From Fibrobacterota bacterium (GTDB taxonomy: Bacteria; Fibrobacterota; Fibrobacteria; UBA11236), in assembly GCA_028287505.1 (NCBI GenBank), contig JAQBPN010000003.1:62001-126000 (forward strand): a stretch of DNA of 64,000 nt, given 5' to 3'. The notes under the pieces were generated by a model. It made no database searches. It worked only from the letters and a program-made list of their open reading frames with translations, and had not been told where the DNA came from. Positions 1 to 64,000 of the stretch are shown one piece after another (the stretch's first letter is position 1; every line of letters begins with the position of its first letter). Both the position numbers and the translations under genes were made by a program.

Positions 1-709
1 CGAGTACATCAACAGCGGCGTGCAATACCGATCCGTGTTCATCGATTCGAGCAAGCATTCCCTCAAGGGATATCAGATGGATATCGGCGACGGCTACATG
101 GGATCCATGTATCCCGAGGGCGGCTATCCCGCCGGCGCATCGGGTGTGTCCCCATCGGCCGATTGCAGGAACAAAGAGCATTTGAATGGTTGGAATCAGT
201 ACGTCATCACGGCCAACGGGAACAAGATCAGGCATGAGATGAACGGCAAGCTGTGCGCGGAATATACCGCCACTGTCACCGATGGTTACCTGGGCATGCA
301 ATTGCACTTCACCAATCTGGTGATGGAGGTGGATTTCAAGGACATTTTCATCCGCCCCTTGAACAACTCGTTCACCATTCCTGATTCCCAGAAGGTCTAC
401 GTGGACACCACCACCTGGACTCTCAAGCAGGGCACCGGGATGCGCGCCGACCGCAATACGACTTTGGCCTTTCCTCCCTATATGGACGGAAACAATCTGA
501 CCATCCCCGCCTTCTGGCGGGGCAATGACCGCTCCGTAAAGGTCTCCCTGCTGGACGCTTCCGGCAGGCTCGAATTTTCCCGCTCCATCATTGCCGGCGA
601 CGAACTTCCCCTCGTCGTTGGATTGCCCAATTTTGGGGCGGGAAAGCATTTGCTCCGGGTAGGTTCGGGTCCGACGGCCTACAACGGAGTCGTCCGCACC
701 GGGAACTGA
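1..709 (+). CDS. Secreted 3-keto-disaccharide hydrolase-like (DUF1080) protein, 5' partial
   Basis: The reading frame is open from base 2, so the gene starts outside the window; only the last ~235 residues are visible. The visible part has the jelly-roll pattern of the 3-keto-disaccharide hydrolase / DUF1080 family: SGVQYRS near the left edge, then NGWNQYVITANGNKIRHEMNG about 60 residues on, which matches the 'W-x-Y-x-x-x-x-x-G-x-x-I-x-x-x-x-N-G' core. The last ~60 residues look like a degenerate secretion sorting tail (VKVSLLDASGRLEFSR, then GKHLLRVG). Family members bind or cleave oxidised disaccharides or glycans outside the cytoplasm. The exact substrate cannot be read from this fragment. 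The convergent next gene is a sugar dehydrogenase, which fits a carbohydrate-oxidation setting. Confidence 0.7.
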   Translation, partial: EYINSGVQYRSVFIDSSKHSLKGYQMDIGDGYMGSMYPEGGYPAGASGVSPSADCRNKEHLNGWNQYVITANGNKIRHEMNGKLCAEYTATVTDGYLGMQLHFTNLVMEVDFKDIFIRPLNNSFTIPDSQKVYVDTTTWTLKQGTGMRADRNTTLAFPPYMDGNNLTIPAFWRGNDRSVKVSLLDASGRLEFSRSIIAGDELPLVVGLPNFGAGKHLLRVGSGPTAYNGVVRTGN

Positions 710-718
710 GTTCCTGGC

Positions 719-781
719 GCGGACACCTCGCTTCGAGGTGCGGACACCTCATTCTGGGGTGCGGACGCCTCTCTTCCCAAA
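719..781. repeat. Three tandem 21-bp repeats
   Basis: Three head-to-tail units of 21 bases follow the stop of the first gene, each starting GCGGACACCTC (the third has GCGGACGCCTC). The second half of each unit is looser. The rest of the 710-1063 gap holds no gene that I recognise, only the terminator listed next. Confidence 0.7.
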
Positions 782-1001
782 GCGGATTTCCCCCATCAAG
801 CTACTGACCTCCGCCTCCACTCCAACTATGGATGCCGCTTAAGGCTTTAAGGCTTAGAGGGATTGTAGACGCGTGACAGCCATGGGATGGGGGCCTTCAG
901 GCTTACCGCTCCAGGCACGGCCCCTACAGGATTCCCGGGCGCAAAGGAACCCCAGGCGCAACCCCTGAAGGCCCAAAAGACAACGGCTGAAGGCCAAAAA
1001 G

Positions 1002-1034
1002 AAAAGCCCCCGTCCTTGCGGAACGGGGGCTTTT
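1002..1034 (-). terminator. Rho-independent terminator of the sugar dehydrogenase gene
   Basis: The arms AAAAGCCCCC and GGGGGCTTTT flank a short loop (further paired by GT/AC) and, read on the minus strand, are followed by TCTTTTT. It lies 30 bases past the stop of the minus-strand gene. Confidence 0.8.
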
Positions 1035-1063
1035 GAATACTGGGGCTTGGAGTCGGTGGAAGG

Positions 1064-2737
1064 TTAGTTCCGCACGACCTTGATGACCTGGGTGCCTTCG
1101 GAAGTCTTGACGTGCAGGAAATAGATGCCGGCGCTGCGGACTTCCGTGAGCGCCACTGGAGCGGTTCCCTGGGCCGAGCGGGAAGCCACCGGGCGTCCCA
1201 TCAGGTCGCGCACTTCCAGGCTGAAGCGTTCCGACGTGGCTACGGTCACGGAAAGTCCATTGGCCATGTTCACGTCCACGTGCGGTCCCTGCCAGGCCAA
1301 TCCCTGCCGGGCTGCCTGGAAGGCTATCGAGGTGGAGGTCTCCAGCTTGGGTTCCGCCGGGTGGCAATCGCCGATGTACTCGATGCGGATCAGTCCCGTG
1401 TTGGGCCCGCTGGTGCGATAGCCATCGTAGTTGTTGACGTACAGGGCGCCGTCCGGGCCGGCCTGCATGTCCAGGGGTCCGTGCAAGGGGATGCCGATGA
1501 CGTTTTCCTGGGCCGTGATCTGGGTGCCGTCGTTGTTCAGGGTGAAGGCGGTGATCTTGTTGGCGTCCCCGTTGAAATCCGAGACCAGCCACTTGCGCGT
1601 GAAATGGGGCGGGAACTTGATGGAGGAGTTGAGATCGCCGTCGTAGCGGTAGATGGGGCCGGTGATGGCGCAGGCCTTCTTGTAGGCGTAGATCGGGGAG
1701 ACGGCCGGGGGCAAGGTGGTCATGCCGGGCTGGGCTCCTTCCCATCCGTAGCCGGCGGGCATGGTGGGAGCGGCGGCGTTGGTACCGGGCTTGGTGGCGA
1801 AGTCACCCGCGAAGAAAGGGTATCCGTAATTGCCGGGCGCTTTGGCCAAATCGTATTCCTCGGTCTTTTCGGGGCCGCCCACGTTCATATCCGCGCCGTC
1901 GAAATTCTTGTTGTCCGGACCCACATCTCCCCAGACGATCCATTTGCGGACGGGATCCAACGAGAGCGTGTAGGGGTTGCGATTGCCCATGATGTAAATC
2001 TCGGGGCGGGTGTTCGCGGTGCCTGCTTTGAAAAGGTTGCCCTCCGGGACGGTGTACTTTCCGTCCGAGGTGGGATGGATGCGGAGGATCTTGCCGCGCA
2101 GATCATTGGTGTTGGGAGAGCTGTAAAGCGGATAGTCGCTGCCATCTTTGTAATCGTTGCCGACCGTGATCCACAAATCACCCTTGTCGTCGAACTGCAT
2201 CGCCCCGCCCGGATGCTTGGATCCGGAGTTGATGGGGATTTTGAGGACCACCACTTCCGAGGCGAGGTCCAGGCTGGTGTGGGCCGCATTCAGGGTGAAG
2301 CGGGAAATGCGCCAGCTTTTTTCCGTGCCGCCGACGTAGGTGTAATAGATGTAAACGTTGTTGTTGGACTTGAAGCCCGGGTCCAGGGCGATGCCGAGCA
2401 CGCCGTCCGATGAATTGGTCGAGTTGATGTTCAAGGTGAACTTGGCCAGCGTGATCACTTTGCTGGTCTTCGAGTCGAACTTGCGGACCTTGCCGAGACG
2501 CTCGGTGAAATACACATCCACCTTTCCCTTGGCGTCTTCGGTGTTGGACGCGAGGAGATCGAAGGCCATCTTCATCGGTTCCGCCGCGGTATCTCCGGCG
2601 CGCGTCGCGATGGGAACGGCCTTGAAATCCGCGTTGGCGATGTCTTTGCAGCCGGTCCAGGTCAAGGCATGTGAAGACGTGACCGCGAAGCCTGCGGCCA
2701 GGAGCGCGAGTGTCGCGGTTTTCATTATCGAAGCCAT
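1064..2737 (-). CDS. Secreted PQQ-dependent sugar dehydrogenase with C-terminal sorting tail
   Basis: A 557-residue exported beta-propeller of the glucose/sorbosone dehydrogenase family, which oxidises aldose sugars in the periplasm or outside the cell with PQQ and passes electrons to the respiratory chain. The start at 2737 (MASIMKTATLALL) has an AAAGG-like site upstream and opens a classic signal peptide ending near SSHA. Propeller features include the LGIALDPGF segment, KHPGGAMQFDDKG (likely catalytic His region), GNRNPYTLSLDP and EEYDLAKAPGNYGYP. The last ~75 residues (SLEVRDLMGRPVA ... GIYFLHVKTSEGTQVIKVVRN) look like a type IX-style sorting domain, so the protein is probably surface-anchored or released. 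A longer reading to 2818 adds an arginine-rich stretch before the signal peptide and is unlikely. No PQQ synthesis genes are present in the window. Confidence 0.85.
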   Translation of the reverse strand: MASIMKTATLALLAAGFAVTSSHALTWTGCKDIANADFKAVPIATRAGDTAAEPMKMAFDLLASNTEDAKGKVDVYFTERLGKVRKFDSKTSKVITLAKFTLNINSTNSSDGVLGIALDPGFKSNNNVYIYYTYVGGTEKSWRISRFTLNAAHTSLDLASEVVVLKIPINSGSKHPGGAMQFDDKGDLWITVGNDYKDGSDYPLYSSPNTNDLRGKILRIHPTSDGKYTVPEGNLFKAGTANTRPEIYIMGNRNPYTLSLDPVRKWIVWGDVGPDNKNFDGADMNVGGPEKTEEYDLAKAPGNYGYPFFAGDFATKPGTNAAAPTMPAGYGWEGAQPGMTTLPPAVSPIYAYKKACAITGPIYRYDGDLNSSIKFPPHFTRKWLVSDFNGDANKITAFTLNNDGTQITAQENVIGIPLHGPLDMQAGPDGALYVNNYDGYRTSGPNTGLIRIEYIGDCHPAEPKLETSTSIAFQAARQGLAWQGPHVDVNMANGLSVTVATSERFSLEVRDLMGRPVASRSAQGTAPVALTEVRSAGIYFLHVKTSEGTQVIKVVRN

Positions 2738-3059
2738 AGTTTCAACCTTTGTTCGTGGACGCCGGAATACCCCACCCGGCCGTACCCATATAATAAATCC
2801 AAGCCGGCAATATTCCATGGCGAAAGGCTCAAAGGATCGCCTTCTTTAATTAAAAAAATGCGGGTCCGGGAAAGGAAAAATAGTGTCGGCGCAATGGGGG
2901 CAAAAAAGACAACGATTGCCGCAAAAAACCGTTTTCCCAGCGTAATAACGGGGTAGGGGCGGCAGGGCGATCCGGGGCCTTCGGTACCGGGTAACCTGGG
3001 CGGAACCAGCCTGGAAGGGGAAGCCCGGGCCCAACCACTATTTTCTATGTAGGTACGTT
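2738..3059. other. Divergent intergenic region
   Basis: About 320 bases separate the divergent sugar dehydrogenase and esterase genes and should hold both promoters. I see an AT-rich tract near 2845-2860 (TTTAATTAAAAAAA) but no convincing promoter pair, RNA or operator. Confidence 0.4.
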
Positions 3060-4268
3060 ATGATGATTCACTTCGCAAGCAGGACCGGAGTGCGACTGTT
3101 CCTCGCGGGCGTGCTTTTCCTGGCCGGTCTGCTGGCGGTCTGCAAACCCCCGTCCTACTCCTTCTGGAAGCTTTCCATCGTCGTGATGGAAGGCGGGCAC
3201 TTCATCGTCCTTCCCTGCTTGCTTCTGGCCGCGTTGAGCTTCCGCTCCGGAGTACTGGACAAGTTGGCCGCGGCCCTGTTCCTGGGTTCGGCCGTCCTTT
3301 ATGCCGCCACCAGTCTGCGGGCAATCCGGGTCGCCGGCGGATTGGAAAAGGAGTTCGCGGCCTCATGGGGAAATCCCGCTCCTCCGGCCGGCGGATTCCA
3401 ACGCGCCAAGGCCCTGTCTTTTCCGGACCTCTTCAAAGGCGTGCCCATCGGCGATACGGCATTTACCACCCTGGTCTACGAACATCGCGACGGCAGGGAC
3501 CTGCGGTTGAACTTTTACGCGGCGGCCGGCCCGCGGCCTTCCGCCGACGGAAACGCAACCGCTGCTTCGCATCCTCGGCTGGCGCCCTGCATAGTGGTCC
3601 TGCACGGCGGCGGATGGGACGGCGGAGTCCGCTCGCAGTTGCCCGATTTGAACGGCTTCCTGGCCGCGGAAGGCTATGCGGTGGCCAGCTTGGAATACCG
3701 ATTGGCGCCCAAGTACAGATATCCCGCCCCGGTGGAGGATGTCGCGGATGCCCTGGCCTACTTGCGCGCCCACGCGGCGGAACTCGGAATCGACAGCGCG
3801 CGCTTCGTACTGTTGGGCCGATCGGCGGGAGGTCAGATCGCCCTGCAAGCCGCCTATACCCTGAATGATCCGGCCATCAAGGGCGTCATTGCCTTCTATG
3901 CCCCTGCGGATATGGTATTCGGCTACAGCCTGCCCACCAATCCCCTCATCATGGATTCGCGTCTGCTCATGAGACAATACCTGGGCGGAGGATATCCGGA
4001 AGTTCCGGAAAACTACCTGGGCTCTTCCCCCGTGGAGCACCTCGCTCCGTCCAGCCCGCCCACCTTGCTGCTGGCCGGCCGTGCGGACGTGTTGGTCTCA
4101 TTCCAACATACCGTGCATATGCGCGCCAAAATGGGCGCGCTCGGCGTGCGCCATTTCATCGTGGACGTGCCCTGGGGCGCGCATGGATTCGACTACGTGT
4201 TCCGCGGTCCCGGATCCCAGATCAGTCTGTTCTTCATTGAACGGTTTCTCGCCGCGGTGGTCCCGTAG
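3060..4268 (+). CDS. Membrane-anchored alpha/beta hydrolase (esterase/lipase, BD-FAE/HSL type)
   Basis: 402 residues. The first ~100 form three or four hydrophobic helices (LFLAGVLFLAGLLAV; LPCLLLAALSF; ALFLGSAVLYAATSL), so the enzyme is anchored in the inner membrane. The rest is an esterase domain with the oxyanion motif VLHGGGWDGG, the nucleophile elbow GRSAGG, the acid in LLLAGRADVLVS and the histidine in WGAHGFDYV, giving a complete Ser-Asp-His triad. Family members cleave short acyl or carbohydrate esters; the substrate is unknown. The start ATGATG has no strong ribosome site. It is convergent with the ferredoxin gene, 13 bases away. Confidence 0.82.
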   Translation: MMIHFASRTGVRLFLAGVLFLAGLLAVCKPPSYSFWKLSIVVMEGGHFIVLPCLLLAALSFRSGVLDKLAAALFLGSAVLYAATSLRAIRVAGGLEKEFAASWGNPAPPAGGFQRAKALSFPDLFKGVPIGDTAFTTLVYEHRDGRDLRLNFYAAAGPRPSADGNATAASHPRLAPCIVVLHGGGWDGGVRSQLPDLNGFLAAEGYAVASLEYRLAPKYRYPAPVEDVADALAYLRAHAAELGIDSARFVLLGRSAGGQIALQAAYTLNDPAIKGVIAFYAPADMVFGYSLPTNPLIMDSRLLMRQYLGGGYPEVPENYLGSSPVEHLAPSSPPTLLLAGRADVLVSFQHTVHMRAKMGALGVRHFIVDVPWGAHGFDYVFRGPGSQISLFFIERFLAAVVP

Positions 4269-4281
4269 GGGCCAAATCGCC

Positions 4282-4581
4282 TCAAGCGGCGCGAAGCCTG
4301 AGCTTGATAGCCTGCTCCGGGCAGACTTCCACGCAATAACCGCAAGCCTGGCAGGCATCCGCCCGCACCGCATGGGCCTGCTTGTTTCCGTGGGCGAACG
4401 CTTTCAGCCTCGCGAAAAAGGACAGTCCGGCCTTCTCTTCCGCCGTCAGGGACGAAATCTCGAAAACGTTGAAGGGACAGGCCGTAACGCAAGGTCCTTT
4501 GGCTTCGCACCGGGAGCGATCGATGACGGGTTCGAACTTCCCGGCCGGTTGTTTGCAGTGGGTTTCATCGGGTTGGGGCAT
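4282..4581 (-). CDS. Small dicluster ferredoxin with one cysteine replaced
   Basis: 99 residues. AAAGGA sits six bases before the ATG at 4581, which fixes the start; longer readings overlap the AlkD gene on the other strand. Two ferredoxin motifs are present. The second, CQACGYCVEVCP (from C77), is complete. The first, CEAKGPCVTACP (from C25), has Lys where the second cysteine is expected, so it may carry a 3Fe-4S cluster or use another ligand. The same C-x-x-K/G pattern is known in a widespread family of small ferredoxins. It is likely a cytoplasmic electron carrier. The gene is alone on its strand, divergent from the AlkD gene by 97 bases. Confidence 0.85.
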   Translation of the reverse strand: MPQPDETHCKQPAGKFEPVIDRSRCEAKGPCVTACPFNVFEISSLTAEEKAGLSFFARLKAFAHGNKQAHAVRADACQACGYCVEVCPEQAIKLRLRAA

Positions 4582-4678
4582 CGATAGGTCCTTTGGAAGG
4601 TATCCATATGCTAACAAAAATCCCGTTTCCGGAGAAGAAATTCGCATTTTTCCGACCGACACACCGGGAGAAGCGGCG

Positions 4679-5383
4679 ATGACGGCTGAAGAGATCCGGA
4701 AGAAATTGAAAGCCTTGGGCAGTCCCGAGGTGGAAGCAATCGCCAAACGTTTTTTCAAAACCGGCCCGGGCGAATACGGAGAAGGAGATCGATTCCGCGG
4801 CATCAAGGTTCCCATCGTCCGCGGCGTGGCGGCGGAGTTCCGGACGCTTCCGTTTCCGGAGGTCAAGCGACTGCTGTCCTCTCCCTTCCATGAGGATCGG
4901 TTGGCCGCCTTGATCATCCTGGATTGGCAGTTCAAGCGCGGTGGCGATGCCGTGCGGGCCGGGATCTACCGGCTGTACCTGGGAGGAGCACGCTGGATCA
5001 ATAACTGGGACCTGGTCGACGTATCGGCCCCGAACATCCTGGGCGCTTATCTGGAGGAACGGGACCGGGCGCCTTTGTACAAGCTGGCGCGATCGAAGAA
5101 CCTGTGGGAGCGCCGTATGGCCATCCTGGCCACCTTGTGGTACATCCGTAAAAAGGATTTCTCCGATGCCCTGCGCATTGCGGACATTTTGGCCGCATCG
5201 GAAGAGGATCTTCTGCATAAGGCGGTGGGCTGGATGTTGCGCGAGGTGGGGAAGCGGGACCGCGAGGCCGAGGAGATCTTCCTTGCGCGTCATTGCCGGA
5301 CCATGCCGCGCACCATGTTGCGATATGCCATCGAACATTTTCCGGAGGCTCGCCGGCGGGCCTATTTGAAGGGAGCGCCGTGA
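4679..5383 (+). CDS. DNA alkylation repair glycosylase, AlkD family
   Basis: 234 residues, the usual family length. The all-helical HEAT-like fold is signalled by FRGIKVPIVR, the family signature INNWDLVDVSAP near residue 110, WERRMAILATLWYIRK and the C-terminal MPRTMLRYAIEHFPE. AlkD proteins remove bulky or cationic alkylated bases such as 3- and 7-alkylpurines without flipping the base. The start at 4679 (MTAEEIRKK) has GGGAG six to nine bases upstream. An open frame continues to 4382 but runs across the ferredoxin gene and has no family match there. Confidence 0.88.
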   Translation: MTAEEIRKKLKALGSPEVEAIAKRFFKTGPGEYGEGDRFRGIKVPIVRGVAAEFRTLPFPEVKRLLSSPFHEDRLAALIILDWQFKRGGDAVRAGIYRLYLGGARWINNWDLVDVSAPNILGAYLEERDRAPLYKLARSKNLWERRMAILATLWYIRKKDFSDALRIADILAASEEDLLHKAVGWMLREVGKRDREAEEIFLARHCRTMPRTMLRYAIEHFPEARRRAYLKGAP

Positions 5384-5399
5384 ATCCCTGAAGGGGCGA

Positions 5400-5714
5400 T
5401 CAGAAACAGTTGGTGGCGAGATCGCTCTTGGAGGCTTCGCCGTTTTCGGGAGCCTGATCGGAGCCATGCGCGGACGCGGTGGGATTTCCGGCGGCGTCCT
5501 TTACGACCCCGGCATCCTTTTCAGGACCCGAGGCGGCGGCGGGGCAAAGTCCCTGGGCCGCCATGGCGCGCTGGGCCAAAACCAGTTCCGGTTTGTCGAC
5601 CGGGAGCACGAGGCTGTCCAGACTGCTTTCCCGGTGGGCGCTGTGTTCAGGGAAAAGCTTGGCCTGTCCGAAGACTGCGAAGGCTACCAGGATTAATTTG
5701 ACGACGATTAGCAT
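5400..5714 (-). CDS. Small exported protein of unknown function
   Basis: 104 residues: a short hydrophobic N-terminus (MLIVVKLILVAFAVFG) acting as signal peptide or anchor, then a polar, Ala/Ser/Asp-rich tail with two cysteines (GLCPAAAS and the terminal TNCF). I recognise no family. The start at 5714 was chosen because the hydrophobic segment begins there; an in-frame start lies six codons upstream. It is convergent with the AlkD gene. Confidence 0.45.
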   Translation of the reverse strand: MLIVVKLILVAFAVFGQAKLFPEHSAHRESSLDSLVLPVDKPELVLAQRAMAAQGLCPAAASGPEKDAGVVKDAAGNPTASAHGSDQAPENGEASKSDLATNCF

Positions 5715-6511
5715 GTCCGTTCCAATGACCAAGGTTTGTTCGAGGGTTCCCTCTGCATAGGGAATCTAACCTTGGGAGGTAAATGGATTCTCTCCGCCTC
5801 GTAACGGAATGTAACAACGGAATAATAGTTGTCAAAGATCAATTCTTTCCGGATGGATCGCTTGGAAACCCCGTGGCTGTAGGCTCGGAGCTGTGCCTGG
5901 GTATGCGCACTCTTTGGTGACGTTGCGAAGCGGATGGGATTCCGGACATTGTCGCATCGGCTTCCAAGTGTCATGGAGGTCACGCTCGCCCCGGCATCCA
6001 TCAGGGTTTCTTTTCGGTTACCGATCGATTTACGGGTGGAAACCCAAAAAACCGCCATAGTTTCCACCGTGAGGCGGGGTTCCGGGGGGAGCCCTGGCTC
6101 CCAACCGGAAAAGTCTCTTTTCCGGCTCCGGGAATCCAGGTCTATTTGGGGGAGCAAAGGTCTTTTCCGGTAAAAGCCCAAACCTCCGGTTAGGGTGCAA
6201 CGGGTGGTGAATACCCATTGTATGGTCGACGTCCGAATTTGGGCAATTTGGGATGGTTGGCGTAGGATTTCCAGCCTGGAGACGGATGTCGGCGCAACAG
6301 GGTAAACTGTCCGCCACCCCTGAAAGGGTTTATAATAAGAAGGCATGGGCAACAGCGGGTTCCGCCTCCATGCCGGCAGTCCGGTCCCACCGGTCTTCCC
6401 GGCATGTTCCAGCGGCCCGGGCGGCAACTCCACCCTGGGCGCTTCAGCTTACCTGTCACTTTCAAGTTACCTCAATACGCTCGGCCCATGCATCCGAAAG
6501 GGGAGACCCAT
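5715..6511. other. Long leader/intergenic region before the acyl-CoA operon
   Basis: Nearly 800 bases without a supported gene. Open frames here lack family matches and ribosome sites. The visible elements are a strong -10 box at 6331-6336 and, at 6498-6505, the AAAGGGGAG ribosome site of the first operon gene. I looked for a cobalamin riboswitch, given the B12 enzyme at the end of the operon, and did not see its conserved boxes. Confidence 0.4.
6331..6336 (+). promoter_or_regulatory. Candidate -10 element for the acyl-CoA operon
   Basis: A perfect TATAAT about 175 bases before the first gene. The -35 position (near 6308) is poor, so an activator may be needed if this is used. The implied 5' leader is long (~170 nt). 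Confidence 0.4.
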
Positions 6512-9500
6512 ATGATCGCGGAAACCGGCAAAGGCCAGTTCGGCAAGCGCCCGACGCGCCCGCTCAACGCCTCCGAGTACATGCACCTTTCTTCCATCAA
6601 CGAGGCGCCCAACCAGGTGCTGGGCGATCATCTGATCCAACTGGAGAATTTCCAGGACTTCACGAGCAAAGGCACCCATGTCAAGGGCGGCAATGCCGGG
6701 GAGCGCAATTGGACCGATAAGAGTTTCGTGCCCATCACCCTGGCCACCCAATGCATAGACTGCCTCCATTGCGTGGTGGCATGTCCGCACCATTCCATCG
6801 GGTATGAGGTATCCGATCGGGAGGTGGAGCCCATCTTCCATCTGTTCACCAAGACCTTCAACCTCCTGCCCGGCATGCATCTGGACGAAAAGGCGGAAAG
6901 CCATTCCGTCAGGAAAGGGGCCGTCAACTACAACCATTGCAAAGGTTGCTTCGTATGCGCCTCCGCGTGCCCCACCGGAGCCATCCATTTCGTGCCGGCG
7001 GAGTTGGTGGATATGGACAAGTACAAAGGGACGCCCGTGACGGCCTCCGGCATCGCGGACGTTTTCAAGGCGCCCTCCGCCGAAGGCGAGCAATGGGTGC
7101 AAAGGTGGATCCAGGACGCGGGGAAAATCCTGGCGGCCCATCAGGCCATGCTCCTGAGCGGATCCGAGCCCAAGGTCTTCAACGGTTCCGTCATGTTCGC
7201 CGATTTCGCTTTCCAGGCCAGGTTCGACAGCGTGTCCATCTTTCCCATCACCCCCAACACCTCCCTGCTCAAGCACATCGAGGATCGCGCCGGCCATCAG
7301 GCCGCGGACGCCAAGCATCATCTGCAATTCCGTCCCTGTCTGTCGGAGGAGTCCGGTTACGCCTGGCTCACGGGTTCCGCCGTGCGGGGCAAGCGCTCCC
7401 TGATGGCCCAAGGTTCCCAGAGCCTGGCCCAGATCTACGAGTTCATGAACATCAACCCGGGCCTGCATCTGCCCATATTCATGCTGGAGCTGACGCGCGC
7501 CCTGTCGCCGGGCACCACCACCAAACCCGATCACACCACCACCTTCCGCACTTCGGACACGGGGGAGATCATCCTGTTCGGCCGGGGCATCCAGGACGAT
7601 TACGACAAGGAATTCCTCCTGCTCAAGGTGATGGAGTCCCATGGAGTCTGGATTCCGGGACGCCTGGTGATCAAGGGCTTCGTGGAGACGCATACCCTGA
7701 CTTCCGAACGCCAAGGGCATCTGGAAAAGCTGAACGATGCGGATGCGGATGCATTCCTCGGCCGGCCCAAGAACCCCTTTGTGTTCGACGACGATGAGAA
7801 CCGTTCCGTGGGCATCCTGGACATGGACAGCCGTTACGCGGAACAGCGCCAGGCCATCGATGAAACCTTGTTGCAGGCCGGCAAGAATTTCGATCAGGCG
7901 GCGCTGGAGCTTTCCCGATTCACGGGACGGGCCCCCATCCGCAAGGTGGGCCGCTTCCCGGAGGCCGGGCCCATGGATTTCTGCATCGTGGGCCTGAACG
8001 ATCCGGACATGTCCTCGGCGGAATACGTGGCCTCGCGTCTCAACGGCCAGGGCATCCGCTGCGGCGTGGTTTCCATCAATCTGTACCGGCCGTTTCCGGC
8101 GGCGGACCTTCGCAAATGCCTGGAGGGCTGCAAGGCCGTGGCCGTGGTGGAATACAACAACTGGTCCGGGCGTTCGGGCGGAGGCATCCTGGCCCAGGAA
8201 GTGCGCTCGGCCCTGTACGATCTGGACAACCCTCCCTACCTGATGGCGGCGACCATCGGCCTGGGCGGACGCGCCGTGACCATTCCCTATTGGGTGACGC
8301 TCTTCCGCATGCTCGCGGACGTGAGTTCCGGAAACAAGGATACGCGCACGCACTCCTGGTTGAAGGATTTCGCCCCCGGCCACTCCTTCGTGCTGGGCAC
8401 GCGCGGCAATCCCAATCCCAAGACCGATGCGTCCTTCGATATTCCCCTGATGGAGGAAGGCGTCCGCCAGATCGCCGTGGTGGGCAAGGGCGGCCAGGGC
8501 CTGCTGCAGCTCAATTCGGTGTTCACGGGCGTAGCCAGCATCCGCGGCCAATACGCCCTGTCGATGGCGGGTTTCGGGGCCTTGCAGCGCGGCGGCGGCA
8601 TCACCCTCAGCATCAAACAATCCGCCGAGCCCATCCGGGACTGGTCCGATATCATCATGGCGGACACCATCATGGCCTTCGACGGGGACGTTTCCCTGGA
8701 ACCGATGCTCCGGCAGTTATGTCCGGGGGGAATCCTGATCCTGGACGGAGAGGGGGAGGCCGCGGAACGCTACCGGACCCTGCTGCCCGCCGGCGCCCGC
8801 ATGATCCTGATCCCGGCCAAGCGCATTTCGCGCCGCCTGTACGGCAGTTCCGCGCGGACCAACATGATCCTGTGCGGCGCCATGCTGGCCAACATGGGCG
8901 TGGACGATATGGAGGAACTCCTCAGCCTGCTGGACGCTTTGAGCCAGGTGAAAGGAATAGAGAAGGAAGCCAAACTGCTGCTGACGCAGAAGAACCGCGA
9001 GGCTATCCTGGCGGGCTTCATGGCGTATCAGACCGCCTCCCGCGGCGGAGGCGATTGGATCGCGGTGGAAGGCGAACTGGCCGCTCCGGCGGTGGAAAGC
9101 CTGGAGGATTTCCAGGCCCGTATCCTGCCGCCCAATCTGCAGAAGGCGCTGGCCAATCCGGACAAGCTGCGTTTCCTGGAGAAGATCTACGCGCTGAAGA
9201 AGAAACTGTACCAGACCATGTTCCGCTTCCATCCCACCATCAATCAGGTGCAGAGCATGTACATCACCCTCAACGGCAAGGGTCCGTTGACGGCGGGAGA
9301 CATGGCCTGCGCGGGATGCGGCCAGATCAACATCTTCCGCACGGTATTCAACTACCTGGGGTACCTGCAGCAGGACAAGGGCAAGATCTACGTGAGCGAG
9401 CAGGACGGCTGCGGGACGGTGATCTCCGGCCTCAACCGCACCTCCATCTGGAACCTTCCCTACATACGCATCGCCTTCGAGACGGCACACGGCGTGGCTT

Positions 9501-10297
9501 CCGGGTTGTCCCACAACGTGGATACGGGAGACATCGTGGTATCCATCTCCGGGGACGGCGGGTTCATGCAGGGTTTGCGATCGGTGGAGGACGCCTTGCA
9601 TCAGCAGGATCCGATTTTCCACATCGTGGTCATCAACCAGACGCTGGGCAACACCGGCGGCCAGGCGACCAGCACCACCATGACCGGCGCCAAGACGAGG
9701 GATGGGCACATTTCGAGACGGGAGCCCGTGAACTTCCTGAAATACGCGGAGAAGTATTGCGTGCAGGGCGCGGTGGCCTCGACGGTCCATCTATCGGATC
9801 TGTATGCCAAGATCAAATGGGGGCATCACGTGGTGCGGGAGGAGCGGAAGCCCTTCCTGCTGCTGATGCATTTCAGCTGCCTGGAGCAGGGCATCAACCT
9901 GGCCCGCAGCATGGGCGCGCAGAAGATGGCCATGGATGCGCATTTCTTCAACCTGTATTCCCTCCGGTACCATGAGGTGAAGAACCGTCAGGGCAAGACC
10001 CTGTATCTGCAAAAGCGGACCACCATCGATTGGTTCCCGTGGACCTTCACCCGCGGGCAATGGAAGGACCGGTTGCGCAAGTATTACGGCATCCAGAAGA
10101 TGATGGCGCATTCCGCCCATGACGAGACCATCCTGGAGCGGGACTATTGGCTGCTGCGGGGCGAATGGAAACATCTGGCCCAGGAGATGGGTTTCTGGCG
10201 CTTCCACCTCGCCTTCCTGAAAAACATGTTCTCAATCCACCGCGCCACTCTGGCGCGCCTGATCAAGTGGGAGATCCCCAAGGAAGCGGGCCATTGA
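6512..10297 (+). CDS. Giant fused 2-oxoacid:ferredoxin oxidoreductase (ferredoxin-alpha-gamma-beta)
   Basis: 1261 residues joining all subunits of a thiamine-diphosphate 2-oxoacid oxidoreductase, which converts a 2-oxoacid plus CoA to acyl-CoA, CO2 and reduced ferredoxin. Order seen: two 4Fe-4S motifs at the N-terminus (CIDCLHCVVACP from C81; CKGCFVCASACP from C143); an alpha pyrimidine-binding region (FPITPNTSLLKHIEDRAG); alpha domain II (~480-620); a gamma domain from ~650 (VVGKGGQGLLQ); and a C-terminal TPP domain from ~930 with ACAGCGQ, SGDGGFMQG and NQTLGNTGGQ. Ordinary pyruvate:ferredoxin oxidoreductases carry the ferredoxin domain between gamma and TPP, so this order is unusual. The start at 6512 follows AAAGGGGAG at good spacing. 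The operon suggests branched-chain 2-oxoacids as substrates (inference); pyruvate or indolepyruvate cannot be excluded. Confidence 0.85.
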   Translation: MIAETGKGQFGKRPTRPLNASEYMHLSSINEAPNQVLGDHLIQLENFQDFTSKGTHVKGGNAGERNWTDKSFVPITLATQCIDCLHCVVACPHHSIGYEVSDREVEPIFHLFTKTFNLLPGMHLDEKAESHSVRKGAVNYNHCKGCFVCASACPTGAIHFVPAELVDMDKYKGTPVTASGIADVFKAPSAEGEQWVQRWIQDAGKILAAHQAMLLSGSEPKVFNGSVMFADFAFQARFDSVSIFPITPNTSLLKHIEDRAGHQAADAKHHLQFRPCLSEESGYAWLTGSAVRGKRSLMAQGSQSLAQIYEFMNINPGLHLPIFMLELTRALSPGTTTKPDHTTTFRTSDTGEIILFGRGIQDDYDKEFLLLKVMESHGVWIPGRLVIKGFVETHTLTSERQGHLEKLNDADADAFLGRPKNPFVFDDDENRSVGILDMDSRYAEQRQAIDETLLQAGKNFDQAALELSRFTGRAPIRKVGRFPEAGPMDFCIVGLNDPDMSSAEYVASRLNGQGIRCGVVSINLYRPFPAADLRKCLEGCKAVAVVEYNNWSGRSGGGILAQEVRSALYDLDNPPYLMAATIGLGGRAVTIPYWVTLFRMLADVSSGNKDTRTHSWLKDFAPGHSFVLGTRGNPNPKTDASFDIPLMEEGVRQIAVVGKGGQGLLQLNSVFTGVASIRGQYALSMAGFGALQRGGGITLSIKQSAEPIRDWSDIIMADTIMAFDGDVSLEPMLRQLCPGGILILDGEGEAAERYRTLLPAGARMILIPAKRISRRLYGSSARTNMILCGAMLANMGVDDMEELLSLLDALSQVKGIEKEAKLLLTQKNREAILAGFMAYQTASRGGGDWIAVEGELAAPAVESLEDFQARILPPNLQKALANPDKLRFLEKIYALKKKLYQTMFRFHPTINQVQSMYITLNGKGPLTAGDMACAGCGQINIFRTVFNYLGYLQQDKGKIYVSEQDGCGTVISGLNRTSIWNLPYIRIAFETAHGVASGLSHNVDTGDIVVSISGDGGFMQGLRSVEDALHQQDPIFHIVVINQTLGNTGGQATSTTMTGAKTRDGHISRREPVNFLKYAEKYCVQGAVASTVHLSDLYAKIKWGHHVVREERKPFLLLMHFSCLEQGINLARSMGAQKMAMDAHFFNLYSLRYHEVKNRQGKTLYLQKRTTIDWFPWTFTRGQWKDRLRKYYGIQKMMAHSAHDETILERDYWLLRGEWKHLAQEMGFWRFHLAFLKNMFSIHRATLARLIKWEIPKEAGH

Positions 10298-11700
10298 TGG
10301 GCGCGGCGGAAGGTGGCGATGCCTTGATGAAAGAACGCCTGCGCTCCGTGGCCGTGCTGGGCGCGGGCGGCAAGATGGGCAGCGGCATCGCTTGGGTGGC
10401 GCTCAAAGCCATGGCGGAACAGGACGCCCGGGAGAACGGCGTGCCCGGTTCGGGGAAGTTCGCGCTGGCGCTGATCGATGCGGACCCGGCGGCGTTTCCG
10501 CGCTTGCGGGCCTACCTAAAGAGCCAATTGCTGAAAACCGCGGAGAAGGCGATCGGAGATCTCCGGACCTGGGCCAAGGACCGGGCCGACCTGATCGAGA
10601 ACGCGGATATCATCGACGCATACGTGGACGGGGCCATGTCCCTGGCGCGTTGCGAGACCGATGCGGCGGGCGCCAAATCGGCGAAGCTGGTCTTCGAAGC
10701 CGTATTCGAGGACTTGGGGCTCAAGAAGGAATTGTACGCGCGCCTGAAAAGCCTCTGCGCCCCGGACACGGTTTTCCTGACCAACACCTCTTCGATTCCC
10801 ATTTCCATCCTGGATCAATCCGCGGGGTTGGACGGACGGCTGCTGGGTTTCCATTTCTACAATCCCCCCGCCGTCCAGAAACTGGTGGAGATGATTTCCG
10901 GAAAACGTACGCGGCCGGAAGTAACGGCGTTGGGACGGGAACTGGGAAAGGCTTTCGGGAAACTCACCGTGCCGTCCAACGATGTGGCCGGGTTCATCGG
11001 GAACGGGCATTTCGTCCGCGAGCTTCTGTTCGCCTTCAGGAAGTTCCGGGAATTGCGGCCGATCCACGGAGACGCGGAAGCCTTGCTCCTGTTGAACAAG
11101 ACCACGCAGGATTTCCTCATCCGGCCCATGGGCGTGTTCCAATTGCTGGACTACGTGGGGGTGGACGTCTTCCAGATGATCCTGAAGGTGATGAAAACCC
11201 ATCTGGATCCCGCATCCGCCGATGGAACGGTGTTTTCCGATCAGACGTTGGACGCCCTCCTGGCCGCGGGAGTGCGCGGGGGGCAACTGGGCTCGGGGGA
11301 ACAGAAGGACGGGCTGTTCAGGTACGAACGGAACAAAATCACCGCGGTTCTTGATGTAGCGGGTCTCAACGCGGGCAAAGGCATACCCTATGTTTCCCTG
11401 GGCGACGAAGCGCGCTTCCGGAAACCCCTGGAGAGTCTGGGCGCCTTGCCGGAAGGGCATGTTCCATGGACCGTCTTGGCCAAGGATCCGGGCAAAAAGG
11501 AAAAGCTGACCGGATACCTGGCCAATCTGGCGAAGGCGGAAACCCCGGGCGCCCGCCTGGGGCGTGAGTTTCTGGATCATTCCCGAAAGGTGGGCAGGAC
11601 CTTGGTGGGCACAGGGGTGGCGGCCGGAGACGAAGACGTTGCCAAGGTATTGATGAACGGGTTCTTTCATTTGTACGGCCCCGCCGACTGGACCCATTGA
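10297..11700 (+). CDS. 3-hydroxyacyl-CoA dehydrogenase, NAD-binding
   Basis: 467 residues. A Rossmann fold opens with VAVLGAGGKMGSGIAW. The catalytic set of the family is visible: Ser in NTSSIP, His in GFHFYNPP, Glu in KLVEMIS and Asn in GFIGNGH. It oxidises 3-hydroxyacyl-CoA to 3-ketoacyl-CoA in the cytoplasm. The N-terminal domain is longer than usual (~60 extra residues between the glycine motif and the NTSSIP region), and there is no fused hydratase. The start overlaps the previous stop as TGATG with AAGGAAG upstream; ATG at 10327 (MKERLRS, after GGAAGGTGG) is equally possible. It would act with the thiolase downstream to finish a beta-oxidation round. Confidence 0.85.
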   Translation: MGAAEGGDALMKERLRSVAVLGAGGKMGSGIAWVALKAMAEQDARENGVPGSGKFALALIDADPAAFPRLRAYLKSQLLKTAEKAIGDLRTWAKDRADLIENADIIDAYVDGAMSLARCETDAAGAKSAKLVFEAVFEDLGLKKELYARLKSLCAPDTVFLTNTSSIPISILDQSAGLDGRLLGFHFYNPPAVQKLVEMISGKRTRPEVTALGRELGKAFGKLTVPSNDVAGFIGNGHFVRELLFAFRKFRELRPIHGDAEALLLLNKTTQDFLIRPMGVFQLLDYVGVDVFQMILKVMKTHLDPASADGTVFSDQTLDALLAAGVRGGQLGSGEQKDGLFRYERNKITAVLDVAGLNAGKGIPYVSLGDEARFRKPLESLGALPEGHVPWTVLAKDPGKKEKLTGYLANLAKAETPGARLGREFLDHSRKVGRTLVGTGVAAGDEDVAKVLMNGFFHLYGPADWTH

Positions 11701-11737
11701 GGAAACGGGGCAAGGACTTTGGAAACCGGGGAAGCGC

Positions 11738-12973
11738 ATGCGTAAGCTGAGGAAACGGATTTTTTTCGGCGCCGGATACAATACGGTGTTCTTCGGATCG
11801 GGGCGGCGCGAGTTCCATCCCAAGCAGCCTATGCCCACTTTTGAAACCTACCTGAGGGAAGCCGCCCAAGGCACCCTGGCCCAGATTCCCCACCCGGAGT
11901 TCGACGAAGGCGTGGTCGCCAATTTCATGGCGGGCCGATTTCTGAAGCAAGGCAATCTCCCCGGTTTCCTCCCCATGATGGTTCCCGGTCTCAAGGGCAA
12001 ACCCTGCGTGCGCGTGGAAGGAGCCTGCGGATCGGGCGGATTGGGCCTGGCCGCCGCGGTGAAAAGCCTTCTGGCCGATATGGCCGATTCCGTTTTCGTG
12101 GCGGGATTCGAAGTGCAGAATACCTTGAAAGCCGTGTACGTGGCGGACGTGCTGGCGGGCGCCGGCTATTTCAACGGCGATCGGAAGAACGGGCACGCTT
12201 ATTTCTTTCCGGGAACCTTTTCCGACAGGGCGGGCGCTTACGGCGAACGCTATGGAAAGGACGCGGCCCGGCAGGGGATGGCCAAGTGGTATGAACAATC
12301 GATCCTGAACGCCAGGAAAAATCCCAAGGCCCAGGAGTTCCATAACACGACCAAGGATCTCTTCCAGTTGGGGATGACTCCGCCGGACGGCCGCAAGTTC
12401 GTTTCCCATCTAAACCTCTATGATTGTTCGAAAGTTTCCGACGGGGCTTCCTCCCTGGTGGCGGTAAGCGAAGAGGGGGCCAGGAAGTTGGGGCTGAAGC
12501 TGTCGGACCTGGTGGAATTGGCGGGGTTCCAAGGCAGCGAAGGCGACATCACCGAGAAACCCCCGGATCCGACGGTCCTGGAAAACACCGGAAGGGCCGC
12601 CCTGGGGGCATTGGAAATGGCGGGCGTGGGCCGCAAGGACGTGGGCGTGCTGGAATTGCACGATTGTTTTTCCATCACGGGATTGCTGGCCCTGGAAAGC
12701 ATCGGCTTCGCCAAGCCGGGCGGGGCGGGCAAAATGGTGCTGGACGGCCTCACGGCTTCCCAGGGAGAATTGCCGACAAACCTTTCCGGAGGGCTGGGCG
12801 GTTTCGGCCATCCGGTTGGGGGGACAGGGGTGCGGCAGATGGTGGACTTGCTGGAGCAATTGACCGGAAAAGCCCCCAACCAGGTAAAATCGGGCAAGGA
12901 TCATGGTATGATGGTAAGCATGGGCGGCAATGACAAGACCGTCACGGCTTTGGTGGTAAAACGCTCCGCTTAG
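11738..12973 (+). CDS. Thiolase-fold acyltransferase (SCP2/archaeal thiolase-like)
   Basis: 411 residues of the thiolase superfamily. The nucleophile cysteine lies in VEGACGSGG (~residue 95), and the two histidine blocks are present (ELHDCFSITG; GGFGHPVGGTG). At the usual second-cysteine position near the C-terminus the motif reads SMGGNDKTV, so the proton-shuttling cysteine of classical thiolases is missing. That pattern is shared with SCP2-type and archaeal thiolases, which still cleave or condense acyl-CoAs. Expected role: 3-ketoacyl-CoA + CoA to acetyl-CoA plus shortened acyl-CoA. GGGGAAGC sits before the ATG. The gene lies 37 bases after the dehydrogenase. Confidence 0.8.
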   Translation: MRKLRKRIFFGAGYNTVFFGSGRREFHPKQPMPTFETYLREAAQGTLAQIPHPEFDEGVVANFMAGRFLKQGNLPGFLPMMVPGLKGKPCVRVEGACGSGGLGLAAAVKSLLADMADSVFVAGFEVQNTLKAVYVADVLAGAGYFNGDRKNGHAYFFPGTFSDRAGAYGERYGKDAARQGMAKWYEQSILNARKNPKAQEFHNTTKDLFQLGMTPPDGRKFVSHLNLYDCSKVSDGASSLVAVSEEGARKLGLKLSDLVELAGFQGSEGDITEKPPDPTVLENTGRAALGALEMAGVGRKDVGVLELHDCFSITGLLALESIGFAKPGGAGKMVLDGLTASQGELPTNLSGGLGGFGHPVGGTGVRQMVDLLEQLTGKAPNQVKSGKDHGMMVSMGGNDKTVTALVVKRSA

Positions 12974-13032
12974 CGCCGCAAGGCCGATGGCTTCGGATGA
13001 AGCGGAGTAATATTTTGCAAGCGGGGAAGCGT

Positions 13033-13054
13033 GGAGTTTGCGCGAGCAAACTCC
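13033..13054 (+). promoter_or_regulatory. Perfect 9-bp hairpin with GCGA tetraloop inside the operon
   Basis: GGAGTTTGC and GCAAACTCC pair perfectly around a GCGA (GNRA-class) loop in the only long gap of the operon, 30 bases before the next gene. No T-tract follows, so it looks more like an mRNA-stability or processing element than a terminator. Confidence 0.55.
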
Positions 13055-13082
13055 ATAGCGACGAGCCACAATAGGAGTGATG

Positions 13083-15059
13083 ATGATTCAGAAGACCGGA
13101 GACTTGAAGAACATCAAAGGGATTTCCGACCGCGATCGAAAGATGATCGAGGAGGCGGAAGCGATGCTGGGACCGGAGCCCAGCGAAATGGGTTTCGTGA
13201 AGAACCTGTTCTGGGGCAACATCCGCCAGGAACTGGCCTTTCCCTATCCCGAAGTCGCCAAGGACGAGAAGGAACGCTGCGATGCGATCCTCGCCAAGCT
13301 CAAGGAGTATCTGGAAAAGGAACATCCCCGCCAGCAAATCGATCAGGAAGAAGCCATTCCCGATTGGGCCATCAAGAAGATATTCGCCCTTGGCGTGATG
13401 GGCATGAACATTCCCCGGGAATACGGCGGCCAGGGTCTGGGCGTCACCAGCTACAATCGCGCCCTGGAGATGATCGGATCCTATTGCGCGTCCACCGCGG
13501 TGGTGGTCTCCGCCCACCAGTCGATAGGCTGCAAGGCTTTGGTGCTGTTCGGCAACGATGAACAGAAGAAGAAATGGCTGCCGCGCCTGGCCGGGGACAT
13601 GCTTTCAGCCTTCTGCCTTTCCGAGCCCAACGTGGGCTGCGACGCGGGCGGGCAGGAGACCAAGTGCATCCTGAGCGAGGACGGCGAGTACTATATCCTG
13701 AACGGCGAGAAGAAGTGGTCGACCTCCGGCGCTTTGTCCGGCATGTTCACGGTCATGTCCAAGCAGATCTTCACGGACGCCCAGACCGGCAAGACCCATG
13801 AAGCCGTGACCGCCCTGATCTGCACCCCGGACATTCCCGGAGTGGAGATCTACCAGAAGAACCGCAGCAAGTGCGGCATCCGCGGCACCTGGCAGGCGCG
13901 CATCCGTTTCAAGAATGCGCGCATTCCCAAGGCCAACCTGCTCCACAAGGAAGGCAAGGGTCTGCAAGTGGCGTTGTCCTGCCTGAACTACGGCCGCTGC
14001 ACCCTGTCCGCGGGCATGCTGGGTTCCGCCCGCACCTGCATGGATCAGAGCATCAAATGGGCCCAGACCCGGTATCAGTTCAAGCGCCCCCTGGCCGACT
14101 TCGAACTGGTGCAGCAGAAAATCGCCCGCATGGCGGCTTATACCTACGCGATAGACGCCATCCTTTACTTCACCACCGGCATCCTGGATCGCCACGACAA
14201 AGACATCATGGTGGAAACCGCCGTGTGCAAGGTCTTCAGCTCGGAGATGGGCTGGCGCGTGATCAACGACGCCATGCAGATCATGGGCGGCGAAGGCTAC
14301 ATGACCGAGACCGAAATAGAACGGGCCTTCCGCGACGCGCGCATCTACCTGATCGTGGAGGGCGCCAACGAAGTGATGCAGTCTTTCATCTTCAGCTACG
14401 GCGGCAAGCAATTGGCCGAATCCATGCTGGGCATCCAGGCGGCATTGACCTGGAACGGCAAGGAATCGTTGATCGGAAACGCCGCCCGCATCATCCGCCA
14501 CAGCCTGAATTTCCCCATCCTGGGCCGCGCGCTTTCCATCGCCGGGGAAGTGTTCCTGGGCATCCGCAAATCCATGCCCCGCCTGATGGGATTGCACCAG
14601 GATTTGGCGCCCTGGGTTTCCAGGTACGAAAAACTGGTGCAAGACCATGCCTATCAGTTCAAGAAGATCAGCTACAAGATCCAGGAGAAGATCGTCACGC
14701 GCGGGGCCATCCACGCGCGCCTCTCCGATATGGCCATGTGGCTGCACGCCTCCGCCTGCGTGCTGTCCAAGCTGGACCGGCAGATGCGCAACGGCGCCTC
14801 CGGCCCGGCCTGGGAACGCGATCAGGCCGCGGGCCTGCATTTCCTGGACATGGCGGAACACGAGTACCAGAACTCGGTGTCGGCCCTGTTCCGGAATCCG
14901 GACGATACCATGACCCTGGCGAACAAGGCGGCTTTGGCCTATTCGGATACCCTGCCCAACGCCAACTACGTGCTTCCGGAACGTTCTCCCAATGCCATGG
15001 GCCAGGGCAAGACGGTCAAGAAGGAATTCGTCAAACAATTCCCAGGCGTATCCGCATGA
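13083..15059 (+). CDS. Acyl-CoA dehydrogenase, long VLCAD/ACAD9-like form
   Basis: 658 residues. The first ~430 are an FAD acyl-CoA dehydrogenase: FCLSEPNVGCDAGG and KKWSTSGALS (FAD/substrate loops), YGRCTLSAGMLG, RYQFKRPLADFELVQ, MQIMGGEGYM, and VEGANEVMQ with the catalytic Glu at the MCAD/VLCAD position rather than the isovaleryl-CoA dehydrogenase position. About 220 extra C-terminal helical residues resemble the membrane-binding extension of VLCAD/ACAD9. It makes the 2,3-double bond and passes electrons to ETF; no etfAB lies in the window. Three start codons are stacked (GTG 13077, ATG 13080, ATG 13083); AGGAG at 13073-13077 fits the last best. Confidence 0.87.
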   Translation: MIQKTGDLKNIKGISDRDRKMIEEAEAMLGPEPSEMGFVKNLFWGNIRQELAFPYPEVAKDEKERCDAILAKLKEYLEKEHPRQQIDQEEAIPDWAIKKIFALGVMGMNIPREYGGQGLGVTSYNRALEMIGSYCASTAVVVSAHQSIGCKALVLFGNDEQKKKWLPRLAGDMLSAFCLSEPNVGCDAGGQETKCILSEDGEYYILNGEKKWSTSGALSGMFTVMSKQIFTDAQTGKTHEAVTALICTPDIPGVEIYQKNRSKCGIRGTWQARIRFKNARIPKANLLHKEGKGLQVALSCLNYGRCTLSAGMLGSARTCMDQSIKWAQTRYQFKRPLADFELVQQKIARMAAYTYAIDAILYFTTGILDRHDKDIMVETAVCKVFSSEMGWRVINDAMQIMGGEGYMTETEIERAFRDARIYLIVEGANEVMQSFIFSYGGKQLAESMLGIQAALTWNGKESLIGNAARIIRHSLNFPILGRALSIAGEVFLGIRKSMPRLMGLHQDLAPWVSRYEKLVQDHAYQFKKISYKIQEKIVTRGAIHARLSDMAMWLHASACVLSKLDRQMRNGASGPAWERDQAAGLHFLDMAEHEYQNSVSALFRNPDDTMTLANKAALAYSDTLPNANYVLPERSPNAMGQGKTVKKEFVKQFPGVSA

Positions 15060-15074
15060 CATCGGAAAGATTTC

Positions 15075-16508
15075 ATGTCCGGAATCCCTGACAGCATCCG
15101 GATCGGAAACGGCGCGGGCTTCTGGGGCGACAATCTGGACGCGCCCATCCGCCTGGCGGAAAAGGGCGCCCTGGATTTCCTCACGCTGGAATACCTGGCG
15201 GAGCTCACCCTTTCCATCCTCGCGCATCAACGGCGGCTGAATCCGGAAGCCGGGTTCGTGGCCGATTTTCCGGCCACCGTCGCGCGCCTGATTCCCATCC
15301 TGAAGACCCAACCCGGGCTTCGCATCGTCACCAATGCGGGCGGGCTGAATCCGGCCGCTTGCGCCCGCGAGACGGCCAAACTTCTGGCCGCGGCGGGCAT
15401 GGGCGGGGAAAAGGTGGCCTGGGTGAGCGGGGACGACCTGATGCCGAGGTTGGGCGAATTGCGCTCCGCGGGGGAACGTTTCCGCCACTTCGACACGGGC
15501 GAGGGGCTGAACTATTTCGAGGCCGCCGTATCAGGTCCCGGCAGCGGCGCCGGCTCGGCCAGAAGCGGCGAGGGATTGGTGAGCGCCAACGCCTATCTGG
15601 GCGCGGCGCCTATTTGCGAGGCTCTGGACCGTGGGGCCCGCATCGTCATCACGGGGCGGGTGGCGGATGCGTCGCTCACGGTGGGACCGGCCATGCACGC
15701 CTTCAAGTGGGGCTGGGAGGATTGGGACAAATTGGCGGCGGCCAGCGTGGCGGGCCATTTGATCGAGTGCGGGGCCCAGGTAACCGGGGGACTGCTCTCC
15801 CGGTGGCAGACCGTTCCGGACTATGCCCATATCGGGTACCCCATCGCCATCCTGACGGCCAAAGGGGATTGCCATATCACCAAGCCGGAGGGCACGGGCG
15901 GGGTGGTCAACCGGGAAACCGTCACGGAACAGCTGCTCTATGAAATAGGGGATCCGGCGCGTTACCATACCCCGGACGTTACCCTGGACTTCACGGAAAC
16001 GGACGTGGAAGAGGTCGGCAAGGACCTGGTGCGGGTGTCGGGCGCCAAGGGCATCCGCCCGCCCGCCACCTTGAAGGTTTCCTGCGCCTATGAAAACGGA
16101 TTCGCGGCCAAAGGGGACCTGGTGGTCAGCGGCCGGGATGCGGCCCGGAAAGCGAAGGCCACCGGGGAAATGATCCTGGACAGGGTCAACCAGGCGGGAC
16201 TGCCTTTGAGCAGGAAGTATCTGGAAGTCCTGGGGGCGGGCGCCACCCTCCCGGGCGTGGAAACGCAACCCGGAGAGCTGAAGGAAGTGGTGTTGCGCAT
16301 ATCGGTTTGGGACAAGGACAAGAAAGCGGTGGAACGTTTCTGCCGCGAGATTTCGCCCGTCATCACCTCCGGTCCGCCGGGCATTTCCGGGTACGCCGGA
16401 TCCAGGCCCAAGCCCAGGCCGGTGCTGACCTATTGGCCCACGGTGGTGGATCGCGATCACGTGCGCGCCATCGTCTACGTGCGCGGCGCAGGGGAGCTGG
16501 CGTCATGA
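15075..16508 (+). CDS. AtuA family protein (DUF1446), main domain
   Basis: 477 residues matching the N-terminal part of AtuA, the acyclic-terpene-utilisation protein found beside geranyl-CoA or methylcrotonyl-CoA carboxylase genes. Family blocks seen: IGNGAGFWGDN at the start, LEYLAELTLSIL, VTNAGGLNP, VTGRVADASLTVGPA and LIECGAQVTGG. The biochemical role of AtuA is not settled. Here the protein stops before the ~110-residue C-terminal domain of longer AtuA proteins; the next gene supplies that domain and overlaps this stop (ATGA). Position directly before a carboxyltransferase and hydratase supports a role in the carboxylase branch. Confidence 0.85.
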   Translation: MSGIPDSIRIGNGAGFWGDNLDAPIRLAEKGALDFLTLEYLAELTLSILAHQRRLNPEAGFVADFPATVARLIPILKTQPGLRIVTNAGGLNPAACARETAKLLAAAGMGGEKVAWVSGDDLMPRLGELRSAGERFRHFDTGEGLNYFEAAVSGPGSGAGSARSGEGLVSANAYLGAAPICEALDRGARIVITGRVADASLTVGPAMHAFKWGWEDWDKLAAASVAGHLIECGAQVTGGLLSRWQTVPDYAHIGYPIAILTAKGDCHITKPEGTGGVVNRETVTEQLLYEIGDPARYHTPDVTLDFTETDVEEVGKDLVRVSGAKGIRPPATLKVSCAYENGFAAKGDLVVSGRDAARKAKATGEMILDRVNQAGLPLSRKYLEVLGAGATLPGVETQPGELKEVVLRISVWDKDKKAVERFCREISPVITSGPPGISGYAGSRPKPRPVLTYWPTVVDRDHVRAIVYVRGAGELAS

Positions 16509-16855
16509 TCCGTTTGGGAGACATCGCGCACGGCCGCAGCGGCGACAAGGGCAACCATGCCAATATCGGATTGATAGCCTTCACTCCCGCCGGGCAGGCC
16601 TACGTTGAAAAGGAAGTGACGGCGGAAAAGGTGAAAGCGTATTTCCATAGCCTGGATCCGGACAAGGTGGAACGGTTCGCCCTGCCCAGGCTTTACGCCT
16701 TCAACTTCGTTCTGTGGAACGTGCTGGGCGGAGGCGCTTCGGATTCCCTGCGTACCGACACCCAGGGGAAGGCGCTGGCGACGGCCCTGCTGGAAATGTT
16801 GCTGCCGGATCCCATCAACCTGGCCGACATGCTGCCTCCGGCGGCCCGGGAGTAA
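16505..16855 (+). CDS. AtuA C-terminal-domain protein, stand-alone
   Basis: 116 residues ([20 protein letters not shown]...) corresponding to the ferredoxin-fold C-terminal domain of full-length AtuA proteins. The [12 protein letters not shown] motif and [18 protein letters not shown] are typical of that domain. It begins inside the stop of the AtuA gene (ATGA overlap), so the two are probably made in equal amounts and form one complex; together they have 593 residues, close to a one-piece AtuA. One base separates it from the carboxyltransferase gene. Confidence 0.82.
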
Positions 16856-16856
16856 C

Positions 16857-18476
16857 ATGGCTTCCAGGGACGCGAAGAGCGAAGGCATGGACGACCGCTT
16901 CCGGGAGAACGTGGCGCACAACGCCTCCCTGCTCGATCAACTGCGCGAGCGGATGCGCATCGCCAAAGGCGGCGGCGGCCAGGACGCGGTGGAAAAGCAC
17001 GTGGCCAGGGGCAAACTGGCGGCGCGCGACCGCATTTCCCTGCTGCTGGATTCGGATTTCGAATTCCTGGAACTGTCCTCCCTGTCCGCATGGGACATGT
17101 ACGACAATGCGGCCCCGGGAGCCGGGATCGTCACCGGCATCGGCAAGGTTTCCGGCCTGCATTGCATGATCGTCGCCAACGACGCCACCGTCAAGGGCGG
17201 AAGTTATTTCCCCGTGACGGTCAAGAAACACCTGCGCGCCCAGGAAATAGCGGAACAGAACCATCTGCCCTGCATCTACCTGGTGGACAGCGGCGGCGCC
17301 TTCCTGCCCTTGCAATCGGAAGTCTACCCGGACCGCAACCATTTCGGGCGCATCTTCTTCAACCAGGCCCGCATGAGCGCCCAAGGCATCCCGCAAATCG
17401 CCGTGGTGATGGGAAGCTGCACGGCGGGCGGCGCGTATATCCCGGCCATGAGCGATGAAACCGTCATCGTCCGGAACCAGGGAACGATTTTCCTGGCGGG
17501 GCCGCCCCTGGTGAAAGCCTCGACCGGGGAGGAAGTGAGCGCGGAGGATCTGGGCGGGGGCGACATGCACACCCGGAAGTCCGGCGTGGCCGACTACCTG
17601 GCCGAAAACGATCACGATGCCTTGCGCATCACCCGGGATGTGATGGCTAATATCGCCCGCACCTGGAGGCGTGAACCTCTTTATCCGCGCCTGGACGGAT
17701 GGAAGGAACCCTCCGCCAAGGTGGAGGATCTTCTGGGGCTGGTCCCCAAGGATCTCCGCACCGCCTTCGACATCCGGGAGGTCATAGGCCGCATCGCGGA
17801 CGGATCGGAATTCCACGAATTCAAACCCCTGTACGGCAAGACCATCGTCTGCGGGTTCGCCACCCTGCATGGTTTTCCGATCGGCATCATAGGCAACAAC
17901 GGCATCCTGTTCAGCGAAGGCGCGCTCAAGGCGGTGCATTTCATCCAGCTGTGCGAAAAGCGCGGAACGCCCTTGCTGTTCCTGCAGAACATTCCCGGCT
18001 TCATGGTGGGCAAGCATTTCGAGGAGGGCGGCATCGCCAAGCACGGGGCCAAGCTGGTCACCGCGGTGGCCACCACCCGCGTGCCCATGATCACCGTCAT
18101 CACCGGAGGATCCTTCGGGGCGGGCAACTATGCCATGGCGGGCCGGGCCTACGAACCGCGCTTCCTTTTCTCCTGGCCCAACTCGCGCATCTCCGTGATG
18201 GGCGGGCCCCAGGCTTCCAAAGTGCTTTCCCAGGTGAAGGTGGATCAATTGAAGGCCCAGGGGCGCACCCTGAGCGATAAGGAAATCGAAGCTCTGGAGA
18301 GGCCGATCGTGGACGCATATGATCGCGAGGGTTCGCCCTATTTCAGCACCGCGCGCATCTGGGACGATGGGATCATCAGCCCGCTGGAAACGCGCAAGGT
18401 GCTGGGGCAATGCCTCGAAGCCATACAGTTCGGGCATTGGAGCAACGGGCACGGCTTCGGCCTGTTCCGCATGTGA
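16857..18476 (+). CDS. Acyl-CoA carboxylase carboxyltransferase subunit, methylcrotonyl/geranyl-CoA type
   Basis: 539 residues, the normal length of MccB/AtuC. Both crotonase-like halves are present: [37 protein letters not shown] and [21 protein letters not shown] in the first; [32 protein letters not shown] and [14 protein letters not shown] in the second. The [22 protein letters not shown] block is characteristic of methylcrotonyl-CoA carboxylase beta rather than propionyl-CoA carboxylase. It transfers CO2 from carboxybiotin to the gamma carbon of a 3-methyl-enoyl-CoA. The partner biotin carboxylase/biotin carrier subunit is not in this window, so it must be encoded elsewhere. Confidence 0.88.
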
Positions 18477-18486
18477 GGATCGGGAA

Positions 18487-19290
18487 ATGACCATCGGCTA
18501 TAAAACCATCAAGGCGGAATCAAGCGGCGGCGTAATGGCCATCCGGCTGTCCCGCCCCCAGGTCAGGAATGCATTCAATCCCGAGTTGATCCGCGAATTG
18601 AAGGAAGCCGTCCGGGCCGCGGAAGGGGACGGGACTCTCCGCGTGATCACTCTGCGCGGAGAAGGCGGAACCTTCTGCAGCGGCGGCGATCTCAATTGGA
18701 TGAAAGAAAGCCTGACCTATTCGGACCGGGAAAATTATGAAGATGCGGAAAACCTGTACGCGCTCTTCGAAACCCTGGATCAATGCCGCCTGCCCATCGT
18801 GGGCGGGGTGGACGGATTCGCTCTGGGCGGAGGCGTAGGCCTGGTCAGCGTTTGCGATTACGTGGTGGCCGACCGGGAGGCCAGGTTTTCCCTGTCGGAA
18901 GTGAGGGTGGGGCTGGTGCCGGCTTGCATCGGTCCCTTCGTCCTGCGCAAGATCGGCGAATCCAATGCCCGCGCCCTGTTCCTCAGTTCGGAACGCTTCA
19001 CCGCGGATCGGGCCCTGCAAATCGGCCTCATCCATGAGGTCGCCGATGCCGTGGATGGCGCGGACGGCGTCGCCGGGGCAATGGACCGCGTGACCCAAAG
19101 CATCCTGGCCGCGTCCCCCAACGCCATCTCCGTGGCCAAAACCTTCATCCGTTCCCTGACGCGGACGGCTCCCGGGTCCCAAGGAGCCCTGGCGGTCCGC
19201 ACCCTCGCCGACATCCGCGTGACCGGGGAAGCGCAGGAGGGCCTGCGCGCATTCCTGGAGAAGCGTCCGCCCGCATGGAAAAATCCGTAA
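18487..19290 (+). CDS. Enoyl-CoA hydratase, methylglutaconyl-CoA hydratase (LiuC/AtuE) type
   Basis: 267 residues of the crotonase family. SRPQVRNAFNPELI and GEGGTFCSGGDLNWM form the CoA/oxyanion region. The segment GFALGGGVGLVSVCDYV followed by FSLSEVRVGLVPA is diagnostic: the first catalytic Glu of ordinary enoyl-CoA hydratase is Gly here, while the second (LSEVRVGL) is kept. That GGGVGL pattern is what I know from LiuC-type methylglutaconyl-CoA and AtuE-type hydratases. It would hydrate the carboxylated enoyl-CoA made by the upstream enzyme. The start at 18487 has GAGGATCGGGA upstream. The gene overlaps the mutase gene by 16 bases. Confidence 0.83.
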   Translation: MTIGYKTIKAESSGGVMAIRLSRPQVRNAFNPELIRELKEAVRAAEGDGTLRVITLRGEGGTFCSGGDLNWMKESLTYSDRENYEDAENLYALFETLDQCRLPIVGGVDGFALGGGVGLVSVCDYVVADREARFSLSEVRVGLVPACIGPFVLRKIGESNARALFLSSERFTADRALQIGLIHEVADAVDGADGVAGAMDRVTQSILAASPNAISVAKTFIRSLTRTAPGSQGALAVRTLADIRVTGEAQEGLRAFLEKRPPAWKNP

Positions 19291-22200
19291 CCCGCCTTAA
19301 GCATCCGGTCCGGTTCATCACCGCGGCTTCCCTGTTCGACGGCCACGACGCGGCCATCCATATCATGCGCCGAGTGCTGGTGGCAGAAGGCGCGGAAGTG
19401 GTCCACCTGGGGCATGACCGCTCGGTGAGCGACGTGGTGGAAGCCGCCATCCAGGAGGACGCCCAGGGCATCGCCGTCTCCAGCTATCAGGGCGGCCATC
19501 TGGAATATTTCACCTATATGGTCGAATCCTTGCGCCGGCGTGGCTGCGGCCATATCAGGGTGTACGGCGGCGGCGGCGGGGTCATCACTTCCGAGGAAAT
19601 CGACCTGCTGCATAAACGCGGCGTGGCCCGCATTTTTTCCCCCGAGGACGGGCGGAAACTGGGACTGGAAGGCATGATACGGCTCATGCTGTCGGAATGC
19701 GATCGCCTTCCGGGCAAACCTCTCGCATCGCTTCCGAAGAAATTCACGCCCGTGGATACGGCGATCCTCGCCCGTGGACTGAGCACTTTGGAGTGGAGTC
19801 AGGAAAAGTCCTCCCGCGCCAAACCCTCCGGTTTGATCAAGGATATCCAGGCCCGTTTGCGCAACCGCAAAGCCTGTCCGGTCCTGGGCATCACGGGAAC
19901 CGGGGGAGCGGGCAAGAGTTCCCTGGTCGACGAAATCCTGGTGCGGTTCCTGGAAGCCTTCCCGGAGAAACGGGTGGCGGTGCTTTGCGTGGATCCTTCG
20001 CGCCGCCGCACGGGCGGGGCCCTGCTGGGGGATCGCTTGCGCGTGAACTGCGCGGGGAAATCCGATCGGGTCTTTTTCCGGTCCATGGCCACGCGGCGGG
20101 CGAACGCTTCCATGAGCGCGACCGTGAAGGACGGATTGCGCCTGATGCAGGCGGCCGGATTCGACCTGGTCCTGCTGGAGACCGCCGGCATCGGCCAGAG
20201 CGACACGGAAGTCACCGAGGTGGCGGATGTCTCCATCTATGTCATGACTCCCGAATACGGGGCGCCCAGCCAATTGGAAAAGATCGGTATGCTGGACTAC
20301 TCGGATTTCACGGTGCTCAACAAATTCGACAAGCACGGCGCCGAGGATGCCCTGCGGGACGTGCGCAAAGCCTTCCAGCGCAACCGCAAGCTGTTCGGCA
20401 CGCTTCTGGAAAAACTGCCCGTGTTCGGCACCTGCGCCCATCGTTTCCAGGATCCGGGCGTCCACGCGTTGTGCAACGCCCTGTTCGCCCATCTGGGGTG
20501 GACGTTCACGCGGTTTCCGGAAGGCCTGCCGGACAGGCGCGGTCTGCTTCCCAGGGACCGGACCGATTATCTCCGGCGCATCGCGGCCACGGTCACCGGC
20601 TACCATCGCGACACGCGGGAAGAGGCGGCCAAAGCCCGGAGCGCGGAGCATTGCCACCGCGCGCTGGAGGAATTGGGAAAATCCGCCCCCGCCCAGGCGA
20701 AGGACGCGTTGCGCGCCCGCTATGATAAACTGGTTTCCGGAATCGGCAAGGACACCCTGTCCCAACTGCGCGGCTTCGACGCCCTGCGCCAATCCTACCG
20801 GGACGAATCCCAATCCTATCGGGTGCGCGACAAGGACATCCAGGTCCGCAACCATACCCAATCCCTCAGCGGACTGGAGATTCCCAAGGTCAGCCTGCCC
20901 GCCACCGAGGCCTGGGGAGACCAGGTGGAATTCCTGCGTTCGGAAAACGCGCCGGGCCGCTTTCCGTACACGGCGGGCGTGTTCCCATTCAAGCGCGAAG
21001 GCGAGGATCCCACCCGCATGTTCGCGGGCGAAGGCACCGCCGAGCGGACCAATGCGCGATTCCACTACGTCAGCAAGGGCCAGAAGGCGGTGCGGCTCTC
21101 CACCGCCTTCGATTCCGTGACCCTGTACGGCGCCGATCCCGATCCGCGCCCGGACATCTACGGAAAGGTGGGCAACTCCGGCGTTTCCGTATGCTGCCTG
21201 GACGACGCCAAACGGCTCTACTCCGGATTCGATCTCTGCGCCACGGACACGTCCGTGTCCATGACCATCAACGGACCGGCGCCCATCATCCTGGCCTTTT
21301 TCTTCAACACCGCCGTGGACGCGGCCTGCGAGCGTTGGTTGCGCCGGACCGGGCGTTGGGCCAAGACCAAGGCGAAAATCGCGAAGTGGTTCAAGGAACG
21401 GAAAATCGAACCGCCCCGCTACCGCGCCGCAAAGCTCCCCGAAGGCCATGACGGTTCCGGTCTCGGCTTCCTGGGCCTGACTGCCGATGCCGTGATGGAC
21501 CCGGCGGACTACCGGCGCATCCGCGCGGAAGTGTTGCGCGCCGTGCGCGGTACGGTGCAGGCCGACATCCTGAAAGAAGACCAGGCGCAGAACACCTGCA
21601 TCTTTTCCACCGAGTTCTCCCTGCGCCTGATGGGGGATACCCAGCAATACTTCATCGACAAGGGCGTGCGCAATTTCTACAGCGTGAGCATCAGCGGCTA
21701 CCACATCGCCGAGGCCGGGGCCAATCCCATCACGCAATTGGCCTTGACCCTGGCCAACGGTTTCACCTATGTGGAGTACTACCGGGCGCGGGGCATGGCC
21801 ATTGATCGCTTCGCTCCCAACCTGTCTTTCTTCTTTTCCAACGGGCTGGATCCGGAATACGCCGTCATCGGCAGGGTGGCGCGGCGCATCTGGGCCATCG
21901 CGATGCGCGATTATTACGGCGCCGATGAGCGCAGCCAGAAACTGAAATACCATATCCAGACCTCCGGCCGCTCCCTGCACGCCCAGGAGATCGATTTCAA
22001 CGACATCCGCACCACCTTGCAGGCCCTGCTGGCCATCGGCGACAATTGCAATTCCCTGCATACGAATGCTTTCGACGAGGCGGTCACCACGCCCACGGAG
22101 GCCTCCGTGCGCCGCGCCATCGCCATCCAGCTCATCATCAACCGCGAGCTGGGACTGGTGAAAAACGAAAACCCCATGCAGGGCAGCCATTTCCTGACCC

Positions 22201-22646
22201 GGCTGACCGATCTGGTGGAAGCGGCGGTCCTCGATGTCTTCCAGGAACTGGACGCCCGGGGAGGCGTGCTGGGAGCGATGGAAATGAATTACCAGCGCAG
22301 CCGCATCCAGGAAGAGTCCATGCTCTACGAGCGGAAAAAGCAAAGCGGGGAACTGCCGATCATCGGCGTCAACACCTTCCTGTCGCCGGGCGCGGAAGGC
22401 ATGCGGGGCAAGGCGGAATTGATCCGCAGCACGGAAAAGGAAAAGCGCGACCAGGTGGAACAGGTCGCCGCCTACGGCAAGCGGTTCCCGGCCGAGCGCG
22501 CTGCCGCTCTGGAAAGCCTCAAGGCCGCGGCGCGCAAGGGCGGCAACCTCTTCGGCGAATTGCTGGAAGCCTCCAAATACTGTACCCTGGGCGCGATCTC
22601 CAAAGCCTTGTTCGAGGTGGGCGGCGCGTACCGCCGCAATACCTGA
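19275..22646 (+). CDS. icmF: Fused isobutyryl-CoA mutase IcmF (coenzyme B12)
   Basis: 1123 residues with the three-part IcmF layout. The N-terminal B12-binding domain has DGHDAAIHIMRRVL (His axial ligand, residues 22-35) and YGGGGGVI. A MeaI-type G-protein chaperone follows, with P-loop GTGGAGKSSL at 208-217 and NKFD near 350. The C-terminal part is the mutase barrel (FPYTAGVFPFKREGEDPTRM, ERTNARFHYVSKG, NSGVSVCCLDDAKRLY, SISGYHIAEAGANP, LHTNAFDEA). IcmF interconverts isobutyryl-CoA and n-butyryl-CoA and, in some bacteria, isovaleryl- and pivalyl-CoA; the G domain loads and protects the cofactor. This links branched acyl-CoAs to the straight-chain enzymes encoded upstream. cobQ lies 1.7 kb downstream. 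The ATG overlaps the hydratase gene. Confidence 0.93.
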   Translation: MEKSVTRLKHPVRFITAASLFDGHDAAIHIMRRVLVAEGAEVVHLGHDRSVSDVVEAAIQEDAQGIAVSSYQGGHLEYFTYMVESLRRRGCGHIRVYGGGGGVITSEEIDLLHKRGVARIFSPEDGRKLGLEGMIRLMLSECDRLPGKPLASLPKKFTPVDTAILARGLSTLEWSQEKSSRAKPSGLIKDIQARLRNRKACPVLGITGTGGAGKSSLVDEILVRFLEAFPEKRVAVLCVDPSRRRTGGALLGDRLRVNCAGKSDRVFFRSMATRRANASMSATVKDGLRLMQAAGFDLVLLETAGIGQSDTEVTEVADVSIYVMTPEYGAPSQLEKIGMLDYSDFTVLNKFDKHGAEDALRDVRKAFQRNRKLFGTLLEKLPVFGTCAHRFQDPGVHALCNALFAHLGWTFTRFPEGLPDRRGLLPRDRTDYLRRIAATVTGYHRDTREEAAKARSAEHCHRALEELGKSAPAQAKDALRARYDKLVSGIGKDTLSQLRGFDALRQSYRDESQSYRVRDKDIQVRNHTQSLSGLEIPKVSLPATEAWGDQVEFLRSENAPGRFPYTAGVFPFKREGEDPTRMFAGEGTAERTNARFHYVSKGQKAVRLSTAFDSVTLYGADPDPRPDIYGKVGNSGVSVCCLDDAKRLYSGFDLCATDTSVSMTINGPAPIILAFFFNTAVDAACERWLRRTGRWAKTKAKIAKWFKERKIEPPRYRAAKLPEGHDGSGLGFLGLTADAVMDPADYRRIRAEVLRAVRGTVQADILKEDQAQNTCIFSTEFSLRLMGDTQQYFIDKGVRNFYSVSISGYHIAEAGANPITQLALTLANGFTYVEYYRARGMAIDRFAPNLSFFFSNGLDPEYAVIGRVARRIWAIAMRDYYGADERSQKLKYHIQTSGRSLHAQEIDFNDIRTTLQALLAIGDNCNSLHTNAFDEAVTTPTEASVRRAIAIQLIINRELGLVKNENPMQGSHFLTRLTDLVEAAVLDVFQELDARGGVLGAMEMNYQRSRIQEESMLYERKKQSGELPIIGVNTFLSPGAEGMRGKAELIRSTEKEKRDQVEQVAAYGKRFPAERAAALESLKAAARKGGNLFGELLEASKYCTLGAISKALFEVGGAYRRNT

Positions 22647-22654
22647 GCGGCCGC

Positions 22655-22672
22655 TCGTCCGGTCCCGGACGA
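22655..22672 (+). terminator. Possible hairpin terminator after the mutase gene
   Basis: TCGTCC and GGACGA pair around GGTCCC nine bases past the icmF stop. No clear T-tract follows, so a factor-independent role is uncertain. Confidence 0.35.
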
Positions 22673-22717
22673 ATCCCGAAAATCCCTTGGCGTTCCTTCC
22701 GCTTTTAACTTAACTTA

Positions 22718-22761
22718 ATATTCCAACAAATAAGTTGGATAATTAAATCGAGTTGGAATAT
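22718..22761 (+). promoter_or_regulatory. SufR-like operator and promoter region
   Basis: CCAAC-AAATAA-GTTGG at 22723-22738 is a CAAC-N6-GTTG palindrome, the site I recall for cyanobacterial SufR. A third GTTGGAATAT (22752-22761) forms 10-base inverted arms with ATATTCCAAC (22718-22727). The AT-rich block contains GATAAT, so the operator probably covers the promoter of the gene set that encodes the SufR-like regulator. Confidence 0.6.
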
Positions 22762-22776
22762 CAAAAAGGAGACCTC

Positions 22777-23124
22777 ATGTTGAACATCGCTGTCCTGCTT
22801 TTCGCCCTCGCCGCCGCCGGCGGCTTGCTGCTGGCAACCCTGCATTTCCGCGGCAAAGACCGTCCCTGGCCCCTGGCCATCCTGCACGGCCTTCTGGCGG
22901 CCACCGGCCTGGTCATCCTGCTGGTCGCGGTGGCGGGGGGCAAATCTCCGGAACATGCGAAGCTGGCCTTGATCCTGTTCCTGGTCGCGGCCGTGGGCGG
23001 ATTTCTCCTCTTCGCCTTCCACCTGCAGAAGAAAACCCTGCCGTCCCTGGTGGTCGTCATCCACGCGGGCGTGGCCGTGGCCGCTTTCCTGATCCTGGGC
23101 GCCGCCGTCTATCTGGGGAAATAG
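22777..23124 (+). CDS. Small four-helix membrane protein, unknown
   Basis: 115 residues, almost entirely four hydrophobic helices (MLNIAVLLFALAAAGGLLLA; LAILHGLLAATGLVILLVAV; ALILFLVAAVGGFLLFAFHL; VVVIHAGVAVAAFLILGAAV). Histidines recur at the helix edges (LHFRG, ILHG, FHLQ, VIHAG), as in small cytochrome-b-like proteins, but haem binding is only a guess. AAGGAG lies just before ATG 22777, which sets the start. It is first in a set with the DUF2231 protein (7 bases downstream) and the regulator. Confidence 0.7.
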   Translation: MLNIAVLLFALAAAGGLLLATLHFRGKDRPWPLAILHGLLAATGLVILLVAVAGGKSPEHAKLALILFLVAAVGGFLLFAFHLQKKTLPSLVVVIHAGVAVAAFLILGAAVYLGK

Positions 23125-23131
23125 GCGACCC

Positions 23132-23593
23132 ATGCCCAAGCTTCTGGAGTTCAAGGACGGAGTGCGGGTTGCGGGTCATCCCCTGCACACCATATTGATC
23201 CATCTTCCCATCGCCCTCCTGTTCCTGGTTCCGCCTCTGGAAGCGGCGGGGTGGCTGGGAGGTTGGCCCGAGTGCTGGCGCCTGGCCTTTTTCGCCCAGG
23301 CCGCGGGTCTGCTGGCGGCGGTTCCCGCCGCCGCCACCGGCTTGGTGGATCTGACGGCCCAATCGGCAAAACCCGGCATCGCGTCCCTGGGAAACCTGCA
23401 TATGCTGGCGATGTCGGGAGCGGTGTCCCTTTTCGGACTGTCGCTCTATCTCAAAGGGGGAACGGCGCCGGTACCCCCTCCGGGTCTTTTTGCTATTTTG
23501 GCTTTGTCGCTCGCGGCCAGCGCTTTGCTGGTCTGGGGCGGCTGGCTGGGCGGGGAAATGGTATTCCGCCATGGTGCCGGCAGTCGCAACTAA
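23132..23593 (+). CDS. DUF2231-family membrane protein
   Basis: 153 residues with the DUF2231 marks: GHPLHTILIHLPIAL near the N-terminus (two His on the first helix), a central LHMLAMSGAV helix, and GWLGGEMVFRHGAG at the end. It has four predicted helices. DUF2231 proteins are thought to be redox or haem-related membrane proteins because of the conserved histidines; the function is not established. It lies between the small membrane protein and the regulator, under the SufR-like operator. Confidence 0.8.
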   Translation: MPKLLEFKDGVRVAGHPLHTILIHLPIALLFLVPPLEAAGWLGGWPECWRLAFFAQAAGLLAAVPAAATGLVDLTAQSAKPGIASLGNLHMLAMSGAVSLFGLSLYLKGGTAPVPPPGLFAILALSLAASALLVWGGWLGGEMVFRHGAGSRN

Positions 23594-23608
23594 GGGAAAG
23601 GAGCCGCC

Positions 23609-24307
23609 ATGAGTCCGCGTACCGGGACGCCGGAGAAATCCGATGTCCGGCAACTCATACTCCGCTTCCTGAAAATCCGGGGCCGCGCGCAGGTGAGCGA
23701 AGTGGCCAAGCATCTGCGCGTTACCCATGAGGGCGCGCGCAAGCATTTGATCCGGATGGAAGAGAGCGGTTGGATTTCCCGGAATCCGGAGACCGACCAG
23801 AAAATCCAGGGCCGGCCCAAGGATTTCTATGCGGTCACCGCAATTGGAGACCGGCAATTCCCCAAAGCCTACGATCGCCTTTCCATCGCCATCCTGGAAG
23901 CGCTGCGCCTGGAAACGGGAGGCAAGGGCGCCGGAAAAATCCTCTCCGCCCTGGCCAAGGCGCAGGTGGAGGATTGGACGCCCCGGCTCCAGGGCAAAGG
24001 GACCCGGGAGAAAATGGAGGCGTTGAAAGCCCTGTACATGCAGGCCGATCCCTTCACCACCGTGGAAACCGATGACGGGGATTTCCTCCTCATCGAAAGG
24101 AACTGCCCCTTCCTGAACGTGGCCATGGAGCATCCGGCCCTCTGCAGTCTCTCCGTTTCCACCTTGGAAATGCTGCTCGATCGCCCGGTGGTCCGGGAGG
24201 AACGTTTCCAGACGGGCCATGGCCGCTGCGTGTTCCGAGTCAAGATGGGTTCGCCCGCTCCCAAAAAAGAATTCCGGTTCGAACCCGGATTGCCTCCCGC
24301 CGCCTGA
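23609..24307 (+). CDS. SufR-like winged-helix regulator with cysteine-rich sensor domain
   Basis: 232 residues. The N-terminal winged helix (RQLILRFLKIRGRAQVSEVAKHLRVTHEGARKHLIRM, ~13-50, with a GRPK wing at 68-71) is of the ArsR/DeoR type used by SufR. The C-terminal region carries C166, C179 and C207 in ERNCPFLNVAMEHPALC...GRC, a C-x12-C-x27-C spacing. SufR has C-x12-C-x13-C-x14-C; the middle cysteine is absent here. Such proteins bind a 4Fe-4S cluster and repress when it is intact. A CAAC-N6-GTTG palindrome lies at the start of its own gene set, so it probably regulates itself. No suf genes occur in the window. GGAAAGGAG precedes the ATG. Confidence 0.75.
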   Translation: MSPRTGTPEKSDVRQLILRFLKIRGRAQVSEVAKHLRVTHEGARKHLIRMEESGWISRNPETDQKIQGRPKDFYAVTAIGDRQFPKAYDRLSIAILEALRLETGGKGAGKILSALAKAQVEDWTPRLQGKGTREKMEALKALYMQADPFTTVETDDGDFLLIERNCPFLNVAMEHPALCSLSVSTLEMLLDRPVVREERFQTGHGRCVFRVKMGSPAPKKEFRFEPGLPPAA

Positions 24308-24317
24308 TTCCTCTCCC

Positions 24318-25835
24318 ATGAACCTTCCATCCCCTCGCGCCCGCGCCGTCATGGTCCTAGGCACCACATCCCATGCGGGCAAGAGCACTATCGCCGCGGC
24401 CTTGTGCCGCGCATTCCACCGCAAGGGCTACCGGGTGGCGCCTTTCAAGGCCCAGAACATGTCCTTGAACTCTTGGGTCACTTCCGAGGGCGCGGAAATC
24501 GGCAGGGCCCAGGCCCAACAGGCCAGGGCGGCCGGCATCGAACCCCATGCGGACATGAATCCCCTGTTGCTCAAGCCGGCGGGAGGCCATGTCATGCAGG
24601 TGGTGGTCCTGGGGAAAGCCATCGGGAACTTCACCGGCAGGGAGTATTACGATCGCAAAATAGAGATGCGATCCCTGGTGCATGCCGCCTATGATCGATT
24701 GGCCGCGCGTTTCGAGATCATCGTGCTCGAAGGCGCGGGCAGCCCGGCGGAAATCAATCTGCGGGAAGAAGATCTGGTTAACGGGTCCATGGCCGAATAC
24801 GCCGGAGCCCGGTGCATCCTGGTGGCGGATATCGAACGGGGCGGAGTGTTCGCTTCCATTCTGGGCACCATCAGCCTGCTGGAAGAACGCCATCGCGCGC
24901 TCCTGGCCGGAGTGGTCATCAACAAGTTCCGCGGGGACGCCTCCCTGTTGGACTCGGGCATCCGCGAGATTGAAAGCCTGACCGGAGTGCCGGTCCTGGG
25001 CGTTCTCCCTTTTGTCGAAGAGCTTGGCCTGGAAGAGGAGGATTCCCTGGGAGTCCCCCAAGCGGGCGCCGGACAACGGGAAGGCATCCAGGCGGACATC
25101 GTGGTGATCCGCCTTCCTTTCATGAGCAATTTCACGGATTTCCAACCCTTGGAAGGGCAGGCCGGAGTTTCCCTGCGCTATGCCTCTCGCCCCGATGAGG
25201 TGGGCAATCCGGATTTCATCATTCTGCCCGGAAGCAAGAACGTGCGGGAGGATGCCGATTTCCTGCGGCGGTCGGCCTTGGACAGGGTATTGCATGCGGC
25301 CGTGGCGCGGAGCATTCCGGTACTGGGAATCTGCGGCGGATTCCAGATTCTGGGCGCCGGGATTTCCGATCCCCACGGAATCGAAGGATTGCCCGGCGAA
25401 ACCGCCGGACTCGGCCTGCTCTCCGTGGAAACCGTCCTGGAAAGGGAAAAGCAACTGTGCCGGGTCGAGGCGGAGAATCTCGGATTTCCGTTCCTCATCC
25501 AAAAAGAGGTTTGCAACGGGTATGAAATCCACATGGGCCGGACGATCGCCCAGGGCGCCGGAAGTCCGCTTCTGCGCATCGTCGGAAAGAACGGAATCCC
25601 GGCCTCGGAAGAATCGGGTTTCATTTCCATTAATGGCTTGGTTTTCGGATGTTATATGCATGGGCTGTTCGATGGGCCCGAAGTCCGCCAGGGCCTGTGC
25701 CGCTGGCTTTGCGGGCGCAAAGGGCTGGATTGGCGCAATGGACCGGAATCTCCATCATTGGACGCAATCGATCCCCTGGATCGGATCGCGGATCTCCTGG
25801 AATCCCGTTTGGATCCTGTTGCGCTTCTCCCATAG
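24318..25835 (+). CDS. cobQ: Cobyric acid synthase
   Basis: 505 residues, normal for CobQ. The N-terminal ATP-dependent half begins VMVLGTTSHAGKST and continues FKAQNMSLNSW, EIGRAQAQQARAAG, MNPLLLKP and VLEGAGSPAEINL. The C-terminal half is a class I-like glutamine amidotransferase with the nucleophile Cys in VLGICGGFQILG and His in CYMHGLFDG. It amidates four side-chain carboxylates of adenosylcobyrinic acid diamide in B12 synthesis. The start at 24318 is 10 bases after the regulator stop; an open frame back to 24219 lies inside the regulator. Being next to the B12-dependent icmF makes shared physiology likely. No other cob genes are in the window. Confidence 0.93.
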   Translation: MNLPSPRARAVMVLGTTSHAGKSTIAAALCRAFHRKGYRVAPFKAQNMSLNSWVTSEGAEIGRAQAQQARAAGIEPHADMNPLLLKPAGGHVMQVVVLGKAIGNFTGREYYDRKIEMRSLVHAAYDRLAARFEIIVLEGAGSPAEINLREEDLVNGSMAEYAGARCILVADIERGGVFASILGTISLLEERHRALLAGVVINKFRGDASLLDSGIREIESLTGVPVLGVLPFVEELGLEEEDSLGVPQAGAGQREGIQADIVVIRLPFMSNFTDFQPLEGQAGVSLRYASRPDEVGNPDFIILPGSKNVREDADFLRRSALDRVLHAAVARSIPVLGICGGFQILGAGISDPHGIEGLPGETAGLGLLSVETVLEREKQLCRVEAENLGFPFLIQKEVCNGYEIHMGRTIAQGAGSPLLRIVGKNGIPASEESGFISINGLVFGCYMHGLFDGPEVRQGLCRWLCGRKGLDWRNGPESPSLDAIDPLDRIADLLESRLDPVALLP

Positions 25836-25972
25836 GGTCCGCCAAAACCGCAAATTGCCGCGCCCCCCCGGCGCAGAAAAATTCCCCCGGCAGGCCGAAA
25901 AGATTAGTTAAGGAAATGGATGGACACCCCGCGCCCGCGGGGATCGCTTACGCCCGGAAGAAAGGGGCAAAG

Positions 25973-26830
25973 ATGGACCGTTCCGCATTCGCCGCCAGCA
26001 ATAACATGGATGTTACCTCCCTTTCCGCTTATCTCAGGGAGATAGGCGGGAACCGCATCCTGACCAGGGAAGAAGAACGTCTGTTGTTCGATCGCATGGC
26101 CAGGGGGGACAAGTCCGCCAACAATGAATTGATCACCGCCAATCTGAAATTCGTCGTATCCGTATGCCGCCAATTCCAGAACCAGGGGTTGCCCATGACG
26201 GATCTGATCAGCGAAGGCAATCTGGGCCTCATCCGCGCGGCGCAGCGCTTCGATGGCGCCCACTCCTGCCGGTTCATAAGCTATGCGGTTTGGTGGATCC
26301 GCCAGCGCATCATGCGGGCCCTGGCGGAACAGTCCCGGTTCCTGACCATACCGGTGGCGAAGGCGGCCAACCTGCGCAGGATCGCGGCGGCGGAAAAAGT
26401 GATTTCCCAGCGCAAGTCCCGGCCCGCCACTTCGGACGAGCTGGCGGAATTCCTTTCACTGCGCGAGAAGGAGGTATTGGATCTGCTGCAGATAGGCCAG
26501 TATTCGCTGGCCTTGCACGAGCCTTTCCTGGCCGATGGGGAAGACTCCCTGGGGGATTCCCTCGAGGACGGCGCGGGCGAAAGCCCGGAGCAGGGCGCGC
26601 TGCGGGACAGCCTGCGGCAGGAAGTCTGGGGCGCCTTGGAAGGCCTCAGGGAGGTGGAACGGGAAGTGGTCCGCCTTCATTTCGGACTGGGTTCGGCGAA
26701 AGCCATGAACCTGGGGGAGATCAGCATGATCCTTGGCCTCACGCGGGCCAAGGTGAGGAAGATCCGCGACGATGCCATGAACCGTTTGCGGCATCCCGTC
26801 CGCCGGATCCGCATCCGCGATTTGATTTAA
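25973..26830 (+). CDS. RNA polymerase sigma-70 factor, group 1/2 type
   Basis: 285 residues. Region 1.2 (SLSAYLREIGGNRILTREEERLLFDRMARGD) is followed by region 2 (NLKFVVSVCRQFQNQGLPMTDLISEGNLGLIRAAQRFD; SYAVWWIRQRIMRAL), region 3 (RFLTIPVAKAANLRRI) and region 4 with the -35 recognition helix (LGEISMILGLTRAKVRKIRDDAMNRLR). It lacks the long N-terminal region of a full primary sigma, so it is either a short primary-like factor or an RpoS-like alternative one. AAAGGGG precedes ATG 25973; an in-frame ATG at 25916 has worse spacing. A receiver-only protein gene follows nine bases later. Confidence 0.87.
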   Translation: MDRSAFAASNNMDVTSLSAYLREIGGNRILTREEERLLFDRMARGDKSANNELITANLKFVVSVCRQFQNQGLPMTDLISEGNLGLIRAAQRFDGAHSCRFISYAVWWIRQRIMRALAEQSRFLTIPVAKAANLRRIAAAEKVISQRKSRPATSDELAEFLSLREKEVLDLLQIGQYSLALHEPFLADGEDSLGDSLEDGAGESPEQGALRDSLRQEVWGALEGLREVEREVVRLHFGLGSAKAMNLGEISMILGLTRAKVRKIRDDAMNRLRHPVRRIRIRDLI

Positions 26831-26839
26831 GGGGTTAAA

Positions 26840-27232
26840 ATGAACGATAAGAAGACGATTCTGATAGTGGATGACAACGACGAGATTGTCGAGTTGGTGA
26901 AGTGCATGTTGGCGATGGAAGGCTACGAGACCATCGATGGGTGCAGCGGCGAGGACGCCCTATACCTCAACGAACGGTATCCTTTCGCCATCAACCTGCT
27001 GCTCACGGACATCCGCATGAGCCCGAACATGAACGGCTGCGATCTGGCCCAGGCCATGCGCATCATCCGCCCGGGCATCAAGGTGATTTACATGTCCGCC
27101 TTCACCGACGATGATCGCGTGAGCGATGAGGTTTCCTCGGGGCAAGCCCATTTCCTCAGGAAACCGTTTTCCAAAAAGGAACTGCTCCGTACCGTGGACA
27201 ACCTTTTGGAAGCGCCCGCCAACCACTATTGA
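26840..27232 (+). CDS. Single-domain response regulator (receiver only)
   Basis: 130 residues forming one receiver domain: acidic pair in VDDND (11-14), phospho-acceptor D57 in LLLTDIRMSP, the switch Ser in YMSAF, and the conserved Lys in FLRKPFS. No output domain. It could work by protein contact, for example in a phosphorelay. It lies 9 bases after the sigma factor gene, so the two are probably co-transcribed and the pair may act together (inference). Confidence 0.88.
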   Translation: MNDKKTILIVDDNDEIVELVKCMLAMEGYETIDGCSGEDALYLNERYPFAINLLLTDIRMSPNMNGCDLAQAMRIIRPGIKVIYMSAFTDDDRVSDEVSSGQAHFLRKPFSKKELLRTVDNLLEAPANHY

Positions 27233-27284
27233 CACGGTCCGCGGAATCGGCGGTTTTCGCTTTCTTCCGGAGGCGAATATTCGT

Positions 27285-27290
27285 TAAATT
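27285..27290 (+). promoter_or_regulatory. Candidate -10 for a leaderless kbl transcript
   Basis: TAAATT ends six bases before the kbl ATG, placing the expected transcription start on the start codon. There is no ribosome site at normal spacing (the nearest GGAGG is over 20 bases away). The -35 is weak. Confidence 0.35.
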
Positions 27291-27296
27291 GATTGC

Positions 27297-28493
27297 ATGG
27301 ACAAGTCCACGGAACTGATTGAGGATCTGGCCCGTCGCCTGGCGGATTTGCGCCGGGACGGCCTCTACAAAGAAGAACGGATTCTGGTTTCCCCCCAGGG
27401 AGCGGAAGTCGCCCTGGACTCCGGCGAACGCGTCCTCAACCTTTGCGCCAACAATTACCTGGGCCTTGGCGGCCATCCGGCCCTGGCGGAAGCGGGCAAG
27501 CGCGCCCTGGACCAATGGGGCTTCGGCCTGGCGTCGGTCCGCTTCATTTGCGGCACCCAGGAAATCCACAAGCGATTGGAATCCCGCCTGGCCGGTTTCC
27601 TGGGAACGGAAGACGCGATCCTCTTTTCCTCCTGCTTCGACGCCAATGGCGGCGTGTTCGAGGCCCTGCTTGGGGAGGAAGACGCCGTCATCAGCGACGA
27701 GCTCAACCATGCCAGCATCATCGACGGCATCCGCTTGTGCAAAGCGCGCCGCCTGCGCTACCGCAACAACGACATGGCCGAACTGGAATCCCGCCTCCGC
27801 GAGGCCGCCGATGCGCGCTTCCGCCTCATCGTCACGGACGGGGTCTTCTCCATGGACGGGATCGTCGCCGACCTTAAAGGGATCTGCGCCTTGGCCGGAC
27901 GCTATGGCGCCCTGGTGATGGTGGACGATTCGCACGCGGTGGGCGTGCTGGGGGCCCGCGGCCGCGGCACTCCCGAACATTGCGGGGTGGAGGGCAAGAT
28001 CGACATCCTCACCGGCACCCTGGGCAAGGCCCTGGGCGGAGCCTCGGGAGGGTACGTTGCGGCGCGGAGGGAAATCGTGGCGTGGCTGCGGCAGCGAGCC
28101 CGGCCCTATCTTTTTTCAAACACCCTGGCGCCCTCCGTCACGGCCGCGTCCCTGACCGCCCTGGATCTCGTCGAGGCGGGCTCGGATTTGCGGGAACGCC
28201 TGCGGGAAAACGCCGCGCATTTCCGCGCGGGGCTGCTGGCCGCGGGTTTCACGCTCACTCCGGGCGATCATCCCATCATTCCCGTCCTGATCGGGGACGC
28301 CTCGCAGGCCAAGCGCATGGCGGAGCGGCTGCTGGCCGAAGGCGTATACGCCGTGGCGTTCTCCTTTCCCGTGGTGCCCCAGGGCAAGGCGCGCATCCGC
28401 GTCCAGATGTCCGCCGCGCATTCAAGGGATCAGTTGGACAAGGCTTTGGACGGATTCCGCAAAGCGGGCAGGGACACGGGGGTCATTCCATGA
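27297..28493 (+). CDS. kbl: Glycine C-acetyltransferase (2-amino-3-ketobutyrate CoA ligase)
   Basis: 398 residues, the standard length. PLP-dependent alpha-oxoamine synthase: [15 protein letters not shown] near the start, [40 protein letters not shown], and the PLP lysine in [14 protein letters not shown] (~residue 244). It splits 2-amino-3-oxobutyrate plus CoA into glycine and acetyl-CoA, the second step of threonine breakdown. The stop overlaps the ATG of the dehydrogenase that makes its substrate (ATGA), so the two are translationally coupled. Confidence 0.95.
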
Positions 28494-29515
28494 AGGCATT
28501 GGGCAAGGCGGAACGGGGACCCGGAATAACGATGCTGGATTGGCCGGAACCGGAATGCGGTCCCAACGACGTGATCATCCGCATTCGCCGGGCCGCCATC
28601 TGCGGCACCGATCTGCATATCCGCCAATGGGACGAATGGGCCGCCAAGACCATCCCAGTCCCCATGCCGGTAGGCCACGAGTTCTTCGGCACGGTGGAAA
28701 CCATCGGCCGCGAAGTGAGGGGCGTAAGGGTGGGGGAGCGGGTTTCCGGAGAAGGCCATATCACCTGCGGCCATTGCCGCAATTGCCGCGCGGGCCGGCG
28801 CCATCTCTGCCGCAACACCCAGGGCGTGGGGGTGAACCGCCCCGGCGCCTTCTCCGAGTTCCTGTCGCTTCCCGCCACCAACGTCTTTCCCGTCCCGGAC
28901 GGCATTCCGGACGAAATCGCCTGCATCCTGGATCCGCTCGGCAACGCCGTGCACACGGCCCTTTCCTTCGACCTGGCGGGCGAAGACGTTTTGATTACCG
29001 GCGCCGGCCCCATCGGCCTGATGGCGGCCGCGGTGGCCAGGCACGTGGGCGCCCGTAACGTCGTGGTTACCGATGTCAATCCCTACCGCCTGGAGCTGGC
29101 GGCCCGGATGGGAGCCCATGCGGTGCCGGCGGATCCCGGCGCCTTGGACAAAGCCATGGCGGAATTGGGCATGGTGGAGGGTTTCGACGTGGGGTTGGAG
29201 ATGTCCGGCAACGGCAAGGCATTCCAGGACATGATCGGACACATGAACCATGGAGGAAAGATCGCCATGCTGGGCATACTCCCGGAAAACGTGGCCATCG
29301 ATTGGGGAAAGGTGATTTTCAAAGGCCTGGTCCTCAAGGGCATCTACGGCCGCGAGATGTTCGAGACCTGGTACAAGATGACGGCGATGCTGACCTCCGG
29401 CCTGGACGTAACACCCGTGATAACCCACCGGTTTCCCCTCGCCGAGTTCGAAAAAGCCTTCGCCGTGGCCGGTTCCGGACAGGCCGGAAAAGTGATTTTG
29501 TCCTGGGAGCCGTAA
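28490..29515 (+). CDS. tdh: L-threonine 3-dehydrogenase, zinc-dependent
   Basis: 341 residues, the Tdh length. Medium-chain dehydrogenase with catalytic zinc ligands in [10 protein letters not shown] and PVGHEFFG, the structural zinc loop [17 protein letters not shown], a nucleotide motif [14 protein letters not shown], and the Tdh-typical [20 protein letters not shown] and [12 protein letters not shown]. It oxidises threonine to 2-amino-3-oxobutyrate using NAD. The start ATG lies in the kbl stop. Confidence 0.95.
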
Positions 29516-29758
29516 CCAATCCCCCCGCTTTTTTAGTCCGGGTAACGGAATTCTTTCCCAGAATTTCAGATAACCAGCCCAAATATCCCCAAAAAGAAAC
29601 GTCGACAGTACTAATATTTTCTGGACGCGCTATTGGGGCCCGCCAATCTCGAAAAAACTCGTTAAATTGGGAAACAGCACCTTTGAAAAGAGGGTGAACC
29701 GGTTTTCCGCAGAGGGGTTTGCGTAGGCCGGTCCGAGGAGGGGAGAAAGGTAGTCGGG

Positions 29759-30739
29759 GTGCAAGACCTATCGACTCAGTTTAAAACCGCAAACCCTATT
29801 AGAGAATGGAAACTACCCAACCAACCTGAACATGGCGCAACATCGCCGGGGGCATCGCCAAATGGCGAGGCGTCCGCGGTAATATCCATCGCCACCGGTT
29901 TCGCGATCCCCAAGGGACCGGTCTTCGCCGATCCCGCGCTTCCGGCGCATGAGGGCGATCCGCGCGCGGCCGAAGAAGGGCGCGGCAAACTAGGACCCCA
30001 TCTCAAGGTATTGCTGCGGATGGTCGAGGATCAGCCCCGGGCCAAGATCAAGGATTTCTACCTGACCCTCAAGGATCGGGGGTATTACGGAAGTTACGAT
30101 CTGGTCAAGAAGAAGATCCACGCTTTCCGGCGCGAGCTGGGCCGCCAGGCAGGGTCGACCTTCCTGTCGGTGGAAAGCCCGCACACCCAGGTGGAAATGG
30201 CCAAACTGGTCCTCAAGGGATCCGGCCGGGAAATCAAAGCCCATCTTTTCACCATGGTGCTGGGCCATTCGGGCCGCTTCTACGCGGAACTGATCGAAGG
30301 CAGCGACATGGGGAGCTTCCTGCAATGCCATCAGAATGCATTCGATTTCCTGGGCGGCGTTCCGGCCGGGGTCTTCTACGATCCCCAGGAAAGCCCCACC
30401 ATGCGCCGTTTGGTGGGGGGGGTTCCCTTCCATCTTCCCGTAGTGGACTGCGGCCACCATTATGGCTATTCGGCCCTGCCCACCCCCGCTTTCGCGCCCT
30501 GGATGAAGGGACGCCTGAAGCGTCCCGGCAAGGTTCTCAAGAAACTCTTTTTCCCCGGTTACGAGTTTACCTCCCTGGAGAAGGCCAACGCGGACATGCT
30601 GGAATGGATGGCCGCGCAAGGACGGCAGAATCAGATCCGCGATCGCAAGGAAAAGACCGTGAAGGAGAAGCTGGCGATAATCCCCCCCATCGGCTTCAAT
30701 TTCCGCGGAAGGCGTCAGTTTTTACGGCTACGGGCCTGA
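29759..30739 (+). CDS. IS21 transposase (IstA)-like protein with degenerate catalytic site
   Basis: 326 residues, GTG start with AAAGG upstream. The middle has an IstA-like helix-turn-helix (IKDFYLTLKDRGYYGSYDLVKKKIHAFR). An RNase H-like core follows: HLFTMVLGHSGRFYAELIEG, FLQCHQNAFDFLGGVPAGVFYD, HYGYSALPTPAFAPWMKGR and the FFPGYEFTSLEKANADMLEW tail of IS21 proteins. Key changes: the first Asp of the DDE triad (VDFG in IstA) reads QVEMA; the second is kept (FYDPQ); the third, normally in KGKVER, reads KGRLKRP without Glu. There is no istB partner and no terminal inverted repeats that I can see. It may be a domesticated DNA-binding protein or a decaying copy; the intact frame, ribosome site and downstream hairpin favour expression. 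Confidence 0.7.
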   Translation: MQDLSTQFKTANPIREWKLPNQPEHGATSPGASPNGEASAVISIATGFAIPKGPVFADPALPAHEGDPRAAEEGRGKLGPHLKVLLRMVEDQPRAKIKDFYLTLKDRGYYGSYDLVKKKIHAFRRELGRQAGSTFLSVESPHTQVEMAKLVLKGSGREIKAHLFTMVLGHSGRFYAELIEGSDMGSFLQCHQNAFDFLGGVPAGVFYDPQESPTMRRLVGGVPFHLPVVDCGHHYGYSALPTPAFAPWMKGRLKRPGKVLKKLFFPGYEFTSLEKANADMLEWMAAQGRQNQIRDRKEKTVKEKLAIIPPIGFNFRGRRQFLRLRA

Positions 30740-30748
30740 TAGGTTGAA

Positions 30749-30777
30749 ACTCCGGCTACCTCCGAAGTAGCCGGAGT
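30749..30777 (+). terminator. Perfect 11-bp inverted repeat after the IS21-like gene
   Basis: ACTCCGGCTAC and GTAGCCGGAGT enclose a 7-base loop, starting about ten bases past the stop. No T-run follows, so this is a hairpin of terminator type but uncertain mechanism. Confidence 0.55.
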
Positions 30778-30882
30778 CCACTGCGGCGCCGCTTTTTGAC
30801 GCTCTAATTAATTGATTTGCAAGGATTTGCATCGCCCCGGCTTGGAGCGGACTGCAAACGATATTACTTTCCGGATTCCTGC

Positions 30883-30910
30883 TTGACAGGCGCGTGAAGT
30901 TCCTTAGATT
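30883..30910 (+). promoter_or_regulatory. Sigma-70 promoter for the small gene at 30964
   Basis: A perfect TTGACA at 30883-30888, 16 bases, then TAGATT at 30905-30910. The AT-rich stretch after it leads to the GGAG ribosome site of the small gene. Confidence 0.6.
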
Positions 30911-30963
30911 AACAATCAATATAGGGCTATGAACGCCCCCTAGGTATTTACGATGGAGCCACT

Positions 30964-31164
30964 TTGAAGAACACCGAACACCTGGCCGGCCTTGAGGAGT
31001 CCCTGATGGACCTCCACCTTTCCGTAAACAAGTTGATCAAGGTGATCCAGGAAAACGCCAGTTCCCTGGAAAGAGGCGGGGAGGTGCTCAACAAGCTTCC
31101 CTTGCTCGATTTCTACAACGACGATCTGCTTCGCAATATCGGGAACATGCGCAACCAGGATTGA
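30964..31164 (+). CDS. Small helical protein of unknown function
   Basis: 66 residues, charged and heptad-like (HLAGLEESLMDLHLSVNKLIKV; LERGGEVLNKL), probably one or two amphipathic helices able to form a coiled coil. It starts with TTG, with GGAG five bases upstream; the only nearby ATG in the leader (30953) runs into a stop after four codons. A strong promoter precedes it. I recognise no family. Confidence 0.55.
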   Translation: MKNTEHLAGLEESLMDLHLSVNKLIKVIQENASSLERGGEVLNKLPLLDFYNDDLLRNIGNMRNQD

Positions 31165-31199
31165 CATCCGGCACCCGGATCGGGCCGGACCTCTCTCTC

Positions 31200-32501
31200 T
31201 CAGGTATTGACCAAAGAGGGAAGGGTCAGGCGGACCTTCTGCATTTTCTGCCCGTCCATTTCCATCACTTCGCAGCTATAATCCTTGAAGCGGATCACGT
31301 CTCCCTTTTCGGGTACTTTTCCATGTATGAAAAGGATAAAGCCGCCGAAAGTGTCGATCTGGATGTCCGGATCCTCCGGCTTCAGGGAGAGGCCCAATTC
31401 CCCGTTCAGATCCGATAGCGACACTATTGGATCCACCAGGTAGATGCCGTCCTCGATCTTGCGGATCTTCAGGGTTTCCGTCTCGTCTTCGTCGTGGATC
31501 TCGCCGACGATTTCCTCCAGGATGTCCTCCAGGGTGATGAGTCCGGCGGTGCCGCCGTACTCGTCCACCACGATGGCCATATGGATATGCTTGAGGCGGA
31601 ACTCCCGCATCAGCTCCCCGATCTTCTTGGTGCGCGGCACGAAGTAAGCCTCCCGCAGCAGGCCCTGAAGCTTGAATCCCGGTCCGCGGATTTCGTCCCG
31701 CATGCTCATCAGGTCCATGGTATGCAGGATGCCCTGGATATTGTCGATGGAGTCCTTGTAGACGGGAACGCGGCTGAACTTCTCGTCCGCGATCAGGTCC
31801 CGCACTTCGCGGAAGGAGGCGCCGATTTCCAGGGAGGCTATGTCCACGCGCGGCGTCATGACCTCTTTGACCTGGGTCTCCCGCAGGTCGAAGATGCTGC
31901 GGATCATTTCCTTCTCGTCATCCCTGAGGCCGCTCCGGTCCGGATTCTCGTCGTCCACCGGCGGCGACAGCTTGTAGAGATTGGTCTCTCCCAGGAAGCT
32001 CAGCTTGGGGTCGATTCCCAGCTTGCGCAAGGAGAGGTCATGGGCCTGGAAGAGCAGCTCCCCCAGTTTCCCCATGAAGAAGAAGCTGTAGAGTTTGTAG
32101 ACCCGCAGGGCCCATTTGCCCAGGGAGGGGGAGAAGGCCTGGGCCAGGATGGGGAACAGCCAATGGGACATGGCGAAGGAAAGCAGGATGGTGATGATCC
32201 CCAAGGTGGGGATGCCGGTTTCCGGGAACAGATGGGATAGGTAACGGGTGCCGGCGATGATGGCGGCGCCGTCGAGAATGAACCGGCCGACGCTGATGGA
32301 TTCGAAAAACCCGGGTTTTTCCCAAAGAATGGCCGACCGTTCCACCACGGCCTTGGTCTGGGCCGACTCTCCGTTGAGGGAATGCTCGGATTTCTGCCCG
32401 CGGAAAAAGCTGATGACCGTCTTGATCCCGCTGAGAACCCCGCTCAGGGCCGTGGCCAGGAAGAAGACTAGAAGGGATTGTAAGGGAGAGGTGGAGTCCA
32501 C
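31200..32501 (-). CDS. Hemolysin C / CorC-family membrane protein with CBS pair
   Basis: 433 residues. An N-terminal membrane region (LLVFFLATALSGVLSGI; AAIIAGTRYL; LGIITILLSFAMSHWLFPILA) precedes two CBS domains (VMTPRVDIASLE ... FSRVPVYKDSIDNIQGILHTMDLM; HMAIVVDEYGGTAGLITLEDILEEIVGEI) and a C-terminal CorC/HlyC transporter-associated domain ending YSCEVMEMDGQKMQKVRL. Family members take part in Mg/Co export or ion homeostasis. The membrane part is not a clean CNNM (DUF21) domain, so the transport role is less sure. It lies downstream of ybeY on the same strand, a pairing seen in many bacteria. Confidence 0.85.
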   Translation of the reverse strand: MDSTSPLQSLLVFFLATALSGVLSGIKTVISFFRGQKSEHSLNGESAQTKAVVERSAILWEKPGFFESISVGRFILDGAAIIAGTRYLSHLFPETGIPTLGIITILLSFAMSHWLFPILAQAFSPSLGKWALRVYKLYSFFFMGKLGELLFQAHDLSLRKLGIDPKLSFLGETNLYKLSPPVDDENPDRSGLRDDEKEMIRSIFDLRETQVKEVMTPRVDIASLEIGASFREVRDLIADEKFSRVPVYKDSIDNIQGILHTMDLMSMRDEIRGPGFKLQGLLREAYFVPRTKKIGELMREFRLKHIHMAIVVDEYGGTAGLITLEDILEEIVGEIHDEDETETLKIRKIEDGIYLVDPIVSLSDLNGELGLSLKPEDPDIQIDTFGGFILFIHGKVPEKGDVIRFKDYSCEVMEMDGQKMQKVRLTLPSLVNT

Positions 32502-32555
32502 TGTATAGCAGTTCGTTGGACCGGAAGGGCCCTACACGGTTAAATATAGTTCATT

Positions 32556-32978
32556 TCACGGGTCCAAATAATGATCTTCCCGGGAACGCATTAGTTTGCG
32601 ATCCCGGACATTCATATGGTCGAATCCCGCCAAATGCAATGCTCCATGGACCACTAATCGCCTCAATTCATCGTAAAACGGATTTTTCCAGCGAGGGGCC
32701 TGTTTTTGGGCCTTGAGAGTGGCGATGTAAATTTCGCCGAAAACGTCCTCGTCGTCATAGATGAAGGAAAGAACGTCCGTGACCTTGTCCAGTTTGCGGA
32801 AACGGCGGTTCAAATCGCGGATGTAGGCATTTTCGCAGAAGACCAGGTTTACCACCCGCTCACCCGCTTTGGCCGCCTTGGGCAATTCGGCGCGCAGGAC
32901 CTTTTGGGCCAGGCGCGCCAAATCCTTCGGCTTGGGAACGGGAAGGGGGCCTGCGTCGGCCCACTCGACTTTCAGCAA
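32556..32978 (-). CDS. ybeY: rRNA maturation endoribonuclease YbeY
   Basis: 140 residues. The zinc motif HGALHLAGFDH (H-G-x-L-H-L-x-G-x-D-H) is complete, preceded by LNRRFRKLDKVTDVLSFIYDD and a GEIYIA strand. YbeY processes the 16S rRNA 3' end and supports ribosome quality control. It starts with TTG, preceded by GGAGAGGAT, six bases after the stop of the upstream gene. corC-like and ybeY are commonly linked, which supports the call. Confidence 0.93.
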   Translation of the reverse strand: MLKVEWADAGPLPVPKPKDLARLAQKVLRAELPKAAKAGERVVNLVFCENAYIRDLNRRFRKLDKVTDVLSFIYDDEDVFGEIYIATLKAQKQAPRWKNPFYDELRRLVVHGALHLAGFDHMNVRDRKLMRSREDHYLDP

Positions 32979-32984
32979 CCGGGC

Positions 32985-33308
32985 CTAATCCTCTCCGCCG
33001 GCATCGGCTTCGCCGCCGGCTTCGTTTTCGGTCCATTTGGTCAGCACGTCCAGGACCTTTTTCGCTTGGGCGATGGAGGAAATGTTGAACTTGCTCTTCT
33101 GCTTGTACTCCCCGCTCTGCTTTTGGTAGCGGCGGATGGAAATCTTGGTGGCCTTGAAGCTGTTGGTGGTCTTGTCCAGGTCCTGGTACTTGAACATGAT
33201 GGTCGTCCAGCCACCCTTGGTCAGGACCTCCTTGTCCAGTTCCTTTACGAGCAGAATGCCCTCTTCCTCGTAGCTGATGGTAATCTCTTCGACTGTGCTG
33301 GCGGCCAT
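32985..33308 (-). CDS. Conserved hypothetical protein before ybeY
   Basis: 107 residues, beginning MAASTVEEITISYEEEG after an AAAGGA site. Beta-rich, with VLTKGGWTTIMFKYQDLDK, KISIRRYQKQSGEYKQKSKFNI and a final amphipathic helix (AQAKKVLDVLTKWTENE), then an acidic Gly/Ala tail. The layout of four strands plus one helix with basic strands reminds me of PC4-like single-strand-nucleic-acid-binding folds, but this is only a resemblance. It is probably the first gene of the set with ybeY and the CorC-like gene. Confidence 0.6.
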   Translation of the reverse strand: MAASTVEEITISYEEEGILLVKELDKEVLTKGGWTTIMFKYQDLDKTTNSFKATKISIRRYQKQSGEYKQKSKFNISSIAQAKKVLDVLTKWTENEAGGEADAGGED

Positions 33309-33488
33309 AGGTCCTTTCTGCTCCGGCAATTCCGGGGAGGTTAATGATAGAAATAGACCCAAAGGGCTGAACCTGCCAAGGGGAGGAAACCCCGGTCAGC
33401 CCCGGATTGCCGCCAATATCGCCATTCAAGGTCCGCTTGTCCACTCCATCGGCATGGAGATGCGGTGTATTTTGGTAACTTTCCAGGC

Positions 33489-34613
33489 ATGTCCCCGAAT
33501 CCCGAAGTATCCGACGCGGGCCGAACCCCGGCCCTCTCCCTGCTGGAAAAAAAACTCGACCGCGGCGAGCGCCTCTCCGCCGAAGACGGTCTGTTCCTTT
33601 ACCGGGAAGCGCCGCTTCCCTGGCTGCAAAGCATGGCCCAGAAGGTGCGCCGCAATCTGCACGGGGAAGAAGCCTATTTCAACCGCAACATCCATTTCGA
33701 GCCGACCAACAAATGCGTTTACGCATGCAAGTTCTGCGCGTTCTATCGCGCCCCCAAGGCCACGGAGGCGGATGGCGCCTGGGATTATTCCTTCGAGGAT
33801 CTGCGCCGCAAGCTGGATGCCTATCCGGCCGGAACCCTGACGGAAATCCACGTGACCGGCGGCGTGCATCCCGATCGCGGGGTGGAGTACGGGGAGGCCC
33901 TGTGCGCTTTCATCAAATCCATCCGGCCCGAACTGCACGTCAAGGCCTTCACCGCCGTCGAGATCACGTTCTTCGCCAAAAAGAGCGGCGTCACTTTGTC
34001 GGAAGCCCTGGATCGCCTGAAGCGGGCCGGGCTGGATTCCCTGCCGGGCGGCGGCGCGGAGATTTTCGATCCGGAAGTCCGCAAGCGCATCGCGGGCGGC
34101 AAAGCCCCCGCCCACACGTGGCTGGAAGTGCACGAGGCGGCCCACCGCCTGGGCCTGCTTTCCAATGCCACCATGCTTTATGGTCATGTGGAGGAATACC
34201 GCCACCGCATCGATCATATGGAACGCCTGCGGGACCTTCAGGACCGCACCGGGGGCTTCAAGGCGTTCATCCCTCTGCGCTACCGCAACGAGTCCAACGC
34301 CCTGAGCCACATTCCCGAGGTGGCTCCCGAAGAGGATTTGCGCAATTACGCGGTGGCCCGTCTGTTCCTGGACAACATTCCGCATCTCAAGGCGTATTGG
34401 GTGATGCTGGGCCTGGACATGGCCGCGCGCGCGCTCGAATATGGAGTGGACGACTTGGACGGGACCGTGGACGATACTACGCGCATCTACTCCATGGCGG
34501 GCGGAATGGCGCATCCCCAGGTGACTTCCGCCGAGCTGGGCCGCATCATCCGCTCCAAGGGGCGCGTGCCGGTGGAGCGGGATTCCGAATACGAGAAACT
34601 GGGAGCGGTCTAG
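33489..34613 (+). CDS. mqnE: Aminodeoxyfutalosine synthase (radical SAM), menaquinone synthesis
   Basis: 374 residues, the MqnE length. The radical-SAM motif reads CVYACKFCAF, after the family-typical NIHFEPTNKC. Further MqnE marks: EIHVTGGVHPD, YVEALCAFIKSIRP-like helix, VEITFFAKKSG, GLDSLPGGGAEIF and FIPLRYRNESNALSH. It adds a SAM-derived adenosyl radical to 3-[(1-carboxyvinyl)oxy]benzoate in the futalosine route to menaquinone. ATG 33489 is the best start; an upstream GTG at 33465 is in frame. Other mqn genes are not in the window. Confidence 0.92.
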   Translation: MSPNPEVSDAGRTPALSLLEKKLDRGERLSAEDGLFLYREAPLPWLQSMAQKVRRNLHGEEAYFNRNIHFEPTNKCVYACKFCAFYRAPKATEADGAWDYSFEDLRRKLDAYPAGTLTEIHVTGGVHPDRGVEYGEALCAFIKSIRPELHVKAFTAVEITFFAKKSGVTLSEALDRLKRAGLDSLPGGGAEIFDPEVRKRIAGGKAPAHTWLEVHEAAHRLGLLSNATMLYGHVEEYRHRIDHMERLRDLQDRTGGFKAFIPLRYRNESNALSHIPEVAPEEDLRNYAVARLFLDNIPHLKAYWVMLGLDMAARALEYGVDDLDGTVDDTTRIYSMAGGMAHPQVTSAELGRIIRSKGRVPVERDSEYEKLGAV

Positions 34614-34627
34614 GTTTTACCAGCGCC

Positions 34628-35350
34628 TCAGGAATACCGGTCGTTGAACCACGGCTCAGCCGTGTTGGAATAGCCGCGCAGCTCCCAGAAGCCCAGCAGA
34701 TCCTGGGGCAGGAACAGGATTTCCTTGATCCACTTGGCTCCTTTCCAGGCGTACTTGCGCGGGGTGATCATGCGCACCGGACCGCCATGCTCCCGGGGCA
34801 GGTCGATGCCTTCCCAGGTGTGCACCAGCAGCACATCGTCATCCATGCATTCGCCGACGGGCAGGTTGGTGGAATAGCCGTCGTAGGATTTGATATGGAC
34901 GTGGGTGGTTTCCGGCTTGAGGACGGCCATTTCGGCCAAGGTGCGGAAGCGGACGCCGCCCCAATGGTTGTCCATGCGGCTCCAGGACGTCACGCAATGG
35001 AAGTCGGAAACGTCTTCCACCTGGGGCAGAGCCATGAAGTCCTTCCATTCCAGCACGAAGGGCTTTTCCACATAGCCTTTTACCGTCAGCGACCACATGT
35101 CCCGGGGGATTTCCGGCTTTACGCCCAGGTCCAGCACGGGCCAATTCTTGACCTCGTGCTGACCGGGAGGGAGTTGCGGCATGCCATGGCGATTGGCGGG
35201 ACCGGTGCCTTGCACCTCGCCGTCGGCCGAGCGCCCGCCGGCCATCAGGCCTTTTTCGGCCCGGCGGATCTTGCCGCGGATCAGGGCCTGGTTGAATTGG
35301 CTTTCCGGTCCGCTTCCGTCCGGGGTCTCGTCCGATTGCTTGGAATCCAT
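34628..35350 (-). CDS. Sulfite oxidase-like molybdopterin oxidoreductase
   Basis: 240 residues of the sulfite oxidase/YedY fold, cytoplasmic because no Tat or Sec signal is present. The molybdenum-ligating cysteine is in DFHCVTSWSRMDNHWGG, followed by GYSTNLPVGECMDDDVLL and HGGPVRMITPRKYAWKGAKWIKEI. The first ~60 residues are charged and low in similarity to the family. Members reduce or oxidise sulfur or nitrogen compounds; the substrate is unknown. It is convergent with mqnE, with 14 bases between stops. Confidence 0.87.
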   Translation of the reverse strand: MDSKQSDETPDGSGPESQFNQALIRGKIRRAEKGLMAGGRSADGEVQGTGPANRHGMPQLPPGQHEVKNWPVLDLGVKPEIPRDMWSLTVKGYVEKPFVLEWKDFMALPQVEDVSDFHCVTSWSRMDNHWGGVRFRTLAEMAVLKPETTHVHIKSYDGYSTNLPVGECMDDDVLLVHTWEGIDLPREHGGPVRMITPRKYAWKGAKWIKEILFLPQDLLGFWELRGYSNTAEPWFNDRYS

Positions 35351-35552
35351 CTCCCGCCTCCCTGCGCCTATTCCTTCAAGTTAACAATCGCGCGGGCGCA
35401 AAGCTGCCGTGGCGGGACGTCCGGGAAGCCTCCGACAACCGCCGCCAAGGGCCCGAATCGTCCGGCGGGTTTCCGGAGGCCCGGAAGGTCCGGTCGGGGC
35501 GGAAATTTTATCTTTACCCTCCACATGAAGCCTCCCCGTCCATACCGACCGC

Positions 35553-37802
35553 ATGATTGAACGCACCCGGGACTCTTTCGCGGGGAGATTGCGGACCTCC
35601 GGCGGCGAGGTCTTCCATCCCGTCCTGGCCTATCTTCTTGCGGTATGGGTAACCCATGCGGTGCTGCGCGTCTTCCTCATCTTCCGCCATGACGCCTACG
35701 GTTTCCCCTTCGTGGGCAAACCCGATTGGTACATCTTCCACGCGTTGTGCATCGATGTCCTGTGGATTTCCGGGTATTCGCTGCCGCTTCTGATCGCGGC
35801 CATGCTGTTTGCCGCGGCGGGCAGGCTGCGCGCGGGCCGGGCCGCTCTTTGGGCGCTGACCGTCTTCCACTCCGCGCTGCTGCTCTTCACCGTGTTCGAT
35901 CAAGAGACCATGCGGTTCATGGGCATGCACCTGGACTTCTCCCTCATGTCCACTTATGGAAATTCCGCGGCCATGCGGGAAGTCTTCAAGTTCGTGGCTT
36001 CCGACGAGTCGATCCGCTATCTGCCTTATCTGTTGTTCCTGGGATGCGTGCCGTTTTCCTTTTCCCTGTATGCCGCCATCCGCCGCTTCGCCTGGTCCGG
36101 GCGGTCCGCCCTGGAAGTCAAAGCGCCCGCGATCTGGGCAGCGGCCGTTCTCCTCGCCTATGTATTCCTGAACTTCATCTGGACGGGAGGATTCCGCATG
36201 CTCAAGCTCCGGCCGTTCACCGCAACGGTGATGGAAGGCCTCAAGAGCAAGCGGGGCCTGGCTCCGGCGCCCATTCCCCTGGCCCGGCTGGGCGGAGAGT
36301 TCCGGCGCCAATGGACGTTGGAACAAGGCGATAGCGCTTATGTGTTTCCCGATACCGCCTACCCTTTCTACAAAGCGCCGGTCGAAGCCCTGTGCGCCGG
36401 ACTGGCGGGAGGGGACGGGGAGGCGGGACTGCCGGCCGGAATCCGGAACGATACCGCCCTGACGCGGAGATGCCGCGTTGATGCGGACCGCGACGGTTAC
36501 CTTCCCGGCGCCGACTGCGACGATGGGGACCCGCGCTCGCATCCCGACGCCAGGGAGATCCCGGGAAACGGAGTGGATGAAGATTGCGACGGCATGGACG
36601 CCCATCCGAAGAACTTCGTCCTGATCCTCCTGGAGTCCCATCGCGCCATGAACACGGGCTACCTCAAGCCCTTCGGATCCCTGCCCGGCCATGCCGGTCC
36701 CACTCCCACTCCGGTGATGGACAGCCTCGCCGAAGGCCGCGCCCATGCCTGGACGCGTTTTTCCTGCTCCGGGATTCCCACCATCAACGCCTTGATGAGT
36801 ATTCATCTTTCCATCCTGCAGCATCCCACCCGCTATATCGCCAACGATTTCACCACCCTCCGCCACCGTTCCTTCACCGAGGAGCTGGGCCGGCACGGAT
36901 ACCGCACGCATTTCTTTTCCGCCGCCGATCCTTCCTGGGACGGACAGGTGCCGTGGCTGCGCCAATGGTACCAGGGCATCACCTACGATCGCGTGCGCGA
37001 AACCGACGATGCCATGTTCAGGAACATGGCGGGCTGGATGAAGGACAGTCTGAAAACCGATCATCCCTTCCTGGTCACGGCCATGACCAAGACCAACCAC
37101 TATCCCTTCAATTCCGAGCCGGGCGTGCGGCCGACCGGTCCCAACGCCACCCTGCAGGAGAAGATGCTGGCCACCATGGAATACACGGACGCCTCCGTGG
37201 GCCGTTTTCTGGAGTCCGTACGGAAAGAGCCCTGGTTCGCGAACACGGTGTTCATCATCCTGGCCGATCACGGGTTTCCCCTTTCCGAACACGGTTCTTC
37301 CACCATCGGCTTCGGTCTGTATACGGAGTCGATGTGGATCCCGTTCGTCATGGCGGGCGATCATCCCAAGCTCGGTCCGGCCGCCCTGCACGATTACCCG
37401 GCCTGCCAATTGGACATCGGCCCCACGGTACTGGATCTGGCCGGCATCCGCACCGCCAATCATTTCCTGGGCCACAGCCTGGTCCGGCCCGCCACCGGCC
37501 TCAACAGCGTGAGCTATCTGGTGCGCGCGGAACAAGGGACCTTGGAGCATGGGGCTTATCGCCTGCACGGACCGCTGGGCGCCGCGCCCCGGGAGCAGGG
37601 GGTGGAGGTGTTCAACGTGGTGGGCGATCGCCTGGAAAAACGCAATCTGTATGCTACCACGGGAAAGCCCGTCTACGATTCCCTGATGCCTTTCCTGCAA
37701 ACCATGGGGACCCTGAACACCTACGCGGTGGAGGCCAACATCCTGTGGCCGGATTCCTCGGCCGGAACCCGCGTCACCGCGGCGCCCCTCCACAATCCCT
37801 AA
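35553..37802 (+). CDS. LTA synthase/sulfatase-family membrane protein with MopE-type metal-binding insert
   Basis: 749 residues. Four or five membrane helices occupy residues 20-215. The linker to the catalytic domain holds DADRDGYLPGADCDDGDP ... NGVDEDCDG (~310-348), the motif known from MopE-type metal-binding repeats. The extracytoplasmic domain is of the alkaline-phosphatase/sulfatase fold: LILLESHRAMNTGY (metal site), SGIPTINALMS (likely Thr nucleophile), TKTNHYPF and IILADHGFPLSEHG. A Thr rather than Cys nucleophile points to a phosphoglycerol or phosphoethanolamine transferase rather than a sulfatase, so it would not need formylglycine. An 11-codon frame (35525-35560) overlaps the start as ATGATTGA. 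Confidence 0.83.
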   Translation: MIERTRDSFAGRLRTSGGEVFHPVLAYLLAVWVTHAVLRVFLIFRHDAYGFPFVGKPDWYIFHALCIDVLWISGYSLPLLIAAMLFAAAGRLRAGRAALWALTVFHSALLLFTVFDQETMRFMGMHLDFSLMSTYGNSAAMREVFKFVASDESIRYLPYLLFLGCVPFSFSLYAAIRRFAWSGRSALEVKAPAIWAAAVLLAYVFLNFIWTGGFRMLKLRPFTATVMEGLKSKRGLAPAPIPLARLGGEFRRQWTLEQGDSAYVFPDTAYPFYKAPVEALCAGLAGGDGEAGLPAGIRNDTALTRRCRVDADRDGYLPGADCDDGDPRSHPDAREIPGNGVDEDCDGMDAHPKNFVLILLESHRAMNTGYLKPFGSLPGHAGPTPTPVMDSLAEGRAHAWTRFSCSGIPTINALMSIHLSILQHPTRYIANDFTTLRHRSFTEELGRHGYRTHFFSAADPSWDGQVPWLRQWYQGITYDRVRETDDAMFRNMAGWMKDSLKTDHPFLVTAMTKTNHYPFNSEPGVRPTGPNATLQEKMLATMEYTDASVGRFLESVRKEPWFANTVFIILADHGFPLSEHGSSTIGFGLYTESMWIPFVMAGDHPKLGPAALHDYPACQLDIGPTVLDLAGIRTANHFLGHSLVRPATGLNSVSYLVRAEQGTLEHGAYRLHGPLGAAPREQGVEVFNVVGDRLEKRNLYATTGKPVYDSLMPFLQTMGTLNTYAVEANILWPDSSAGTRVTAAPLHNP

Positions 37803-37856
37803 AGACTGGACCGGAAAACCGCGCGGAAACCGGGACTGGGACAGGTCCAATTGGCC

Positions 37857-37884
37857 TTGAAATTCCGGCCGATTGTACTAAATT
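37857..37884 (+). promoter_or_regulatory. Promoter of tRNA-Ala
   Basis: TTGAAA, 16 bases, TAAATT, ending 11 bases before the tRNA 5' end. Confidence 0.6.
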
Positions 37885-37895
37885 CTCTCGGCCTT

Positions 37896-37970
<75 letters not shown>

Positions 37971-37971
<1 letters not shown>

Positions 37972-38012
37972 AAAAGCCTCCGGTTTCGCAAGAAGCCGGG
38001 GGCTTTTTGTTT
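37971..38012 (+). terminator. Rho-independent terminator of tRNA-Ala
   Basis: AAAAAGCCTCCGG pairs with CCGGGGGCTTTTT (37996-38008) and is followed by GTTTTTGG. It starts on the last base of the tRNA. Confidence 0.9.
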
Positions 38013-38277
38013 TTGGTTTGAAAGTTATTCGGGTTTCAGCACTTCCCACGACAACTTCTTGTCATTCACGCCCGCGCGCCATTTCCGACGCCAAGGTGGT
38101 TACGGCGCAACTCGCCGCCAGATTGTCCCGATGCGCCTCGCTCACGTACGCGTCTTTCAAGGTGCCCAAGGCCAGGCTGGGATTTACATTTGGAATGATA
38201 TATTACTGGACTCCCATGGCTTCTACCCTGAAGAATGCGTGGGTGCATTGAAAAAGATTCAGCGTTTGGGCGACAGC

Positions 38278-39147
38278 ATGCCGGACATCACCATCCTCTC
38301 CCTTGCCGACACTCTGCCCCTGTCCTGCACGCGCTCCGGTACTTGCTGTCATGGCAAATCGGTTTGGCTGAATCCCTGGGAACTCGCGCGCCTGGCCGCG
38401 GCCAAAGACATCGCTCCTCGGGCGTTTCGCGATCAGTATTGCGAATTCGGCGGCATACGCTTGCGCTTCGACGGACCTGCCGGTTGGAATAACCAAGCCG
38501 CCTGCAGCCAATATCTGCTTGGGAGCGGTTGCAGCGTGCATGCGGGCCGGCCTTTGGCTTGCCGGTTATACCCCCTGGGCCGGCAAGGACAGGGAGGACG
38601 GTTCCAGTATATCCATCAAGGCTCCGGGTTTCCCTGTTTGGAAGGATGCCCTGATGTCGTAAAGCTGCCTCATATGACGGTGGCAGCCTATCTCGCCGGT
38701 CAAGAAGCAAAGCCCAGCGAAACCGCTCAGGATGAATACCTGGAACTGATGCAGCAATTGGCCGACGGTGCGTTTGGCCTGCTTTTGGAAACCGGTCTGG
38801 CTGCATCCGGCGACACGCGGACCCTGGGTCTTTGGCGCGAACTGGGATCTTCACCTCCGGGAGACTTGGCGAAGCACCTGGGTCCCGAATGGTTGGATCG
38901 GCTGATGCTTCCGGATCTGGGTGATGGTTTTGATAGCCCAACGGATTTTTGCCGTCGCCATTTCGAAATGCTCGATGGGCAGACCCAATCCTCCTTCGGC
39001 GCTTTGGGAAATTTCGATGCGGTTCGGGAAGCCTCGGGATTGCTGATGGGGCTCGCATTGCATCTGGGCCGTGCGGTAGGTGCCGATCCCGCCGACCTTA
39101 TCGGACATTGGATCGGGACGGCAAAGGGACTTGGGGCGCTCGAATAA
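38278..39147 (+). CDS. YkgJ-family cysteine-cluster protein
   Basis: 289 residues. The zinc/iron-chelating cysteine cluster of the YkgJ family is clear: LSCTRSGTCCHGKSVWLNPWE, then AACSQYL, GSGCSVHAGRPLACRLYPLG and GFPCLEGCPDV. The last ~130 residues are a helical extension without a match that I know. The start is uncertain: ATG 38278 begins just before the family match but has a weak ribosome site, and the frame stays open upstream through the tRNA terminator. Its function is not established. Confidence 0.78.
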   Translation: MPDITILSLADTLPLSCTRSGTCCHGKSVWLNPWELARLAAAKDIAPRAFRDQYCEFGGIRLRFDGPAGWNNQAACSQYLLGSGCSVHAGRPLACRLYPLGRQGQGGRFQYIHQGSGFPCLEGCPDVVKLPHMTVAAYLAGQEAKPSETAQDEYLELMQQLADGAFGLLLETGLAASGDTRTLGLWRELGSSPPGDLAKHLGPEWLDRLMLPDLGDGFDSPTDFCRRHFEMLDGQTQSSFGALGNFDAVREASGLLMGLALHLGRAVGADPADLIGHWIGTAKGLGALE

Positions 39148-39269
39148 CCCCAGAGCCCCGCGATTCGTTCCGGCCGTGGTTCGCTCCCGTTTGATCACTG
39201 CGTTATTTCCGCATGCTTATCTTCAAATTCCTCAACCAATGATTGGGCCAATTCGGGGTGTTTCGCAAA

Positions 39270-39322
39270 GAAAGTTCTAAAAGAGTCTACTTGGCTCCAC
39301 CATTTTCCAATGTCGCCCTCTC
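39270..39322 (+). repeat. 53-bp imperfect direct repeat, copy A
   Basis: Matches copy B (43829-43881) at 48 of 53 positions by hand count. It contains TTGGCTCCACCA, whose last 11 bases equal the 3' end of the tRNA-Ala at 37896-37971. It lies between the YkgJ gene and the histidine kinase genes. Confidence 0.7.
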
Positions 39323-39345
39323 AGGATGCCGGGCATGAATGGATG

Positions 39346-40479
39346 TTAAGGCGACAACGTGAAAAAAAACGTGGCGCCTTTGTCCACTTCGGATTCGGCC
39401 CAGATCCGCCCTCCGTGTCGTTGAATGATTCTCTGCACAATGGATAAGCCTACTCCGGTTCCTTCGAAATCCCGCGCCAGATGCAGGCGCTGGAAGACGC
39501 CGAACAGCTTGTCCGCATTCTTCATGTCGAATCCCGCTCCGTTGTCGCGGATGAAATAGACGGTTTTCCCATCTTTGTGCTCGCAACCCACTTCCAGCAC
39601 GGCATCCTTGGTTTTGCGCGTGAATTTGAACCCGTTGGAGAGCAGATTGACGAACACCTGCCTGATCAATGCCGCGTCGCCGATGCCATCCTGCAAATCC
39701 CCGATGCGGATTTCGATGTGCCGGCCGGATTGTTCGCCGGACAATCCATCGAGGACGTCGGCAACCATCGCCTTCAGGCCCAAAGGCCCCTTCGACATCG
39801 CCTGGCGGCTCGTCCGCGAGAATCGAAGGAGATCCTCTATCAACTTGTCCATGTTCCCGCAGCTTGCGGTGATGGTTGCGATGAGGCGTCCGGCTTCCTC
39901 CGGAAGCTGGCCGGCAAACCGTTCTTTCAGCATATTGGAATATCCGCTGATATGCCTCAACGGGGCGCGTAAATCATGCGATATCGAATATGAAAAGGCC
40001 TCGAGATCCTTATTGGCCGTCTCGAAATCCGCATTCGCCGCTTTCAGCCCTCCGACATATTCCCGCACTCGACATTCCAGCCTGTTGTTTTCCATGCGCA
40101 GCCACTTCACCTCGAGGGCGCGGGCCAGCACGGGTAAAATGACCCTCAGCCTGAAAGGCTTGAGGATATAGTCCAAGGCTCCGATCTGCATCGCTTCCAC
40201 GGCCGTGGAAATGGTTCCCTCGCCGGTTATTACGATCCCCACCAGGTCAGGATCTATTTCCAACGCGCGGCGGAGCAAGGTGATGCCGTCCATTTCGGGC
40301 ATCATGAGGTCCGTCAAGAGCAGATCGAACTTTTCCAGTTTCAGCGCCATCAAAGCCGCCGCCGCGGAAAGGAAACCGGTCGTATCATAACCGTGTTCCT
40401 TCAACGTATCGCAAAGCGAAATCAGCAACGGTTCCTCATCGTCCACGATGAGAATCCTGGCATTCGGAAAAGGACTCAT
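39346..40479 (-). CDS. Hybrid receiver-histidine kinase (REC-HisKA-HATPase)
   Basis: 377 residues. An N-terminal receiver (ILIVDDEEPLLISL; phospho-Asp in DLLLTDLMMPEMDG; Lys in YILKPFR) is followed by a coiled linker, a HisKA domain with YSISHDLRAPLRHISG, and an ATPase domain with NLLSNGFKFT, IRDNGAGFDM and GTGVGLSIVQRI. It is cytoplasmic. The ATG at 40479 overlaps the stop of the upstream kinase (ATGA), so it is translationally coupled. The receiver could accept phosphate from the upstream sensor and control the kinase part. Confidence 0.9.
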   Translation of the reverse strand: MSPFPNARILIVDDEEPLLISLCDTLKEHGYDTTGFLSAAAALMALKLEKFDLLLTDLMMPEMDGITLLRRALEIDPDLVGIVITGEGTISTAVEAMQIGALDYILKPFRLRVILPVLARALEVKWLRMENNRLECRVREYVGGLKAANADFETANKDLEAFSYSISHDLRAPLRHISGYSNMLKERFAGQLPEEAGRLIATITASCGNMDKLIEDLLRFSRTSRQAMSKGPLGLKAMVADVLDGLSGEQSGRHIEIRIGDLQDGIGDAALIRQVFVNLLSNGFKFTRKTKDAVLEVGCEHKDGKTVYFIRDNGAGFDMKNADKLFGVFQRLHLARDFEGTGVGLSIVQRIIQRHGGRIWAESEVDKGATFFFTLSP

Positions 40480-43400
40480 AGCGGCATCCGTTCCGTTTCC
40501 ACCGCAATCCCGGAGACGGGGGGCGGACAGCAATGCGCCAGGGCATCGCGCAAGTCGCGCAATTTCGGGGGTTTGTTGATGACGCGATCCACGTGCGGCG
40601 GTATGTCCCCTTCCGCCACCAACCGCTGCCCCCAGCCCGTTAAAAGCACCACGGGGGTGGAGGGCGACGCCGCTTTTATGCCGCAGGCGACCTTGCGCCC
40701 GTCCACGTAGGGCATGCCCAAATCGGTAAATACGATGGCGAATGGCTCTTTTCGTCCCAGGGCTGCGCGGAAGGTGTCGATGCCCAGCTGGCCTCCGGAC
40801 GCGGCGACGACCAAGTGGCCGTCGTTTTCCAAGATGTCCCGGAGCGAATTGATCAGCAATGGATCGTCATCGACGATCAGGATGCGAAGGCGTGTCGGAA
40901 ACGCGGTCATGACTTCCGTCCAAGCCGCGCCGGGAGACAAGGCGGACGCCGCCGGTAAAATCATCCTGACCGTCGTGCCTTCGCCGGCCGTGCTTTCGAT
41001 TTCGATTTCCGCCCCATGCCGTTTGGCGATGCCGTAAACCATGGCCAGTCCGAGGCCGGTTCCGCGTTCGCCCTTCGTCGTGAAGAATGGCTCCAGGCAA
41101 CGCCGCCGGGTGTCCTCATCCATCCCCACCCCGGTATCGGTCACTTCAATCTTGACGTATCGCAAGCCGGAAGCCTCCTTGCGATCGGAATCGTTTCCCG
41201 CGATACCTGCCCGTAAGGTCAGGGTTCCACCGTCCGGCATGGCATCCACCGCGTTGAATACGAGATTGATGAGCGCTTCGCGGATTTCGCTCTCGACTCC
41301 CAGGATGACGGGCAAACCGACCTCGAAATCCCGCTTTACACGGATGACGATTCCTTGCTGTTGGGGTATGTCCAACCATCGTGCGCGGGAAAGATCCACG
41401 ACCTGCCCAATCACTTTGTCCAAATGCACGGGAGCGAGCATCTGCAAGGGTTCCTTCTGGCGGTAGAACTCTCTCATGCGGGACACCGTGTGGGCCACGT
41501 CCTCGATGGCTTGTTGTATGGTCTGGAGGTATTTGCGGGCCCGAACGCTCAAGTTCGGCTCTTGTTCGAGCAGGGATTCGGTATAAAGCATCACGGGTGA
41601 AATTGCATTGTTGATGTCGTGGGCGATGCCGCTGGCCATCTGTCCGACCGCGCGCAGGCGTTCATGCTGGACCGCCGCTTGTTGGGCCTGATGCAGATCG
41701 TCATAGGCCTGCTGAAGCGCCGCGTTAAGCTGGGCCTGGTGCACCGCCAGGCCGACATGGTCGCTGAGTTGTTTCAGGAAATCGCAATCCTCGCCGGTAA
41801 AACTGCCAATCGCCCGCCTGGCGATCACCAGCACACCGAATACGGTGCTTTCGGCGATCAACGGCGCCATGATCAGGGATCGCAATCCGCCCCGCGCCAA
41901 CCGCTCCTGGAATGGGAACGGGATGGCGCTTATGTCCGGCTCGTGGACCAACTGGCCGTGTAAGCATCTGGAAAGTCCGTTGGAGTCGATACCGATATGC
42001 TCGTTCAAACCAAATGCCGGTTCCATTGCCAACGCCCGGCTTTGCATGCCGACGTTCTTGACGGTAAGGTTTTCGGCAACGGGGTCGTACTCGCAAATGC
42101 AACCGAAGTCGAGGGACAGATTCTCTTCCAGGCTGCGGACCACTACCTGGAATATACTCTGCAGATCCTGTTTTTCGCCGATGGCGCGCGTGATATGATT
42201 GAGCAGATCCAGCCGCTCCATTTGGGCCTGGAGCTTTTGCTTCGCCTGGTGGCTTTCGGTGACATCGATGCAGGAACCGATAAAGCCGGCAAAGGCGTTC
42301 ACCGCCTCGAAGCGGGGAATGCCGCTGTCGAGAAGCCAACGCCATTCCCCATCGTGCCTGCGGATCCGATATTCCATCTCGAACGGCTGGCGCGCCTCGA
42401 AGGCGTTGGCGTGGATGATCAGGCGAAGTTCGAGATCTTCCGGATGGACGTTTTCGGTCCAGCCTGCACCCACTTCCATTGCCATCGTTCTTCCGACGAA
42501 AGCCAGCCATTGTTTGTTGAACCAGGTGCATGATTGGTCCAGGCCGCTGCTCCAAATCAAGACCGGTGCGCCGTCCGCCATGAGGCGGAAACGATCTTCG
42601 CTTTCCCTGAAAGCCTCTTTCGTACGCCTCCGTTCGGCGCTTTCGGCTTCGAGGGATGCGTGGGTGGACTCCAATTGCGCGGTTCGGTCCCGGACGCGTC
42701 GTTCCAGCTCATCGTTCGCGCGGGCGAGGTCTCTTTCGGCCAGGATGCGATCCCGCAGGTCGCGGGAGGCCATCGCCATCAACGATAAAAGCAGGATAAG
42801 GTACGCGGCCAGTTTTCCAACGTGCGCCACCATGGCCATGGTATCGTGAACCGAGCGGGAATGGAGCATGAACATCTGCGCGGTGAAAAGCACCGCGGCC
42901 ATCTGCGTCAGCACCGGAAAAACGCGATCGACAGCGCGCATCCGCCAGCAGGCTATTCCTACGGCCAGCCAGAGAGGTGGAACCAGGATCAAGGTGACAC
43001 GGGTGACGCCCAGCCAGGAAACCGAGTACCTCGGCAGCCAATAGAACGAAATCAGGAGCATTGCGCCCACAATGAACATGGCCGTTGCGAACGCCGGCGC
43101 ACGTTTCCTGCCCTTGCGCAACAGCCAGATCGAGCAGCCCAGGCCGATAGGCAACATATACGCGGCGGGCGGCCACGTGATGGGCCGGATGTACTCCGCA
43201 AGCCCTGTGATGGAGGCCAACCGCCCGGACCATTCCACCGGCACCAAAGCATGGGCGAATTCCAACGTCGAAGTGGTGGCAAAGGAAACCGACACCCATT
43301 TGGAGAAGGGACTGTCGCTACGCGCGCCCATTTCCCGGAACAACAAGGCGAGGAGTCCGGAAAACAGGCAGATGCCGGTGTCCAAAATCGTATGCAACCC

Positions 43401-43508
43401 GGGATAGTCCTTGTGTCCCGCCGCGAGCAACACCGCGCCCGCCGATCCAAAGACGAGAATCACCCCCGCGACATTGATGGACGGTTTGAATCGGGCGTAG
43501 TCGGTCAT
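40476..43508 (-). CDS. Multidomain membrane sensor histidine kinase with C-terminal receiver
   Basis: 1010 residues. The N-terminal ~250 form about seven hydrophobic helices (MASE3-like sensor). Then a coiled coil, a PAS domain (ESEDRFRLMADGAPVLIWSSG ... EMEYRIRRHDGEWRWLLDSG), a GAF domain (~475-630; DFGCICEYDP, LRSLIMAPLIAE), HisKA (MASGIAHDINNAISPVM), HATPase (NLVFNAVDAMPDGG; DTGVGMD; GERGTGLGLAMVYG) and a receiver (ILIVDDDPLLINSL; VFTDLGMPYVDG). ATG 43508 was chosen; a TTG at 43583 is in frame. No output regulator with a DNA-binding domain lies nearby, so the target of this relay is not visible. Confidence 0.9.
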   Translation of the reverse strand: MTDYARFKPSINVAGVILVFGSAGAVLLAAGHKDYPGLHTILDTGICLFSGLLALLFREMGARSDSPFSKWVSVSFATTSTLEFAHALVPVEWSGRLASITGLAEYIRPITWPPAAYMLPIGLGCSIWLLRKGRKRAPAFATAMFIVGAMLLISFYWLPRYSVSWLGVTRVTLILVPPLWLAVGIACWRMRAVDRVFPVLTQMAAVLFTAQMFMLHSRSVHDTMAMVAHVGKLAAYLILLLSLMAMASRDLRDRILAERDLARANDELERRVRDRTAQLESTHASLEAESAERRRTKEAFRESEDRFRLMADGAPVLIWSSGLDQSCTWFNKQWLAFVGRTMAMEVGAGWTENVHPEDLELRLIIHANAFEARQPFEMEYRIRRHDGEWRWLLDSGIPRFEAVNAFAGFIGSCIDVTESHQAKQKLQAQMERLDLLNHITRAIGEKQDLQSIFQVVVRSLEENLSLDFGCICEYDPVAENLTVKNVGMQSRALAMEPAFGLNEHIGIDSNGLSRCLHGQLVHEPDISAIPFPFQERLARGGLRSLIMAPLIAESTVFGVLVIARRAIGSFTGEDCDFLKQLSDHVGLAVHQAQLNAALQQAYDDLHQAQQAAVQHERLRAVGQMASGIAHDINNAISPVMLYTESLLEQEPNLSVRARKYLQTIQQAIEDVAHTVSRMREFYRQKEPLQMLAPVHLDKVIGQVVDLSRARWLDIPQQQGIVIRVKRDFEVGLPVILGVESEIREALINLVFNAVDAMPDGGTLTLRAGIAGNDSDRKEASGLRYVKIEVTDTGVGMDEDTRRRCLEPFFTTKGERGTGLGLAMVYGIAKRHGAEIEIESTAGEGTTVRMILPAASALSPGAAWTEVMTAFPTRLRILIVDDDPLLINSLRDILENDGHLVVAASGGQLGIDTFRAALGRKEPFAIVFTDLGMPYVDGRKVACGIKAASPSTPVVLLTGWGQRLVAEGDIPPHVDRVINKPPKLRDLRDALAHCCPPPVSGIAVETERMPL

Positions 43509-43828
43509 TTTCGGCAGGCGGTTGGCCTTGCCTTTGCCTTGTTTCGTCTGAACCGCCGATTCTTGACTGATTTGAAGAAGCAAGAATCGGCAAAGGGCAT
43601 TCGACCCGATAGTCCGGACAATGGAGGCTGGAGCTTAGGGACTCACGATAACCATTTGTAAAGCCTGCACGAAAGCTACTACCTGATTACCCGGAGGGGA
43701 AGGGCTGGGTCACAATTTGACAACGTTGACCGAAGAACTCCGCTCAGATCGGTTTTCAGCGTACAACCTGTAATGGTAATCCCTGAAACATTCCAAAATT
43801 GGGCGGCTTCAGGCTTAAAACCAACCAT

Positions 43829-43881
43829 GAAAGTTCGAAAAGAGCCTATTTGGCTCCTCCATTTTCCAAGGTCGCCCTCTC
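43829..43881 (+). repeat. 53-bp imperfect direct repeat, copy B
   Basis: Partner of copy A (39270-39322), same orientation, 4.5 kb apart. It reads TTGGCTCCTCCA where copy A reads TTGGCTCCACCA. Its last ten bases run into a terminator-like hairpin that copy A lacks. Confidence 0.7.
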
Positions 43882-43899
43882 CGGCTCCGGAGGGGGCGA
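43872..43899 (+). terminator. GC-rich hairpin
   Basis: TCGCCCTCTCCGG and CCGGAGGGGGCGA form a 13-bp stem with one G-T pair, followed by TTCCG. It could end a transcript running rightward; no gene end is close. Confidence 0.5.
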
Positions 43900-44287
43900 T
43901 TCCGTCTAGTGGATCAGGGCTATTTGTTTCCCGATATTCCCGGATGCAGTACGCACGCGGACGCGGTAACTACCCTGCGCATATTTCAAAAGATCCAGAT
44001 TAATGCTTTGCGCGCTGGTTCGTGTAAGTTCCCGCTATATGTCCGGTAAGCGTGACCAACTCCAAGAGCTTGGCGGCAAATAGATATTGAAAAACCATTG
44101 TTTGTTGCCCATGTACTTGCTGAAATGGGATACGTGGAGCATGTTGGCAGTCTGCCCCCTGGGTTAGGTCAAAATGACCGCGGACTCTGCCTGTACTCTT
44201 GAACTTCTCGGGGCCGGGACTTCCTCCCGCATCAACTTCGGCATATTCATCGCCGCCAGGATGGACTGACGGGTCCGCTCCATCTTA

Positions 44288-44313
44288 ACCCGTTCTCTGC
44301 ATAGAGAACGGGT
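44288..44313 (+). terminator. Perfect 11-bp hairpin with GCAT loop
   Basis: ACCCGTTCTCT and AGAGAACGGGT pair perfectly around GCAT, followed by CTTGGGT. It lies 150 bases before the glycosidase-like gene and might be a terminator or a leader element. Confidence 0.5.
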
Positions 44314-44462
44314 CTTGGGTATCCGCTTCGTGATTGCAGGCTCAATAGAGATAAGTTTTCCATGTAAGACTCGTATCGGTTTGATACCGGCGTTTTGGGA
44401 CTCTCACCAAGCCCTGCCGAGCGAGGGTCGATTTATTACCCACCAACGGTAAGGGGGAGAAA

Positions 44463-46982
44463 ATGGTACGCTCCTTGAACAAAGTTCTGCAGATCGGCCT
44501 TCTTGCGGTAGTCGCGGCCAGTGGCACGGCATGGGGCGTGCAATTCACCGATGGCGCCGCACAACTCACCATCGATGCCGCCAAATACCAGATCGCGTTC
44601 GATAAAGGCAACGGCGGCATCGCCTGGATCATCGACAAATCCACAAACGGAAAAGTGTCCTATGGCGACCGCGGCGGGAGCCTCTGGTATTCGCGAGCCG
44701 GAGTGATGTCCGGCGAATACGTAGATTCGAAGACTTGCCCCATGACCTATTCCTGGCAGGCGGCCACCAATACCTTGGCCTTCCACTATACGGGCGCCTT
44801 GACGGTCGATGTCAAGGTGACGGCATCGGAAGCGGAAGGCATCGAGCTCGCCGCCCAGGCGATGAATACCCGCACCGCGACCGTCGATACCTTCAGTTTT
44901 CCCTCCGCCCTGATCCTGAACGTCGAGGAGATTAAAGACGCCTTCTATCCGCGCGACCCGGGCATAACGCTTTCGAAGGCCTTTTTCACCGCGCGCAAGT
45001 CGTTCGCGGAAGTTTACCCTGGCCATATTTTCGCTGATTTTATCGCGGTCCAGACCATTAACGGCTCCCTGGCGCTCTATACCAAGGGAAAGGACAAGAA
45101 CCTCGAGAATACCATGGTGGGATTCTTCGACCCCGGCACCGGAACCAGTACGACCATGCAGCATAAATTCTCGTGCGCGGTGGCTCCCGGGCAGACCCGG
45201 AGTTTCCCGCCGGTTGCCCTCCGCATCGGCGACACGTACATCGCCTCGGGCATCGCGTACCGCAACGATAACGGGATCGACAAATTTCCGAGCCTATCGG
45301 AAAAGCTGGGCGCCAAAAAGGACAGGTTTTTCAGCGAAGTGGTCTACAAATGGGACATGCCCGCAACCAATCTCTCATTCGCCCAATCAAAGACCGACGT
45401 CATCGATAAATTGCCGCTCCCGGGAATTTTGCTGCCGGTGACGTTCCAGAATGGAAAGCACGATTCGAAGTATCCTGATTTTCTTCCTCCCAACCCGCTG
45501 TTCGGCACGCAAGATCAAATGAAGGACATGGTGAGTTATGCCCACCAGAAAGGAAGTCTTGTTTATCCCTATGTGAATTTTTCGTGGTGGGACGTGAATT
45601 CGCCGACACTGCTCAATCTTCCCGCAGGAGTGACTATAGCCAATATCTCGGACAGGTCCGAAACCTATACCGGAACTCTCGGGGTGGATGTGATTCCCGA
45701 CAATGCTTTCGTCCTGCAGCGGACGATTCAGGAGCGCGATAAGCTGTGCGCGAACGTCGGCCTGGATGGGTTGCTGGAAGATCAATGGGGCGTCCACCCG
45801 ATGCTCACCACCGCCCATTTCAACGGGGTGCAGACGAACCTGGCCGCGAGCAAGGCTTATAATCTGGGCACCGAATGCGGGATCGACATGCAGGCGCAAT
45901 ATCTCGCGACGTTCCTGGGCTCCATGTATGATTGGGACGTGCGTTGGCCGGACGTCACGACCACCTACTCCTTCTACTTCCCCATGGAGAGCGTCATCCT
46001 GCGCGATAAGGTCCTGCTCTATCAGCATGGACTTTCCCAGATCGGATGGACCCATAGCAAGGCGGTGCTGCGGTGGAATCTCGCCTACGGATACCAATTG
46101 AGCAGCTCCGTGTTCCTCTATGCCGACACACCGACTTCTCCGGCGCCCGAAGATTTCAAGAAGGACGGTCTGCACATCGATGACAATCCCTGGGTAAAGG
46201 TCGCGGGAGAATTCCAGAAGTACGTTCTCTCGCGGTATGCCGATGAAACCGTCACGAATTTCGAGGCCTTGGGAAATGGCATTTACAAAACGGCTTTCAA
46301 GACATTCGCCAGCTATTCGAGTTGGGGCAATCAGCCCTATGCCATCAATGGCCATACGATTTCCGCCAACGGCGTCGCCACGATCGCCAATAATGGGTCG
46401 GCCCTTGCGGGCGTTTTCACATCGTTCAATGGCACCGCGCTTTCCGCGGGCGATCATTATATCGCCATGGTCCGGGACTCGAATTCCATCAGGTTTTTCC
46501 ATCCGAAAGGCGCAGCCACCCCGATTACCTTAGCGCTTCCGTCGGAGTGGAAGACGTACACCTTGAAATCCTATTCCTTGGGCGATGCGCTGCTTGGCGA
46601 GGTCCAATTCACGAAAAACGGGCAGAATATCACGTTCACTGCGGCGGAAAATCTCAACAATGGCCCGGGCGGGTATTATCGTTTGTTGAGCGATCAAATA
46701 GCCGTGGGCATTCCGGAAAAGCCATCATTGGGCGATAATGGCCTGCCGGCGCACATCACCGTTTATAATAGCTTCGGGAAAATCGTCCTCACATATCAAA
46801 GCACTACCGCGAACCCGGAACAGGCCGTGGCATCGAGGCTCGACAGCAGGGCCATGCGGCTTCCGCGGGGAACATACTTCGTTAAAGTCGAGAGCAAGGC
46901 AGGCACAAGCGTTCAGAAAGTGCTTGCGGGAACAGGAAGGCCTTCGCACGTGTCATCGTCGGCGCAGGCCCTTGGCCAATGA
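44463..46982 (+). CDS. Secreted glycosidase-like protein (DUF6259-like) with sorting tail
   Basis: 839 residues. A signal peptide (LQIGLLAVVAASGTAWG, cleaved near residue 25) leads into a beta-sandwich (~25-260; FTDGAAQLTIDAAKYQIAFD) and a barrel-like region (~280-560). The barrel contains PVTFQNGKHDSKYPDFLPPNP, SLVYPYVNFSWWDV, GLDGLLEDQWGVHPM and IDMQAQYLATF, which fits a TIM-barrel glycoside hydrolase of the DUF6259 type; acidic residues in LLEDQWG are candidate catalytic ones. A beta domain follows, and the last ~80 residues (AHITVYNSFGKIVLTYQ ... LPRGTYFVKVESKAGTSVQKVLAG) look like a type IX-style sorting tail. The substrate is unknown. AAGGGGGAGAAA directly precedes the ATG. Confidence 0.7.
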   Translation: MVRSLNKVLQIGLLAVVAASGTAWGVQFTDGAAQLTIDAAKYQIAFDKGNGGIAWIIDKSTNGKVSYGDRGGSLWYSRAGVMSGEYVDSKTCPMTYSWQAATNTLAFHYTGALTVDVKVTASEAEGIELAAQAMNTRTATVDTFSFPSALILNVEEIKDAFYPRDPGITLSKAFFTARKSFAEVYPGHIFADFIAVQTINGSLALYTKGKDKNLENTMVGFFDPGTGTSTTMQHKFSCAVAPGQTRSFPPVALRIGDTYIASGIAYRNDNGIDKFPSLSEKLGAKKDRFFSEVVYKWDMPATNLSFAQSKTDVIDKLPLPGILLPVTFQNGKHDSKYPDFLPPNPLFGTQDQMKDMVSYAHQKGSLVYPYVNFSWWDVNSPTLLNLPAGVTIANISDRSETYTGTLGVDVIPDNAFVLQRTIQERDKLCANVGLDGLLEDQWGVHPMLTTAHFNGVQTNLAASKAYNLGTECGIDMQAQYLATFLGSMYDWDVRWPDVTTTYSFYFPMESVILRDKVLLYQHGLSQIGWTHSKAVLRWNLAYGYQLSSSVFLYADTPTSPAPEDFKKDGLHIDDNPWVKVAGEFQKYVLSRYADETVTNFEALGNGIYKTAFKTFASYSSWGNQPYAINGHTISANGVATIANNGSALAGVFTSFNGTALSAGDHYIAMVRDSNSIRFFHPKGAATPITLALPSEWKTYTLKSYSLGDALLGEVQFTKNGQNITFTAAENLNNGPGGYYRLLSDQIAVGIPEKPSLGDNGLPAHITVYNSFGKIVLTYQSTTANPEQAVASRLDSRAMRLPRGTYFVKVESKAGTSVQKVLAGTGRPSHVSSSAQALGQ

Positions 46983-47188
46983 GCGGTTGCATCTGCTGAA
47001 GGATGGATGTGACGGTCTAGCGAGTCAGAGTGCCTTCAGGGTTTTTCCAGGGGCTATTTGACGGGCAACAACCAGACCAGGACATTGATTGTCACCAGAA
47101 AGAAGAGGCGGACGGGGGGGCACCACGTAACCGCCTTTCCAGGCTCAGGCTCCAATCGAGATCCTGCTTTCCATCGTCGTCATCGCGG

Positions 47189-47926
47189 TCACGCTCCATC
47201 GCCGTTCCCGGCGTCCCAGGCGCACCGGAAGCCCATATGGCCCGTTGAACTGTCCGGCGTGTTGCCGCTGCGCGAGGAAACCCGGTACCGATTGCAGTAA
47301 GATTCGTGGCACAGGTAAGAGCCGCCCCGGATCACCTTGTGGGTGCCGGCGCCGGGGCCGCGGGGATCCACGCGCGGACCCGGGGCGTGGAAGTCCCGGC
47401 TGAACCAATCCGCGCACCACTCCCAGACATTGCCGGACATATTGTACAGTCCATAGCCATTGGGCGGGAAGGCGTTCACGGGCGCCGTTCCCAGGTAGCC
47501 GTCTTCCCCCGTGTTTTCGATCGGGAAGGTTCCCTGCCAGATGTTGCAGCGGTGCGCCCCGTCCGGGGCGAGTTCATCGCCCCAGGGATAGATCTTCTGG
47601 ACCAAGCCGCCTCGGGCGGCATATTCCCATTCCGCCTCGGTGGGCAGGCGGGTTCCGGCCCAACGGCAATAAGCCTCGGCGTCGTTCCAAGTGATATGGA
47701 CCGCCGGATGGTCCTGTCGGGCCTGGATAGAGCTTGTGGGGCCGGTGGGACATTTCCAACTCGCTCCTTCCACTACGCGCCACCAGGGAGCGCGGGCTGC
47801 GGAGCGGGTAGGAGGAAAATCATCCGGCAGCAGGCCGGCGAAGACAAAGGTCCATCCCAGCCGCTCGGCCTCGGTGACGTGGCCGGTGGCTTCAACGAAG
47901 GCGGCGAAGCGGAGGTTTGAAACCAC
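47189..47926 (-). CDS. Formylglycine-generating enzyme (SUMF1), N-terminally truncated
   Basis: 245 residues of the sulfatase-modifying (FGE) family. The body is intact and carries the paired active-site cysteines: GGSYLCHESYCNRYR, followed by NTPDSSTGHMGFRCA. TRLPTEAEWEYAARGG, ANIWQG-like CNIWQGTFP and MSGNVWEWCADWF are also typical. What is missing is the first ~45 residues (the IPGG-F-MGS strand and the P-V-T-N block is only partly kept as VSNLRFAAFVEATG). Upstream in frame there is a stop within the OmpA gene, so no longer start exists. GTG 47926 has AGGGAG at good spacing, 25 bases after the OmpA-family stop. No Cys-type sulfatase is seen in the window. Confidence 0.8.
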   Translation of the reverse strand: MVSNLRFAAFVEATGHVTEAERLGWTFVFAGLLPDDFPPTRSAARAPWWRVVEGASWKCPTGPTSSIQARQDHPAVHITWNDAEAYCRWAGTRLPTEAEWEYAARGGLVQKIYPWGDELAPDGAHRCNIWQGTFPIENTGEDGYLGTAPVNAFPPNGYGLYNMSGNVWEWCADWFSRDFHAPGPRVDPRGPGAGTHKVIRGGSYLCHESYCNRYRVSSRSGNTPDSSTGHMGFRCAWDAGNGDGA

Positions 47927-47951
47927 GGCCGGTCTCCCTGTTTTTCCGCGT

Positions 47952-49466
47952 CTATGGGTTGTATTCCTTGAGTGCGACCCGATTCAGCACCCGCAGTTCC
48001 GTGCGGCGGTTGAGCTTCCGTCCATCCTCCGTGGCATTGTCCGCCACCGGCTGGGTCTCTCCGTATCCTTTCGCGGTCACGGTACCCTTCAGCGACGGTT
48101 CCCGATCGATCAGGTAGGCCGCCACCGCCTGGGCCCGGGACTGGCTCAAGCGCTGGTTGTATTCGGCGCCGCCCACGTTGTCCGTATGGCCCGCCACCTC
48201 GATCTGGAGCTTGGGGTACTTGGTCAGCATGGTGGCTATGACCTTCAGATAAGGTTTGGAGTTGAGGGAAAGGACCGAGTTCCCCGTTTGGAAATACACG
48301 GTGTCCAACAGGAGCATCCCCGTGTTGAGCAATTGGTTTTCCGCAGCGGTGCGTTTGGCCCGCTCTTCCTGGAGGCTCTTCTGGGATTCCACCAGAGCCA
48401 TGGAGTCTTGCGCGGCCTGCCGGGTAAGGGAGTCCTGTTTCATGGCCAGGGTATCGACCTTCATTTCCAATTGCGCCTTGGCCATCGCTTCCTGTTTCGC
48501 CTTCGCCGCGGCCTCCCGCTTCTTGCCGGCCTGGGTATCGAATGTGAAGGCCAATCCGGCGAACAACCGCCAGGGTTCCAGCGCCCGCGTGTTTCCGGAA
48601 TCGCTGCGCGTAGAGGCCACGGAGAAATCCGCTCCGAGGGAAAGATTCAAATCGAAGGGCGTCCGGAATTGCACGGACGGGGTGAACCATACCGGATCCT
48701 CGGTTAAATCGATGTCGTCGAAGAAGGTCCGGGAATGGGCTTCGATTCCGAGAATCATGGTCAGAAGGTTCATCTGCGCGCCCGCGGCCAGGAGCATCAA
48801 CGGATCCTTGCCGGACTCGGTGCTGGTGACGATGCCTTCATTCGCATGGATCTTGATCCCCATCGCCTCTTCTCCCACCGCCAACGTTTGCAGCAGCTTG
48901 ACCATGAAATCGAGATCCGTCCGGGTTTCGAAATAGTCATAGCCGTCCGCATGGTTGAAATCGATGGGGTTTTCGGATATGCCCTGGTAAACCCCCACCT
49001 CGGCCGCCAGCCATAGGGGAGAGGATTGGAAGGTAGGAAGCGTCCCGTGCAGTCCTCCGCCGACTACGCCCAGGCCCGAGCCCGAATCGGTGGTGTAATT
49101 CGTCGTGCCGTAGCCGGACAACGAAGCGAAGAGATCCACGAAGCGGTTCAACCCGAAGGAGGCGGCGCCTATGCCGGAGAATATATTCCCATCCTTGGGA
49201 GGCGCTCCCGGAAATGTCCTTTGCTGTTGATACCACGTTCCCGTAAGTCCGATCACCAACCGGCCCAGACCGACGGCTTCGGCGGAGGAGGTTTGGCTGA
49301 GGCCGTTGAGGGCGTAGAAGGTGTTGGAAGGAGGGAGCCATGACTTGTAAGCCGCCAGGGCGGAGTCGGCCCCCGTGGAACCCGCGCCGGCGGAATCGGA
49401 TTGCGAGTGCGTAACCAGAGGGTTACCCAAGAGAAGGCATAACGCCAACCAGAGGGGAGACTTCAT
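47952..49466 (-). CDS. OmpA-family outer-membrane protein with peptidoglycan-binding domain
   Basis: 504 residues. A signal peptide (MKSPLWLALCLLLGNPLVTHS) is followed by a ~300-residue beta-barrel-like region with alternating hydrophobic strands ending LFAGLAFTFDT, then a charged coiled coil (KKREAAAKAKQEAMAKAQLE; ~330-390) and a C-terminal OmpA domain (TVYFQTGNSVLSLNSKPYL; IEVAGHTDNVGGAEYNQRLSQSRAQAV; GYGETQPVADN; NRRTEL). It would link the outer membrane to peptidoglycan. An alternative start at 49532 has a better ribosome site (AGGAAAC) but adds 22 residues before the signal peptide. Confidence 0.88.
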   Translation of the reverse strand: MKSPLWLALCLLLGNPLVTHSQSDSAGAGSTGADSALAAYKSWLPPSNTFYALNGLSQTSSAEAVGLGRLVIGLTGTWYQQQRTFPGAPPKDGNIFSGIGAASFGLNRFVDLFASLSGYGTTNYTTDSGSGLGVVGGGLHGTLPTFQSSPLWLAAEVGVYQGISENPIDFNHADGYDYFETRTDLDFMVKLLQTLAVGEEAMGIKIHANEGIVTSTESGKDPLMLLAAGAQMNLLTMILGIEAHSRTFFDDIDLTEDPVWFTPSVQFRTPFDLNLSLGADFSVASTRSDSGNTRALEPWRLFAGLAFTFDTQAGKKREAAAKAKQEAMAKAQLEMKVDTLAMKQDSLTRQAAQDSMALVESQKSLQEERAKRTAAENQLLNTGMLLLDTVYFQTGNSVLSLNSKPYLKVIATMLTKYPKLQIEVAGHTDNVGGAEYNQRLSQSRAQAVAAYLIDREPSLKGTVTAKGYGETQPVADNATEDGRKLNRRTELRVLNRVALKEYNP

Positions 49467-49554
49467 GGCCGCCCGCTTCGATGCAAGGCGTTTTTCACCG
49501 GAAATTTTTGATGAGAACATATTGTCAAGCATATTGTTTCCTATCCGTTCCATT

Positions 49555-50232
49555 TCATGCAGGCCTGGGAGCGGCGGCCGGCGGCGCTTCGACCGCTTCC
49601 ACCACGCCTTCTTTTTCAAAGATCCGATGGAATATTCCGCCCAATGCCCCGCCCACCATCGGCGCCAGCCAGAAAAGCCATAGCTGCCCCAACGCCCAGC
49701 CTCGGGCTATCACGGCGACTCCGGTGCTGCGGGCCGGGTTCACGGAAGTATTGGTGACCGGAATGCTGATCAGATGGATCAAGGTCAGGGCGAAGCCGAT
49801 GACGAGCGGAGCGAAACCTTCCGCGGGATTGAAGCCGGTCCGGCCGGAGGCGATCAGGTACAGCAAACCCCCGCCCAGCGCGCCTCCCAGAACCTGAGCC
49901 GCGATATAGGGGAGAAGATCCCGGGTCCGGAATTGGCCGGCGGACCACAGGCCGAAAGAGACCGCGGGGTTGAAATGGCCGCCGGAAATATGTCCCACCG
50001 CATAGGCCATGGTCAGCACGGTCAGGCCGAAGGCGAAGGAGACTCCCAGCAAGCCGATTCCCACCTCCGGGAACCTGGCCGCCAGCACGGCGCTGCCGGC
50101 CCCTCCCAGCACCAACCACAGGGTGCCGAACGTCTCGGCCACCAAGCGCCGGGACAGATTGGCGACGGGTTTTCCGGTTCCGCGCTCCTGGGCCGCGCGC
50201 GGGCCGCGGGGGTTGTGTCCGAACAGAATCAT
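49555..50232 (-). CDS. aqpZ: Aquaporin (AqpZ-like water channel)
   Basis: 225 residues with six membrane helices and the two NPA half-helices: [14 protein letters not shown] and [14 protein letters not shown]. The N-terminus [23 protein letters not shown] and the second filter residues resemble AqpZ, so water rather than glycerol is the likely substrate. GGAGG lies five bases before ATG 50232; the longer open frame upstream is not supported. Confidence 0.93.
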
Positions 50233-50624
50233 ATCGACCTCCATCGCTCCCGGCGTATCAGTTCCGGGAAACCGCGGGCCCCTGGCAACAGGCCGGAAGT
50301 TCCGTTTCGGGAGACCGGGAGCCGGCGGTTGCCGGACCCGTTTTCGATCCCCAGAAGAAAATCCCCCCGCTTCCCAAAGCGGCAAATCCCATGGAGCCCA
50401 GGAAGGGGAGAAGGCAAAAGAAACACACAAGTTACCCCTAGGGCCGTCGCACGGTACGGTATCCCGCGCGCGGTTGATAATGCGCCCGGGCTCGGAGGAT
50501 GGAAAATATCCTCGGCGCGATCATAAAGGCAAGTGTTTTAATGATGTGTGTCACAATTACAATCTTCATGATCCGGGGGCCTTGCATGCGGGTATCGGAC
50601 CGGACGCCCGAATTTTATTTTCAA
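50233..50624. other. Region upstream of aqpZ without a recognised gene
   Basis: About 390 bases. Open frames here have no family match. It presumably holds the aqpZ promoter on the minus strand; near 50535-50580 the sequence is AT-richer but no clear boxes stand out. Confidence 0.35.
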
Positions 50625-50925
50625 CGAGAGGCGCCAAGGCCTATGCTTTCGTCGCCTTCAGCCAGGCTTCCTGGACTCTCGGGCACCTTTGCGAACAGGC
50701 GAGCCGGACCCTGGCGGGCAAGATTTTCTGGGACAACTTCCAATATCTGGGGGCATGCGGCTGGGGGATTTCCTTCCTCGCGTTTTCCATTCGCTACAGC
50801 GGCCCGGCGCCGTCTTCATGTTCACCTGTTTTTTCTTCGGTATGATCCTGATCGGGGTGGAAATGGCGCGCGCTTTCCCTCCCCAGCGCGCGCAAATGGG
50901 ACTGGCCCTGGCCGGCAACGAATAG
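50625..50925 (+). pseudogene. Fragment of a 7TM histidine kinase sensor region
   Basis: One frame encodes KAYAFVAFSQASWTLGHLCE ... GKIFWDNFQYLGACGWG ... FSIRYSG, about 55 residues typical of the N-terminal seven-helix region of histidine kinases, then loses the frame near 50810. A different frame continues with a hydrophobic segment (MFTCFFFGMILIGVEMARAF) to a stop at 50925. There is no kinase core. It looks like a decayed or deleted gene. Confidence 0.55.
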
Positions 50926-51039
50926 AAGCGGAAGAAGGATAAAATATCCTCGGCGCCAATGCACCGCAATCACAATTCAAATCGCGAGCATTCTTTGCGA
51001 AGGGCGGATTTCCCGCCCGTCGGATGGATTGCGGTATTG

Positions 51040-51444
51040 TCAGGCTCCGCATTCCATGCTGGTGTAAAGACGATCCCAGGCGCTGCGGAGATCCCGCGCA
51101 TCCGCCCTGAGCGAGTCGGCCGCTTCTCCCACGGTCGTCCGGCCTCCGGGAACGGTGTTCAGATCGTTCTGCAGATCCTGATAAGCCGATTGGACCTCGA
51201 GAATGCGCGGGTTGTTGACATCCTTGGCGGATTCCTTGCCGAAGACTATTCCGACCACGCCAATGGCCATGATTAGCAGAGGGGCGGGTGAGAAAATGGT
51301 GTAAAAGGAGAGGGCCGCCGCCAACCAGGAGGCTTTGTCATCGCTCCATGCCTTGGCGCTGCCCTTGACCAAAGTCCAAACCGAACTCCAGCTCAAGGAC
51401 GGTCTGGCCGGCCGGGAGCGCGGAGAATCCCGAGTTGAAGCCAT
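51040..51444 (-). CDS. Truncated YihY/BrkB-like membrane protein
   Basis: 134 residues. AAAGGACG precedes the ATG, so it looks translated. Residues ~20-70 (VWTLVKGSAKAWSDDKASWLAAALSFYTIFSPAPLLIMAIGVVG) match the start and first helix of YihY/BrkB proteins, which normally have ~280 residues and six helices. After the helix the sequence becomes a polar helical tail (NPRILEVQSAYQDLQNDLNT ... LRADARDLRSAWDRLY) unlike the family. It may be a remnant or a new single-span protein. The neighbouring region is also decayed. Confidence 0.6.
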   Translation of the reverse strand: MASTRDSPRSRPARPSLSWSSVWTLVKGSAKAWSDDKASWLAAALSFYTIFSPAPLLIMAIGVVGIVFGKESAKDVNNPRILEVQSAYQDLQNDLNTVPGGRTTVGEAADSLRADARDLRSAWDRLYTSMECGA

Positions 51445-51515
51445 ATTGCGTCCTTTTTTGAATTAAAATTATGCTGTCGGAGACACATATTCCCGTCGGG
51501 ATTTCGGAGGTTCGG

Positions 51516-52220
51516 ATGCAAGGTAAGACCAAGGGTCCCCCGGACAAGCGGAACAGGTCCAAAGTCGTTTTTCTCTTCGATGTGGACAATACCTTACTCG
51601 ACAACGATCGCGTTATCGCCGACATGAAGAAATACCTGAATGTCGAAGTGGGTGCCGGGCGCGCCAAGCGTTATTGGGATATTTTCGAGCGGCTCCGATC
51701 CAGACTCGGATACGCCGATTATCTGGGCGCGTTGCAGCGCTATAGGACCGAGCATCCCCATGACCTGCATTTGCTGACGGTTTCCCATTTCCTGATCAAC
51801 TATCCTTTTGCCAACCGCCTTTACCCCAATTCCCTGGATGCCTTGGAACACGTGAAGAAGTGGGGCCCACCGGTCATCCTGACCGACGGCGACGTGGTCT
51901 TTCAACCGCGCAAGGTGGACCGTTCCGGATTGTCCGAAGCGGTGGAGGGCAGGGTGCTTATCTACCTCCACAAGGAAATGGAGCTGGGCAACGTCAGGAA
52001 GCGCCACCCCGCCGATCATTACGTGCTGGTGGACGATAAGCTGCGCATCCTGACGGCCGTCAAGGCCTCATGGGGATCGCGTGTTACCACCGTTTTCGTG
52101 GAGCAGGGGCACTATGCCACCGATGCCGGCGTCTTGAAAAAATATCCTCCGGCGGATTTGAGCATAAAACGCATCGGCGATCTGCTGGAATGCGACTTTG
52201 CGCGGTTCCTCAAAAAATAG
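51516..52220 (+). CDS. HAD-superfamily hydrolase
   Basis: 234 residues. HAD motif I reads FLFDVDNTLLDND (nucleophile and acid Asp), motif II VILTDGD, the lysine lies around RKVDRSG, and motif III/IV is YVLVDDKLRIL. The cap is helical (~residues 30-110). It is probably a small-molecule phosphatase; the substrate is not known. The start at 51516 (MQGKTKG) has GGAGG five bases upstream. It is convergent with the GH13/GH63-like pair, with eight bases between stops. Confidence 0.82.
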   Translation: MQGKTKGPPDKRNRSKVVFLFDVDNTLLDNDRVIADMKKYLNVEVGAGRAKRYWDIFERLRSRLGYADYLGALQRYRTEHPHDLHLLTVSHFLINYPFANRLYPNSLDALEHVKKWGPPVILTDGDVVFQPRKVDRSGLSEAVEGRVLIYLHKEMELGNVRKRHPADHYVLVDDKLRILTAVKASWGSRVTTVFVEQGHYATDAGVLKKYPPADLSIKRIGDLLECDFARFLKK

Positions 52221-52228
52221 CGGCGGGA

Positions 52229-53812
52229 TTAACCGTTTGCGAAAACCGGTTGTTCTTCGCGACGGCCGGGAGGCACGGTACCGGCTCCGGATTCCTTTGA
52301 AGCCGTGGTTTCAAAAAGATGGTATCCCCATCCCGGCATGTCGAAATACATGCCTTTCCGCTCCAGGTCCGCCGCATCTCTGATGTATTCCACCTCGCCG
52401 AGCATATCCTTAAGCCGGATCCTTCCGCCGTCGAGGCCGGCCAGATCGAACTTCGCGTAACATTGGCCGCGATTCGGCCCGTAATTGACGACGCCAAGCA
52501 GGGTGTTGCCGCCGTCCATGCGCCAGGTGAAAGCCGTGAATTGGTTCCAGGTCGGGTTGCCCTCCCAAGCCGGTTGCAGTTGGGCCAGGCTCCATGTTCC
52601 GTCGTGGTCTTCCTTCCGGCGCAGACAGGCCAGGATGTCCCCGTAGAACTTTTCCCATTCGGGAAGATCCGGCTCATCCGGCCGGCGCCCCAAATGCATG
52701 GATATGTGCACGCGCCTTCCGGCGAACTCGCCATCATGGAAAAGACGCAAACCGGGGACGAAAAAACCGATGACCGCGGCGGCGCGGTGCATGGCGTCCG
52801 GAAAGGCATCGGCCGCCCGGGGTTCGTCGTGGTTTTCCAGGAAGCGCAAGGAACGGTTCTGGAAATCGGGAGCGGCCATGAGATGCTCGCGCACCGATTT
52901 TCCCGAACCCGCCACCAGCCTATCGTACAGCCGCTTGTCATAGGTGAAATCGAAGCCGGCCTGTTGCAGCTCCCATTCGCGGTCCCAGTACACTTCCGCG
53001 ATGAACAGGAAATCGGCGTGGACCGCTTTCACCCTGGAAATGGCTCCGGGCCAGAAAGGCCCCGTCGCGGGCGAGGCGCCGTCCCGCGGAGTGGCCCGGT
53101 TTCCCCAGGTCCTTTCGAACACGTCGGGCTGCACCAGCATGGCCATGTCGCAACGCACGCCATCGCAACGCTTGGCGATTTCCAACAGTTCACCGGTCAT
53201 GGCCTCGCGACAAGCCGGGTGGCGGTAGTTGAGCTGTAAGGTATCCGGCCAGCCCGGAAAATAGGGATCCCGTCCGTAAGCAAGGATCTGTTCCCCTTTG
53301 CCGGCTCCGCGGGGGAAGCGCCCCCAGTTCCGGGGTTCCCGGGCCAGATCGGCTTCGTCGCCTTGGATGAAATATTCCGGATGCGAGTTCGCCAAAGGAT
53401 TGTCGGGAGCGCAATGGTTGACCACGAAATCCGCCAGCAGTTTGAGGCCGTGCCCGGACATCCTCGCGCGCAATCGCGCCAAAGCCTCGTCTCCGCCGAA
53501 GTCCTTGTTCGTGCGGTAGGCCTTGACCGCGAAGGGGGAGCCGCGCACGTCTTCATCCCGGAAGTCCGGGAGTTCCCGCGCATATTCCTTCCTGAGGCCG
53601 GGATTGGAAAGGGAGATCGCGCGCGCGGCCTCTCCGGTCTGCCAGAGCCCGAGGAACCAGAGCCAGCGGAAGCCCTTTGCGCGCATTTCGTCCAGGTACG
53701 CATCGGACACATCGTCCAGGGTGGCCGGTCGTCCCAAGCTCCGGGAAAGTTCCGTCAACGTGACGCGCGTGTTGATCTGGTAGAGGGTGGGATGACGATC
53801 GGCTGCTTGCAT
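52229..53812 (-). CDS. GH13 alpha-amylase-family glycosidase
   Basis: 527 residues. The (beta/alpha)8 barrel residues of GH13 are visible: ADFVVNHCAPDNP (region I), GVRCDMAML with the nucleophile Asp (region II), FIAEVYWDREW with the acid Glu (region III), and LENHDEPRA with the third Asp (region IV). There is no signal peptide, so it is cytoplasmic. The substrate is likely a glucan, trehalose-like or other alpha-glucoside. The ATG overlaps the stop of the GH63-like gene as TGATG, so the two enzymes are made together and probably act on one substrate pool. Confidence 0.88.
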   Translation of the reverse strand: MQAADRHPTLYQINTRVTLTELSRSLGRPATLDDVSDAYLDEMRAKGFRWLWFLGLWQTGEAARAISLSNPGLRKEYARELPDFRDEDVRGSPFAVKAYRTNKDFGGDEALARLRARMSGHGLKLLADFVVNHCAPDNPLANSHPEYFIQGDEADLAREPRNWGRFPRGAGKGEQILAYGRDPYFPGWPDTLQLNYRHPACREAMTGELLEIAKRCDGVRCDMAMLVQPDVFERTWGNRATPRDGASPATGPFWPGAISRVKAVHADFLFIAEVYWDREWELQQAGFDFTYDKRLYDRLVAGSGKSVREHLMAAPDFQNRSLRFLENHDEPRAADAFPDAMHRAAAVIGFFVPGLRLFHDGEFAGRRVHISMHLGRRPDEPDLPEWEKFYGDILACLRRKEDHDGTWSLAQLQPAWEGNPTWNQFTAFTWRMDGGNTLLGVVNYGPNRGQCYAKFDLAGLDGGRIRLKDMLGEVEYIRDAADLERKGMYFDMPGWGYHLFETTASKESGAGTVPPGRREEQPVFANG

Positions 53813-56514
53813 CAATGCTCCCTGTGCGCCATGGCTTCGATTTCCTCCAACGACTTACGATGCTCCGCTTTCCACTCCATCTGGAAAGCCAGGGTCGAAA
53901 CCAAAGCGGTCCAGCCGGTCTGATGGCTGGCGCCGCAGCCGCGGCCGGTGTCCCCGTGGAAATATTCGTTGAACAGGATCAGGTCCTTCCAATGGGGGTC
54001 GTGGGCATAACGCTCATAGGCTCCATGGCAGGGTCTATATCCTTCCGGGTTCGGCCGGAACAGGCCGATAAGGCGCTCGGTCAGGGCATCGGCGGCCTGG
54101 TCCAGGTTCACCAGGTTCCCGGAGCCGGTGGGAAATTCCACCTTCAGGTCGTCTCCGTAGAAAACATAATACCGCCGCAGGGCTTCCACGATCAGGAAGT
54201 TGATGGGCATCCAAATCGGTCCGCGCCAGTTGGAGTTGCCTCCGAACATGGTATTATCCGATTCTCCGGGGAGATAGCCCACTTCCAGATGCTGTCCGGC
54301 GATGTCTAGCACGTAAGGATGCTTTTCGTGGAGCTTGGAGACGGATCGGATGCCGTGCTCGGACAGGAATTCGGATTCGTCGAACATGTAGCGCAGCACT
54401 CGTTCCAATTGGTTCCTGGAAGCCAGGGCCGCCATATGCCGCTTGACCGGCTTGCCGTCGGGACCGGTGCGGGTATGCTCGACGAACCTTTCCTTCACGG
54501 CGGGGTTGTTGCGCACGAACCACTGCCCCCGAGCGGCGAACTCGTTCAACCCCAGCAGTTTTTCATGATCCGCGATCTCGAATGCGAGCAAAGGCAGCAC
54601 TCCCACGATGGAACGCACCTTCAAGGGGAGGTCTCCTTGCGCGGAACGGAGGAAGTCGTAATAGAATCCGTCCGTCTCATCCCACAGTCCTCCCGGGCCG
54701 TTCAAGGATCTTTCGATGGCCGCGAAATGCTCGAAGAATTTGACCGCCATATCCTCCCAGGCGGAATCCTGGCTGGCGAGTTCCAGGGACAGGGCGAGCA
54801 TATCCGTGCAGAAGAGCCCCATCCATGCAGTTCCGTCCGCCTGCTCCAGCACCACTCCCGAAGGCAATGTCATCGAGCGGTTGAAGACGCCGATATTGTC
54901 GAGCCCCAAGAAGCCTCCGGAGAACAGGTTCTTGCCGCGAGCGTCTTTGCGGTTGACCCACCAGGTGAAATTGAGGAGCAGCTTGGGATAGACCCGGCGC
55001 AGGAAATGGAAATCCTTATCGCCCAGGCTTGCATGGACCTGGTAGAGAAGCCTGCACGCCATGGCCAGCACGGGAGGATTGACGTCCCCGAAATCGTATT
55101 CATAGGCCGGCAGCTGGCCGTTGGGGTGCATGTACCATTCCCGCATGACCAGGATGGCCTGGTTCTTCCCGAAATCCGGATCCAGAATGGTATAAGGAAC
55201 GGTGTGGAACGCGAGGTCCCAGGTGGCGAACCAGGGGAACTCCCATTTGTCGGGCATGGCGAGCACGTCCTGGCAGAAGACATGCTTCCAGTCGCGGTTG
55301 CGGCCTTGGGTATGGCCGGGCGGAGGGGCGAGCAGGGGATCTCCCTTGAGCCATTCCTCCACGCGGTAATAGTAGAACTGCTTGCTCCAGATGAGGCTGG
55401 CGCTGGCTTGGCGGAATACCTGCGCATCCTGGGGGCGGGCCATGCCCTGGTAGAAGGCATCGGCCTCCTCCCGGCAGCGGTTGAATATGTCGTCGAAGGG
55501 TTCGAAGGATGCGTCTCCCACCAGCTCCTCGCGGCACAGGCGCAACCGGATTTCCAGGGTTTCGCCGGGAGCGAGCATGGCATGGTAATGGGCCGCGGCC
55601 TTGGTCCCTTGTCCCGCGGGGTTGACGGCTTCCTTGCGTCCGCCGACCACGTACTCATGGAAGGAATCCTTGGGCCAAGGCGTGGAGTTCGCGCCGCCCC
55701 ACAGTTTGGCATTGTTGGTTTCATTCTCGCAGAAAAGCCATTCCGGGTCCTGGCCTCCCGCGGCCGGCGAAGAATCGGCCAGCAACAGATACCGGCCCAA
55801 GCGGGAATGCTCCGCGGTCACGGACTGGGCCGTGGCCCGCAGGGAGGGCTTGGGAATATCCGCCCCCTGGCTTCCCACCCAGGACCAATTGTTCCGGAAC
55901 CAGAGCGTGGGCAGCACATGGATGGGAGCGTCCTCGGGACCGCGGTTGATCACGGAAATCCGGATCCAGATGTCTTCCGGAGCCTGCTTGGCGTATTCCA
56001 CGAAAACGTCGAAGTATCTTCCTTGATCGAAGGCGTCGGTGTCGAGGATTTCGAATTCCGGCTCCTGCCGGCTCCGGATCCGGTTCTCGGACAGGAGCCA
56101 TTCATAGGGAAAGGGCCGTTGCGGATATTTGTAAAGGGCCTTCAGGTAGGAATGCGTCGGGGTCGCATCCAGGTAGTAGTAGCATTCCTTGACATCTTCG
56201 CCGTGGTTGCCTTCCGGATTGGAGAGGCCGAACATGCGCTCTTTCAGGATCGGATCGACCCCGTTCCAAAGGGCGGGCGCGAAGCACAGGAAGCTCTTGT
56301 CGTCGCTGAACCCGAGCATTCCGTCTTCTCCCCACCGGTACGCGCGCGAACGGGACTGCTCGTGGGTGAAGCTGTTCCAGGCATCGCCGGAAGCGGAATA
56401 GTCCTCGCGCACGGTTCCCCATTGCCGCTCGGAAAGATAGGGGCCCCATAGTCTCCACGGGGCCTTGCCTTCCGCGTCATCACGCAGCCTTTGTCTTTCG
56501 GTTTGGTACGACAT
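53812..56514 (-). CDS. GH63/MGH-like family glycosidase
   Basis: 900 residues, no signal peptide. AAGGAG precedes ATG 56514. Conserved blocks fit the (alpha/alpha)6-barrel GH63/mannosylglycerate-hydrolase group: RLWGPYLSERQWGTVREDYS at the start, WDLAFHTVP, LPAYEYDFGDVNPPVLAMA, GGFLGLDNIGVFNRS, DGTAWMGLFC, SNWRGPIWMPINFLIVEAL and the C-terminal HQTGWTALVSTLAFQ. Enzymes of this group remove glucose or mannose from small glycosides (such as glucosylglycerate) or oligosaccharides. Coupled to the GH13 gene downstream. Confidence 0.85.
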   Translation of the reverse strand: MSYQTERQRLRDDAEGKAPWRLWGPYLSERQWGTVREDYSASGDAWNSFTHEQSRSRAYRWGEDGMLGFSDDKSFLCFAPALWNGVDPILKERMFGLSNPEGNHGEDVKECYYYLDATPTHSYLKALYKYPQRPFPYEWLLSENRIRSRQEPEFEILDTDAFDQGRYFDVFVEYAKQAPEDIWIRISVINRGPEDAPIHVLPTLWFRNNWSWVGSQGADIPKPSLRATAQSVTAEHSRLGRYLLLADSSPAAGGQDPEWLFCENETNNAKLWGGANSTPWPKDSFHEYVVGGRKEAVNPAGQGTKAAAHYHAMLAPGETLEIRLRLCREELVGDASFEPFDDIFNRCREEADAFYQGMARPQDAQVFRQASASLIWSKQFYYYRVEEWLKGDPLLAPPPGHTQGRNRDWKHVFCQDVLAMPDKWEFPWFATWDLAFHTVPYTILDPDFGKNQAILVMREWYMHPNGQLPAYEYDFGDVNPPVLAMACRLLYQVHASLGDKDFHFLRRVYPKLLLNFTWWVNRKDARGKNLFSGGFLGLDNIGVFNRSMTLPSGVVLEQADGTAWMGLFCTDMLALSLELASQDSAWEDMAVKFFEHFAAIERSLNGPGGLWDETDGFYYDFLRSAQGDLPLKVRSIVGVLPLLAFEIADHEKLLGLNEFAARGQWFVRNNPAVKERFVEHTRTGPDGKPVKRHMAALASRNQLERVLRYMFDESEFLSEHGIRSVSKLHEKHPYVLDIAGQHLEVGYLPGESDNTMFGGNSNWRGPIWMPINFLIVEALRRYYVFYGDDLKVEFPTGSGNLVNLDQAADALTERLIGLFRPNPEGYRPCHGAYERYAHDPHWKDLILFNEYFHGDTGRGCGASHQTGWTALVSTLAFQMEWKAEHRKSLEEIEAMAHREH

Positions 56515-56732
56515 GATCGACTCCTTGATTGCCCCGAGGGAGGGAAAGAATACGGACCTATGTCCGTCACTGTCGCGGCGGTTCGATGTCGGGATTCGGG
56601 ATCGGGCCCCAGTAAAGAAAAATAATCTTGAAAACATGGCCGTCCAACAAAGAAACGTCCGTCAAAAATCCTTGCATTCAGAGAGGCGTTCGGATAATCC
56701 CTTCGACCTGACGGGTTCCTGGCCGAGCGAGG

Positions 56733-57596
56733 TCAGACGTTCAGGTGGAAGAGGAGCATGGGAGACAGATCTCCGGAGTTCAGGCCCATGCCCATTTTGA
56801 AGTCGTGAAATAGTCCGGCTTTTGATGCTCGTCCGGTTTCCGGTTTGGTCTGCCGTCCCAGGTGCAATCTGGGAACCAGATAGCCAATCGCGGACCCCGC
56901 GATGGCGCCGGCCAGGACATCGGACGGAAAATGCTTTCCAGAGAAGACCCGCAATGCTCCCACGCCGGCCGCGGTTCCCATGGCGCCGCTCCACATCCAG
57001 GGTATCCAAGGCGAATCCGGATGATGGACTTGAAATGTATAAGCCGTGAACACGGCCGCGGCGAATGCGCCGGTCGTATGCTCGGAAAAGAAACTGCTGC
57101 GGGCATCGCCGGATTCGCGCTCCGAGAGGGGCGCATTGGAGGTGAAGGCCAATGGTCTGGGGTGAAGCCGAGAGGTCTTTGAGTAGAGACTGACGGCGGA
57201 TGCATACGCCACCACCTCTCCGTATAGGACAAGGTCGGTCCAGGCTTCCCTTATCGACTCCTGGCGGCGATGAAGGTCGAACCCGGTAAGGGCCAAAGGG
57301 GCGAGGCCATCGGCAAGGATCAAGGCATCGCTGATACCGGAGAGAGGCTTGGAATAGAAGCCCAAGGCCCAGCGGTCGTAGGCGGGAATATCCTCCCGGC
57401 GAAGCCCCGAGGGATCGAAAGGCCGGCTTGCGATGCGGCGCTCCATGAGGAATCCGGTGCCTGCGGCCGTCAGGCCGACTCCCAGGATTGGATAGTCCCA
57501 GGCCGGATCGAATTGATAGCGGTCTTCCCGGGCGAAAAGGGTTCCGCAAAGGACGAACGCAACCGATATGGTGGTGGAAACCCGGATCCGCATCAT
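56733..57596 (-). CDS. PAP2-family phosphatase, exported
   Basis: 287 residues with an N-terminal signal segment (VSTTISVAFVLCGTLFA). The three PAP2 signatures are present in modified form: KTSRLHPRPLAF (K-x6-RP-like), SSFFSEHTTGAFA (PSGH-like, with the catalytic His) and RVFSGKHFPSDVLAGAIAG (SR-x5-H-x3-D-like, with His and Asp). The C-terminal helices are hydrophobic. It would dephosphorylate lipid phosphates such as undecaprenyl pyrophosphate or phosphatidic acid in the periplasm. Confidence 0.82.
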   Translation of the reverse strand: MMRIRVSTTISVAFVLCGTLFAREDRYQFDPAWDYPILGVGLTAAGTGFLMERRIASRPFDPSGLRREDIPAYDRWALGFYSKPLSGISDALILADGLAPLALTGFDLHRRQESIREAWTDLVLYGEVVAYASAVSLYSKTSRLHPRPLAFTSNAPLSERESGDARSSFFSEHTTGAFAAAVFTAYTFQVHHPDSPWIPWMWSGAMGTAAGVGALRVFSGKHFPSDVLAGAIAGSAIGYLVPRLHLGRQTKPETGRASKAGLFHDFKMGMGLNSGDLSPMLLFHLNV

Positions 57597-57614
57597 GCCC
57601 GGAAAAGGATCCGA

Positions 57615-58067
57615 TTACTCCTGTTCGACGAACTCCCCGTTCTGGCGAAAGGTCGCTTCATGCTTCTTGTTTTTCTCCTTGAAGGCCAATTCATAGGTGA
57701 CCGAACCATCGGCTTTGGTCTGCTTTTCCGATCGGCTGATTTTCGCATCGGGGTATTTTGCCTTGAAGGCCGATAGCGCTTCTTGGGAAACGGAATCGGT
57801 GGGAACGATCTGCTCGGTCAGAAGAATCGAACCGGTGGTATCGATATCCAACTCGACTTTCCCATCGGCCTTGGAATCGAGTTTGACTTCGAATTGGACT
57901 TTCCCGGAATCGACTTCCCGCTTGCACGCGGAAACCTTGGAATCGGGGTAGGCCTTAAGGGCGGCCGCGGAAACGGGTTCCGGGCATTTCGTCTTCGCAT
58001 GCGCTTGCGCCGTCATCAGCATGGCGGCCGCAATGGATAGTTTTGAAACGATTTTCCAGTTTTCCAT
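57615..58067 (-). CDS. Periplasmic PepSY-like protein
   Basis: 150 residues. A signal peptide (KLSIAAAMLMTAQAHA) is followed by two related halves of ~60 residues. Each has the 'A-L-x-A-x-x-x-K-Y-P-D-A/S-K-I/V' pattern (SAAALKAYPDSKVSACK; LSAFKAKYPDAKISRSEK) and then beta strands (KVQFEVKLDS; SVTYELAFKE), as in PepSY-like/BLIP-fold proteins. Such proteins are often controlled by two-component systems, which fits the TCS locus 1.8 kb away. AGAGGAAAT precedes the ATG. Confidence 0.72.
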   Translation of the reverse strand: MENWKIVSKLSIAAAMLMTAQAHAKTKCPEPVSAAALKAYPDSKVSACKREVDSGKVQFEVKLDSKADGKVELDIDTTGSILLTEQIVPTDSVSQEALSAFKAKYPDAKISRSEKQTKADGSVTYELAFKEKNKKHEATFRQNGEFVEQE

Positions 58068-58125
58068 ATTTCCTCTTTCTCGAAGAGAGAAGGCTCTCTC
58101 TGATTTATCTGCAAACAAGCGGCGC

Positions 58126-59166
58126 TCAAGTCGATGGAGCGATATCCAGAACGGTGAAGGTGTTTTGCTTCACGGGCGGGCGGGCCTTGGGATTGTCCGC
58201 GCTAGGGGCGGGAGCGGGGCCGAACTCGGCGGTGGAAAGAAAAATGTGATGCGTCTTGGGATCCAGGGTTATGGTCTTGGCTCCCTTCTGCGTGGGAAGG
58301 GTTTCCAGAACCGCGTAATGGTCCATGTCTTTCTGCTGCACAACGGTGAGACTGCCTTCGCCATTGGACGCGAAAATCCGTTTGCTGGCCGGATCAAAAG
58401 CGACTCCGTCCACGCCCTCGCCGATGGGGACGGTGGCCACCACTTTTCCCGTTGCGGCGTCCATGACGACCAACAACTTGTTTTCGCATACGCTGAACAG
58501 GCGCCGGGTGGCCGGATCCATGGCCAAGCCGCTGGGGCTTTCCCCCGGGGCCATCGGCCAGGTTTTGGAAACCTTGTTGGTCTTGGCATCGATGATTGCA
58601 ACGGCGCTTTTGTCCTCGAGATTCAGATAGATATTCCCTTTTCCGTCCGCGGCGCCCACCTCCGGTTTTCCGCCCAAATCGATGGTCGCAACCACCTTGT
58701 CCGTAGCGGGGTCGATGACGGTCGCATTGCCGCTTTTGCCGTTGAAGGTGAAGATATGCCTGGAGAAGGGATCATAGAGGATGGCGTCCGGATTGATGCC
58801 CGTGACCCTCACCTTGCCGAGGGTGGCCAAGGTCTTGAGATCGAAGACGGTCACGGAGGTATCTTTGCCGTTACTGATGTACCCTTTGCCGAGCGTTTCC
58901 GCGATGGCGATGCCGTGCACGCCCTTGGTATCAGGAATGGTTCCGACCAGTTTTCCCGTTTTTTCATCCATGACCTGGGTTTGCGTTCCATGGGAAATGA
59001 ACACCCTGCCGGCGGCCGGGTCGGCCTCCAGAAAATCCCAGCGATCGTCGCCGGGAAGATGGAACCGGTTCGCGATCTTGTATTGCGAAGGCGTTCCGGC
59101 CGTCGCGGCCATCGCCCCCAGGGACAAAAAGATTGCCCATGCCCATTTGTTTCCAGTATGCATCAT
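58126..59166 (-). CDS. YncE-family exported beta-propeller protein
   Basis: 346 residues. A signal peptide (WAWAIFLSLGAMAATA) precedes seven-bladed propeller repeats of the YVTN/YncE type: HGIAIAETLGKGYISNGKDTSVTVFDLKT, NATVIDPATDKVVATIDLGGKP, AVAIIDAKTNKVSKTW, LLVVMDAATGKVVATVPIGEG and ITLDPKTHHIFLS. Its role is not known in detail; in E. coli yncE lies next to the TonB receptor yncD, and here too a TonB receptor lies in the same locus. It belongs to the minus-strand genes between the DoxX-like gene and the PepSY-like gene. Confidence 0.87.
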   Translation of the reverse strand: MMHTGNKWAWAIFLSLGAMAATAGTPSQYKIANRFHLPGDDRWDFLEADPAAGRVFISHGTQTQVMDEKTGKLVGTIPDTKGVHGIAIAETLGKGYISNGKDTSVTVFDLKTLATLGKVRVTGINPDAILYDPFSRHIFTFNGKSGNATVIDPATDKVVATIDLGGKPEVGAADGKGNIYLNLEDKSAVAIIDAKTNKVSKTWPMAPGESPSGLAMDPATRRLFSVCENKLLVVMDAATGKVVATVPIGEGVDGVAFDPASKRIFASNGEGSLTVVQQKDMDHYAVLETLPTQKGAKTITLDPKTHHIFLSTAEFGPAPAPSADNPKARPPVKQNTFTVLDIAPST

Positions 59167-59240
59167 TTTCCATCCCGTTGTTGGAGAGATCACAAATTAC
59201 GAAATGCCGGACTTGAACCAAAGGAAACTTTCGCGCCTCG

Positions 59241-59792
59241 TCATCGGCCGATAATCTTCGCCTTTCCGAATCGGCCCCACGCTACGAAAGTTGAAAGCAT
59301 GCCGAGAAAGATGATAGGCGGTAAACTGCTTGTTTCGTTTCGGGAAATGTGGAAGATCACCGCGGACCCCATGATTAAGGATAGACAAGCCGCCGCTTGG
59401 GCGGACAAAGCCGGGTGGATCCGTGAAACGGAGGGGAGAGTAAGTCCGAGCGCTGCCAATACCTCCGAGGTCCCGATGAAGCGGACCATGGCCTCCGGCA
59501 TACTGAAAACCCAAGGCATCCATTCGAATAAATCGCGGATGGGTTGCGTAACCTTCAGGTAGCCCACATACCCGAAAACCGATGCGAGAATGAATTGTGA
59601 AATCCAAAGGAAAACATGCAATACCCGGACAGGAATCTTTGCTTCGGGGCCGGACGCTTCGTGGTTTTTGGTTGGATCAATTATCGTGGCTCTCCCGAAT
59701 CGCGCTATCCGCCAACCGGCATGGATGGACCAGGTCAATTTCCGAAATTGAGAAAATGTAACGAGGCGTTGCGCGGCTTTTTTTGTAAACAA
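59241..59792 (-). CDS. DoxX-like membrane protein, start uncertain
   Basis: The last ~130 residues form four helices of the DoxX/MauE type: FLWISQFILASVFGYVGYLKV, FSMPEAMVRFIGTSEVLAALGLTLP, ALSAQAAACLSLIMGSAVIFHI and IIFLGMLSTFVAWG. The boundary given begins at a TTG inside the regulator-binding repeat and has no ribosome site, so the true start is probably further in; no ATG exists in the first 100 codons, and TTG or a rarer codon must be used. It is divergent from the response regulator gene and likely first of the set with yncE and the PepSY-like gene. Confidence 0.6.
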   Translation of the reverse strand: MFTKKAAQRLVTFSQFRKLTWSIHAGWRIARFGRATIIDPTKNHEASGPEAKIPVRVLHVFLWISQFILASVFGYVGYLKVTQPIRDLFEWMPWVFSMPEAMVRFIGTSEVLAALGLTLPSVSRIHPALSAQAAACLSLIMGSAVIFHISRNETSSLPPIIFLGMLSTFVAWGRFGKAKIIGR

Positions 59793-59801
59793 TATGTAAA
59801 C
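59784..59801 (-). promoter_or_regulatory. Tandem response-regulator site, copy 1
   Basis: On the minus strand GTTTACA-TATT-GTTTACA: two 7-base half-sites with an 11-base period, one DNA turn, the layout OmpR/PhoB-type regulators bind. It lies between the DoxX-like gene and the regulator gene. The same arrangement recurs at 61935-61952. Confidence 0.65.
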
Positions 59802-59808
59802 GGCAACC

Positions 59809-59824
59809 GAATCAAATGTGATTC
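59809..59824 (+). promoter_or_regulatory. GAATCA-AATG-TGATTC palindrome before the regulator gene
   Basis: A perfect 6+6 palindrome eight bases from the tandem site and about 45 bases before the regulator start. It could be an operator for another factor or a leader hairpin. Confidence 0.4.
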
Positions 59825-59867
59825 AGTCATTGCGTATGTAATTTCTCATCATGACGGAGCGAATGGG

Positions 59868-60575
59868 TTGAAGTCCGAATCACGGCCTGTCCTGCTGATT
59901 ATGGACGATGATGAAGAGTTGAACGCCCTCCTCAAGGTATACTTGTCGCCGTTCGGGTGGGAGATCCTTTCAGCGACCCGTCCCGAGGACGGCCTCAACC
60001 TGATTGCGGACATCTGCCCGACCCTGGTTATCCTTGATGTGATGCTGCCGGGCAAAGATGGATTCGAGATATGCAGCGAGATCCGGACCAGAAGTCGTAT
60101 CCCCATCATCATGTTGACGGCAAGGGGCGATGTCAAAGACAGGGTCAGGGGCTTGCAACTTGGGGCCGATGATTATCTGCCCAAACCGTTCGAGCCCACC
60201 GAACTGGTGGCCCGCATCCAATCCGTACTCCGGCGCATCGAGTTTCCCGCCAAAACCGGGACGAACCGAATCGGTGAATTGACCTTGAACGGCTCCTCCA
60301 AGCAGACATTTCTGGGAGGAAAACCTTTGGACCTGACAGGGATGGAGTTCGCCGTACTTGAATTGCTGGTGGAGAATGCGGGAACCATCCTGAGCCGCGA
60401 CACCATCGCCTTGCGTACCAAAGGAGTGGAGTGGGAGGCCATGAACAGGACCATTGACGTATTGATAGGACGGCTCAGGGGGAAATTGGGGGACAATCCG
60501 CACAATCCCCGTTACATCAAAACCGTGTGGGGAGAAGGCTATCTCTTCATCAAGGATGCCGGCCGGGATGGCTGA
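59868..60575 (+). CDS. OmpR/PhoB-family response regulator
   Basis: 235 residues. Receiver domain: IMDDDEELNALL, phospho-Asp in LVILDVMLPGKDGFE, Thr in IIMLTARG, Lys in DDYLPKPFEP. C-terminal winged helix: LTGMEFAVLELLVENAGTILSRDTI, then RTIDVLIGRLRGKLGDNP and YIKTVWGEGYLF. The TTG at 59868 (MKSESRPVLLI) has GGAG eight bases upstream and gives a normal N-terminus; the open frame further upstream runs through the operator region. The kinase gene starts inside its end. Tandem GTTTACA sites on both sides of the pair are the obvious targets (inference). Confidence 0.92.
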   Translation: MKSESRPVLLIMDDDEELNALLKVYLSPFGWEILSATRPEDGLNLIADICPTLVILDVMLPGKDGFEICSEIRTRSRIPIIMLTARGDVKDRVRGLQLGADDYLPKPFEPTELVARIQSVLRRIEFPAKTGTNRIGELTLNGSSKQTFLGGKPLDLTGMEFAVLELLVENAGTILSRDTIALRTKGVEWEAMNRTIDVLIGRLRGKLGDNPHNPRYIKTVWGEGYLFIKDAGRDG

Positions 60576-61926
60576 AGAGATCGCCAAGACCTTGACCTTC
60601 ACGCGTTCGATATTCCTCAAGTTATTGGGGATCTACCTGGCATCAAGCGTTCTCATCGTGCTGATGATAGCGGGTTTCCTCGAGTTCATCGTGGAGGACA
60701 GCCACCACGCGAACTCGGAAAAATCCCGCGCGGTATTCGCCGGATTCCTGGCCGCGAAAATGGATCCGGGAACGGACTTGGCCGCCGGGCGGAAGCTTTC
60801 CGAGGAATGGGGATTGGATATCGCCATGGAAGGGCCGGGGCCATCCTGGTCCACTATACCAGGACTTCCCGTTTTCGACCGGCTGGAATCACTCTCGACC
60901 CCGATTCCCGGTTCGGATGGCGTCAGGATCGGGCGGTTCCGGCATCATCATCTGGCCGTGGTCCAAAAAGAAGGCCGCCGAATCGCATTCATTTTCGGAA
61001 AGGAACCGAACCATGAAAAATGGATCGAATTCATCCCCTTTTTGATCCTTTCCATCGTGCTGGTGCTCAGCGCCAGTTATCTGCTTATCCGGAGGTTGTT
61101 CCAGCCCCTGAAAGAGTTGCACTCCGGCTTTTCGGAAGCGCGCCAGGGAAACCTCAATGCCCGGGTGGAGATCCGGCGCACCGACGAGCTGGGCGAATTG
61201 AGCCAATCCTTCAACTCGATGCTGACCGGAATCCGCGAAGTGATGCGTTCCAAGGAGCAACTGCTTCTCGACGTGAGCCACGAGCTTCGATCCCCATTGA
61301 CGCGAATCAAGGTGTCCCTTGAAATAGAAGGGGAAGACTCGAAGGATATCGCGCGGAAGAATGTCCGCGAGCTGGAAAAAATGATCCACGAATTGCTGGA
61401 ATCCGCGCGCATGGACAGTCCGCGCGGCATACTCAATCTGGAACCCGTCGAAATGGGGTCGTTGGTCGCGCAGATCCTGGCCGAGTATGAATTCGCCTCT
61501 CCCGGAATCCGCTTTCTGTCCCCGGATGCCGGATATGAAATGGATCTGGATCGGGAGCGCATCGCCATTGTCATCCGGAACGTTTTGGAAAATGCCTTGA
61601 AGTATTCCGGCCATCAAAGCAAAAAGGTGGAAGTCTCCTTGCAGGAATCGATAAACGGAGACGAATCCCAAGTGGTCCTGGCCTTCCGCGATTTCGGCCC
61701 GGGAATCCCCCAGTCGGACCTGGCGGCGATATTCGAACCCTTTTACAGGGTGGATAAATCCCGGGGAAGGATTTCAGGCGGATATGGATTGGGGTTGAGT
61801 CTGTGCCGGAAAATCATGGTTGCGCATGGAGGCGGAATCGACGTCTCCAGCGTTCCGGGCGAAGGCACCACCATGAGGATAGTCTTCAACGGAAAATACG
61901 GATCCGGTCCCCTTGAGCATACGTGA
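60568..61926 (+). CDS. Sensor histidine kinase, CpxA/EnvZ-like
   Basis: 452 residues. Two membrane helices (LKLLGIYLASSVLIVLMIAGFLEF, ~14-37; WIEFIPFLILSIVLVLSASYLL, ~150-172) enclose a ~110-residue periplasmic sensor. A HAMP domain (RRLFQPLKELHSGFSEA ... DELGELSQSFNSML), HisKA (LLLDVSHELRSPLTRIKV) and HATPase (VIRNVLENALKYSGH; FRDFGPGIPQSD; GGYGLGLSLCRKI) follow. ATG 60568 overlaps the regulator stop; ATG 60556 is also possible. Partner of the regulator just upstream. Confidence 0.93.
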   Translation: MAEEIAKTLTFTRSIFLKLLGIYLASSVLIVLMIAGFLEFIVEDSHHANSEKSRAVFAGFLAAKMDPGTDLAAGRKLSEEWGLDIAMEGPGPSWSTIPGLPVFDRLESLSTPIPGSDGVRIGRFRHHHLAVVQKEGRRIAFIFGKEPNHEKWIEFIPFLILSIVLVLSASYLLIRRLFQPLKELHSGFSEARQGNLNARVEIRRTDELGELSQSFNSMLTGIREVMRSKEQLLLDVSHELRSPLTRIKVSLEIEGEDSKDIARKNVRELEKMIHELLESARMDSPRGILNLEPVEMGSLVAQILAEYEFASPGIRFLSPDAGYEMDLDRERIAIVIRNVLENALKYSGHQSKKVEVSLQESINGDESQVVLAFRDFGPGIPQSDLAAIFEPFYRVDKSRGRISGGYGLGLSLCRKIMVAHGGGIDVSSVPGEGTTMRIVFNGKYGSGPLEHT

Positions 61927-61934
61927 AAAGCCGG

Positions 61935-61952
61935 GTTTACAATTGGTTTACA
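61935..61952 (+). promoter_or_regulatory. Tandem response-regulator site, copy 2
   Basis: GTTTACA-ATTG-GTTTACA, with the same half-site, spacing and 11-base period as copy 1, here pointing toward the TonB receptor gene 110 bases downstream. Confidence 0.65.
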
Positions 61953-62060
61953 AAATAGGCGAAGGGGGATCTTGCTCCCATTGTAGATTGTTAGCGTCAT
62001 CGATTTCCGGGTGGGGAGGCTACTTTTGCCTGCGAGCATGCTGCGGATATCTCCAATAAG

Positions 62061-64000
62061 ATGAAGCGCGCCTACCGGGTGTTTTTCATTTTCATGATTT
62101 CGGCTCCATTCGCGGTGTCGGCTCAAGACCCTGCCGCAGTCGATACCCTGGCTTCCCGCCGCACCCCGGCCGACCCGGCAAAGACGGCGCCGCCGGACAC
62201 CTCCGGACGATTGCATCGCGTGGTTTTCAAAGGCATCGCGCCCGCCGGCGCGCAGGTCAGTATCGATACCGCGCGCGGATTTGCCGATACCGCGGGCAGA
62301 TGGAGCCTGACCGTCGCTTTGGACAGCGCCGCCCGGGCCACGGGCCAATTCGATCTGTGTCTGGAGCAAAGCGGAAACAAGGCCTGTACCCTGGTGCAAC
62401 CGAAGGGGTTCGATACTTTGGAACTCGCTCCCTTGCGGTTTACGGAAAAGCTGGTGGTGGATACGGTAATCGTTCCCCCCGATAGTTTGGCCGGCGATTC
62501 GCTCCCAGCCCCCAAGGCGAAACTGCTCGATCAAGGCAAGGCAAGCGATGGCCGCACGGTGGTGGTGCGCGGCCGCCGCAAGGCCAAGATATTGGGACAA
62601 GAGCATGTGACCGTACAACAGATCCGGCGTCTCCCCGGCCTGGCCGAGCCCGATGTCATCCGGGCCGTCCAGGCCCTGCCCGGCGTGGTCGCCTCCTCGG
62701 ACTTCTCCACCAAGATGTACGTCCGGGGCAGCGCCAGCGATCAAAACCTGGTGCTTTACGATAATGCGGTGGTGTATTCGCCGGCCCATTTCGGGGGATT
62801 GTTCAGCACCTTTCTGGCGGACGCAGTGGGCGGCCTGGATTTCTACAAAGGCGGTTTCGATCCCTACTGGGGCGATCGCCTGGCGTCGGTATTGACCGTG
62901 CATTCAAAGGACGGGGGATCCACCTTCGATTCCACCAGCCGTCTGTCCGGGACTTGGCCCGGCGACAGCGCCAAGGTGACGGGAGTGGTGCGCAACACCA
63001 CTTTCTCGGGTAGCCTCGAGACCGATGGACGCATGGGCGATTGGTCCTGGTCGCTTGCCGGACGGCGGACCTGGATCGATCAGGCTTTGAATCTCGCCAA
63101 CCGCCTCAGCCTGATCAATTTCACCCTCAGCTACTTCTTCTACGATTGGCAGGGGGATCTGGCCTGGTCCCATGGACGCGATTCCGTGCGCCTTTCCGCC
63201 TATCAGGGCCGCGACGATTTGAACATGGTCCCGCTGGTCCTGAATTGGGGAAACCAGGACTTTCCGTTGAATGTCCATCTGCAAATGACGCCGGACCTCG
63301 CCTATGAAGGCACGGTCGCCTGGTCCGGATTCGATCAGGTCTTCTCCTTGAGCGACGTCCTCCGATTCGAAAATTCCATCCGGACCATCAACACCCGCCA
63401 GGGACTCTTGTATACCGGGCTGCCGGGCCATGCCGTCGCCGGAGGATACGAATTCAACTATTTCTGGGTGGATTTCCTGCAAGGGAACAAAATCCGGAAC
63501 AGTTACCTGGAGGACAAGTACTCCGTCGATCTGCACGCGGCCTACCTGCAGGACAGGTGGACGCTCAATCCCAGGCATACGATATCTTACGGGTTACGGG
63601 TCTACAACTATCCGTCCCTCCAGCATCCGGCGGGAACCGGGCTATCGGAAGTGGTCAAGGAGGGGATAGCGTCCTGGACCTGGGATCCCCGCCTCACCTA
63701 TACCTATCGGCCGGCAAAGGATTGGCGGTACGACGCGCATGTGGGGTACTACCACCAATATCTGGCGTCCCTGCGCTTTACGGACCAGGAGACGCCGAAC
63801 GAATTCTGGTACGCCGTGAAAGGGAACATGAAACCCACCAGCTCATTGCTCGGCGCCGTGGGCGTGGAGAAGGAGAATCTCACCAAACTGGGTCTGACAG
63901 CCTCCTGGCAGGGTTATTACAAGGATGTGCGCGCGATACCGCTCTTCTATCCCAATCAGACCACCACCCAAATCGACAGCTTGCAGGCGCAGGGCGGGGA
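62061..64000 (+). CDS. TonB-dependent outer-membrane receptor, 3' partial
   Basis: At least 646 residues; the frame is open at the window edge. A signal peptide (MKRAYRVFFIFMISAPFAVSA) is followed by a ~150-residue N-terminal region with a short carboxypeptidase-regulatory-like part, then the plug: VVVRGRRKAK, EPDVIRAVQALPGVVASSDF, MYVRGSASDQNLVLYDNAVVY, GGFDPYWGDRLASVLTV. After ~residue 300 come barrel strands with alternating aromatic residues. Ligand unknown. The regulator site at 61935-61952 suggests control by the adjacent two-component system. The ATG has no strong ribosome site. Confidence 0.88.
   Translation, partial: MKRAYRVFFIFMISAPFAVSAQDPAAVDTLASRRTPADPAKTAPPDTSGRLHRVVFKGIAPAGAQVSIDTARGFADTAGRWSLTVALDSAARATGQFDLCLEQSGNKACTLVQPKGFDTLELAPLRFTEKLVVDTVIVPPDSLAGDSLPAPKAKLLDQGKASDGRTVVVRGRRKAKILGQEHVTVQQIRRLPGLAEPDVIRAVQALPGVVASSDFSTKMYVRGSASDQNLVLYDNAVVYSPAHFGGLFSTFLADAVGGLDFYKGGFDPYWGDRLASVLTVHSKDGGSTFDSTSRLSGTWPGDSAKVTGVVRNTTFSGSLETDGRMGDWSWSLAGRRTWIDQALNLANRLSLINFTLSYFFYDWQGDLAWSHGRDSVRLSAYQGRDDLNMVPLVLNWGNQDFPLNVHLQMTPDLAYEGTVAWSGFDQVFSLSDVLRFENSIRTINTRQGLLYTGLPGHAVAGGYEFNYFWVDFLQGNKIRNSYLEDKYSVDLHAAYLQDRWTLNPRHTISYGLRVYNYPSLQHPAGTGLSEVVKEGIASWTWDPRLTYTYRPAKDWRYDAHVGYYHQYLASLRFTDQETPNEFWYAVKGNMKPTSSLLGAVGVEKENLTKLGLTASWQGYYKDVRAIPLFYPNQTTTQIDSLQAQGG

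Follow-up and report, generated by a model that had tools for sequence, protein, structure and literature searches.

Tandem boxes around a two-component pair

At its right end the window, the whole 64,000-nt stretch analysed here, carries a response regulator and a sensor histidine kinase, followed on the same strand by a TonB-dependent receptor gene. Leftward, on the opposite strand, lie genes for a DoxX-like protein, a YncE-like β-propeller, a PepSY-domain protein and a PAP2-superfamily phosphatase (Table 1). The preliminary description of the locus had assigned a sensor kinase and an OmpR/PhoB-type regulator, and Pfam domains confirmed both: the regulator combines a receiver with a winged-helix Trans_reg_C domain and adjoins a membrane histidine kinase. 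The regulator most likely starts at TTG 59868 and not at the mechanical ORF start 59616; for the kinase, ATG 60568, which overlaps the end of the regulator, is likelier than 60556; and the true start of the DoxX-like gene must lie downstream of site 1. The periplasmic sensor domain was modelled as an α/β fold (pLDDT 81.5) that found no significant match in the PDB, and the whole-kinase model found mainly matches of the catalytic core. A six-codon frame (ATG...TGA, 59851-59871, plus strand) overlaps the TTG start of the regulator (TTGA), and the same 17-nt arrangement is present in the congener G002 (JANYDA01, a Fibrobacteria MAG), hinting at a leader peptide or translational coupling.

Table 1. 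Features of the locus, of the third box elsewhere in the source genome and of the corresponding region in G002. Positions are those of the window unless a locus is named.
Feature	Position	Strand	Remarks
PAP2-superfamily phosphatase gene	56733..57596	-	PAP2 61.3 bits; 18 bp behind the PepSY gene
PepSY-domain protein gene	57615..58067	-	PepSY 25.8 bits; regulon membership doubtful
YncE-like beta-propeller gene	58126..59166	-	Regulon membership doubtful
DoxX-like gene (mechanical ORF)	59241..59792	-	DoxX_2 63.5 bits; regulon membership doubtful
Site 1, GTTTACA-TATT-GTTTACA	59784..59801	-	Between DoxX gene and response regulator; oriented away from the regulator
Palindrome GAATCAAATGTGATTC	59809..59824	.	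GAATCA-NATN-TGATTC, beside site 1
Response regulator, OmpR/PhoB type, 235 aa	59868..60575	+	Response_reg (PF00072) 89.4 bits, Trans_reg_C (PF00486) 80.0 bits, both far above cut-off
Sensor histidine kinase (mechanical ORF)	60556..61926	+	HAMP, HisKA and HATPase_c above cut-off
Site 2, GTTTACA-ATTG-GTTTACA	61935..61952	+	Between kinase and TonB-dependent receptor; oriented to the receptor
-10-like hexamer TAGATT	61984..61989	+	31 nt past the end of site 2
TonB-dependent receptor	62061..64000	+	Extends beyond the window; weak Plug match; 86% ortholog in G002
Third box, exact	L006:5803-5820	-	Contig C47 of the source genome
dlt-like set in G002	L025:9069-13438		ACP, DltB-like MBOAT, weakly DltD-like protein, DltA-like ligase; starts 131 bp from site 1

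Identical GTTTACA-N4-GTTTACA sites had been described at both flanks of the pair. Both proved exact, with the same half-sites and unlike N4 spacers (TATT vs ATTG), and the arrangement as direct repeats with a 4-base gap and an 11-bp period, typical of OmpR/PhoB-type sites, was borne out. The GTTTACA heptamer occurs five times in the 64-kb window, four of them inside sites 1 and 2. Taken alone, a loose scan that tolerates up to three mismatches finds no significant excess in the window (2 boxes found vs a mean of 0.85 expected). A whole-genome exact scan, however, returned only 3 boxes in 6.07 Mb, with 0.001-0.0025 expected by chance under first- to third-order Markov models fitted to the window sequence, and a reversed-pattern control gave 0 matches. 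The concern that the repeat might be common at random places in the genome was thus dispelled. GTTTACA repeats with any other gap from 0 to 12 were absent from the six genomes of the genus. A chance repeat was rejected on the genome-wide count, the Markov expectation and the conservation of the sites in a second species.

The third box is followed by a PHP-glycosyltransferase gene and then an MMPL transporter gene, and a -10-like hexamer lies exactly 31 bp past it, as at site 2. This operon is a well-supported predicted target of the system. The nearest counterpart of its glycosyltransferase in G002 is only a 49% homolog. The opposite flank of the box (L006:5964-8106, plus strand) encodes a CxxCH-motif protein, a DUF4266 lipoprotein ending in GGGCGC and a DUF3570 protein. 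The palindrome GAATCA-NATN-TGATTC occurs exactly only twice in the 6.07 Mb, beside site 1 and at the third site (L006:5835-5850), in both cases no more than 15 bp from a GTTTACA box; a second regulator may act there.

Conservation of the sites and promoter geometry

One of the five congeners, G002, has orthologs of the pair, with 82% identity for the regulator and 75% for the kinase. The counterpart of site 1 stands in the same place and is exact (L025:8920-8937), that of site 2 carries one mismatch (L025:6728-6745), and G002 holds no further GTTTACA box within one mismatch. GTTTACA boxes were thus found only in the two genomes that have the pair, in line with the expectation that they belong to this sensor-regulator system. 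Because the exact system occurs in two species only, its footprints rest on two genomes. A kinase-pattern search for the system in other phyla returned only G002, of the same phylum, and distant kinases.

The receptor and the genes that follow it are conserved in G002. Outside the window, the order behind the receptor is a lipoprotein-like gene, ExbB, an ExbD-like gene and TonB, with MotA_ExbB and TonB_C matches; the ExbD-like call was made from position and the G002 counterpart, not from a family search. G001 provides a natural control: it has a 72% receptor ortholog without an adjoining pair, and no box was found at this ortholog even at 3 mismatches.

A consensus sigma-70 scan of the locus gave matches no more frequent than in shuffles. 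The pattern box + 28 nt + TTGTARNTT, searched at a tolerance of up to three mismatches in the six genomes of the genus, returned exactly three matches, all with 0 mismatches: site 2, the corresponding site in G002 and the third site. The same 31-bp distance to a -10-like hexamer recurs at 20 promoters that carry a related box, GTTACA-N4-GTTACA, associated across the phylum with a paralogous family of OmpR-type regulators. Over 23 boxes of both kinds, the -10-like hexamer at offset 31 reached a mean score of 5.21 vs a maximum of -0.55 in 2000 shuffles, and with one promoter per group the score was 4.62 vs a shuffle maximum of 1.87, the -10 weights being approximate values from general knowledge of sigma-70 promoters. 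These promoters were gathered by box and not by hexamer; the 31-nt spacing had first been noticed on site 2 and the third site. Such a common spacing is strong evidence that the boxes with a hexamer at +31 are activator sites. The TonB receptor operon with its ExbB/ExbD/TonB genes is accordingly spaced and is a well-supported predicted target through site 2, whose box very probably activates the outer-membrane receptor genes beside it.

Known systems and a paralogous envelope system

By arrangement, the nearest known system is PeuRS-peuA-tonB2 of Vibrio parahaemolyticus, in which a CpxAR-like pair lies directly upstream of a TonB-dependent receptor followed by TonB-system genes, and a CpxR-box-like repeat precedes the receptor gene peuA (PMC4141801). 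PfeRS-PfeA of Pseudomonas aeruginosa likewise has the pair upstream of the receptor, and in the window and in G002 the pair adjoins a receptor with a box before it. Enterobactin is the signal for PeuRS and PfeRS, and Fur additionally controls the peuRS and peuA operons. Unlike in those systems, boxes lie on both sides of the window pair, and no ligand or Fur site is established for the window locus.

The boxes resemble those of several named families, none of which the pair joins by curated cut-offs. Read on the reverse complement, TGTAAAC-N4-TGTAAAC contains GTAAA-N6-GTAAA, so that all three exact boxes fit the CpxR consensus GTAAA-(N)4-8-GTAAA, and the window box agrees with the CpxR site GTAAACCTAATGTAAA at P. 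aeruginosa mexA (PMC5063474). The regulator shares 40% identity with E. coli CpxR. It reaches only 169 of the 341 bits set as cut-off for CpxR, and the kinase scores 160.5/486 bits against CpxA and 181.7/800 against Legionella CpxA. None of the neighbours of the window pair is a CpxP/Spy-type LTXXQ gene; in the genus, such a gene (PF07813, 27.9 bits) adjoins the paralogous pair instead. The WalR/VicR box of Firmicutes, TGTWAH-N5-TGTWAH with an 11-bp period (PMC4168254), is matched exactly by TGTAAA-N5-TGTAAA in the window, yet YycF (160.8/340 bits) and WalK (171.9/725 bits) fall far below their cut-offs and nothing at the locus suggests an essential cell-wall regulon. The best-scoring models for the window regulator, RpaB (217 bits) and OmpR (209 bits), also remain below cut-off (330 and 331, respectively). 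The cyanobacterial RpaB site HLR1, (G/T)TTACAWWNN(G/T)TTACAWW (PMC11633204), is close to the GTTACA-N4-GTTACA of the paralog; the window box differs in its longer half-site and its period of 11 instead of 10. Membership of the paralogs in the CpxRA, OmpR, RpaB or WalRK families was ruled out in the same way.

The paralogous regulator, which adjoins the LTXXQ gene, shares about 56% identity with the window regulator, and the two group together: in a tree, the window regulator falls with the paralogs of the phylum (support 88/96), the E. coli branches being long and the inner order mostly unresolved. GTTACA-N4-GTTACA lies upstream of the paralogous regulator in five genomes of the genus (G000-G004); in G005, where the regulator copy is cut by a contig end, no exact copy of this box was found. 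In family f10, from another class, two GTTACA-N4-GTTACA boxes bracket a homologous pair followed by TolC (OEP), HlyD and AcrB genes. They are the sole exact copies in four of five genomes, and in the fifth the second box carries one mismatch. The f10 loci (L116, L117, L118, L119 and L120) also carry a GTTA resembling a third half-site, about 22 bp past the second one. From the related box, the common 31-bp spacing and the bracketed f10 pair, the window pair appears to be a derived paralog within an envelope system that spans the phylum, set apart by its longer half-site and its period of 11 bp.

Proposed regulon and alternative readings

We hold it probable that the pair is an OmpR/PhoB-type system, derived from this paralogous family, that binds the GTTTACA repeats and activates promoters at +31, its targets being the receptor operon, the glycosyltransferase/MMPL operon and, through site 1, most likely its own operon. 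We infer binding and activation, together with the direction in which site 1 acts and the kind of signal, from the computed presence, rarity, conservation, co-occurrence, spacing and paralogy of these elements. The membrane kinase would phosphorylate the adjoining regulator, which would bind GTTTACA direct repeats in tandem at a spacing of one helical turn (11 bp) and, when phosphorylated, activate promoters that have their -10 hexamer exactly 31 bp past the box. Through site 2 it would thereby switch on the operon of the TonB-dependent receptor, which has its own ExbB/ExbD/TonB energiser, and through the third site that of the PHP-glycosyltransferase and MMPL-type transporter. Site 1 would control the operon of the regulator and kinase, either alone or together with the leftward genes, and the signal would be an envelope or periplasmic condition or a ligand.

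The preliminary description had instead proposed a single compact uptake/export regulon, with site 1 driving the DoxX, YncE and PepSY genes and site 2 the receptor; a wider form of this reading would take in the PAP2 gene. Site 1 is oriented towards DoxX, the four leftward genes run in the same direction with short gaps, and a periplasmic function would fit the PepSY and propeller proteins. In G002, however, the dlt-like operon replaces the DoxX/YncE/PepSY genes left of site 1, and YncE is on a different contig, where neither DoxX nor PepSY nor a box accompanies it. Throughout G001-G003 the YncE orthologs are found elsewhere, without DoxX or PepSY, one of them adjoining PAP2, and no GTTTACA box was found at them, so that a conserved leftward regulon is unsupported by these gene neighbourhoods. 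Outward of site 1, moreover, there is no -10-like hexamer at +31 in either species. We therefore consider the compact regulon rather doubtful. Its receptor half is well supported, with a conserved site 2 and a -10-like hexamer at the distance common to the 20 related-box promoters; its DoxX/YncE/PepSY half is unsupported, and the ExbB/ExbD/TonB genes, the third site and the PAP2 gene had not been listed. Inward of site 1, both species conserve TGTAATTTCTC just ahead of the start of the regulator; its distance from the box is 35 nt in one species and about double in the other. Since site 1 keeps its place beside the regulator whereas the gene to its left differs, autoregulation is the simpler explanation and would be at least as likely a role for this site; control in both directions is possible. 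CpxR has been reported to act regardless of box orientation (PMC5063474).

The boxes might also be read by the paralogous regulator, or by both paralogs, the window pair not being the main reader. The recognition helices are nearly alike, with few differences (NRSIDVLISRLRQKL in the window regulator vs NRTIDVLIGRLRGKL in the paralog), so that the paralogous regulator might also bind GTTTACA boxes, and the 31-bp spacing to the -10 is common to both kinds of box. All congeners have the paralog family, yet GTTTACA boxes occur only where the window pair does, and the paralog's own promoters carry GTTACA-N4-GTTACA instead; we regard this reading as unlikely. Most improbable is an origin without any regulator, the repeats being chance or -35 elements (TTTACA) of ordinary promoters. 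Although TTTACA resembles a -35 hexamer and the loose window scan was not significant, this would leave the genome-wide rarity, the conservation in a second species and the constant 31-bp distance to the -10 unaccounted for. We know of no -35/-10 pair with a 31-bp separation.

The likely history is a duplication of the envelope system with its GTTACA boxes of 10-bp period, after which the box diverged to GTTTACA and 11 bp without any change in the distance to the -10. Tentatively, this change of box (GTTACA to GTTTACA, period 10 to 11 bp, 31 bp kept) may have insulated the duplicate from its sister as it gained a new regulon, the TonB receptor and glycosyltransferase/MMPL operons. Insulation of the two paralogs from each other, which we infer, would, if true, be a compact natural instance of paralogs kept apart by their DNA sites, and the paralog pair with its two related boxes offers a clean test of how regulators gain separate DNA targets. 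More generally, the locus adds a clearly defined new example of a well-known type of control system, and a non-exhaustive literature search found no published regulon of a two-component system in this phylum. In many uncultured genomes, regulons can be annotated with the box found across the phylum and its constant 31-bp spacing to the -10, and the boxes, spacing rule and targets are well enough defined to be settled directly by experiment.

Two further boxes of the paralog type were observed. One, GTTACATTCCGTTACG, with one mismatch, lies within the window at 5799-5814 (minus strand) with TAGATT at +31; it is conserved in G002, a box with the same core occurs in G003, and it points to a short ORF (5400-5732, minus strand) that has no Pfam match and may be a target of the paralogous envelope regulator. 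The other, in the region L137:1501-2590 (minus strand), has TATTTT at +31 and lies upstream of a gene for a SHOCT-like, pentapeptide-containing protein; with a matching box in G002, this gene is a candidate further member of the ancestral regulon.
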